From Candidatus Babela massiliensis (GTDB taxonomy: Bacteria > Babelota > Babeliae > Babelales > Babelaceae): DNA of 64,000 bases. The notes beneath the pieces are model-generated. The model saw only the letters and a list, made by a program, of their open reading frames with translations, did not search any database and had not been told where the DNA came from. Numbering within the stretch: position 1 is the stretch's first letter; every line of letters starts with the position of its first letter. Below, piece by piece: positions 1 to 64,000 of the stretch. The stretch covers positions 62,001 through 126,000 of the forward strand of contig NC_023003.1 in assembly GCF_000513475.1 (NCBI RefSeq). The letters run 5' to 3'. A program made the translations under genes and the position numbers.

Positions 1-6
1 TTATGT

Positions 7-59
7 GAGTGAGGGTGGGTTGTCCTAAAAGTATCTTTATACGAAACCCACCCTCACTC
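7..59. repeat. Perfect 15-bp inverted repeat, hairpin
   Basis: Arms at 7-21 and 45-59 are perfectly complementary and G/C-rich (GAGTGAGGGTGGGTT), with a 23-base loop. The arms stand out against the AT-rich surroundings. It may be a terminator of a gene left of the window, but no clean T-tract follows, so the role is open. Confidence 0.6.
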
Positions 60-504
60 TAATTTTGCAATTAATTATATCTTTATTTTGAAGGATTTGA
101 TTCTTGATAAAGTTTGTTATATATGCTTAAGTTTTTAACTTTATAAGATTGAATTATATAATATCAAATTTAAGAATAATTTCTGATTGGCTGGTCTGAT
201 AAATTGAGTTTTAATGAGGAGTAGAAGTTCAAACATTATATGAAATATATAAAAAAAACCATCGCATTGAAGAAATCAATGCGATGGAAAAAAGGAGAGT
301 AGTAATGAAGCCTAATTAAATTAATATAAGTAATATTAAATACTTATATTAATAGTATGGACGAAATTGAAAAAAAGTCAAATTATTTTTTAAAAAATAA
401 GTATATAGAAGGGGTTTTTTCGAATTCTTGTTACCCATAGTAAATAATAATTGCCAATCTAAGATGAAAATAAAGATAATTTGAGGAGTAAAAACTCCAA
501 TACT
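60..504. other. Intergenic stretch downstream of recF
   Basis: No gene is supported here. It contains the minus-strand terminator at 251-287 and an AT-only hairpin with arms 321-332 and 341-352. The rest is AT-rich with only very short open frames. No tRNA or recognised RNA gene was seen. Confidence 0.5.
251..287 (-). terminator. Rho-independent terminator after recF
   Basis: A 12-bp perfect stem (259-270 with 276-287, CCATCGCATTGA arm) with a 5-base loop is followed on the minus strand by a run of eight T (251-258). It lies about 220 bases past the recF stop and probably ends the dnaN-recF transcript. Confidence 0.8.
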
Positions 505-1653
505 TCAGAGGTCAAGTTCGATATATTGACAAGATAAATTTTTATTATTAAGTGTATTATCTATAAAAGAGCGACCCGGAGATGTAACAAAAGTCTGAGA
601 AGCAATAGTAGGAATAAATGAAAGTATGGCATTAAATTTCTCAGAATCAAAATCTGAAAAAAAATCATCGATTAAAAGTATAGTGTTTTTTGCGTTATCC
701 TTATTTTTATTAGATAAGGAAATCTGAGCTAATTTTAAAAGCATTAAAATCATCTTTTGCTGTCCACGCGAGGAGAAAGTACGAGAATATTTGTCTTGAA
801 AAATAATCTTAAAATCGTCAAGATGTGTGCCAAAAAGGGTCTTTTTCCTATTAAGTTCATCTTGAAGTATTGAAGGATATAACTCAATAAATTCTTGAAA
901 ATTTTGTGCATGAGCAATAAGAGAATAAGGTTGAGCGTATTGATATTTAATATCTAGATTGCAACTAACTTCTCTTGAATTGTCAGATAGATTGATAGTA
1001 TCAAAGATTATTTTAGCTTGTTTGCCTATATTTTCAAGAGCTTGAATGCGCAGTTTTTGAATAGTCTTAGAAAGATCGAACAACTTTTCAGACCAAAGAT
1101 TATAAGATTCTTTATCGAATTTAGAAAACAGCAAAGCATTTCTATTTTCCAATACTCTTTTATATTTAGAAATTAAAGAGATATAACTTGAATCATTGAA
1201 CATGATAGTCTGATCTATAAAATTTCTTCTTAAAAGTGGTCCATCTTGAATTAATTTCAAATCATCAGCAGTAACGGTTACAACTTTAAAAATATTATAA
1301 ATATCTTTAAATGAAGAGATCGGTTTTTGATTCAATTTAACGATACGCTTTAGGTTATTTAAAGTAAAAACTATTTGAAGATTATCAGTATCGGTATGAT
1401 TATCAATAAAAGAAGAAACATGAGAAATGCTAGTACCAATAGAAAAATATTCTGCGTCAAAAAGAGCTAATTCAACTGGTAAATGAGTGCGAAAAGAGCG
1501 CAAGTAAGATGAATAATGAAGGGCCTCTAATATAGAGCTCTTACCGCTACCATTAGGCCCTGTAATAAAAATAATGTCATTTTCAATCCCAAAAGTAAAA
1601 GTTTGAGAATCAAAACATCTAAAATTCTTTAATTTAAGAGAAGTTACTTTCAC
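505..1653 (-). CDS. recF: DNA replication/repair protein RecF
   Basis: RecF is an SMC-like ATPase that loads RecA at single-strand gaps through RecFOR. Visible motifs are the Walker A loop GPNGSGKSS (about residues 32-40), the ABC signature SSRGQQKMIL near residue 293 and the Walker B stretch ILLIDDFFSDFD near residue 324. The length of 382 aa is normal for the family. The start is GTG, 11 bases after the dnaN stop, so the two genes are almost certainly co-transcribed. The dnaN-recF order is the classic replication-origin arrangement, but dnaA is not upstream here. Confidence 0.95.
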   Translation of the reverse strand: MKVTSLKLKNFRCFDSQTFTFGIENDIIFITGPNGSGKSSILEALHYSSYLRSFRTHLPVELALFDAEYFSIGTSISHVSSFIDNHTDTDNLQIVFTLNNLKRIVKLNQKPISSFKDIYNIFKVVTVTADDLKLIQDGPLLRRNFIDQTIMFNDSSYISLISKYKRVLENRNALLFSKFDKESYNLWSEKLFDLSKTIQKLRIQALENIGKQAKIIFDTINLSDNSREVSCNLDIKYQYAQPYSLIAHAQNFQEFIELYPSILQDELNRKKTLFGTHLDDFKIIFQDKYSRTFSSRGQQKMILMLLKLAQISLSNKNKDNAKNTILLIDDFFSDFDSEKFNAILSFIPTIASQTFVTSPGRSFIDNTLNNKNLSCQYIELDL

Positions 1654-1664
1654 GACTACAATAA

Positions 1665-2786
1665 TTAGTTAATAGAAGGTGAAACTGGCATTACCAAGTA
1701 AGTTATCCTATTTTGATCATTCTCATGTTCAAAAATTATAGGACTTAAACTACTTTTTAGATAAAACTGAATTTGCTCATTATTAAAGGCTTGAAGGCCA
1801 TTTAAGAGATATGGAGCAAAAAACTTAATATCTACTTTTAAAGGTAAAGCTTGAGTAAGCGAAATCTGCTCATCAAGTGAACCTACCTCTTTGTTATTAA
1901 TAGCAACTTTTAAAAGTTTATCTTCAAAGTAAAAAGAAGTTGGAACAAATTGTCCTGATAATAAACAGGCCGAGCGCTTTAAAGTCTTCAAAAACATTGA
2001 TCTATCAATTGAAGCTGGGTAGAATGTAGATTTATCCAAAATTGTTTGATAGTGTGGAAATTGATCGGCAAGTAATTTAGTAAAAAAGTTAAATAATTCA
2101 CCTGAAAAAACAAGTTGATTAGAACAGATTCCAAGAAATATATTTTTATCTTGTGAAGTTTCTAAAATCTTTTTAAGTTCATAAACGGCCCGTCTTGGTA
2201 AAAGCCAAGATTTGTTTCCTTGATATTTGGTATTAAAAGAACATATTTGAGCAAGTGAATGTCCATCTGTTGTAGTCATAAAAAGTGAATTATCTTTTAT
2301 TTCTAAAAATAAACCATTTAAAGCAGGATTAGCATTATTTTGCGGAATTAAAAATACTACACTTTCAAGCATGCTTAAAAGAACGTTAGCATCAAGATGC
2401 ATAAGATTTTCTATTCTTTCAGGAAAAGCAGGAAACTCTTCAGCTTCTTTAATATTTAAAGAAAGGCTAAATGAGCTAGATTGTAAATTAAGTTGTTGCT
2501 TTGTTAATGAACAGTAAATAGGGCCTTGCAGTTCTTTTACTACATCAAAAATTCTTCTTCCTGGAACTAAAAAGGATTCAGGTTCTCCAAAAGAACTTTC
2601 AATTAAAGAACAACTAGATTGTAGACTAATTTCTAAATCAGTACTTTTAAGTATGAGTTCTTTGTGACCAACTTGAAAAAGTATAGAAGAAGTGGCATCA
2701 ATTGCAGTACGCTTCGAGCAAATTGGTTGCATAGAAGAAAGTAAACTTAAAAGAGACTTTTGATCGATAGTAAATTTTTTTTCCAT
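1665..2786 (-). CDS. dnaN: DNA polymerase III beta sliding clamp
   Basis: DnaN forms the ring-shaped clamp that tethers the replicative polymerase and other DNA enzymes to DNA. The 373-aa length and three-domain beta-clamp pattern fit. Recognisable segments are LVPGRRIFDVVKEL in domain 1, the FLEI/TDGHSLA stretch in domain 2 and the C-terminal YLVMPVSPSIN, which matches the typical (V)MPM end with V replacing M. It is the first gene of the dnaN-recF pair. Upstream is a 274-base AT-rich gap shared with a divergent ANK gene; no convincing DnaA box cluster is seen there. Confidence 0.95.
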   Translation of the reverse strand: MEKKFTIDQKSLLSLLSSMQPICSKRTAIDATSSILFQVGHKELILKSTDLEISLQSSCSLIESSFGEPESFLVPGRRIFDVVKELQGPIYCSLTKQQLNLQSSSFSLSLNIKEAEEFPAFPERIENLMHLDANVLLSMLESVVFLIPQNNANPALNGLFLEIKDNSLFMTTTDGHSLAQICSFNTKYQGNKSWLLPRRAVYELKKILETSQDKNIFLGICSNQLVFSGELFNFFTKLLADQFPHYQTILDKSTFYPASIDRSMFLKTLKRSACLLSGQFVPTSFYFEDKLLKVAINNKEVGSLDEQISLTQALPLKVDIKFFAPYLLNGLQAFNNEQIQFYLKSSLSPIIFEHENDQNRITYLVMPVSPSIN

Positions 2787-3060
2787 GATATTATTCAGAA
2801 GTATTAAAGTTTAAAATTTTAAAATATTTATAATAAATATTATTATATAGTATACCAAAATAAAAAAATTATGGAAAACAAATTAAACTAATTATGAAAG
2901 TAGATTATTGAAATGTACAAAAACAAAGCACATTATTTTCTAAATATCATATTAATAGTTGAAACTTTGCTTTTAACACAAAATTCAATTTTGTCGATAA
3001 GTTTAATTAATGTCAAGAAACTTTAAAAAGAGATTTTAGTTTAATAAGAAGTTTTTAAAT

Positions 3061-5370
3061 ATGAATAATATAAAAAAGATATTAAATGTAATTTTATTAT
3101 GTTGCTGTTTATTTAATTTATCTATATCTATGCATAATAAGATATCAAAAGAAAGCTACGTTTCAGAAATAAATATAACAGATATGCCTGAAAATGTTAT
3201 TCAAGCAGTCTTAATTGAATGTTTCAAAACTATAACTAATCAACATGATAATGTATTTCAACCATTTCAAGGGTATAAAAGATTTTTATGCCAAATCAGT
3301 TTGGTTAATAGATACTTTAAAGTATTAATTGATTTGGTATTAAAAGAAGAAACTTATAAAAATATCGTAGCTCAACATTTTTCTTATAAAGAGCTTTTAT
3401 TAAATTCTGAAGATAGAAATTTTCAATTAAAAGAAATACTAAAATCAAAATTAGAGTTAGAGGAACAAGCAGCTAGGCTAATAATATCAGGTGCTAATAT
3501 TAATTTTGATATAGATTCATTAAATAGATTATCTCCTTTAATGAGAGTAATAATTACAGGTAATTTTAAAAACTTAGTTGATTTGTTAATAATTTATAAT
3601 AAAGATCTTAATTTTCAAGATTCAAAAGGTTTAACAGCTTTAATGCATGCTGTTCGTCTTAATAAAAGAGATATAGTTAAGAAATTGATAAAGAATCAGG
3701 CAGACGTTAATATTTTAAACAATAAAGGCAAAAGTGCTTTAGCAATTGCTTTAAGCAAATTTGATGTAGATGTTAATATTGTTAGAGATTTGATTAAAAG
3801 TGGTTCAAATGTAAATTTATACGATTTTGTAAAATATTTAATAATCAAGCATAAAGAACAAAGTTCTATATATCCCTTGTATGACATGTTTACTAAAAAA
3901 GCAGAATTAATCATAAAAAACCTACCGAATTTCAATTACACAGACTGTAATGGAAATACGCCCTTAATGATTTCATATTTATATGGACATATCAAGATAT
4001 TTAAACTTTTACTTTTGTATGGAGCAAATCTAGAAGTAAAAAATATTTATGGTCAAACGATTAAATATTTAGCAATTGCATATAATAATAGATATATCTT
4101 AAATATGATCGAATCATATTATGATATAAAAGAAAGATTGATGTTCATAATCAAAAATAGCTGCATATTTGATTGTTGGGATAGAACAAATCATTTTATA
4201 CTTAGCGCGGTAAATTTTCAAAACATTTATTTCAATAGTAAAGACCTAATCTTATTATCAAGGGAAATTGCAAAGGAAGTTTTTTCTTTTGATAAGATTG
4301 ATTTACCTAAAGATATGCTTAACAATTATCTTAAAAATATTATTATGAATACTGATATTTATAATAAGGCTGAGGAAGAAGCAGCCAGTCTAATAATAGC
4401 AGGAGCTGATCCTTTAATATGTATTGATAAAAATATTGTTCATTATCCAAATTTAATTAATTTGGTAATTGAGCATATAATAGTTCAAAATGAAATTATC
4501 AGTCCACTTGAAAATATAGATAAAATTATAAATCTGTTCAAAAGCAATCAGTATTTAAGTCAACATTTAAGAATGAAAGCAGAAAAGATAGCTAAAGAAT
4601 ATTTTGCGTCTGACTTAATAAGCTTAACCCCCACAGAATTAAGAAATAAGGTAAAAGATTTTAATAAAAATGTTACTGAAGAACAAATAGCAAAAGTGAT
4701 AATACTAGGTGCGTTCAATAAGCATTTAATATTATTTATGATTGCCAGAACAGGTCGTTTTGAAAACTTAATTAGGCTTTTGGCTCAATATCAAATAGAT
4801 CTTAATTGCAGAAATAATCTAAGAAAAAATGCTTTAGAAATAGCCATTGAGAATAATCAGATTACTATTGTTAAAGAACTTTTGAAATTTGGAGCTGATC
4901 CTAATAGTTTCAATCATAGAGGTGGAACTCTATTAATGTTAGCAATTATATATAAAAAAAATGATATTGTAAGAATTCTTCTAGATTTTGGAGCAAATAT
5001 AAACTACTTGTATAGTTATGGAACATGTGTGTTATTAAGTTGTGTATACGCAGGTTATATAGATACTTTAAAGTTTTTAATAAAAAGAGGAGCGGATATA
5101 GAGTTAAAAGATCAATGTAATAATAACTGTCTAATGAATATACTCAATAATTATGATTCCCCTTGGTTATTTGATTTAGAATTAAAAGAAACAAACCAAT
5201 TAAAGAAAGACATTTTAATATGTATAGTTAAGATATTTCTTGATAATAATATTAATCTTAACATAAAAAACAATCAAAATAAAACAGCGCGAGATATAGC
5301 TCTAGAAAAAGGACTTAATGAGGTAATAGAGCTGATTGATGATAAGACAGTTGGTGATTTTTTATACTAA
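3061..5370 (+). CDS. Secreted ankyrin protein, subfamily A, triple-module composite
   Basis: Unlike most array members, this 769-aa protein contains the subfamily-A N-terminal module three times. Residues 1-23 form a signal peptide. A weak F-box-like segment (MPENVIQAVL, about residue 41) starts module 1, which ends at ARLIISGANINF. Module 2 (about 358-462) ends at ASLIIAGADPL, and module 3 (about 480-560) includes AKEYFASDL and ends at AKVIILGA. ANK repeats follow modules 1 and 3. The layout suggests fusion of neighbouring paralogs. Target and function are unknown; host-directed effector activity is inferred only from the family architecture. Confidence 0.85.
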   Translation: MNNIKKILNVILLCCCLFNLSISMHNKISKESYVSEINITDMPENVIQAVLIECFKTITNQHDNVFQPFQGYKRFLCQISLVNRYFKVLIDLVLKEETYKNIVAQHFSYKELLLNSEDRNFQLKEILKSKLELEEQAARLIISGANINFDIDSLNRLSPLMRVIITGNFKNLVDLLIIYNKDLNFQDSKGLTALMHAVRLNKRDIVKKLIKNQADVNILNNKGKSALAIALSKFDVDVNIVRDLIKSGSNVNLYDFVKYLIIKHKEQSSIYPLYDMFTKKAELIIKNLPNFNYTDCNGNTPLMISYLYGHIKIFKLLLLYGANLEVKNIYGQTIKYLAIAYNNRYILNMIESYYDIKERLMFIIKNSCIFDCWDRTNHFILSAVNFQNIYFNSKDLILLSREIAKEVFSFDKIDLPKDMLNNYLKNIIMNTDIYNKAEEEAASLIIAGADPLICIDKNIVHYPNLINLVIEHIIVQNEIISPLENIDKIINLFKSNQYLSQHLRMKAEKIAKEYFASDLISLTPTELRNKVKDFNKNVTEEQIAKVIILGAFNKHLILFMIARTGRFENLIRLLAQYQIDLNCRNNLRKNALEIAIENNQITIVKELLKFGADPNSFNHRGGTLLMLAIIYKKNDIVRILLDFGANINYLYSYGTCVLLSCVYAGYIDTLKFLIKRGADIELKDQCNNNCLMNILNNYDSPWLFDLELKETNQLKKDILICIVKIFLDNNINLNIKNNQNKTARDIALEKGLNEVIELIDDKTVGDFLY

Positions 5371-5511
5371 TTTTTACAACATAAGGGCAACTTGAAAATT
5401 TTATTTGTATGTGTATAATTATTATAGGAATTAATATTTTACATTACTAAATAAATTAATTTACCAGATATAAATAAAATGATTGAATTTTTGCTAGTTA
5501 AAGAGATGTAA

Positions 5512-6747
5512 ATGAAAATCAAAATTTTAAACCTATATATATTAATATGTATATTAATTGGTATATTTATACCAATAGCATCAATGGAAATGGAATTAGA
5601 AGGTTCCTTAAAACGAAAAAGAGAAGAAAGTCAAAAAAGAGTTAATAAAAAAATAAAACAAGTTCAAGATCTTCCTAATCTTCCTATTGAGATAAAACTT
5701 TATATTATCAATCTAGCTATACAGAATATAGTTGAGGCTAACTTTCATTTAGATCCACTAAAAGGGGTTAATAATTTTATAGGTCAAATTAGGCTTGTAA
5801 ATGGAGAATTTAATAGTCTTTATAATGAGCTTATAAATAATGCTAAGAAAAAAGCAAAAGATTATTTTGCCAAAGAATATGATAAATGGGATCAAAATGA
5901 ATTAAATAATAGACTCAATTATCTTTTGACTTATTATTATCAACAAACTCTTATTGCTAAAAGTCTAATTAATATGGCCAATAGCAATATTCCTATAGCC
6001 AATATAGGATATCTTTTAGGCTTAAATTGGACATATGAGGAGCAGATGGAAGCTTTAAGACATAATTCTGAAGGAAATTTTGGTCCATTAATAGAGATAG
6101 AAATTGCAAAACTGGTAATAGCAGGTGCTAATCCTAATATTAGTTTGGTTCTTAATAATTCTACAGAAATTATATCTCCCTTGGCTTTAATTGCTAAAAC
6201 GTCAATGTTTACTAATTTAATTAAAATACTTGTAACATACGGAGCTAATATTGATTTTCAAGATGAAAATGGCGAAACTCCATTAATGCATGCTGCAAGG
6301 AATGGCAAGAAAGAAATTGTAAATATTTTAATTTCTTTAAAAGCAGATGTTAATATTTTAGACAATCAAGGGTTTACTGCATTAACTAACACGTTAGTTT
6401 GCAATAATAATTTAGATATAGCTAATATACTAATTTCCCATGGAGCTGATGTTAATATTGTTAAAGAGGGATTTCCATCTACTTTGATTGTAGTAGCAGA
6501 CAGTGAAGATAATTTATACAATCAAGTCGAATTTTTACTTAATCATGGAGCTAATATCGATTTTCAAGATGTCGATGGCAATACTGCATTAATATATGCA
6601 GTTCAACAGAATTTAGAAGACATAGTTAGGCTACTTATTGCTTATAATGCAGATCCTAATCTAACCAATGAAGAGGGCCTAAGTGCTATAGACTTTGCTT
6701 TAAATAACCAAAATATAATAAATATTATCGAAAATATAATACAGTGA
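5512..6747 (+). CDS. Secreted F-box-like ankyrin protein, subfamily A
   Basis: The 411-aa product has a hydrophobic signal peptide (about residues 1-25, ending near IASME). A strongly basic tract follows (KRKREES, then KKIKQ) that resembles a nuclear localisation signal. The F-box-like segment LPNLPIEIKLYII lies near residue 54. The conserved LVIAGANPNI motif leads into about five ANK repeats. The module is interrupted by an unusual Tyr/Gln-rich insert (about 140-190). The start has AAAGAGA upstream and a TGTATAAT box at 5412-5419. Its stop overlaps the GTG start of the next gene (GTGA). Confidence 0.85.
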   Translation: MKIKILNLYILICILIGIFIPIASMEMELEGSLKRKREESQKRVNKKIKQVQDLPNLPIEIKLYIINLAIQNIVEANFHLDPLKGVNNFIGQIRLVNGEFNSLYNELINNAKKKAKDYFAKEYDKWDQNELNNRLNYLLTYYYQQTLIAKSLINMANSNIPIANIGYLLGLNWTYEEQMEALRHNSEGNFGPLIEIEIAKLVIAGANPNISLVLNNSTEIISPLALIAKTSMFTNLIKILVTYGANIDFQDENGETPLMHAARNGKKEIVNILISLKADVNILDNQGFTALTNTLVCNNNLDIANILISHGADVNIVKEGFPSTLIVVADSEDNLYNQVEFLLNHGANIDFQDVDGNTALIYAVQQNLEDIVRLLIAYNADPNLTNEEGLSAIDFALNNQNIINIIENIIQ

Positions 6748-8528
6748 AATTTAAAATTTTTATATTGTTAATAATCGGAGTTTCTGTGCCAATATTATCT
6801 ATGGAGCAAAATTGTCACAAAAGAAAGAGGATTGAAGAATCAGAAGATATTGAAAGAAATATAGAGCCACGTCTTGAGTTATCAGAATTATTAGAATTAC
6901 CTGCTGAAATTAAAGTAAATATTCTATTTCAAGGTATATTAAGTATAATTCAGCATAATGCTTCTAAAAAAGATGGGATTTTTAAACCGTTTGATGGTAT
7001 TAAAGAATTTCTAGATGCTTCCTCTTTAATTAATAAAGAATTTGCAGCGCTCAAAAGAGAATCTAAAGATACATTATTAAATGGTGCCAAAAAAGTTGCA
7101 AAACAGATTTTTGCTTCTGGATTTCTTAATAGCGCTCAAGAAGAATTAGATAATCAGCTTAAGGAAATTTTAGAAAGCGAATATAGTCAAGAAAATGAAA
7201 TCAAGTTAGCTCAATTAATTATTGCTGGAGCTAATGTTAATTTGAATATTATTCTTGATATCAATGAAGGAAAAAATCATAAGACTTGTCCTTTAATAGA
7301 GATTATTAAAAGTGATCACTATTATTGTTTAATTGATTTATTGATATTGTATGGCGCTGATGTTAATTTTAAAGATACTGATGATTATACTGCTATACGG
7401 CATGTAATTGAGCTTGAAAGAGATGAAACTATTATAGAAAAATTAATAGAAAGTAAAGCAGAGATTAATGACGATACTCTAGAATCAGCAATTTTTAAAG
7501 AAAGTTTAAGTGTAGATACTTTAGAAAGGATTCTAGAAACCGAAATAAGTAATGATAGAATTAATAAAATGTTTATCAAACTACTTAAAGAAGCTATAGA
7601 AATCGAAGAAGATAATTATTTAGAAAAGTTAGAACTGTTAATCGAATATGGAGCTGATATTGATATTAAAGATGAAGAGGATACACCAAGTTTGCATATA
7701 CCTCTTTGGTTTAGTAATGAATTTGAATATAGAAAAGAAGATATTATCAAGCTGTTACTTAAGTATGGCGCTAATATAGATGCTAGAGATAATGTTAATC
7801 TTACTATAAGAGATATAGCTTTAGAAAATAATGATACTGATTTAATAGACTTATTGGATGAATATATCAAAATTGAAGAGCATTTAAATCATATAATTCA
7901 GTGCAATGATATACTTGCGGCTTTAATCAATTCTTATCAATTTATAAATTCTTACAAATTTAACAATTTTAATAAAGAATCTTTAATAAAGATAGCCAAA
8001 AGGTTGATGAAACTTCATTTTGCTCAAGAAGAAAGCAAGTTAACAAAATTACAGCTAAATCAGGAACTTAATAAACAGTTAGAGGACTACACTAATAATT
8101 ATGTACAAATTATCAAACTAGTTCTTGCAGGAGCAAAATCTAATATTTTAAATTTAACTATAATTCCTAAATGTTTATCTGATTATTATTTATTAACATA
8201 TTATTATGGTAACTACTTTACTGCTCAAGAAAAAATCTGTTTTCTTATAAGCGCAGTAAAAAGAGGCGATAGAGATATGACAAAAATATTACTAGATAAT
8301 GGTGCTGATATTGAATGTCGCGATGCTTATGATAGAACACCTCTATTAATGGCAATAGATCAATGTGATATTGACTTAGTAAAATTGTTACTAGAAAATA
8401 AAGCTAATTATAACGCAAGTCAAGGACGTAAACGTAGTGATCGAGGACAGACTGCTCTGATGAAAGCTTATAACCTTAAACGAAAAGATATAGTACGTCT
8501 ATTATTAGATTACAAAGCAAGTTTTTAA
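6744..8528 (+). CDS. Secreted F-box-like ankyrin protein, subfamily A, two-module composite
   Basis: The gene begins with GTG overlapping the previous stop by four bases, so it is probably translationally coupled. The 594-aa product has a signal peptide, a KRKR tract, the F-box-like segment LLELPAEIKVNIL and the module end LIIAGANVN. It then carries degenerate ANK repeats. A second copy of the module lies at about 375-470 (LHFAQEES to LVLAGAKSN), followed by two or three C-terminal ANK units. The second module has lost its signal peptide, which fits an old fusion of two paralogs. Effector role is inference. Confidence 0.83.
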   Translation: MKFKIFILLIIGVSVPILSMEQNCHKRKRIEESEDIERNIEPRLELSELLELPAEIKVNILFQGILSIIQHNASKKDGIFKPFDGIKEFLDASSLINKEFAALKRESKDTLLNGAKKVAKQIFASGFLNSAQEELDNQLKEILESEYSQENEIKLAQLIIAGANVNLNIILDINEGKNHKTCPLIEIIKSDHYYCLIDLLILYGADVNFKDTDDYTAIRHVIELERDETIIEKLIESKAEINDDTLESAIFKESLSVDTLERILETEISNDRINKMFIKLLKEAIEIEEDNYLEKLELLIEYGADIDIKDEEDTPSLHIPLWFSNEFEYRKEDIIKLLLKYGANIDARDNVNLTIRDIALENNDTDLIDLLDEYIKIEEHLNHIIQCNDILAALINSYQFINSYKFNNFNKESLIKIAKRLMKLHFAQEESKLTKLQLNQELNKQLEDYTNNYVQIIKLVLAGAKSNILNLTIIPKCLSDYYLLTYYYGNYFTAQEKICFLISAVKRGDRDMTKILLDNGADIECRDAYDRTPLLMAIDQCDIDLVKLLLENKANYNASQGRKRSDRGQTALMKAYNLKRKDIVRLLLDYKASF

Positions 8529-8531
8529 TAA

Positions 8532-8655
8532 ATTAACCTCTAATTAAGACTTAGTTTTACTAACAGTTGTATAAGTAGAAAAAGAATTTTAAATATACAA
8601 AGCAGATAAATAAGAAAGGTTTAAGTGCTATAGATTTTGCTTTAGAAAGATAAAT
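8532..8655. pseudogene. Decayed tails of the Xer-like gene and of an ANK gene
   Basis: Positions 8532-8613 align by eye with the 3' part of the neighbouring Xer-like gene (8741-8811). Shared blocks include TTAGTTTTA and AAAGCAG followed by a TAAG end, with several substitutions and gaps. Immediately after it, 8620-8655 reads GLSAIDFALER-stop on the plus strand. That nearly repeats the tail of the ANK gene ending at 6747 (GLSAIDFALNN). The spacer is therefore built from fragments of both flanking gene types. Confidence 0.6.
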
Positions 8656-8663
8656 GTAATTGG

Positions 8664-9455
8664 TTAAGATCGTGGATGGGATTTTTTATAATCTTTTATA
8701 ATGTCATCCACTAAAGAACTATTGCCTTGATTTAAATTAAGAGATTTAGTTTTATTAATTAGTTTATAATTACTAGTAAATGAATTTTTAATAGATAAAG
8801 CAGCTTGATAAGATAGCCTAAAAATCTTTTGCAAACCAAAATCATTATTATTTTTAAGATAAGTATTAAACATCAACTTTATGTCTTCTAAGTTGTTTTT
8901 TATCCGAAATTTTCTTTTTAATTTGCAATTTAAATTATTTTTACTTTTATTTATTGATAATTTTATATAATCAAAATTAATATATATATCGTTTTTCTCT
9001 AGTTTAATCAAAGTTTTTGCAGGAATATTTAATACAGTAGTTAGATAGAATATTAAGAAATTTCTTAGTTCTAAAGAACTTATCTTTTGATTTCTAAATT
9101 TTAAAATAAATTTACTAATTACGAAATCTTGAAATTTGCTATCAAATTGAGGCTCATAAATTCTACCATGAAAATTTATAGAATAATTTTTCAGTAAAAA
9201 TAAGGCAAAAGATTTAATAGAAAAGTACTTTCTCTTAATGGTACTAGAACTTAGATTTTTGATTTTTAAAAAGTTTATAAACTCTGAGAAATCTTTTTTA
9301 GATAAATTATTAATATTACTTTTATTAACAAAACCTAAAAATTGTTCTGTATCTTTTAAATAAAGAGAAAGAGTAATTGGTGAATATCTTTGAGTATCTT
9401 TTAAAAAGATATTAAATTTTTTTAAGATTTCTTCGATATTTTCTTTAATAACCAT
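8664..9455 (-). CDS. Xer-like tyrosine recombinase homolog lacking catalytic residues
   Basis: The N-terminal half shows the SAM-like core-binding domain of tyrosine recombinases (SPITLSLYLKDTEQFLGF near residue 25, then SSSTIKRKYFSIKSF). The C-terminus DYKKSHPRS matches the DKAHPRA tail of XerC/XerD. The catalytic Arg in the region aligned to GLRxSEL is replaced (IPAKTLIKL), no HxLRH box is seen, and the block with the nucleophilic Tyr is missing just after GNSSL. At 263 aa it is shorter than the usual ~300. It lies 17 bases after proS. It probably cannot cleave DNA; a binding-only role or early decay are both possible. Confidence 0.7.
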   Translation of the reverse strand: MVIKENIEEILKKFNIFLKDTQRYSPITLSLYLKDTEQFLGFVNKSNINNLSKKDFSEFINFLKIKNLSSSTIKRKYFSIKSFALFLLKNYSINFHGRIYEPQFDSKFQDFVISKFILKFRNQKISSLELRNFLIFYLTTVLNIPAKTLIKLEKNDIYINFDYIKLSINKSKNNLNCKLKRKFRIKNNLEDIKLMFNTYLKNNNDFGLQKIFRLSYQAALSIKNSFTSNYKLINKTKSLNLNQGNSSLVDDIIKDYKKSHPRS

Positions 9456-9472
9456 TACTCAATCTCTATTAA

Positions 9473-27545: not shown

Positions 27546-28628
27546 ATGATAAAACCCTTGAAAATTTTATATATAATATTTGTAATGATTTGTTATCTTC
27601 CACTTGCTTCAATGAGAACCAAAATTACAAAAGTTAATAGTAAGACAGTTGATCAAACTGTACCTCTATCAGCTCTTCCTAATGAGTTATTACTTGAAGT
27701 CTTGAGAAATAAATTAAGAATGATTATCAAAAGTAATAATTGTTTTAATCCGTTAAACAATGTAGAAAGATTCTTTTTTAAAATTTTAAATATTGATAAA
27801 AGATTTAGAGATTTGAGAAATGAATTAAAAACAAAAAATGTTGCAAGAAATTTAGCAAAGGAATACTTTGCTCCAAAAATAATCAACGAGAAAATGTCAG
27901 TCTCTCTAGAGCAACTGAATGAAGAGCTTAAACATATACTTGAGCGCCCATATAATTATGAGAATGAGCAAGAAGCAGCACGATTAATTATTGCAGGAGC
28001 TAATCCTAATTTATTTATTTCATACTATAATAATATTCTCCAAGAAGTAGAGCTTGTACCAATTTTAACTTTTATTAGTAAAACTGGTCAATTTTTAAAT
28101 TTAATTGACATCTTAATAGATTATGGTGCAGATATTGAATATAAAAATAAAAATGGAAATAATGCTCTGATGTTTGCAGCTTGGTCAAATCATGATCATA
28201 TAGTAAAACTTTTATTAAAAAGAGGAGCTAATATTAACGCAATAAATAATTATCAATACTCAGCATTACTAGGTCTTTTTTGTTCTATAGATTCAACTAA
28301 TATGTTAAATATTTTTAAAATGGGTAAAGCAGACTTTGCTTTAAAAGATCCTGAAGGTAACTACAATGTGCTTATGCTTGCTATATTTGATAATTGCAAA
28401 AAATCTGTGGAGTTTATTGTTAGTCAGAACTTAGTTGATATTGATGAACAAGATTCTAAAGGGTTTACAGCCTTAATGTATGCTGCTCAATCAGGGTATT
28501 ATAATATTGTTGAAATGTTAATCCAATACAAAGCCAATGTTAATCTAAAAAATAAAGATGGTTTAACTGCCAAAGATTTAGCATTTAAAGAGGGATATTA
28601 TAATATAGTTTTATTATTTAGATCATAG
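27546..28628 (+). CDS. Secreted F-box-like ankyrin protein, subfamily A
   Basis: The 360-aa product has a signal peptide (ends PLASM) and the clearest F-box core in the window, SALPNELLLEVL (about residue 41). The complete subfamily-A module follows: NCFNPLNNVERF, AKEYFAPK, LEQLNEELKHIL and LIIAGANPN. Five ANK repeats follow; one (about 240-270) is degenerate. AGGA precedes the ATG. It is divergent from the RRM gene. Recruitment of host SCF ubiquitin ligase is a reasonable hypothesis because of the F-box core, but contact residues for Skp1 were not verified. Confidence 0.88.
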   Translation: MIKPLKILYIIFVMICYLPLASMRTKITKVNSKTVDQTVPLSALPNELLLEVLRNKLRMIIKSNNCFNPLNNVERFFFKILNIDKRFRDLRNELKTKNVARNLAKEYFAPKIINEKMSVSLEQLNEELKHILERPYNYENEQEAARLIIAGANPNLFISYYNNILQEVELVPILTFISKTGQFLNLIDILIDYGADIEYKNKNGNNALMFAAWSNHDHIVKLLLKRGANINAINNYQYSALLGLFCSIDSTNMLNIFKMGKADFALKDPEGNYNVLMLAIFDNCKKSVEFIVSQNLVDIDEQDSKGFTALMYAAQSGYYNIVEMLIQYKANVNLKNKDGLTAKDLAFKEGYYNIVLLFRS

Positions 28629-28707
28629 AATTGTTATTGACTATTTTATTAATATTATTGTATTTTATGTTATCAATAATCAGTAAACTAGTAGGAGGTT
28701 AAACCGA

Positions 28708-29490
28708 ATGATGAATAAAATATTCTATTTAATATTATCTATTTCATTTTTCAATAATATTCTTTCCGGAAAAGATAAAGTTATTCCAAGAAATCATACT
28801 ATTTCGATTAAATCTAGCTTGCTTAAAATATTAAATAAAGAAGATTTATCAAATCAAGATATTCAAGAAAGCATTAACTTGATTATTTTAGGGGCTGATG
28901 TTGATAGTAAAGATAAAAATGGCAATACGCTTTTGATGCTTTCTGCCTATCTGGGAGATTTAGAAGCAGTAAAAAGACTTTATAAAATGCAATCTGATAT
29001 TAATATACAGAATAATACTGGCCAAACGGCTTTGATTAATGCTGTTATAAGTAATAATATTAATGTAATGCATTTCTTACTCAATAAAAATGCTAAATTA
29101 GAATTATCAGATGAGCATGGATATACAGCTTTAATGTATGCAATAGAAACAGAAAATAAAGAGCTTATAAGAATGATATTGGAAAAAGGAGCTGATATTA
29201 ATTGTGAGAATAAAGACAAAGAAACTCCTGTAATTATAGCTGCTCGAAATGGTAATGAATATGCTGTAGAGCTGCTAATTTCGTTTAACTGTGATATAAA
29301 TGCTAGAAATAGCGAAGGTCTTACAGCTTTAATATGGGCTGCAGCGTTAGGCAATATAGAAATAGTTAATATGCTTTTAAATGCAGGTGCCGATCATAGT
29401 ATTAAAGATGTTGAAGGAAATACAGCTTTTAAAATAGCAACTTTAAATGGCCATAAGAATCTCATAGAATTTTTTAAAAAACTTTTTTAA
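28708..29490 (+). CDS. Secreted ankyrin protein without F-box
   Basis: Strong AGGAGG ribosome site; the start may be either of two adjacent ATGs. The 260-aa product has a signal peptide (ends NILSG) and then a short linker ending LIILGADVDSKD, which is the first ANK unit. About seven ANK repeats in all (NGNTLLMLSA, YTALMYAIET, GLTALIWAAA). No F-box-like segment. Repeats are close to consensus and probably fold into a regular solenoid. Confidence 0.87.
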   Translation: MMNKIFYLILSISFFNNILSGKDKVIPRNHTISIKSSLLKILNKEDLSNQDIQESINLIILGADVDSKDKNGNTLLMLSAYLGDLEAVKRLYKMQSDINIQNNTGQTALINAVISNNINVMHFLLNKNAKLELSDEHGYTALMYAIETENKELIRMILEKGADINCENKDKETPVIIAARNGNEYAVELLISFNCDINARNSEGLTALIWAAALGNIEIVNMLLNAGADHSIKDVEGNTAFKIATLNGHKNLIEFFKKLF

Positions 29491-29904
29491 TTTGAATTTT
29501 ATTATATTATATTTTATAAAATTTTATATTAGTTTAAATTAGGGTTAAGTTAAAAGAGCCAAGCTTTAGAGTAAATATAATCCTAATTTAAATAAAAATC
29601 TTAAAATTTTATTTATGTTAATTTGAAAAAGTTGCCATATTTATTAAAAAAATCAATAACAATATGTTTATATCTAAGCATACGTTCCACGGAATTTGTA
29701 TCTCCATTACCTAATGTCACTATTAGTGACAGTTTTTAAAGGTAACTGTTGTAAGCAGTTCCGTTTAATATTAATAGTTACAATTTGTTTTAATATCAAT
29801 AGTAATTAAAATTTCACTATTGATACACCCCATTGTATTTTATGACTATTAGTGTATAATATTAATATAATCAGTATTTAAATCTAAATTATTAAAGGCA
29901 AAAA
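29491..29904. other. Intergenic stretch with two small hairpins and an ANK-B promoter
   Basis: No coding sequence is supported. The stretch contains TGTCACT-ATT-AGTGACA (29715-29731) followed by GTTTTT, which could act as a weak terminator. A second hairpin, AACTG...CAGTT, lies at 29744-29760. The subfamily-B promoter motif lies at 29841-29860. Confidence 0.5.
29841..29860 (+). promoter_or_regulatory. Subfamily-B promoter motif
   Basis: CTATTAGTGTATAAT carries a -10 TATAAT at 29855-29860, 45 bases before the ATG. Variants of (T)TTCAATTAGTGTATAAT precede all six subfamily-B ANK genes. Confidence 0.6.
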
Positions 29905-30840
29905 ATGAACAAATTGAAACATTTATATATATTATTATTATTAGTTCTATTTTTTAATAATAATATTATCTCTATGGGACAACCAGATTATATGAAAGTT
30001 GAACAAGAGTCTCCATTGTTAAGACTCCCTAATGAACTTATTGTAAATATTATCAATCAAGTTATTTTGCCACAGGTTAAAGAAGCTATTAATAATAGTT
30101 GGAATAATATATTTAGTGAGCCTAAATCGATAAAAATTAATCTTCAAGATGATCTCCAAGGTCTTAGATGTACTTCTGTGCATTTGTATGATTTAATTAA
30201 TGATAATTTCAATTCACCATCTTTAAAAAATTATTTAAATCAATTAGTAAAAGATTTAAAACAAAAACAATTTGATGAATTGTTTGAAGCATTAAAACAT
30301 CAATCTATTGAACAATATAAAGGCTTACCTAAAGATCAACTTAATGAAGCTTTAATTAAGATATTGAAGAAACCTATAATCTTAGTGCATGAAGAAGATT
30401 TAAAAACCGTAGTTAAATTAATACTTGCAGGCGGTACTTATGTTAATGATAAAAATTTTTATGGTTATACAGCTTTAATGAAGTCATCACGTCATGGATA
30501 TAAAGAGATAGTAAAAATACTAATAAAAGTAGATGCTGATATTAATGTTCAAAATAAATTTGGCAGTACAGCTTTAATGATGGCATCTGAATTTGATTAT
30601 AAAGAGATAGTAGAATTACTTATTGAATCAAAAGTAGATATCAATATTAAAGATTATGATGGCTATACAGCTTTAATGCTGGCATCTGGAAATGGTCATA
30701 AATATATAGTAGAAATGTTAATAAAAGCAGGTGCTAATGTTGATGCTAAAAACAATGATGGCAATACAGCCCTAATGATAGCATCTGAAAAAGGTTATAA
30801 AGATATAGTTGAGATATTAAAAGAAGCAGAATCTAAATAA
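29905..30840 (+). CDS. Secreted ankyrin protein, subfamily B, left border of island
   Basis: The N-terminus MNKLKHLYILLL marks subfamily B. A signal peptide (ends IISM) is followed by the segment LRLPNELIVNIINQ (F-box-like), the helix region SLKNYLNQLVKDLK and LDQ-type DQLNEALIKIL. Four near-consensus ANK repeats then follow (YGYTALMKSS, GYTALMLASGNGH). The 311-aa product ends EILKEAESK. Its last ~80 bases and the DNA after the stop are repeated in inverted orientation at the gene 38779-39792. AAAGG precedes the ATG. Confidence 0.88.
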   Translation: MNKLKHLYILLLLVLFFNNNIISMGQPDYMKVEQESPLLRLPNELIVNIINQVILPQVKEAINNSWNNIFSEPKSIKINLQDDLQGLRCTSVHLYDLINDNFNSPSLKNYLNQLVKDLKQKQFDELFEALKHQSIEQYKGLPKDQLNEALIKILKKPIILVHEEDLKTVVKLILAGGTYVNDKNFYGYTALMKSSRHGYKEIVKILIKVDADINVQNKFGSTALMMASEFDYKEIVELLIESKVDINIKDYDGYTALMLASGNGHKYIVEMLIKAGANVDAKNNDGNTALMIASEKGYKDIVEILKEAESK

Positions 30841-31117
30841 AAATTAAGAAGGCCTAGGAAATAAAAGCTAGGCCTTTAAAAGACATGAATATTAAAGTAA
30901 AAAAACAAAATATATCAAATATAATAAAAATATTATATTTAAAAGAATTATGAATATAAGAGCAAGAAGTTAAAGATTAATGAAATAATATTAAAAATTA
31001 ATAAAAATGTTCTTAAATTTAGAAATAAGAAAGATAATTTTTGTGCGAAATTTTTTATTTTTTATAAAAAAAAGTAAATTTCGTGAAATTGTGTAGTCTT
31101 AACCTTGTGATGTCTGT
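30760..31117. repeat. Left arm of ~360-bp inverted repeat
   Basis: This arm begins inside the last ANK repeat of the gene ending at 30840 and continues to TGTCTGT at 31117. By eye it matches the reverse complement of 38500-38859 at roughly 94 percent in the non-coding part. It includes an imperfect AT hairpin near 31054-31084. Confidence 0.9.
30849..30880 (+). terminator. Terminator after subfamily-B gene
   Basis: Stem AAGGCCTAG (30849-30857) pairs with CTAGGCCTT (30868-30876), followed by a short T/A tail. The counterpart in the right arm has lost several pairs. Confidence 0.65.
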
Positions 31118-31858
31118 TGTGAGTATTAGCTTATAATTATTATAAAAATAAATTAGAAAAAGAAAATAGATCTGATATTTGAATCAGATCTATTTATTAA
31201 AATTATTTCTTATGATTTCCTCAATATTTCAGATCTTTTAACAGCCCGATAAATTAATATACAGGTTATAACAGAATGTAAATAGTAAATACTATAATAT
31301 ATTCCTATATTATAGTATCATGACAAAAATGATCCAATATTAAATATAATGATAAATCCTATTCTTTCCATAGCCTTAAAAATATATCTAAGATTATCAG
31401 GCGCCTTATCTAAATATTCTAAATTTATACTGGGTATAAATTTATCTGCATATAAAAAAGTATAAAAATAACAACAAGTAGCTGTTATACTTAATATTGT
31501 AGGAAAAATAATGCTTAAATGGAACTCTAATCTACTAACTAGAATTCCACTACCATTATTACCATGAACAAAAGCTCTAGCTATCCACTTGCCATTACTA
31601 ATTTTCTTGATAGCAATATAATTTTATTATGCTCAATAGATAATTGTAGTTGTTCAAAAGATTTGAACGATTCATAATAATGCAGGAGCTTTAGGATACA
31701 TTAAATAATCTAAGAAATGATCTTGAGAAAATTATAGACGAAGAAGTAGAAAAAGAAGTAAAAGAATAAAATAGATAAGTAGAACATTTATATAAATCAT
31801 TGCTTTTTGTCTATTATAATGTACAATATAATATATAAAGATATACACTAAAGACCTT
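31118..31858. other. Gene-poor left part of the island
   Basis: The stretch has no intact gene. It contains a hairpin with arms AAATAGATCTGAT/ATCAGATCTATTT (31164-31195) and a 12-bp hairpin at 31289-31318. It also holds a start-less minus-strand frame (31318-31623) and a 24-codon plus-strand tail ending LEKIIDEEVEKEVKE at 31769. It looks like decayed accessory DNA. Confidence 0.5.
31318..31623 (-). pseudogene. Start-less membrane protein remnant
   Basis: A frame of about 101 codons with no ATG, GTG or TTG near its upstream end, which lies directly after tandem TAA codons. The product would read GKWIARAFVHGN, a hydrophobic stretch SIIFPTILSITATCCYFY and a second hydrophobic stretch near the end. 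Two membrane segments are likely. Family not recognised; probably a fragment. Confidence 0.35.
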
Positions 31859-32148
31859 TACAAAATATACAAAGCTCCAGAATTTATTGAATGGATTAAG
31901 AATGAGACTTTAAAATCTCAATTACAAATAGATCAAAGAATCTCTAATATAACGACAATGGTTATTTCGGAGATCATAAAGATGTGGGCAACGGTATTTT
32001 TGAGTTACGTTGGGTAAATGGCAGAAGAGTGTATTATACTTATATTGCTGAACTAGATATTCTATTACTTATAGGAGGTAATAAAAATGGACAAGACAAA
32101 GACATTAAAAAAGCAGAAACCATCGTCAAAAAATATCTTAATTTATAA
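31859..32148 (+). pseudogene. Decayed HigB/RelE-like toxin
   Basis: Two frames together spell a phage-derived Gp49/HigB-like addiction-module toxin. The first part (YKIYKAPEFIEWIKN) runs from 31859. After a frameshift near 31946-31957 the second part continues NGYFGDHKDVGNGIFELRW, VYYTY, then LLLIGGNKNGQDKDIKKA and ends KKYLNL-stop at 32148. The usual Met before YKI is a CTT codon. The loss of the start and the frameshift make it inactive. Its end overlaps the antitoxin gene by 62 bases. Confidence 0.75.
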
Positions 32149-32422
32149 AGTAAAGCCTGATATAAAGTCTGAACCTTATGAAGTTGGAGAAATAGTTTTA
32201 CAAGAAGGATTTCTTGGTAAAGCTATAGCTGAATGCCTAATAAATAATGACCCAGAGGGTGTGCTTGAAGTTATTAGCATATTTATCGATCTATTAAATA
32301 AATCACAATTAGCTAAAGATGCAGGTATGAATCGCTCAAGTTTATATCGTGCCTTAAAAGGAAATCCTACTATTAAAACAGTAGCTAAAGTACTTCATAG
32401 TGCAGTTTCGTCTAATAAATAA
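32087..32422 (+). CDS. HigA-like antitoxin (addiction module antidote)
   Basis: The 111-aa product has a C-terminal helix-turn-helix: KSQLAKDAGMNRSSLYRAL followed by NPTIKTVAKVLHS, the pattern of the antidote partners of Gp49/HigB-like toxins. AGGAGG lies nine bases before the ATG. The upstream toxin is a pseudogene, so this is an intact antitoxin without its own partner. It may still repress its promoter or protect against a related toxin elsewhere. N-terminal 20 residues are Lys-rich. Confidence 0.82.
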   Translation: MDKTKTLKKQKPSSKNILIYKVKPDIKSEPYEVGEIVLQEGFLGKAIAECLINNDPEGVLEVISIFIDLLNKSQLAKDAGMNRSSLYRALKGNPTIKTVAKVLHSAVSSNK

Positions 32423-32531
32423 TCTTAGTTATTTTCTCTCCATTAATAGGTGATAGACTAGATTTATGACAACGTTTGAATCTTGTAATCACAATCATAA
32501 TTAATATAAATAAAAACATTTAAGGGACAAA

Positions 32532-32756
32532 ATGTTTAAAAATTTTATAATTACTAGCTTAAAAATTTTATTTATTATTACTACGATTAAAGTTGGGGTA
32601 TTTGCCTTAACTTTAGATACAATTCCAATGTATTACTTTAAAAAAAGTATTATTAATTTTTTACCTAATTTAGTTACTACCTTTTATTATGTAATATATG
32701 TAAGTGTATTTATATACATTATTACTTTAATTATAAAAAATAACATTGGTAAGTAA
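32532..32756 (+). CDS. Small membrane protein, island family
   Basis: A 74-aa product with two hydrophobic segments (about 7-28 and 48-68) and a basic C-terminus IITLIIKNNIGK. AGGGA precedes the ATG (AAGGGACAAAATG). No known family was recognised. The C-terminal pattern resembles the products at 32773 and 33949, so the island encodes a set of related small membrane proteins. The next gene starts 16 bases after its stop. Confidence 0.65.
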   Translation: MFKNFIITSLKILFIITTIKVGVFALTLDTIPMYYFKKSIINFLPNLVTTFYYVIYVSVFIYIITLIIKNNIGK

Positions 32757-32772
32757 TAATAGGATAATAAAA

Positions 32773-32997
32773 GTGTATAAGAAATATTTTGATTTTATAA
32801 ATAACAAAGCTTTGCAAAGTTTTATTAATATCTTAGCAGCTTTATCGTTAATAGTTTGGGGATTAATACTTTTAATTGATACTAATAATCCAATAATCTA
32901 TAAAGCAGATCCTTTATTAGATCAAATAAGATTATTAATTTTTGTATCTAGTGTTACCTGGATAGGTATAAAGATCATTAAGAAAAATTTATTATGA
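32773..32997 (+). CDS. Small membrane protein, island family
   Basis: GTG at 32773 is preferred as start because AGGA (32761-32764) lies eight bases before it; a TTG 27 bases earlier lacks a ribosome site. The 74-aa product has two hydrophobic segments (NILAALSLIVWGLILLI and LLIFVSSVTWIGI) and ends in KIIKKNLL. That end is similar to the C-termini of the products at 32532 and 33949. Its stop overlaps the next start (ATGA). Function unknown. Confidence 0.62.
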   Translation: MYKKYFDFINNKALQSFINILAALSLIVWGLILLIDTNNPIIYKADPLLDQIRLLIFVSSVTWIGIKIIKKNLL

Positions 32998-33179
32998 TAA
33001 ATAATATTATAACATATATCAAGATAGCTCTGGCCACTATATTTCATATTTTGTGGCAGCTTGTCAAAGCTATATACTGTCTTCTTTTCCCACCAGTATG
33101 GATATTTTTTATACTAAGATGGATTATTAGAGAACTTCGATGTTGTTGTTGTAATAATAATTATAAAGACAACATGTGA
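32994..33179 (+). CDS. Small Cys-rich membrane protein
   Basis: A 61-aa product coupled to the previous gene by ATGA. One long hydrophobic segment (about 5-46, LATIFHILWQLVKAIYCLLF then FFILRWII) is followed by RCCCCNN and a short polar tail. Four adjacent cysteines after a membrane segment could be lipidated or bind metal, which is speculation. Family not recognised. Confidence 0.55.
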   Translation: MINNIITYIKIALATIFHILWQLVKAIYCLLFPPVWIFFILRWIIRELRCCCCNNNYKDNM

Positions 33180-33271
33180 AAGATAAAGAAGCACCCTCCT
33201 AGGCTTTTGTGCTAGTATATTTTAAGTATTATACTAATTAGTACAATCAAATTCATTTAGGGGGACAAATG
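33180..33271 (+). promoter_or_regulatory. Leader repeat copy 1
   Basis: This ~90-base leader matches 33857-33951 closely, from AAAGATAAAGAAG through CCTAGGCTTTTGTGCTAG and TATTATACTAATTA to TTTAGGGGGACAAATG. It contains the palindrome TACTAATTAGTA (copy 1 only is perfect) and ends in the strong ribosome site AGGGGGAC. It probably carries a promoter and operator. Confidence 0.65.
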
Positions 33272-33556
33272 AAAAAAAAATATCATGTTTGGGTGGAATA
33301 TTCTCTAATAGCAATAGCTATTCTTATATTTTTATATAATTATGATAGTAATACAATTAATAAGATATGTAACCATATAGCAAGACATTGGTTCTATTTA
33401 TTAAGCTTGTGGAGTATTAATGTTACTATTAAAGATTTAGATGACAAACAAGAAAAATTAATTAGTGATAAAGATGATCTTGAATATGCTATAGAAGAAT
33501 TGGAAAATAGAATTATAGTATTAGAATCTAAATTAAATAATAAACAGAGGGATTAA
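33269..33556 (+). CDS. Small membrane protein with C-terminal coiled coil
   Basis: The 95-aa product has a hydrophobic segment (about 10-25, SLIAIAILIFLYN), a second weaker one near 42-52, and a C-terminal coiled coil (DDKQEKLISDKDDLEYAIEELE onward, about 57-90). The AGGGGGAC ribosome site is excellent. Phage holins or spanins can have this shape, but no family was recognised. Immediately downstream, on the other strand, is a phage gene tail. Confidence 0.6.
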   Translation: MKKKYHVWVEYSLIAIAILIFLYNYDSNTINKICNHIARHWFYLLSLWSINVTIKDLDDKQEKLISDKDDLEYAIEELENRIIVLESKLNNKQRD

Positions 33557-33745
33557 TCCCTCTGTTTATTTTCTTCATAAGTAATTACTTTATCTAAATT
33601 TCTTACAGCAGTTTGTGCTTGCTTAACATTACCTGAAAGAGCACTACTTATATAACTTCCATAATATTTTCTAAAAGTAGGTGATTTTATAGCTATTTGT
33701 AGAACCCTATTTGCTTCACCTAAAGGTAATGTTGCACCAGCTTAG
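33557..33745 (-). pseudogene. C-terminal fragment of a phage virion-like protein
   Basis: The frame reads GATLPLGEANRVLQIAIKSP, then TFRKYYGSYISSAL and ends NKQRD-stop; it has no start codon and begins right after an in-frame TAA. A KSPTFRKYY-type tail is what one expects at the end of internal virion proteins like the one truncated at 34195. It is best read as the displaced C-terminus of that gene, cut off by an inserted segment (33746-34208). Confidence 0.5.
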
Positions 33746-33856
33746 GTAAGAGGGGTCTAATTTATCGACCCCTTTAAATATTAGATTATTACAGACTCAA
33801 ATGAATTAATACTTAAAAATTTAACCAACTTTAGACTAGTGACTAAATAATAGTTA
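33746..33856. other. Junction spacer with hairpin
   Basis: It contains the stem AGGGGTC/GACCCCT (33751-33757 with 33767-33773), the most G/C-rich hairpin of the island interior. It lies exactly where the phage gene fragment stops. Confidence 0.5.
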
Positions 33857-33951
33857 TAAAGATAAAGAAGTAAACCCCCTAGGCTTTTGTGCTAGCGTAT
33901 TTTAGGTATTATACTAATTAATATAATCACATTCATTTAGGGGGACAAATG
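33857..33951 (+). promoter_or_regulatory. Leader repeat copy 2
   Basis: Near-identical copy of 33180-33271 with about ten differences. The TACTAATTAGTA palindrome is changed to TACTAATTAATA, whereas the AGGGGGACAAATG end is unchanged. Confidence 0.65.
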
Positions 33952-34209
33952 GAAACAGAAAAAAAATATTATGGTTTTATGACTAAAAAACAATATATTA
34001 TTTTGAGTGTAGTGATATATGCAGCTATAGCTTTATATTTGGGCTCAGAGTTTTTAAATTCACTGAGCCTAGATTCTATACAAATATTACAAACCATAGG
34101 ATGGTTAATTTTAGCAAAAATAATTAATTTATCTTATTGGATAATTGTATTAGGTATAATTACTTATGTTATAACAACAATTATCAGAAAAAATCTATTT
34201 TCTAAGTAA
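33949..34209 (+). CDS. Small membrane protein, island family
   Basis: An 86-aa product with three hydrophobic stretches (about 15-35, 45-60 and 61-78) and C-terminus ITTIIRKNLFSK, related to the ends of the products at 32532 and 32773. AGGGGGAC lies upstream, in a duplicated leader. It overlaps the minus-strand phage gene by 15 bases at the 3' end, an unusual tail-to-tail overlap that fits insertion into that gene. Function unknown. Confidence 0.6.
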   Translation: METEKKYYGFMTKKQYIILSVVIYAAIALYLGSEFLNSLSLDSIQILQTIGWLILAKIINLSYWIIVLGIITYVITTIIRKNLFSK

Positions 34210-35541
34210 GTCTTTCAGTATATCTTTACCACCTACACCTAAAGCTCCAATGCCTGCTCCCACTGGCCCGCCAGCTAACCATCCAGCACCAGCACCCAGT
34301 AATGGAGCTCCAAAATTACCTATCAATTTTCCACTCCCCGCAAGTGCAGCTGTAACCCATGGATCTTGACCAGGAGGAGTAGGTTTTGCTAAATCTTCTC
34401 TGAATTTTTCCGAGATTTTGTCTAATTTTTTTTCCATTCTAGCATCAACTTGTTCTATTAAATCTAAGGGAGGGATACCTTTATTAGAATTCATAACATC
34501 TTTTAATGCTTCGTTATATGATAAAGCTATATTACTTAATCTTTTTAAATTTGCTATTACTCTTGCGCGACCCTGAGGTGATTGACTTAAATTTGGAATA
34601 GTTTGCAGAAATTGTTCTATTTCATAGTTAGAAACTCTACCGCCAAAATAAGTCTTTGCATCTCTTAAAAAGTTTGCTGCTATTTTCTGAAATTCTTGCG
34701 ATTCTGGGCTTTTTAAATTAGAAATATCCATACCAATATTTGAAAGAAATTCTAAATAACCTGGACTATTTAATTTTCCGCTTTTATCTAATTCTTCCAT
34801 TCTTCCTAAGTCATGCAATTGTTCTCTTGCTGCTTTAACTCTATCCAAAATCTCTTTACGCTCAGCTTTAGTATCTTTAAAAGCCTCTCTACGCTCTCTA
34901 ATAGCTTCAGCACGCTCTCTTGTAGATTCTTTTTTTTCAAATTGCTCACGTTGCTGAATCATTTTTTCTATTTTTAATCTTTGATCTGGAGTTATTCTAG
35001 GATTTTTCAATACTTCTTGCAAAGATTTCATAGGTTGTACTTGTGGTATATTTTCTAATGGCGCATTTCCTGATGCTTCACTTAAAGGTGTACCTTGTTG
35101 AGCAACAGGTTCTCCTCTAATAGCAGATAATACTTGATCTAATCCTGTATTTCCAGCAGATCCAAGATAATTTTTAAGCACAACAGATTGTAAAGATTCA
35201 GGAAGTCCTTGTAGCTGTGAAGCATCTTGTGGAGATATTCCTAATGCTTGTAATCCTGACGCCGTATTCTGCATCTGTCGTTGTCCAGCTTGTTCTTGAT
35301 GCTGCTGCTTTAAAAGTTGATTAAGTGTACTTGCGTCAAGACCGCCTAAAGATTGAGCTTGCTGGGAATTTAAGTGGGGAAATAAAGCCTGTAGACCTTG
35401 CTGTCTTTGTTGCATTTGCTGTTGTTGCTGTTTATTGGTAATAAGATTCTGCACCAAGGCTTGTAATCCCTGGCTTAGTCCAGATCCTAATCCAGCTCCT
35501 ATATTACCTCCTAATGAGGTTTCATTAATAACTTGTGGCAT
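34195..35541 (-). CDS. Phage internal virion-like protein, C-terminally truncated
   Basis: The start at 35541 (MPQVINETS) has GGAGGA seven bases upstream, inside the last codons of the preceding gene. The ~448-aa product has a Gly-rich N-terminus (GGNIGAGLGSGLSQGLQAL) and a Gln-rich stretch. A long charged helical region (about 200-260, KKESTRERAEAIRERREAF) and a Gly/Ala-rich hydrophobic C-terminus (GAGAGWLAGGPVGAGIG) follow. Such layout is common in podovirus-like ejection proteins; the exact family is not identified. The end lacks the usual tail, which seems to lie at 33557-33745. Base composition is richer in G and C than the ANK genes. Confidence 0.6.
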   Translation of the reverse strand: MPQVINETSLGGNIGAGLGSGLSQGLQALVQNLITNKQQQQQMQQRQQGLQALFPHLNSQQAQSLGGLDASTLNQLLKQQHQEQAGQRQMQNTASGLQALGISPQDASQLQGLPESLQSVVLKNYLGSAGNTGLDQVLSAIRGEPVAQQGTPLSEASGNAPLENIPQVQPMKSLQEVLKNPRITPDQRLKIEKMIQQREQFEKKESTRERAEAIRERREAFKDTKAERKEILDRVKAAREQLHDLGRMEELDKSGKLNSPGYLEFLSNIGMDISNLKSPESQEFQKIAANFLRDAKTYFGGRVSNYEIEQFLQTIPNLSQSPQGRARVIANLKRLSNIALSYNEALKDVMNSNKGIPPLDLIEQVDARMEKKLDKISEKFREDLAKPTPPGQDPWVTAALAGSGKLIGNFGAPLLGAGAGWLAGGPVGAGIGALGVGGKDILKDLLRK

Positions 35542-35542
35542 T

Positions 35543-36094
35543 TTAACTTCCTCCAAATAATTTTAATAGAGCCATTAAACCTCCTCCAGTAGATCCAGTT
35601 GCTCCACCTAATAATAATGGCAAAATAGTTCCTAGTCCCTGACTTAATCCACTTCCAGTAGATTCTAAGAATCCAGGTTGTCTAGGAAAATATACATTCT
35701 CAAAGGATGGTTGGGTAGCTAGTCCAAGCAAACTACTTAATGTATTTTGATTCATGTTTTGTTGTTGTATTCCATACTGACTTCTCAATCCAGCTAATCC
35801 CTGTTCTAGTCCGGAAGCAGCATTGCCTAAAGCTCCTTGAAAAGCAGAGGAATTTTGTCCTCCTCCCATAGCTGTAAATCTTTCTGCAAGACTAGGTACA
35901 GTTTGTGTAGTAAACTGATTACGAGCTTGTTGTTCTATAGGCGCAAATCCTTGATCAGCTCCGGTTCTAGGATTCTGCAATAAAGATAATATCTGTTGTA
36001 TTGATTGATTCTGTAATTGCTGCTGTGGTTGAGTTAAGCGTTGAAATTGTTGTGTTCTAGCGGGAGTTCCGCCCAATATATCTGAAAGTGCCAT
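35543..36094 (-). CDS. Phage virion-like protein, Gln/Gly-rich
   Basis: A 183-aa product with a Gln-rich N-terminus (RLTQPQQQLQNQSIQQIL), a central helical region with GGGQNSSAFQGALGNAASG and a Gly-rich end (LLGGATGSTGGGLMALL). This shape is typical of small podovirus-like neck or internal proteins next to tail genes. It lies in an operon with the genes on both sides (nine bases to the upstream stop, downstream start two bases before its stop). No specific family was identified. Confidence 0.55.
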   Translation of the reverse strand: MALSDILGGTPARTQQFQRLTQPQQQLQNQSIQQILSLLQNPRTGADQGFAPIEQQARNQFTTQTVPSLAERFTAMGGGQNSSAFQGALGNAASGLEQGLAGLRSQYGIQQQNMNQNTLSSLLGLATQPSFENVYFPRQPGFLESTGSGLSQGLGTILPLLLGGATGSTGGGLMALLKLFGGS

Positions 36095-36102
36095 AATAAT
36101 CC

Positions 36103-36321
36103 CTATTCTTTTTCTTTTTTCTTCTTTTTGCTGTCACTGATATTAAGCCCTTTAGCTACTGCGGCTTTTTTACTGGTTATTTTTTCGCCACCGTTCTTAT
36201 TTTTAGTAAGTTCACCACGAGATAGTTCATCTAATTGCTTTGCAACTTCTCTTCTATCTCTTTCGGTATATCTTTTTTTAGGTTTTGTAGATTTTCTTCT
36301 AAATGGTACTTTTCTAGCCAT
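36103..36321 (-). CDS. Small basic phage-like protein
   Basis: A 72-aa, very basic protein (RKSTKPKKRYTERDRREVAK) with a C-terminal GEKITSKKAAVAKGL and Lys tail. It resembles small DUF6496-type proteins found near structural genes of some tailed phages, where a KQAIAIGLSEA-like motif is common. GAGGAG precedes the ATG. It sits between the tail-like gene at 36335 and the Gln-rich gene at 35543. Confidence 0.55.
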   Translation of the reverse strand: MARKVPFRRKSTKPKKRYTERDRREVAKQLDELSRGELTKNKNGGEKITSKKAAVAKGLNISDSKKKKKEKE

Positions 36322-36334
36322 GATTTTCTCCTCA

Positions 36335-36874
36335 TTAACTTTGTATATATTCTAAAATAACATAACAAACATTAAAACTAGATCTATTTGATATAGTAGT
36401 AATATTAACGTTAGTATTATCAATGCTTATCTCTATATTAGTGGCTCCAGAAACAGATGCATAAGGTATAGGTATATAATTAAGTCCTGTAGTATCTGAC
36501 GCAGTAGCATATATCTTTGTAAATGTTGTAGCGCTTGTACAAGTGATACCATGTGCAACAGATATGGTTGTAGTGTTGGGTAAAGCCCCAAAGTTAATAA
36601 CCTTTCTGTAAACAGGTCTTTGGGTTGGCGTGGTAGAACTTAAAGAATTTAAGTTGGGGTTGGGAAACCATTGTTGACTTGTAATCATCTCAAATTCATT
36701 AGTATACTGCGCAGTTTCTTTAACGTTAATAACGTTAGACATAAGATTAAGATTTTGGTACATACGCACTAGTATTTCTTTTAATTCTGGTGATAAATTA
36801 CTAGCATAAATAATACTAGGATCCCAGATATTCGTAGTAGGTACATAAGCACCAAATTGTGATGATGACGCCAT
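36335..36874 (-). CDS. Phage tail-like beta-rich protein
   Basis: The start MASSSQFGAY at 36874 overlaps the stop of the upstream gene (TAATG), so translation is likely coupled. The 179-aa product has a helical first part (SPELKEILVRMYQNLNLM) and a Thr/Ser/Ile-rich beta-type second part (NTTTISVAHGI, TNIEISIDNTN). The mix fits a minor tail or receptor-facing component. It was read as coming from the same virion operon because of spacing and base composition. No named family was recognised. Confidence 0.6.
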   Translation of the reverse strand: MASSSQFGAYVPTTNIWDPSIIYASNLSPELKEILVRMYQNLNLMSNVINVKETAQYTNEFEMITSQQWFPNPNLNSLSSTTPTQRPVYRKVINFGALPNTTTISVAHGITCTSATTFTKIYATASDTTGLNYIPIPYASVSGATNIEISIDNTNVNITTISNRSSFNVCYVILEYIQS

Positions 36875-38391
36875 TATTGCAACCTCGAATCTGTAGCTTG
36901 TGTATGTAATAAAATACCTTCTAAAATAAATGGAGACCAAGCACTAGCCATATTAGAGATCTGATCATTACTCATATAAATATATATCTGAATGCATTCA
37001 CCATAAGTCTGAAAATATATAGTGTGCCATAACCTTTCTTGATATTGCTCTAAAGGATAATATCTTGGATTATATGGAGAAGTTTCTAAAATATTATTAC
37101 CAAGAATAGAATTTGTAGCTATACCTTCACCGATCATAGATATATTAGTTGAAGAAGGAGAGTAATCTACCGTTACTTGACCATCACTTGTTTTTTCTAC
37201 ACCAAAATCTATCTTAGCTAAATAAACATTTCTTGATTGATTAACATATGGATTCCACTGCTTGCTTCTAATTCTTATATTAGATACTCGCGCTAAAGTT
37301 CCTCCACCTAAATATGATCCAGATATATCAGGAGCTTTTAAGATAATATTATTAGCATCTGTAACTGCATAAACTTGATATATAGTATTATTTGCTGATA
37401 GGCCCACTGCATTTTCTAATGCAACATAATCTGACACATTTAAATTGTGATTAATAACATTTAAATCAACATAACCTACTCCCAAAGTAGCGCTAGGTAT
37501 TGTCATATTAATAACTGCCATAGATGGAGCATTTCTTGTTATATTGGGATCAAGTGTAACCACAAAACCATTGGGCGTGCCTGCTAATATTACTCTTTGT
37601 TGTGCTTCTCTTAAGCCACTTATCCAAGTAAAATTTGCTTCCTGCCAAGTAATATTACTAGTTGCCCATACACTATCAAGTTGCTGCTCAAAATAACCAA
37701 AAACAGTAAAACAATCATCATTTATTGCCCAAGAACCATTTTGATAATTATATACAAGAACTTGATTAGGAAAGTTCTGAGTATTTGTAGTACTATTATT
37801 CATATAAGACCAATAAACAGTTTCCTGTTGATAATCTCTTATGCCACATGTTCTTGCTTGTTCATCATTTTCTACTTTAAAATCAAATATAATATTAGGT
37901 ATCTTGCTATCGATACGTTGAACGTTTGAACCATTACAAGCGTGTACACCAGTATTTCCAATAGTTAATATATTAGTATCAAATGGAACTGTAGAGAATG
38001 TAGATTGCGATCCCAGCTCTGTATTTAATTTCTGCCAAACGAATGGAAGTACTTCATTTCCAGTATATGCTAATTCCCATGTGGATCGCTCAAAATAGAC
38101 AATTAATCTATCTTTGATGAATTCAGCACTAATAATCTCTTCTTCTGTTGTAGCGTCTATAAATCCTGCTCCATCAGCAACCTGTCCGCCAGTAGTCTGA
38201 TTAGGCTCTAGCCATGCATTTGTTGCAAAAGGGCTTCCATTATGTGAATATCTACATCTGTTTTTATAGTTAGTATAGGTAGTTCCATCAGTCTCAATTG
38301 TATCTAGTAAAATTAATCTATTCTTAAAAGGTAAAATAATTCTGGCAGTTTGAACAAAATTACCAGCAGTTAAAAATACTGTTACTGCACT
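36874..38391 (-). pseudogene. 5'-truncated phage tail/neck structural gene
   Basis: The frame stays open for 505 codons from just inside a TAA at 38392-38394 to the stop at 36874, but no ATG, GTG or TTG occurs before an internal ATG at 37803. The upstream part encodes clear protein in the same frame (LPFKNRLILLDTIETDG, RLIVYFERSTWELAYTG, GVHACNGSNVQRID, NQVLVYNYQNGSWAI). The pattern resembles P22 gp10-like DNA-stabilisation or tail-tube proteins, by recollection only. The N-terminus is lost close to the right arm of the inverted repeat. Translation from 37803 would give a 309-aa fragment. Confidence 0.65.
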
Positions 38392-38499
38392 TTATTTCCG
38401 CTTAAGACAATATTTTCAGAGCAAGGAAAAAGGGTGTGAATAATGTAAGTCATTTACTATTTTTTAGTATCGACCTCTTCATGTCTGTAATCTACTCAT
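38392..38499. other. Right junction of the island
   Basis: The non-coding stretch between the truncated phage gene and the inverted-repeat arm. It includes most of a perfect 10-bp hairpin at 38481-38508 (ATGTCTGTAA ... TTACAGACAT), whose right side enters the repeat arm. Confidence 0.5.
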
Positions 38500-38859
38500 T
38501 ACAGACATCACAAGGTTAAGACTACACAATTTCAAGAAATTTGCTTTTTTTTGTAAAAAAATAAAAAATTTAGCACAAAAATTATCTTTCTTATTTCTAA
38601 ATTTAAGAACATTTTTATTAATTTTTCATATATTTTCATTAATCTTTAATTTCTTGCTTTTATATTCATAATTCTTTTAAATATAATATTTTTATTATAT
38701 TTGATATATTTTGTTTCTTTACTTTAATATTAATGTCTTTTAAAGACTCAACTTTTATTTCCTAGGTCTTCTTAATTTTTATTTAGATCCTGCTTCTTTT
38801 AATATCTCAACTATATCTTTATAACCTTTTTCAGATGCTATCATTAAAGCTGTATTGCC
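38500..38859. repeat. Right arm of ~360-bp inverted repeat
   Basis: Reverse complement of 30760-31117 with roughly 94 percent identity by eye in the non-coding part. It spans the 3' end of the ANK gene at 38779-39792 and about 280 bases downstream of it. Confidence 0.9.
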
Positions 38860-39792
38860 TTCATAATCTTTAGAATTAACATTAGCACCTTCATTTATTA
38901 ATATTTTTACTATATCTTTATGACCTTTTTTAGATGCTACCATTAAAGCTGTATCATTATTAAACGTACTTTTAGCATCAATATCAGCACCTTTATCTAT
39001 TAATAGCTCTACTATATCTTTATGTCCATTGCTAGATGCAAGCATTAAAGCCGTAAAGCCGTATTCATTTTTAGTATTAATACTAGCACCTTTATCTATT
39101 AATATTTGAACTATATCTTTATGATCATTTATAGATGCCCGCATTAAAGCTGTAAAGCCATTGTTATTTTTAGTATTAATACTAGCGCCTGATTTTATTA
39201 ATATTTCTACTACCTCTTTATATCCCCCATAAGAAGCCTTCATTAAAGCTGTATTGCCACCATATTGACTTTTAGAATTAACATCAACACCTGCTAATAT
39301 TAATTTAACTGTTACTTTGAAATATTCTTTAGATTTAGGATCTTTATTTAATATATTAATAAAGGCTCTATTGAGATCTTCAGTTGATAAACCTTGGACT
39401 TTATATTCTTCAATAGATTTAATTTTTAAATTTTCAAAGAGTTCATCAAAACGTTTTGATTTTAACTCTTTTATTAATTGATTTAAATAATTTTTTAAAG
39501 ATGGTGATTTTGAAGCAACATTCAATACATCTTTAAATTGTTGAGATACAAGAGCTATTTCTTGTAAATTGATTTTCTTTGGTTGTTGAAATATATCATT
39601 CCACTTATTAATAGTTTCTTTAACTTGTTGTATCACAGTTTCATTGATAATAGCTATCATAAGTTCTGCAGGTAGACTTAATAATTGAGACTCTTGTTCA
39701 GTTACCATATAATCTTGATTTTCCATTGAGATTATATTATTCATAAATAGAATTGATAACAATATTATATATAGATGTTTTATTTTATTCAT
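38779..39792 (-). CDS. Secreted ankyrin protein, subfamily B, right border of island
   Basis: The mirror partner of 29905-30840. The 337-aa product has MNKIKHLYIILL, signal peptide ending IISM, LSLPAELMIAIINE (about residue 38), the SLKNYLNQLIKELK helix region and DLNRAFINIL. About six very regular ANK repeats follow (KEYGFTALMLASSNGHKDIV type). It ends EILKEAGSK, nearly the same as its partner (EILKEAESK). AAAGGAT precedes the ATG. Confidence 0.89.
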   Translation of the reverse strand: MNKIKHLYIILLSILFMNNIISMENQDYMVTEQESQLLSLPAELMIAIINETVIQQVKETINKWNDIFQQPKKINLQEIALVSQQFKDVLNVASKSPSLKNYLNQLIKELKSKRFDELFENLKIKSIEEYKVQGLSTEDLNRAFINILNKDPKSKEYFKVTVKLILAGVDVNSKSQYGGNTALMKASYGGYKEVVEILIKSGASINTKNNNGFTALMRASINDHKDIVQILIDKGASINTKNEYGFTALMLASSNGHKDIVELLIDKGADIDAKSTFNNDTALMVASKKGHKDIVKILINEGANVNSKDYEGNTALMIASEKGYKDIVEILKEAGSK

Positions 39793-40152
39793 TTTATCCT
39801 TTAATAATTTATTTTAAATAATTAATATTTTTAAATAAATTATATACTAATTGAAAATAAAAATCAATTTACTTAAACTCTATAAATTTGAGACAAAGAA
39901 AAAGACCTATAAACATTTAAACCAAAAGATTAGGTTATATGGAGAAAATCAAAAATTAATCTTAAGTAATTTAAAACTTTCAAGTACAACTATAAATTTA
40001 AACCTCGTTATCAAATACCAGATGTATCACTCAGCTAAATAATATAGCATAAAAATAAATTTTAATGTATAATATTCTAATATTTTAAATATATGTCCTT
40101 GATAAGGACAATAAAATATAATTCAATTATATATCTATCATAGGGGCAATAA
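39793..40152. other. Intergenic stretch before RNA ligase
   Basis: No supported gene; a 63-codon frame starting with TTG has no ribosome site. It holds the subfamily-B promoter for the minus-strand gene and a small hairpin GTCCTT-GAT-AAGGAC (40095-40109) in the leader of the RNA ligase gene. Confidence 0.5.
39839..39855 (-). promoter_or_regulatory. Subfamily-B promoter motif
   Basis: On the minus strand TTCAATTAGTATATAAT, with the -10 TATAAT at 39844-39839. It is about 47 bases before the ATG at 39792. Confidence 0.6.
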
Positions 40153-40788
40153 ATGCAATATCCCAAAATACAAACCTTATGGAAGCGCCATCTTAATGGT
40201 CCGCATAGGGGTAAAATTATAGAAGGTTCTTACTCTGAAAAAGAGTTTGAAAATATAGTCCATTGGAGTATCAGTGAAAAAATTGACGGCACTAATGTTC
40301 GCATAAATTATGATCCAATTAGTAATCAGATTACATTTAAAGGTAAAAGTGATGATTCAAAACTTCCGCCTATTCTTGAGGAATATCTTCGTTCACATTT
40401 TACTCTTGAACTTATGCAATCAGCATTTGCTAATCAAGACCATATAACACTATATGGCGAAGGATTCGGCGGTAATATACAAGCTGCAGGACCCTTTTAT
40501 AAAAAAGAAGCAGGTTTCATACTCTTTGATGCAAAAGTAGGCCAAGTGTGGTTAGAAAGAGATGCTATTGAAAAACTTGCAACTAAACTTCAAATACCTT
40601 CAGCTCCAGAGTTAGGAGTAATGACTAAAGAGGAAGTAATTAATTTTGTTAAATCTAAACCAAAGAGCATCGTGTCCCAGCAGCCTTATCAAATGGAAGG
40701 CATTATTGCTAGATCAAAGCCATTAATATTCCATCCGGATGGACATCCTATAATGTGGAAACTTAAAGTACGCGATTTTGACGTTTAA
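40153..40788 (+). CDS. RNA ligase, Rnl2-like nucleotidyltransferase core
   Basis: The 211-aa enzyme carries all nucleotidyltransferase motifs of the RNA ligase family. Motif I is EKIDGTN with Lys43 as the adenylated residue, motif III is LYGEGFGG (100-107), IIIa is GFILFDAKV, IV is MEGIIAR and V is WKLKVRDF (Lys203 and Lys205). It would join RNA ends or repair nicks using ATP. No C-terminal domain beyond the catalytic core and no kinase or phosphatase partner is adjacent. GGGG lies before the ATG. It is a good match to stand-alone ligases, and its location beside the phage-bearing island may suggest a viral source. Confidence 0.88.
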   Translation: MQYPKIQTLWKRHLNGPHRGKIIEGSYSEKEFENIVHWSISEKIDGTNVRINYDPISNQITFKGKSDDSKLPPILEEYLRSHFTLELMQSAFANQDHITLYGEGFGGNIQAAGPFYKKEAGFILFDAKVGQVWLERDAIEKLATKLQIPSAPELGVMTKEEVINFVKSKPKSIVSQQPYQMEGIIARSKPLIFHPDGHPIMWKLKVRDFDV

Positions 40789-40796
40789 GCTTTTTA

Positions 40797-40828
40797 TACC
40801 AGTATATTTATATATACTGGTATTTTTT
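40797..40828 (+). terminator. Terminator after RNA ligase
   Basis: An 11-bp stem TACCAGTATAT/ATATACTGGTA followed by six T. It directly follows the stop at 40788. Confidence 0.88.
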
Positions 40829-41441
40829 CATTGATACCTGTTAAGTAAAAATTAAATTTTTATTGCTTTTACAATAATCAATATTATGATATAAATATTT
40901 AAATATATTAAAAAATATCTCAGATATAAAAATATTGTTGCTTTTAAAATATATTAATATTTAAAGATAACAAAATTTAATTTAATCTTAAAATATTAAT
41001 TTATATTAAAAAGGATCTTAAATCTTAAAATTATGACTCTTATTTTTCAAACAAAGAACTTTATTTTTTGTCTATTATTTTTATTCTAAATTTAAAATAC
41101 TAACCACCCGAATACTTATCAATTAATTCTAATGTTTTTAAGTCTCGAAGCCTTAGCTTTATCTAAAGCAGACTTTCCTGATTTTTATTGTATAAGTTGC
41201 TGACTGCTTTTGAGATCAATCGCAAATTATTTAATTCACAAGGCAATTTATTAAAGTCGTCTTTAAAAGTAAAAATATTATTATAGCTGCTAATGTAATT
41301 TTTAATTGCTTGCTTAAATACTAACAGTTCATCTTTATAAAATTGAATCAATATCAGATTTATAGTATAGTGATAATAAGATTAAACTTATACATTTCTT
41401 TATAATTTTTTATATTTTCTTGATTTTAAATTGTTTATATA
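40829..41441. other. Long AT-rich gap containing an ANK remnant
   Basis: Apart from the decayed ANK gene at 41100-41351 the region is AT-rich without supported genes or clear structures. Confidence 0.5.
41100..41351 (-). pseudogene. Decayed ankyrin gene, subfamily A-like
   Basis: A 62-codon frame carries an N-terminal module piece (NKLPCELNNLRLISKAVSNL). It lacks the repeats and stops. Directly downstream in other frames are GKSALDKAKA and then KTLELIDKYSGG-stop, typical ANK protein ends. The central part has been deleted and the remainder frameshifted. Confidence 0.55.
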
Positions 41442-42683
41442 TTAGTTAGTTTTTGTAACTTGATTAAGAATAATCTCAACTATATCATTACATCCACGAT
41501 TTTGAGCAAAAGATAAAGCCGTATTTTCAAAATTATCTTTAAAATAAATGTTAGCACCTAAATTTAATAACATTTGAACTATACTTTTATTACAATTTCT
41601 ACAAGCAAACATTAAGGCTGTTTCTCCATGTAAATTCTGAAGATTAATGTTATTTGGATACCGAAGTAGTAATTTGATTATCTCACTATCGTTCATTAAA
41701 CAAGCAAGCATCAATGGAGTATAATTTAACTTATTTACAGCATTAGTTTTAGCATTATGCTTAATTAAAATTTTAAGCATCTCAATATTGATATTACGTA
41801 AAGCCCAAAAGATCGCACTATCTCCTTCTTTATCTTGAATATTTATATCTGCTTTATGTTTAATTAATAAATATGCTAATTCTATATTATTATAGTAAAC
41901 AGCATGCATCAAAGCTGTCCACCCATAAGAATTTTGATAATCTATATCGATATTATGTTCAATAAATAAATGTACAAGATCTTTAGCATTTATTTTTATA
42001 GAGTAAATTAGAGGAGAGTCTTTCTGTTGATTAAAGTATATGTTATTAAATTTTGCTCCTCGTAGTACAAAAATTCTTGCTATATATTCATTTCCAAATT
42101 GAATAGCATATTTCAGAGCACTATATTTAAGGTTATTTACAAAATTTATATCTGCACCATAATCTATTAACAAATTTATTAAGTTCATAAATTTATTAGT
42201 CTTAGCAATTAATATTAATGGAGTTATAATCTCCTGATTTACTATCATACGCAAATTAGGATTAGCCTTTGCTATTATTAACTTTGCTACTTTTTTTTCT
42301 ATATCTTCATTAGCATTTATATAGAAATTTAACAAAATACATCTTAGATGCATATCTAATTCTTCTCTTTCTAACTTAGATTCTTCAGGAGCAAAATGAA
42401 CTTTAGCTATTTCTTGGGGTAAGTTTAATTCAAGAAACATATTCTTTAATAATTGTAAATTTTTATCACTTTCTTTTTTATTAAGAAAATCTTTTGCATC
42501 TTTAATGGCATAAAATATATTACTATTTTTTACTTTTAACTCTACTGATTTATAAAGACTAATTTCTAATTCATTTACTAATTTACTTAAATTTTTATCT
42601 TTTTTCATAGAATTAAGAGTATAAAAAGTAAAATTAAAAATTATACTTAAAAAAAATAGTGATAAATATCTAATTTTTGTCAT
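41442..42683 (-). CDS. Secreted ankyrin protein, subfamily A without F-box
   Basis: A 413-aa product with a signal peptide (about 1-25), no LPxE F-box core, but VHFAPEESKLEREELDMHL (about 110) and LIIAKANPNLR of the subfamily-A module. About eight ANK repeats follow (SYGWTALMHAV, HGETALMFACRN). AAGAG precedes the ATG. The next minus-strand gene upstream starts about 1.5 kb away, with an 85-base gap between the two genes, so co-transcription is possible. Confidence 0.85.
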   Translation of the reverse strand: MTKIRYLSLFFLSIIFNFTFYTLNSMKKDKNLSKLVNELEISLYKSVELKVKNSNIFYAIKDAKDFLNKKESDKNLQLLKNMFLELNLPQEIAKVHFAPEESKLEREELDMHLRCILLNFYINANEDIEKKVAKLIIAKANPNLRMIVNQEIITPLILIAKTNKFMNLINLLIDYGADINFVNNLKYSALKYAIQFGNEYIARIFVLRGAKFNNIYFNQQKDSPLIYSIKINAKDLVHLFIEHNIDIDYQNSYGWTALMHAVYYNNIELAYLLIKHKADINIQDKEGDSAIFWALRNINIEMLKILIKHNAKTNAVNKLNYTPLMLACLMNDSEIIKLLLRYPNNINLQNLHGETALMFACRNCNKSIVQMLLNLGANIYFKDNFENTALSFAQNRGCNDIVEIILNQVTKTN

Positions 42684-42768
42684 AGACTCTTATAATTAAT
42701 GCTATTATGCTTTATTCATAATGATTATGACATAAAACTATGTAAGTAAGTCAAGTATAAATTAGTTT

Positions 42769-44232
42769 TTAAGATAATAAACAAATCCAGCTTGCATTAT
42801 CCTTTAACAATTGAGCAATTTTTTTATGATTATCATCCGAATATTCCCTGGCTATCAACTCTGCTGTCAATTTTTCATTATTCTTTATTCTAGTATTAGC
42901 ACCAGAATCTAACAATAACTTAATTATATTGTAATTTCCTATTCTTGTTGCTTCAATTAAAGCAGTATCTCCATGCAAATTTTGATCATTAATACTTACA
43001 TGAAAATCAATAAGTAGTTTAACCATACGGTAATTGCCAGCATTAACAACTATCATTAATAGTGTATCAAAACCAAAACCATAGATTCTATCATTTACAT
43101 TTGCTCCTTTTTCGCATAAAAATTGAGCAAGATTGTAGAAATCATTTTGGCAAGCTGTTATTAGAGCGCTACGGTTATTATAGTGTGAATTAATATTTAT
43201 ATCAGTAGAATCTAGTAATAATTCTACCATGTCTTTTCTATCGTTTTCAACAGCAATATGTAAATAGTCAGAGTCTTTTAAAGATTTCTTATTATGAGCG
43301 ATGAGAAATTTTGCCACATCAATCCTATTATGTTTAATGGCACTTCCCAATGGAGAAGTTCCCCATGGATCAAGGCTATACATATCTGCATTATTATTAA
43401 TTAGCAATTTTACTATTTCCAACAGTCCTCTTTTACATGCTATTGTTAAAGCATTTTCTCCCAAGTTATTTTTTAAATTAACGTTTATACCATTTTTGAT
43501 AAATATTTCAGCTATTTCTTTTACTAAGTTCTTATCTAAAAATACATTCTTCAACAAAATGATCAAAGAATTATTGCCTTGTTTATCCTGTAAATTAATA
43601 TCTACACCATAGTTCAATAATAATTCTATGGTCTCCTTTTGTCCTTTATGAACAGCCATAATTAAAGGGTGTTGCCCTTTATTATTTATAGTTTCAATAT
43701 TAGTGCTATAAATTAATATAACTTTTAAAAGATTTATAAGATTATAATTATCCTTATTTTTCCGTATTAAATAGAATATAATATGTTCATTATTAATCTT
43801 CAAATTTAACTTTAAAGCTAAAATTATCAATTTAGCAGCCTTTAGTTCTTGATCTTTCAACTCCTCTTTATCTTTTGATAAATCAAAAGATAATATATCA
43901 AGTAATTGGTTCTTTAAATCATCTTCATCCTTAATATCTATATCTTGAGTAAAATGTTCTATAGCTATCTTTTTAGATTTTGATATTAAATCAGGAATTA
44001 AAGTTCTAAATGTTCTATTTATTTTAAATATTAAATTTAAATAAATTTTAATATCTTTAAATGGATTAAAAATATCATTATTCAATATTGTTGTTTTCAA
44101 ATTTTGAGCAAGAATGTGTAATTTTAACTCATCAGGTAGATCTTGTAAGTCCTTTTGACAAGAATTTATGCAAAAAGTTGCTATGCAAAGAGATAGTAAT
44201 AAAGATAATCTAAAAATTTTCGTATTTTTCAT
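42769..44232 (-). CDS. Secreted F-box-like ankyrin protein, possible lipoprotein
   Basis: The start at 44232 (MKNTKIFRLS) puts a signal peptide at the N-terminus; an ATG 33 bases earlier lacks a ribosome site and would bury it. The signal ends FCINSC, which weakly resembles a lipobox, so lipid attachment is possible. The F-box-like segment QDLPDELKLHIL is clear and the module follows with NDIFNPFKDIKIYL. About nine ANK repeats fill the 487-aa product; several are irregular. Confidence 0.85.
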   Translation of the reverse strand: MKNTKIFRLSLLLSLCIATFCINSCQKDLQDLPDELKLHILAQNLKTTILNNDIFNPFKDIKIYLNLIFKINRTFRTLIPDLISKSKKIAIEHFTQDIDIKDEDDLKNQLLDILSFDLSKDKEELKDQELKAAKLIILALKLNLKINNEHIIFYLIRKNKDNYNLINLLKVILIYSTNIETINNKGQHPLIMAVHKGQKETIELLLNYGVDINLQDKQGNNSLIILLKNVFLDKNLVKEIAEIFIKNGINVNLKNNLGENALTIACKRGLLEIVKLLINNNADMYSLDPWGTSPLGSAIKHNRIDVAKFLIAHNKKSLKDSDYLHIAVENDRKDMVELLLDSTDININSHYNNRSALITACQNDFYNLAQFLCEKGANVNDRIYGFGFDTLLMIVVNAGNYRMVKLLIDFHVSINDQNLHGDTALIEATRIGNYNIIKLLLDSGANTRIKNNEKLTAELIAREYSDDNHKKIAQLLKDNASWICLLS

Positions 44233-44384
44233 ATTAATCCATAATTGAGAATTGAGATGATACATAATTATAATATAAATATACTATATACTATAAGAGT
44301 GTAAATATTTTATTTATATATTTTGGAATATACATTTGGAAATATTTTAATTATTATTTATATTATTTTATCATTGGCTTTTTA

Positions 44385-44402
44385 TTACTATTAGTATATA
44401 AT
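44385..44402 (+). promoter_or_regulatory. Subfamily-B promoter motif
   Basis: TTACTATTAGTATATAAT with the -10 TATAAT at 44397-44402, 45 bases before the ATG. Confidence 0.55.
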
Positions 44403-44446
44403 TATTAAAAAATACTATATTAAATATAAATTATAAGGATAAAAAA

Positions 44447-45343
44447 ATGAATAAAATAAAACATCTATATATAATATTATTATCAGTTCTATTTATAAAT
44501 AATAATTTTGTCTCCATGGGTAAACCAAATTATATTGCAACTGAACAAGAGTCGCAATTATTAAGTCTACCTGCAGAACTTATGACAAATATTGTCAATG
44601 AAACTGTAGTACAACAACTCAAAGAAACTATTAATGAGTGGAATGATATATTTCAGGACCCTAAAATTAATTTACAAAATATAGCTCTTGTATCTCTACA
44701 ATTTAAAGATGTATTGAATGTTGCTTTAAAATTACCATCTTTAAAAAATTACTTAAATCAATTAGTAAAAGATTTAAAATCAAAACGTTTTGACGAGCTC
44801 TTTGAAGATTTAAGACATCAATCTATTGAACAATATAAAGGCTTACCTAAAGATAAACTCAATCAAGCTTTAACTAAGATATTAAATAAAGCAGCGATAT
44901 CTAAAGAAGGTTTCAAAGTAGTAATGCAATTAATATTAGCAGGTGCTAATGTTAATACTACAGATAATAGTGGCAATACAGCTTTAATGGAGGCATCTAA
45001 AAAGGATTATAAAGATATAGTTGAGATGTTAATAAAAACAGGCGCTAACGTTAATGCTACAGCTAATGATGGCAATACAGCTTTAATGTGGGCATCTAAA
45101 AATGGTTATAAAGATGTATTAGAAATATTAATCAATGCAGGTGCTGATGTTAATGCTAAAACTATATATGGATTTACAGCTTTAATATGGTCATCTAGAA
45201 ATGGCCATAAAGATATAGTAGAAATGCTAATAAAAGCAGGTGCTAACGTTAATGCTAAAACTATATATGGCAATACAGCTTTAATAGAGGCATCTAAAAA
45301 TGGTCATAAAGATATAGTAAAAATATTAATAAAAGAATGTTAA
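44447..45343 (+). CDS. Secreted ankyrin protein, subfamily B, shortened
   Basis: The product (298 aa) has the subfamily-B N-terminus, LSLPAELMTNIVNE (about residue 38), SLKNYLNQLVKDLK and four or five near-consensus ANK repeats (DGNTALMWASKNGYKD). It ends abruptly at ILIKEC. Another frame continues with repeat sequence, so the gene has lost its last one or two repeats. AAGGAT precedes the ATG. Confidence 0.86.
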   Translation: MNKIKHLYIILLSVLFINNNFVSMGKPNYIATEQESQLLSLPAELMTNIVNETVVQQLKETINEWNDIFQDPKINLQNIALVSLQFKDVLNVALKLPSLKNYLNQLVKDLKSKRFDELFEDLRHQSIEQYKGLPKDKLNQALTKILNKAAISKEGFKVVMQLILAGANVNTTDNSGNTALMEASKKDYKDIVEMLIKTGANVNATANDGNTALMWASKNGYKDVLEILINAGADVNAKTIYGFTALIWSSRNGHKDIVEMLIKAGANVNAKTIYGNTALIEASKNGHKDIVKILIKEC

Positions 45344-45474
45344 TAAAATCAGATGCTAAAAATCAATATGGCAGTACAGCTTTAATGCGGGCATCTATAA
45401 ATGGTCATAAAGAAGTAGTAGAAATGTTAAATAATAACAAAAGGTTGGTTTCTTATTCTTGTATATTATCGTAG
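45337..45474 (+). pseudogene. Frameshifted ANK tail
   Basis: From an ATG overlapping the end of the upstream gene, the frame reads MLIKSDAKNQYGSTALMRAS, then INGHKEVVEML and a non-ANK end (SYSCILS). It is the out-of-frame continuation of the preceding subfamily-B gene. The junction lies where two similar AATATTAATAAAA/AATGTTAATAAAA stretches meet. Confidence 0.6.
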
Positions 45475-45495
45475 TTTATAAAAAAGCTTTTTAGT

Positions 45496-45525
45496 AAAAA
45501 GAAGTAGTTTAAACTACTTCTTTTT
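45496..45525. terminator. Bidirectional palindromic terminator
   Basis: A perfect palindrome centred on GTTTAAAC (AAAAAGAAGTAGTTT and its complement) with A and T runs at the ends. The same GTTTAAAC-centred design ends the DUF2059 gene at 56781-56815. Confidence 0.75.
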
Positions 45526-45526
45526 A

Positions 45527-45612
45527 ACTTAATACTAAATCTATTCAGCTTGATATTCTATTTGAAGCTTATTAACTTTACTTATAAAGTTATTTAGATT
45601 ACTTCTGATAAT
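45527..45612 (-). pseudogene. Inverted copy of DUF2059 gene 3' end
   Basis: On the minus strand it reads RSNLNNFISKVNKLQIEYQAE-stop, against RNSLNNFISKVNELQIEYQAK-stop in the gene at 56274-56765, and continues into a similar downstream sequence. The frame is intact for about 21 codons but has no gene upstream. Confidence 0.8.
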
Positions 45613-45679
45613 ATGCCAAAAAACATCTACTAGTACTATACTAATTTTTTTTAGAAACATCTGTAGCATTTGAACTTTA

Positions 45680-45697
45680 TTTCAATTAGTGTATAAT
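45680..45697 (+). promoter_or_regulatory. Subfamily-B promoter motif
   Basis: TTTCAATTAGTGTATAAT with the -10 at 45692-45697, the most complete form of the motif. Confidence 0.65.
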
Positions 45698-45741
45698 ATT
45701 TAAAAATATTAATTATTTAAAATAAATTATTAAAGGATAAA

Positions 45742-46830
45742 ATGAATAAAATAAAACATGTATATATAATATTGTTATCTATTCTATTTATGAATAATAT
45801 AATCTCCATGGAAAATCAAGATTATATTGCAAGTGAACAAGAGACTCAATTATTAAGTCTACCTGCAGAACTTATGACAGCTATTATCAATGAAACTGTA
45901 ATACAACAAGTTAAAGAAACTATTAATGAGTGGAATGATATCTTTCAACAACCAAAGAAAATCAATTTACAAGACACAGCTCTTGCATCTCAACAATTTA
46001 AAGATGTGTTGAATGTTGCTTTAAAATCACCATCTTTAAAAAATTACATAAATGATTTAAAATCAAAACATTTTGATGAACTCTTTGAAGATTTAAAACA
46101 TCAATCTATTGAAGAATATAGAGATTTATCAACTGAAGATCTTAATAAAAATTTATTTAATATATTAAATAAAGAAACAATATCTAAAGAAGATTTCAAA
46201 GTAGCAGTTAAATTAATACTTGCAGGTGCTGATGTTGATACTAAAAACAATGAAGACAATACAGCTTTAATGTTGGCATCTATTTATGGTTATAAAGAAA
46301 TAGTAGAGATATTAATAAAAGCAGGTGCTGATGTTAATACTAAAAATTACTACGGCTATACAGCTTTAATAGAGTCGTCTAGCAATGGTCATAAAGAGAT
46401 AGTAGAAATGTTAATAAAAGCAGGTACCAATGTTGATGCTAAAAACAATGATGGCTATACAGCTTTAATGTGGGCATCTAAAAATGGTTATAAAGAGATA
46501 GTTGAGTTGTTAATCAAAGCAGGTGCTGATGTTGATGCTAAAAGTAAATATTGCGGCTATACAGCTTTAATGCTTGCATCTGAAAAAGGACATAAAGAAA
46601 TAGTAGAAATATTACTCCAAGCAGGTACCAATGTTGATACTAAAAACAATGAGGACGATACAGCTTTAATATTCGCATCTATTTATGGTTATAAAGAAAT
46701 AGTAGAGATATTAATAAAAGCAGGTACCAATATTGAGGCTAAAAACAATGATGGCTATACAGCTTTAATGTGGGCATCTAAAGAAGGTCATAAAGATATA
46801 GTAGAAATACTACAATCTTTAGAAAATTAA
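45742..46830 (+). CDS. Secreted ankyrin protein, subfamily B
   Basis: A 362-aa product with MNKIKHVYIILL, LSLPAELMTAIINE, SLKNYINDLKSK (a short deletion against relatives) and about six near-consensus ANK repeats. Two repeat pairs are almost duplicates (EDNTALMLASIYGYKEIV and EDDTALIFASIYGYKEIV). It ends EILQSLEN. AAAGGAT precedes the ATG and a strong terminator follows at 46889. It forms the plus-strand copy of the ANK/DUF2059-tail cassette. Confidence 0.88.
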   Translation: MNKIKHVYIILLSILFMNNIISMENQDYIASEQETQLLSLPAELMTAIINETVIQQVKETINEWNDIFQQPKKINLQDTALASQQFKDVLNVALKSPSLKNYINDLKSKHFDELFEDLKHQSIEEYRDLSTEDLNKNLFNILNKETISKEDFKVAVKLILAGADVDTKNNEDNTALMLASIYGYKEIVEILIKAGADVNTKNYYGYTALIESSSNGHKEIVEMLIKAGTNVDAKNNDGYTALMWASKNGYKEIVELLIKAGADVDAKSKYCGYTALMLASEKGHKEIVEILLQAGTNVDTKNNEDDTALIFASIYGYKEIVEILIKAGTNIEAKNNDGYTALMWASKEGHKDIVEILQSLEN

Positions 46831-46888
46831 TCATATAGTTGCTTTATTTTCTTAAGCATTAAAATTAAAAATTATATTAAATCTATCA

Positions 46889-46918
46889 AGACCTAAATTT
46901 ACATTTAGGTCTTTTTTT
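46889..46918 (+). terminator. Terminator after subfamily-B gene
   Basis: Stem AGACCTAAAT/ATTTAGGTCT followed by seven T on the plus strand. Confidence 0.85.
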
Positions 46919-46993
46919 GAGCATAGATTCTCATTGATGAACTTAAATATTTAAAAGCTCGAGAGCATAAAGGTTTATCTAGATAAATAGGAA

Positions 46994-47983
46994 TTAAATT
47001 TTAGAGTTTTTCTTATTAAGTTTTGCGACTGAATCGATCAATTTAACTATATTCATATTTTTATAATCTAATGCAAGAGATCTTGCTGTTTTTCCCCATT
47101 TATCTTTAGCATTAATATCAACTCCGTTTTCAATCAAAATTCTTGCTATATTTTCATTGCCATGTATAGCTGCTAACATAAGTGTAGTTTTATTATATCG
47201 ATCTTTAACAAAAACATCTGCTCCTTTGTCAATAAGCAACTTTATTATATTATAGTTATTACGTGATAAAGCAGCTTGTATTATACTTTCTTGGAATATA
47301 TCTGTAGCATTAACATCTGCTCCTCTATTGATAAGCAATTTTGCAATATCCTCTTTGTTCATAGCTATTGCAAGTCTTAAGGGAGTTTTTCCATTAATAT
47401 CTTTAATATTAATATTAGCTTTAAAATCTAATAATACATTAATTAAATTAACAAATTTTCCCGTTTGTGCTATAAAGATCAGTAGTGGTATACGTGTAAG
47501 TTTTTCTAATATTTTGACGTTAATAATCATGTTAGGATTAGCTCCTGCTATTATCAATTTAGCAGCTTCTTTTTCTTTTTCTTGATTATAATTATCCTCA
47601 AGTATGTTTTTTAATTTTTCATCAAGTTGCTTTTGCGTCAATTTTGATTCTTCATTAGCAAACCATTCCTTTGCATATTCACTGGCCTCTTGCTTCAACC
47701 TTACTTTATCTTGTGTAATTATGACGTTTAGATCCTTACTAGTTAATGACATTTCCCTTAAGAATTCATTTATACCATTTAATGGATGGAATAAATGATT
47801 ATGTTTTATAATATCTTCTATTTTGGATTTTATAATCTTAAGTTTAATTTCCATAGGCAATTCTAAGAAGTTATTACCATTAAGATTTAGATTGCATTCT
47901 ATTACATTACCATTAAATATATTGATTAAACATAATGTTTTTAATATAATAAGTATTTTTTTCATAATCTTTATTTTCTCCAT
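46994..47983 (-). CDS. Secreted F-box-like ankyrin protein, subfamily A
   Basis: A 329-aa product; ATG at 47983 or at 47965 (MKKILIILK) could start it, and GGAG lies between them. It has a signal peptide and an F-box-like LELPMEIKLKII (about residue 41). The classic subfamily-A module follows: HLFHPLNGINEFL, LTQKQLDEKLKNIL, LIIAGANPNMI. Four ANK repeats follow. The upstream minus-strand gene ends 11 bases before, so both share a transcript. Confidence 0.86.
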   Translation of the reverse strand: MEKIKIMKKILIILKTLCLINIFNGNVIECNLNLNGNNFLELPMEIKLKIIKSKIEDIIKHNHLFHPLNGINEFLREMSLTSKDLNVIITQDKVRLKQEASEYAKEWFANEESKLTQKQLDEKLKNILEDNYNQEKEKEAAKLIIAGANPNMIINVKILEKLTRIPLLIFIAQTGKFVNLINVLLDFKANINIKDINGKTPLRLAIAMNKEDIAKLLINRGADVNATDIFQESIIQAALSRNNYNIIKLLIDKGADVFVKDRYNKTTLMLAAIHGNENIARILIENGVDINAKDKWGKTARSLALDYKNMNIVKLIDSVAKLNKKNSKI

Positions 47984-47994
47984 TTTTATTCAGT

Positions 47995-49050
47995 TTAAGA
48001 TACTAAACAAGTACTTCTATTATCTATATCTTTAAGGAGTTCTAATATTCTCCTTCTCGTTCTAGGATCTCTTGTATTTGAATTTAAAGACCATACAGTA
48101 TCTCCAAATTGATCTTTGGCGTTTATCTCTGCTTTATGTCTTATAAGTGATTTTATTATGTCTAAATTACCTTTTAAAATAGCATACATTAAAGGCGTTC
48201 TTCCCCATTTGCCGGCAGTATTAATATCAGCACCATGACTGATAAGAGATTCTACCATGTGCCTATTGCCTACTTCTATTGCTTTAATTAAAGGAGTTTC
48301 CATCCTTAAATCTATAATATTGACTTGTGCTTTTTGAGTTAACAATAGGTCAACTATTGATTCATTATTTTTTTCTATAGCAATCATTAAAGCAGACTTT
48401 TGATCATAATTTATTTCATTTATATTATTAATATGAATTTTTATTAGTTCTTCTGCTACATTTTTATTATTTTTAATGGCAAGCATTAAAATATTATTAT
48501 TTTCCTTATCTTGGTAATCAAGATCAACTTTAAAGTCTAATAATAAATAAGGAAGTTGATTCCATGAAGGCTCTTTTAACAGTTTAACAAAAGCTGGTAT
48601 AGTTTTATTTTTAAAGTTTATCATTATGTTAGGATCAGCACCTGCTATTATTAATTTAGCCGCCTCTCTCTCTTTTAATTCACTATAATCTCCTTCTAAA
48701 ATATTCTTAAGCTTATTATTCAGCTCTTCTTTAGATAAATTGATAAAATCTGAGGCAAAATATTTTCTAATAAATTTGTTTATATCATTTTTTATTTCAT
48801 CTCTTAAATTAAAAAATCCTTTATCTATTGATATTAAACTTTTAAATCCCTCTTTAACACCACGAAATGGATTAAAAACTACATTCTCTTTAACAATAGA
48901 TTGCAAAAATTTTTCAGCTATATGTAGCTTTAACTCAGGAGGTAAAGTATTAATAAGCAGGGTCTCTTTATTCGGCTTTTGTTCTAATTCAGATTGCGAA
49001 TAAATATTTAAAGATATACTTATTAACAAGGATATAACTTTCTTATTCAT
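47995..49050 (-). CDS. Secreted F-box-like ankyrin protein, subfamily A
   Basis: A 351-aa product with a signal peptide (ends NIYS), the F-box-like segment NTLPPELKLHIAEKFL (about residue 34), VFNPFRGVKEGF, KYFASDF, LSKEELNNKLKNIL and LIIAGADPNI. Five ANK repeats follow (KWGRTPLMYAILKGNLDII). It is the first gene of a two-gene minus-strand unit. Confidence 0.87.
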   Translation of the reverse strand: MNKKVISLLISISLNIYSQSELEQKPNKETLLINTLPPELKLHIAEKFLQSIVKENVVFNPFRGVKEGFKSLISIDKGFFNLRDEIKNDINKFIRKYFASDFINLSKEELNNKLKNILEGDYSELKEREAAKLIIAGADPNIMINFKNKTIPAFVKLLKEPSWNQLPYLLLDFKVDLDYQDKENNNILMLAIKNNKNVAEELIKIHINNINEINYDQKSALMIAIEKNNESIVDLLLTQKAQVNIIDLRMETPLIKAIEVGNRHMVESLISHGADINTAGKWGRTPLMYAILKGNLDIIKSLIRHKAEINAKDQFGDTVWSLNSNTRDPRTRRRILELLKDIDNRSTCLVS

Positions 49051-49178
49051 GATCTTATTAATCCCTTATCTTTAATTTATAAATATTAACTATTTTATTA
49101 TTATTATAAACAATTATTATATCAAACTGTAATAGTAATTTAAAAAAAGTTGTATAAAAGAATTTAAAGATAAAACAT

Positions 49179-49323
49179 GAACCTAAAATTAATTTACAAG
49201 AAATAAACTTTGTTCAAAGATTTATTGAATGAGGTCTTAAGAAATCAATCTAAAGAAGAACATCAAGCAAAAAGGATTAAACCTTGGTTATGCCAGGATT
49301 GTTTCTTAAGATTATATAAATAA
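49179..49323 (+). pseudogene. Decayed subfamily-B N-terminal fragment
   Basis: It begins EPKINLQEINFVQRFIE-stop, matching the EPKINLQSIALVSQQFK region of subfamily B. After a frameshift it continues FKDLLNEVLRNQ, matching FKDVLNVALKSPS, and then diverges to end at 49323. No start or repeats remain. Confidence 0.6.
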
Positions 49324-49433
49324 AGCATCCTTTATGTAGAAGATCAAAATACTATAAATTAAAATTCAGAAATGTCATTAATATTTATGACATATTTATT
49401 TTATGAAGTAATTCTGGAGATGTGGATTTTATT

Positions 49434-49451
49434 TTTCAATTAGTGTATAAT
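49434..49451 (+). promoter_or_regulatory. Subfamily-B promoter motif
   Basis: TTTCAATTAGTGTATAAT with the -10 TATAAT at 49446-49451, 44 bases before the ATG. Confidence 0.65.
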
Positions 49452-49495
49452 ATTAAAATAATTAATTTTTTAAATCGAACAATTTAGGATAAAAA

Positions 49496-50599
49496 ATGAA
49501 TAAAATGAAACATGTATATATAATATTATTATCAATTCTATTTATGAATAATAATATTGTCTCAATGGAAAATCAAGATTATATGGAAATTGAACAAGAT
49601 TCTCAATTATTAAGTCTACCTGCAGAACTTATGACAGCCATTATCAATGAAACTGTAATACAACCAGTCAAAGAGACTATTAATAAGTGGAATAATATAT
49701 TTCAAGAACCAGAGAAAATTAATTTACAAAGTATAGCTCTTGTGTCTCAACAATTTAAAAATGTATTGAATGCTGCTTTAAAATCACCATCTTTAAAAAA
49801 TTACTTAAATCAATTAGTAAAAGATTTAAAATTAAAACGTTTCGATGAACTCTTTGAAAATTTAAAACATCAATCTATAGAACAATATAAAGGTTTATCA
49901 ACTGAAGACCTTAATAAAAATTTATTTAATATATTAAAAGAACGAGAAACATCTAAAGAAGATTTCAAAGTAGCAGTTAAATTAATATTAGCAGGCGCTG
50001 ATGGTAATACTAAAAATGACTATTGCTATACAGCTTTAATGATAGCATCTAAAAAAGGTTATAAAGAGATAGTTCAAATATTAATAAAATCAGACGCTGA
50101 TCTTGATACTAGGGATGGTGCGGGATTGACAGTTTTAATATTGGCATCTATAGGAGGTCATAAAGATATAGTAAAAATATTACTTCAAGCAGGCGCTGAT
50201 GTTAATGCTAAAGATAACAATGGTTATACAGCTTTAATGTTCGGATCTGGAAATGGTCATAAAGAAATAGTTGAGTTGTTAATAAAAACGGGCGCTAACG
50301 TTAATGCTAAAACTACATATGGTAATACAGCTTTAATGTTGGCATCTGAAAAAGGACGTAAAGAAATAGTTGAAATATTATTCCAAGCAGGTGCTGATAT
50401 TAATGCTAAAACTGCATATGGATTTACAGCTTTAATGATGGCATCTATAGAAGGACGTAAAGAAATAGTTGAAATATTACTCCAAGCAGGCGCCGATCTT
50501 AATGCTAAAAATAACAATGGTGAAACAGCTTTAATGATAACATCTAAAAAAGGTCATAAAGAAATAGTTGAGATGTTAATAAAAGCAGGATCTAAATAA
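49496..50599 (+). CDS. Secreted ankyrin protein, subfamily B
   Basis: A 367-aa product with MNKMKHVYIILL, signal peptide ending IVSM, LSLPAELMTAIINE and SLKNYLNQLVKDLK. About six ANK repeats follow, several nearly identical to each other (KGRKEIVEILFQAGAD, EGRKEIVEILLQAGAD). Its end IKAGSK and the AATTAAGAAGGTCTAGG sequence after the stop match those of the island border genes. The downstream terminator is better kept here. Confidence 0.88.
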   Translation: MNKMKHVYIILLSILFMNNNIVSMENQDYMEIEQDSQLLSLPAELMTAIINETVIQPVKETINKWNNIFQEPEKINLQSIALVSQQFKNVLNAALKSPSLKNYLNQLVKDLKLKRFDELFENLKHQSIEQYKGLSTEDLNKNLFNILKERETSKEDFKVAVKLILAGADGNTKNDYCYTALMIASKKGYKEIVQILIKSDADLDTRDGAGLTVLILASIGGHKDIVKILLQAGADVNAKDNNGYTALMFGSGNGHKEIVELLIKTGANVNAKTTYGNTALMLASEKGRKEIVEILFQAGADINAKTAYGFTALMMASIEGRKEIVEILLQAGADLNAKNNNGETALMITSKKGHKEIVEMLIKAGSK

Positions 50600-50608
50600 A
50601 AATTAAGA

Positions 50609-50638
50609 AGGTCTAGGATTTTACCCAGACCTTTTTTT
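50609..50638 (+). terminator. Terminator after subfamily-B gene
   Basis: Stem AGGTCT...AGACCT with an inner GG/CC pairing, followed by seven T. Confidence 0.75.
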
Positions 50639-50692
50639 ATTATTACTTGCAAAGCAATGGATAGCTTAAATATGCTACTGCTATTCCTATCA

Positions 50693-51985
50693 CTAAAATA
50701 TCCTTTTTTCTCTTAAAAAATTTGATATTGCAAAAGATAGTTTAGTTCCTAAAAAGCTTTGCATTGTATTACCTATAAAGAATTTCCTATAAGGTGAAAA
50801 GTAAGCATCTAATTCAGTTCTATGATTTATTGCATGATCAGCAATATACATACCTAGAGCAGCAGACCATGGTAATCCAGAAGCTGTACCTGCATAATAT
50901 ATGTTAGAATTATGTTTATCAGGCCCTCCTATGGGCATAATATCTTTACTCAATCCTATCATTCCAGGCCACATATATTCATATTCTATATTGGTATGAG
51001 GAAATTTATTCTTAAAGTACTTAGTTAATTTATTAAATACTATCTTGTTATCAAAGCTTCTATTTTTAGAATAATTATATAAGAAACTTGATCCTCCTAG
51101 CAATAATCTATTTTCACCAGTTATTCTATAATACTGATATATTAAATCAGTATCCCAAACCATGTAACGTTTATTTGGAAAAATAGATTTTATTTGTTCT
51201 TCATCTAAGACCTTAGAAACAAGTAAAAAAGTTTGAGCATGGTAAACTTGATGATTTAGATTTGACAAGTTAGGCATAAATTTATCTAAAGCTAATACTA
51301 TATAATCAGCAGAAACCGAACCAAATTGAGTAGATACACCTTTAGAATTTACTTTAATGACCGGACTATCTTCAAATATCAAAACACCTTGATTTGATAG
51401 ATTTTCTTTCATTGCCTGACAATAATCAAATGGCTGAATACCAAAAGAGCCTCCATAAGATACTCCTCCTTGATATTTTTCAGATTTTACAGCAAGTGAT
51501 AAATTTTTGTCGTTGTATAATACTGTATCATATCCAAGTTTAACTCTATTTTCAAATTCTTCTTTTATTCTAATATCAAACCTTTTTTTATTATTGGCTA
51601 ATACTAATGTATCTTGTTCTTGATAATCACAACTGATAGAAAAATCTTCTATATTACTTTTTATTAGATTGACTCCGGAAAGCGAAAATTTCCATAATTG
51701 AGAAGCTGCTTCTTGGCCATATATAGCTGTCAAATCTGTTAAAGAAAGCTCTGAGTCAGGTGTTATAAAACCAGAATTTATTCCACTTGCTCCTGCTCCA
51801 CAGTAATTTTTTTCAACAATTACCACGGACAAACCTTTATTAAGAAAAGCTTGCGCTGCGCTTAATCCAGTCATTCCTCCACCTACTATGACTACATTAG
51901 TTTTTATAGATCCTGAAAGAGAAGGGAACGTCTTAAGCTTAAGAGTCCATAACGGATAGGGCAAAGGACATAGATTAATATCCAT
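50693..51985 (-). CDS. FAD-dependent oxidoreductase, DAO family
   Basis: The N-terminal Rossmann loop VVIVGGGMTGLSAAQAF (about 32-48) and the E-K pair of IVEKNYCGAGASG bind FAD. The C-terminal YYAGTASGLPWSAALG closes the site. The 430-aa length and overall order resemble PuuB/OrdL-like amine oxidases that act on gamma-glutamyl polyamines or amino-acid-like substrates; the substrate cannot be read from sequence. GGAGA precedes the ATG. It lies 57 bases after the formaldehyde dehydrogenase-like gene in the same direction, so the two may be co-transcribed. Confidence 0.82.
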   Translation of the reverse strand: MDINLCPLPYPLWTLKLKTFPSLSGSIKTNVVIVGGGMTGLSAAQAFLNKGLSVVIVEKNYCGAGASGINSGFITPDSELSLTDLTAIYGQEAASQLWKFSLSGVNLIKSNIEDFSISCDYQEQDTLVLANNKKRFDIRIKEEFENRVKLGYDTVLYNDKNLSLAVKSEKYQGGVSYGGSFGIQPFDYCQAMKENLSNQGVLIFEDSPVIKVNSKGVSTQFGSVSADYIVLALDKFMPNLSNLNHQVYHAQTFLLVSKVLDEEQIKSIFPNKRYMVWDTDLIYQYYRITGENRLLLGGSSFLYNYSKNRSFDNKIVFNKLTKYFKNKFPHTNIEYEYMWPGMIGLSKDIMPIGGPDKHNSNIYYAGTASGLPWSAALGMYIADHAINHRTELDAYFSPYRKFFIGNTMQSFLGTKLSFAISNFLREKRIF

Positions 51986-52042
51986 TTATTATCTCCACTA
52001 AAAAGGAAGTGAATATTACAATTGCTTTTAAATTAAATTTTA

Positions 52043-53239
52043 TTAAGAAATTAAACCATGAGGATCGATAAAATATTTAACTGGCTCTCCTTTATCAAAT
52101 TTTTTGTAAGCTTCAGGAGCTTCATCTAAAGAAATTATCTTTACATTGAGTTCCTTAGCAATCTCACATTTTTCATTTAATATAGTCTCCATGAGCTTTC
52201 TATGGTATTTCATAACCGGAGTTTGTCCCATACTTACACTAAGAGCTTTTGCCCAGCAGTCTCCAAACTTTAATTTATAAATACCTCTTTTCTCTTCTTC
52301 ATTGCGAGCACCTGCATCTTCATTGACATAAACTCCAGGGATACTTATAAACCCGCCAGCTCGAGCGAGCTCTATTATAGAGTCAATTACGACGGTAGGA
52401 TCATTTTCATGCATCTTATTGCCATAACCAACAGCTTCAAAACCAACACAATCGATTGCAACATCTACTTCAGATTTATCTAAAATCTTCTCAACTTCTC
52501 TTTTCAAATCTTGCTCGTTTGATAAAAAAGTCAAATCTACTGTGTCATAACCATTTACTTTTGCAAGTTTTAAACGCTCTTTATTGACATCGCCAACAAT
52601 AATTTTAGCAGCACCTAATATTTTACATGAAAGAGCACAAGCCAGTCCCACTGGACCTGCTCCTGCTATATATACTTTAGACCCTACTTCAACACATGCA
52701 TTATAAGCAGCATGAAATCCTGTTGGAAATACATCGGTTATTAAAGCTAAATCTTTTATTTTATCAGAAGATAAAATTTGTTCTGGAAGTTTAAGTAAAT
52801 TAAAATCAGCATAGGGAACCATAATATATTCAGCTTGTCCCCCTTGCCAATCACCCATATTTGCATAACCGTAAGCAGCTCCATAACCGGTTTTATTAGT
52901 AGTCAGACAAACATTAACTTTTTGTTCTTTACAATTTCTACAACGACCGCAGGCCACATTAAATGGTACAGAAACCAAATCTCCTTCTTTTAGAAACTCA
53001 ACATCTTTACCAAGTTCAATTACTTGTCCAGTAATTTCATGACCAAAACTTGTCCCTGCTGGAACTGCAGCTCGACCATGATACATATGCAAATCACTTC
53101 CACAAATTCCACTTAATACTACTTTTAAGATAACTCCGTGTTCAATACTTTTACCTTTGATTTCCATCTTAGGATATCCAATATCTTTTACTTCTACCTG
53201 GCCGGGCTTAACATATACAACCGCTCTATTTTTGCTCAT
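52043..53239 (-). CDS. fdhA: Glutathione-independent formaldehyde dehydrogenase-like, zinc ADH family
   Basis: The start at 53239 is preferred because AGGAGAG lies six bases upstream; a TTG one codon earlier is unlikely. Catalytic zinc ligands are Cys in GICGSDLH and His in FGHEITG. Structural zinc is held by Cys in ACGRCRNCKEQKVNVC, and the NAD site is AGAGPVGLACAL. The stretch GYANMGDWQGGQAEY is characteristic of the FdhA branch that oxidises formaldehyde without glutathione; related dismutases share it. 398 aa matches the family. It may remove aldehyde made by the neighbouring oxidase, which is inference. Confidence 0.85.
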   Translation of the reverse strand: MSKNRAVVYVKPGQVEVKDIGYPKMEIKGKSIEHGVILKVVLSGICGSDLHMYHGRAAVPAGTSFGHEITGQVIELGKDVEFLKEGDLVSVPFNVACGRCRNCKEQKVNVCLTTNKTGYGAAYGYANMGDWQGGQAEYIMVPYADFNLLKLPEQILSSDKIKDLALITDVFPTGFHAAYNACVEVGSKVYIAGAGPVGLACALSCKILGAAKIIVGDVNKERLKLAKVNGYDTVDLTFLSNEQDLKREVEKILDKSEVDVAIDCVGFEAVGYGNKMHENDPTVVIDSIIELARAGGFISIPGVYVNEDAGARNEEEKRGIYKLKFGDCWAKALSVSMGQTPVMKYHRKLMETILNEKCEIAKELNVKIISLDEAPEAYKKFDKGEPVKYFIDPHGLIS

Positions 53240-53258
53240 CAAACTCTCCTATAAATTA

Positions 53259-64000: not shown

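What the first reader, a model, noticed from the sequence alone, without database searches (positions are those of the whole stretch)
30760..38859. Island bounded by a ~360-bp inverted repeat made from two ANK genes
Positions 30760-31117 and 38500-38859 are inverted copies (about 94 percent identical by eye in the non-coding part) covering the ends of two subfamily-B ANK genes. The ~7.4 kb between holds no ANK genes but a TA remnant, small membrane proteins and phage virion-like genes. The DNA could invert by recombination between the arms, or the island may have been captured when two ANK copies recombined. A foreign element framed by host ANK genes is not a standard prophage design.
Basis: partly seen in the sequence, partly recalled or inferred. 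Interest (0 to 1): 0.82.

Follow-up and report, generated by a model that had tools for sequence, protein, structure and literature searches.

The report
Phage patchwork at chromosome replication terminus

Summary
The inverted repeat is real: 30692-31117 and 38502-38927 are 92.3% identical (93.5% in the non-coding part), and the similarity stops sharply on the inside. It is not a simple duplicated ANK pair. Gene A (29905-30840) is the outlier of its family at its 5' end, but its last repeat and 3' flank match only gene B (38779-39792), so that segment was copied between the two loci. The copy stops inside a 28-bp inverted repeat, 38481-38508 (ATGTCTGTAATCTACTCATTACAGACAT), which I identify as the probable chromosome-dimer resolution site (dif). 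Related genomes carry the same kind of site beside an orthologous XerA-like recombinase, at the GC-skew switch; here, too, skew switches at the island (fit 94 kb; island 93.1-100.5 kb; opposite switch 655 kb of 1118 kb). The island is a patchwork: dead or copied host pieces with homologues at 202, 792 and 812 kb, plus four consecutive phage tail-module genes with 67 related IMG/VR loci, the first lacking ~300 codons. The genome matches Babela massiliensis, published as having no phage genes. Inversion is possible but untested. 'Island framed by ANK genes' is correct but secondary to 'island at a probable dif'.

The parts
29905..30840 (+). ANK gene A (311 aa), chimeric: outlier 5' part, 3' end shared with gene B
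   Evidence: first 450 nt 76-80% to all five paralogues, last 99 nt 91% to B (69-83% to the others)
30692..31117 (+). left arm of the inverted repeat (end of gene A plus 277 nt of 3' flank)
   Evidence: 92.3% identical to the reverse complement of 38502-38927
31110..31125 (+). partial dif-like site ATGTCTGTtgTGAGTA (one half-site and most of the centre), then divergence
   Evidence: sequence; alignment
31155..31538 (-). dead copy of a membrane-protein gene (homologous segment beside gyrB at C1:201.7 kb, 79% DNA)
31860..32085 (+). broken toxin reading frame upstream of the antitoxin (HigB/HI1419-like by reading, not by a search)
   Evidence: interrupted frames
32087..32422 (+). HigA-like antitoxin (PF21716 dnstrm_HI1420); second copy at C1:792 kb, 86% DNA
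32532..34209 (+). five small membrane-protein genes, two with an 86-nt repeated leader (33195-33280, 33875-33960); parts copied at C1:812-814 kb, 83-96%
34195..35556 (-). phage tail-module gene 4 (453 aa); shortened homologue (352 aa) at C1:814-815 kb
35543..36094 (-). phage tail-module gene 3 (183 aa)
   Evidence: 62 IMG/VR loci, up to 48% identity
36103..36321 (-). small basic protein (72 aa) inside the phage module; weak DUF6496 match below cut-off
36335..36940 (-). phage tail-module gene 2 (201 aa)
   Evidence: 67 IMG/VR loci, up to 66% identity
36877..38391 (-). phage tail-module gene 1: C-terminal 505 aa of a ~796-aa virion protein, frame open, 5' end missing
   Evidence: 64% to L034, whose full ORF is 796 aa
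38459..38480 (+). possible degraded third copy of the arm end, in direct orientation (14/22, binomial p about 0.001)
   Evidence: (I20)
38481..38508 (.). probable dif: ATGTCTGTAA-TCTACTCA-TTACAGACAT
38502..38927 (-). right arm of the inverted repeat
38779..39792 (-). ANK gene B (337 aa), typical member of the local ANK family

Best explanation
The locus is the replication terminus of the chromosome. The right edge of the island is the probable dif site (38481-38508), where I infer that the single catalytically intact Xer-type recombinase found in this genome (XerA-like, C1:13.66-14.61 kb) resolves chromosome dimers. DNA has accumulated at this spot: a phage tail-module fragment and several copied host pieces lie against the site. 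The inverted arms are a by-product. Most likely a broken or stalled end inside gene A's last ANK repeat paired with the homologous repeat of gene B, copied B's 3' end and flank as far as dif, and stopped there, leaving a partial dif on the left and the intact one on the right. Shown: the chimeric gene A, the sharp arm ends at the site, the site's conservation at the skew switch in relatives and its nearness to the recombinase there, the patchwork content, the truncated phage gene. Inferred: that the site is a working dif, that breakage and copying at the terminus made the arm, and that B was the donor.
For: Mosaic: A/B last repeat 91% and 3' flank 93.5%, while A's first 450 nt are 76-80% to all and B is 87-92% to four other local paralogues; flank unique to these two places. 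Terminus: sampled stretches give the best two-breakpoint skew fit at 94,001 and 655,000, almost exactly antipodal in 1,118,422 bp; gene orientation agrees around it. Site: a rule derived from this genome and G004 only (28 bp, ATGTC...GACAT with at most 1 mismatch, at least 9/10 paired arm positions) hits 2 of 13 regions around recombinase orthologues (G008 C1:2564, G012 C12:18700) and nothing in 286 kb of background; skew is +0.13/+0.05 left and -0.09/-0.17 right of the G012 site, +0.14 and -0.12 for G008. A similar site lies 266 bp from the recombinase in G002, others near skew changes in G009 and G098; G004's site is 2 kb from its recombinase and within about 8 kb of its skew change. Recombinase: R, K, HxxR, H and Y align with XerA 5hxy; the XerC-like paralogue lacks Arg I and the first His. 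Patchwork. Phage.
Against: No recombination activity has been shown. The exact site is found within 3 mismatches at a sensible place only in G004 among 100 relatives (two other hits are coding), so it diverges faster than most dif sites. Perfect hairpins are common in this window. The site is 87 kb from the recombinase here, and six or more recombinase regions gave no clear site. Skew resolution is about 10 kb. The direction of the ANK copy cannot be proved.
Confidence: 0.62

Rival explanations
1. Element integrated by Xer (IMEX-like): a circular phage or phage-related element carrying a dif mimic was inserted at dif by the host recombinase, leaving an intact dif on one side and a modified one on the other, and has since decayed.
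For: Intact site on the right, partial site on the left, no integrase gene inside the island; Legionella LME-1 leaves exactly an intact and a modified dif (PMC9765430); phage genes lie inside.
Against: The two sites are inverted, not direct, repeats, which simple integration does not give. Related phage contigs (0.89 Mb) carry no convincing site (two 8/10 chance-like hits). The phage gene is cut off about 90 nt from the site, so no whole element is present.
Confidence: 0.14
2. Invertible segment: recombination between the inverted arms (RecA) or between dif and the partial site flips 31118-38499 and alternates what lies beside genes A and B.
For: Arms of 427 bp with identical runs of 57, 57 and 54 nt in inverted orientation.
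Against: No reads or second strain; no invertase gene in the segment; genes A and B point into the segment from outside, so flipping would not switch their promoters. The centre of the site is also oriented differently in G008 and G012, so orientation is no evidence.
Confidence: 0.12
3. Ordinary paralogous ANK pair: an old inverted gene duplication whose 3' ends were later homogenised by gene conversion; the island was inserted between them by chance.
For: Both genes belong to one local family of at least six; conversion explains a local high-identity tract.
Against: A is not B's sister gene, the shared flank has no counterpart at the other paralogues, and the tract ends exactly inside the dif-like site.
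Confidence: 0.2
4. The 28-bp inverted repeat is only a transcription terminator or a protein-binding palindrome, and its position is a coincidence.
For: More than a dozen perfect palindromes with 11-bp arms exist in this window; it lies between convergent transcripts.
Against: The class has shared ends in several genera and occurs near the Xer gene and at the skew switch in at least three other genomes, without a hit in 515 kb of background.
Confidence: 0.22

Closest known systems
dif/XerL of Legionellales, with the mobile element LME-1 (PMC9765430)
   Same: Single recombinase; ~28-29 bp site with uninterrupted inverted arms of 10-12 bp; at the skew switch; not adjacent to the recombinase gene in L. 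pneumophila; occupied by phage-like DNA
   Different: No experiment here; the island is a patchwork fragment with inverted, not direct, sites; the recombinase looks XerA-like
Archaeal XerA/dif (PMC2958812)
   Same: Best solved-structure match of the recombinase is XerA 5hxy; archaeal XerA works without FtsK in vitro, and FtsK is reported missing in B. massiliensis (PMC4378268)
   Different: Here arms are perfect 10-bp repeats around an 8-bp centre (or 11-6-11), while archaeal arms are imperfect; host is a bacterium
Uncultivated ~35-40 kb tailed phages of IMG/VR (L034, L054 and others)
   Same: Collinear tail-module genes, about 38-66% identity
   Different: Only four genes plus one small ORF remain here, the first cut at its 5' end
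Prophage
   Same: Phage virion genes inside a bacterial chromosome
   Different: No capsid, terminase or integrase gene and no direct att repeats

Membership tests
dif/Xer chromosome-dimer resolution | ~28-bp site of two inverted recombinase arms around a short centre, once per chromosome | tested here: met
   one place in 1.118 Mb at up to 3 mismatches
dif/Xer chromosome-dimer resolution | Site at the replication terminus (GC-skew switch) | tested here: met
   here; in G004, G008, G012, G002
dif/Xer chromosome-dimer resolution | Tyrosine recombinase with a complete active site in the genome | tested here: met
   C1:13663-14613, R-K-HxxR-H-Y present; below NCBI's equivalog cut-offs for XerA, XerC and XerD
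dif/Xer chromosome-dimer resolution | Canonical XerC/XerD dif consensus | tested here: not met
   no canonical site; so at most a single-recombinase type like difSL, difH or Legionella dif
dif/Xer chromosome-dimer resolution | Recombinase acts on the site; loss causes segregation defects | not testable with these tools
   Needs experiment
IMEX (element integrated by host Xer) | Element flanked by dif or dif-mimic sites in direct orientation | tested here: not met
   the partial left site is inverted relative to the right one
IMEX (element integrated by host Xer) | Free form of the element carries a dif mimic | tested here: inconclusive
   none convincing in related IMG/VR contigs, but these are not its own free form
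Prophage | Near-complete set of phage modules with att sites | tested here: not met
   tail module only, first gene truncated
Invertible DNA segment | Both orientations in one population | not testable with these tools
   No reads available

The most novel reading that the evidence does not exclude
Babeliales (Dependentiae) use a single-recombinase, FtsK-independent XerA-like dif system, and their dif is a recurrent landing and copying site: ends at dif prime on neighbouring ANK repeats, so the terminus both captures phage DNA and reshuffles secreted ANK genes. The phage fragment would tie an uncultivated phage group to a bacterial host in a closed isolate genome.
Probability: 0.3. Interest if true: 0.78.

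Novelty: new variant of a known kind. Interest (0 to 1): 0.6.

Why it matters
I found no paper in the held library that describes a dif site for this phylum. If right, it gives a testable chromosome-segregation system in bacteria reported to have lost FtsK, moves the likely origin of B. massiliensis from dnaA to about 650 kb, corrects the statement that the genome has no phage genes, anchors an uncultivated phage group to a host in a closed genome, and suggests a link between events at the terminus and the diversification of ANK effectors.

Tried and rejected
Canonical dif consensus in window and genome: none above background. Site orientation as evidence for inversion: looked suggestive (G000 against G004), dropped because G008 and G012 of one genus also differ. 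G019 and G032 motif hits: G019 lies inside tsaD, G032 inside a likely coding stretch, so chance. Viral pattern hits L196 and L101-L103: unrelated or coding. GTDB scan with the tail protein: none, but only two short peptide patterns were used, so weak; with the major head protein: four MAG contigs of unrelated phyla, two of them about 35 kb, which look like free phage contigs and say little about host. Terminal inverted repeats of a linear element, or a composite transposon: rejected, the repeat runs outward into host genes and no transposase was seen. tRNA and Rfam: nothing relevant.

Full report
OBSERVATION. Aligned, 30692-31117 and 38502-38927 are 92.3% identical over 427 columns, and the non-coding 30841-31117 / 38502-38778 is 93.5%. 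Outside, the same two genes fall to 65% with gaps; inside, similarity ends at once except for the bases TGAGTA. The flank has no further copy in the 1,118,422-bp genome.

WHICH GENOME. One contig of 1.118 Mb with dnaA near base 1, about 26% GC in the window, packed with ANK genes and carrying an MNT-HEPN pair. This matches Candidatus Babela massiliensis (PMC4378268), an amoeba parasite of the Dependentiae; the identification is an inference. [quoted passage not shown]

THE ARMS ARE A COPY, NOT A GENE PAIR. Six related ANK genes of this subfamily lie in the window. Gene B is 87-92% identical to the four others over the first 450 nt; gene A is 76-80% to all five. Yet A and B share 91% of the last 99 coding nt and 93.5% of 280 nt of 3' flank, where the others align only at background level. 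So a segment of about 430 bp passed from one locus to the other in inverted orientation, with the outer join inside homologous ANK repeats. I take B as donor because the intact site is on B's side; this is inference.

THE INNER END IS A PROBABLE dif. The arm ends inside ATGTCTGTAATCTACTCATTACAGACAT (38481-38508). Palindromes alone mean little here, so I tested it. One relative, G004, has the site with 2 mismatches in the arms, intergenic, 2 kb from a Xer-type recombinase gene and within about 8 kb of its skew change. The orthologous recombinase occurs in 15 of 101 genomes of the order. A rule made from G000 and G004 only was applied to 13 regions around these recombinases: it hit G008 and G012 with perfect arms, and nothing in 286 kb of background. 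In both, GC skew changes from plus to minus at the site. A looser look found AAGTCAACAATTCCTAATTTGTTGACTT 266 bp from the recombinase of G002, and related sites in G009 and G098 near skew changes. The looser pattern was written after seeing these, so its zero hits in 515 kb of background are supportive only; several recombinase regions gave no clear site. In our genome the best two-breakpoint fit to skew in the sampled stretches is 94,001 and 655,000, and the island is at 93.1-100.5 kb. Of the Xer-like genes, only the XerA-like one keeps all catalytic residues: the XerC-like gene at 267 kb has lost Arg I and the first His, and the ORF at window 8664-9455 keeps only the N-terminal domain.

THE ISLAND IS A PATCHWORK. 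From the left: a partial dif (31110-31125); a dead copy of a membrane gene whose homologue lies beside gyrB (79%); a broken toxin frame and a HigA-like antitoxin with a second copy at 792 kb (86%); small membrane genes with a repeated leader, copied in part at 812-814 kb at 83-96%; then phage genes. The 812-kb locus also carries a shortened version of the last phage gene, with ParA, MNT-HEPN, a serine-recombinase fragment and a YhcG nuclease nearby. The two loci probably descend from one element or from copying between them.

THE PHAGE PART. Genes at 36877-38391, 36335-36940, 35543-36094 and 34195-35556 are collinear with IMG/VR contigs of up to about 40 kb, up to 66% identical. Two of the proteins were searched in GenBank phages with tblastn and gave no hit. 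The first gene lacks about 300 N-terminal codons, but its remaining 505 codons are open, so the insertion is probably not old. Among 101 genomes of the phylum only this one has the tail gene. The related phages encode a major head protein (PHROG 1357) and their full tail-module protein 1 matches virion structural PHROG 3287.

MECHANISM. The terminus, where forks meet and dimers are resolved, is a plausible place for recurrent breaks (general knowledge, not tested here). I propose that ends there were repaired by copying from homologous sequences, one product being the inverted arm that stops at dif, others being the host copies and the phage fragment. This accounts for the inverted arms, their stop at the site, and the mixed content. 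It is not proved. Xer-mediated integration would explain the partial/intact pair of sites but not their inverted orientation or the missing phage genome; RecA inversion is allowed by the arms but has no evidence.

KNOWN SYSTEMS. The closest are Legionella dif/XerL, whose site also has uninterrupted inverted arms and is used by the phage-like element LME-1 (PMC9765430), and archaeal XerA/dif, which lacks FtsK (PMC2958812). The site works like, and is probably, a single-recombinase dif; activity is untested. The island is not a prophage and not a demonstrated IMEX.

LIMITS. No activity data, no reads, no sister species; skew was sampled, not read whole; the organism name is inferred.

Noticed in passing
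window 505-2786: recF and dnaN lie 62 kb from dnaA, close to the skew-defined terminus; the published origin at dnaA conflicts with the skew fit (origin about 650 kb).
   Followed up: partly
window 8664-9455: 263-aa ORF with only the N-terminal SAM-like domain of tyrosine recombinases and no catalytic-domain match; with the XerC-like gene at C1:267.4 kb (Arg I and first His lost) this suggests decayed XerC/XerD.
   Followed up: partly
L034 2780-3747, L083 2701-3927, L045, L096, L099, L076 and others: The major head protein gene of the related phages is split by inserts at several different codons in about twelve contigs; no Rfam family matches at the gathering score in six of them. Possible unclassified introns or inteins.
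   Followed up: partly
window 33195-33280 and 33875-33960; C1:812604-812699 and 813702-813800: 86-nt leader (..CTAGGCTTTTGTGCTAG..AGGGGGACAAATG) repeated before small membrane-protein genes at two loci, 84-91% alike.
   Followed up: partly
window 30850-30880 and 38745-38775: The hairpin after the ANK stop codon is perfect in arm A and changed on both sides in arm B, partly compensating.
   Followed up: no
window 40153-40788: RNA ligase family protein (PF09414) beside ANK gene B.
   Followed up: no
L217, L219 (GTDB MAG contigs of Simkaniaceae and Lokiarchaeota): About 35-kb contigs with the same major head protein sit in MAGs of unrelated phyla, probably free phages binned by mistake.
   Followed up: partly
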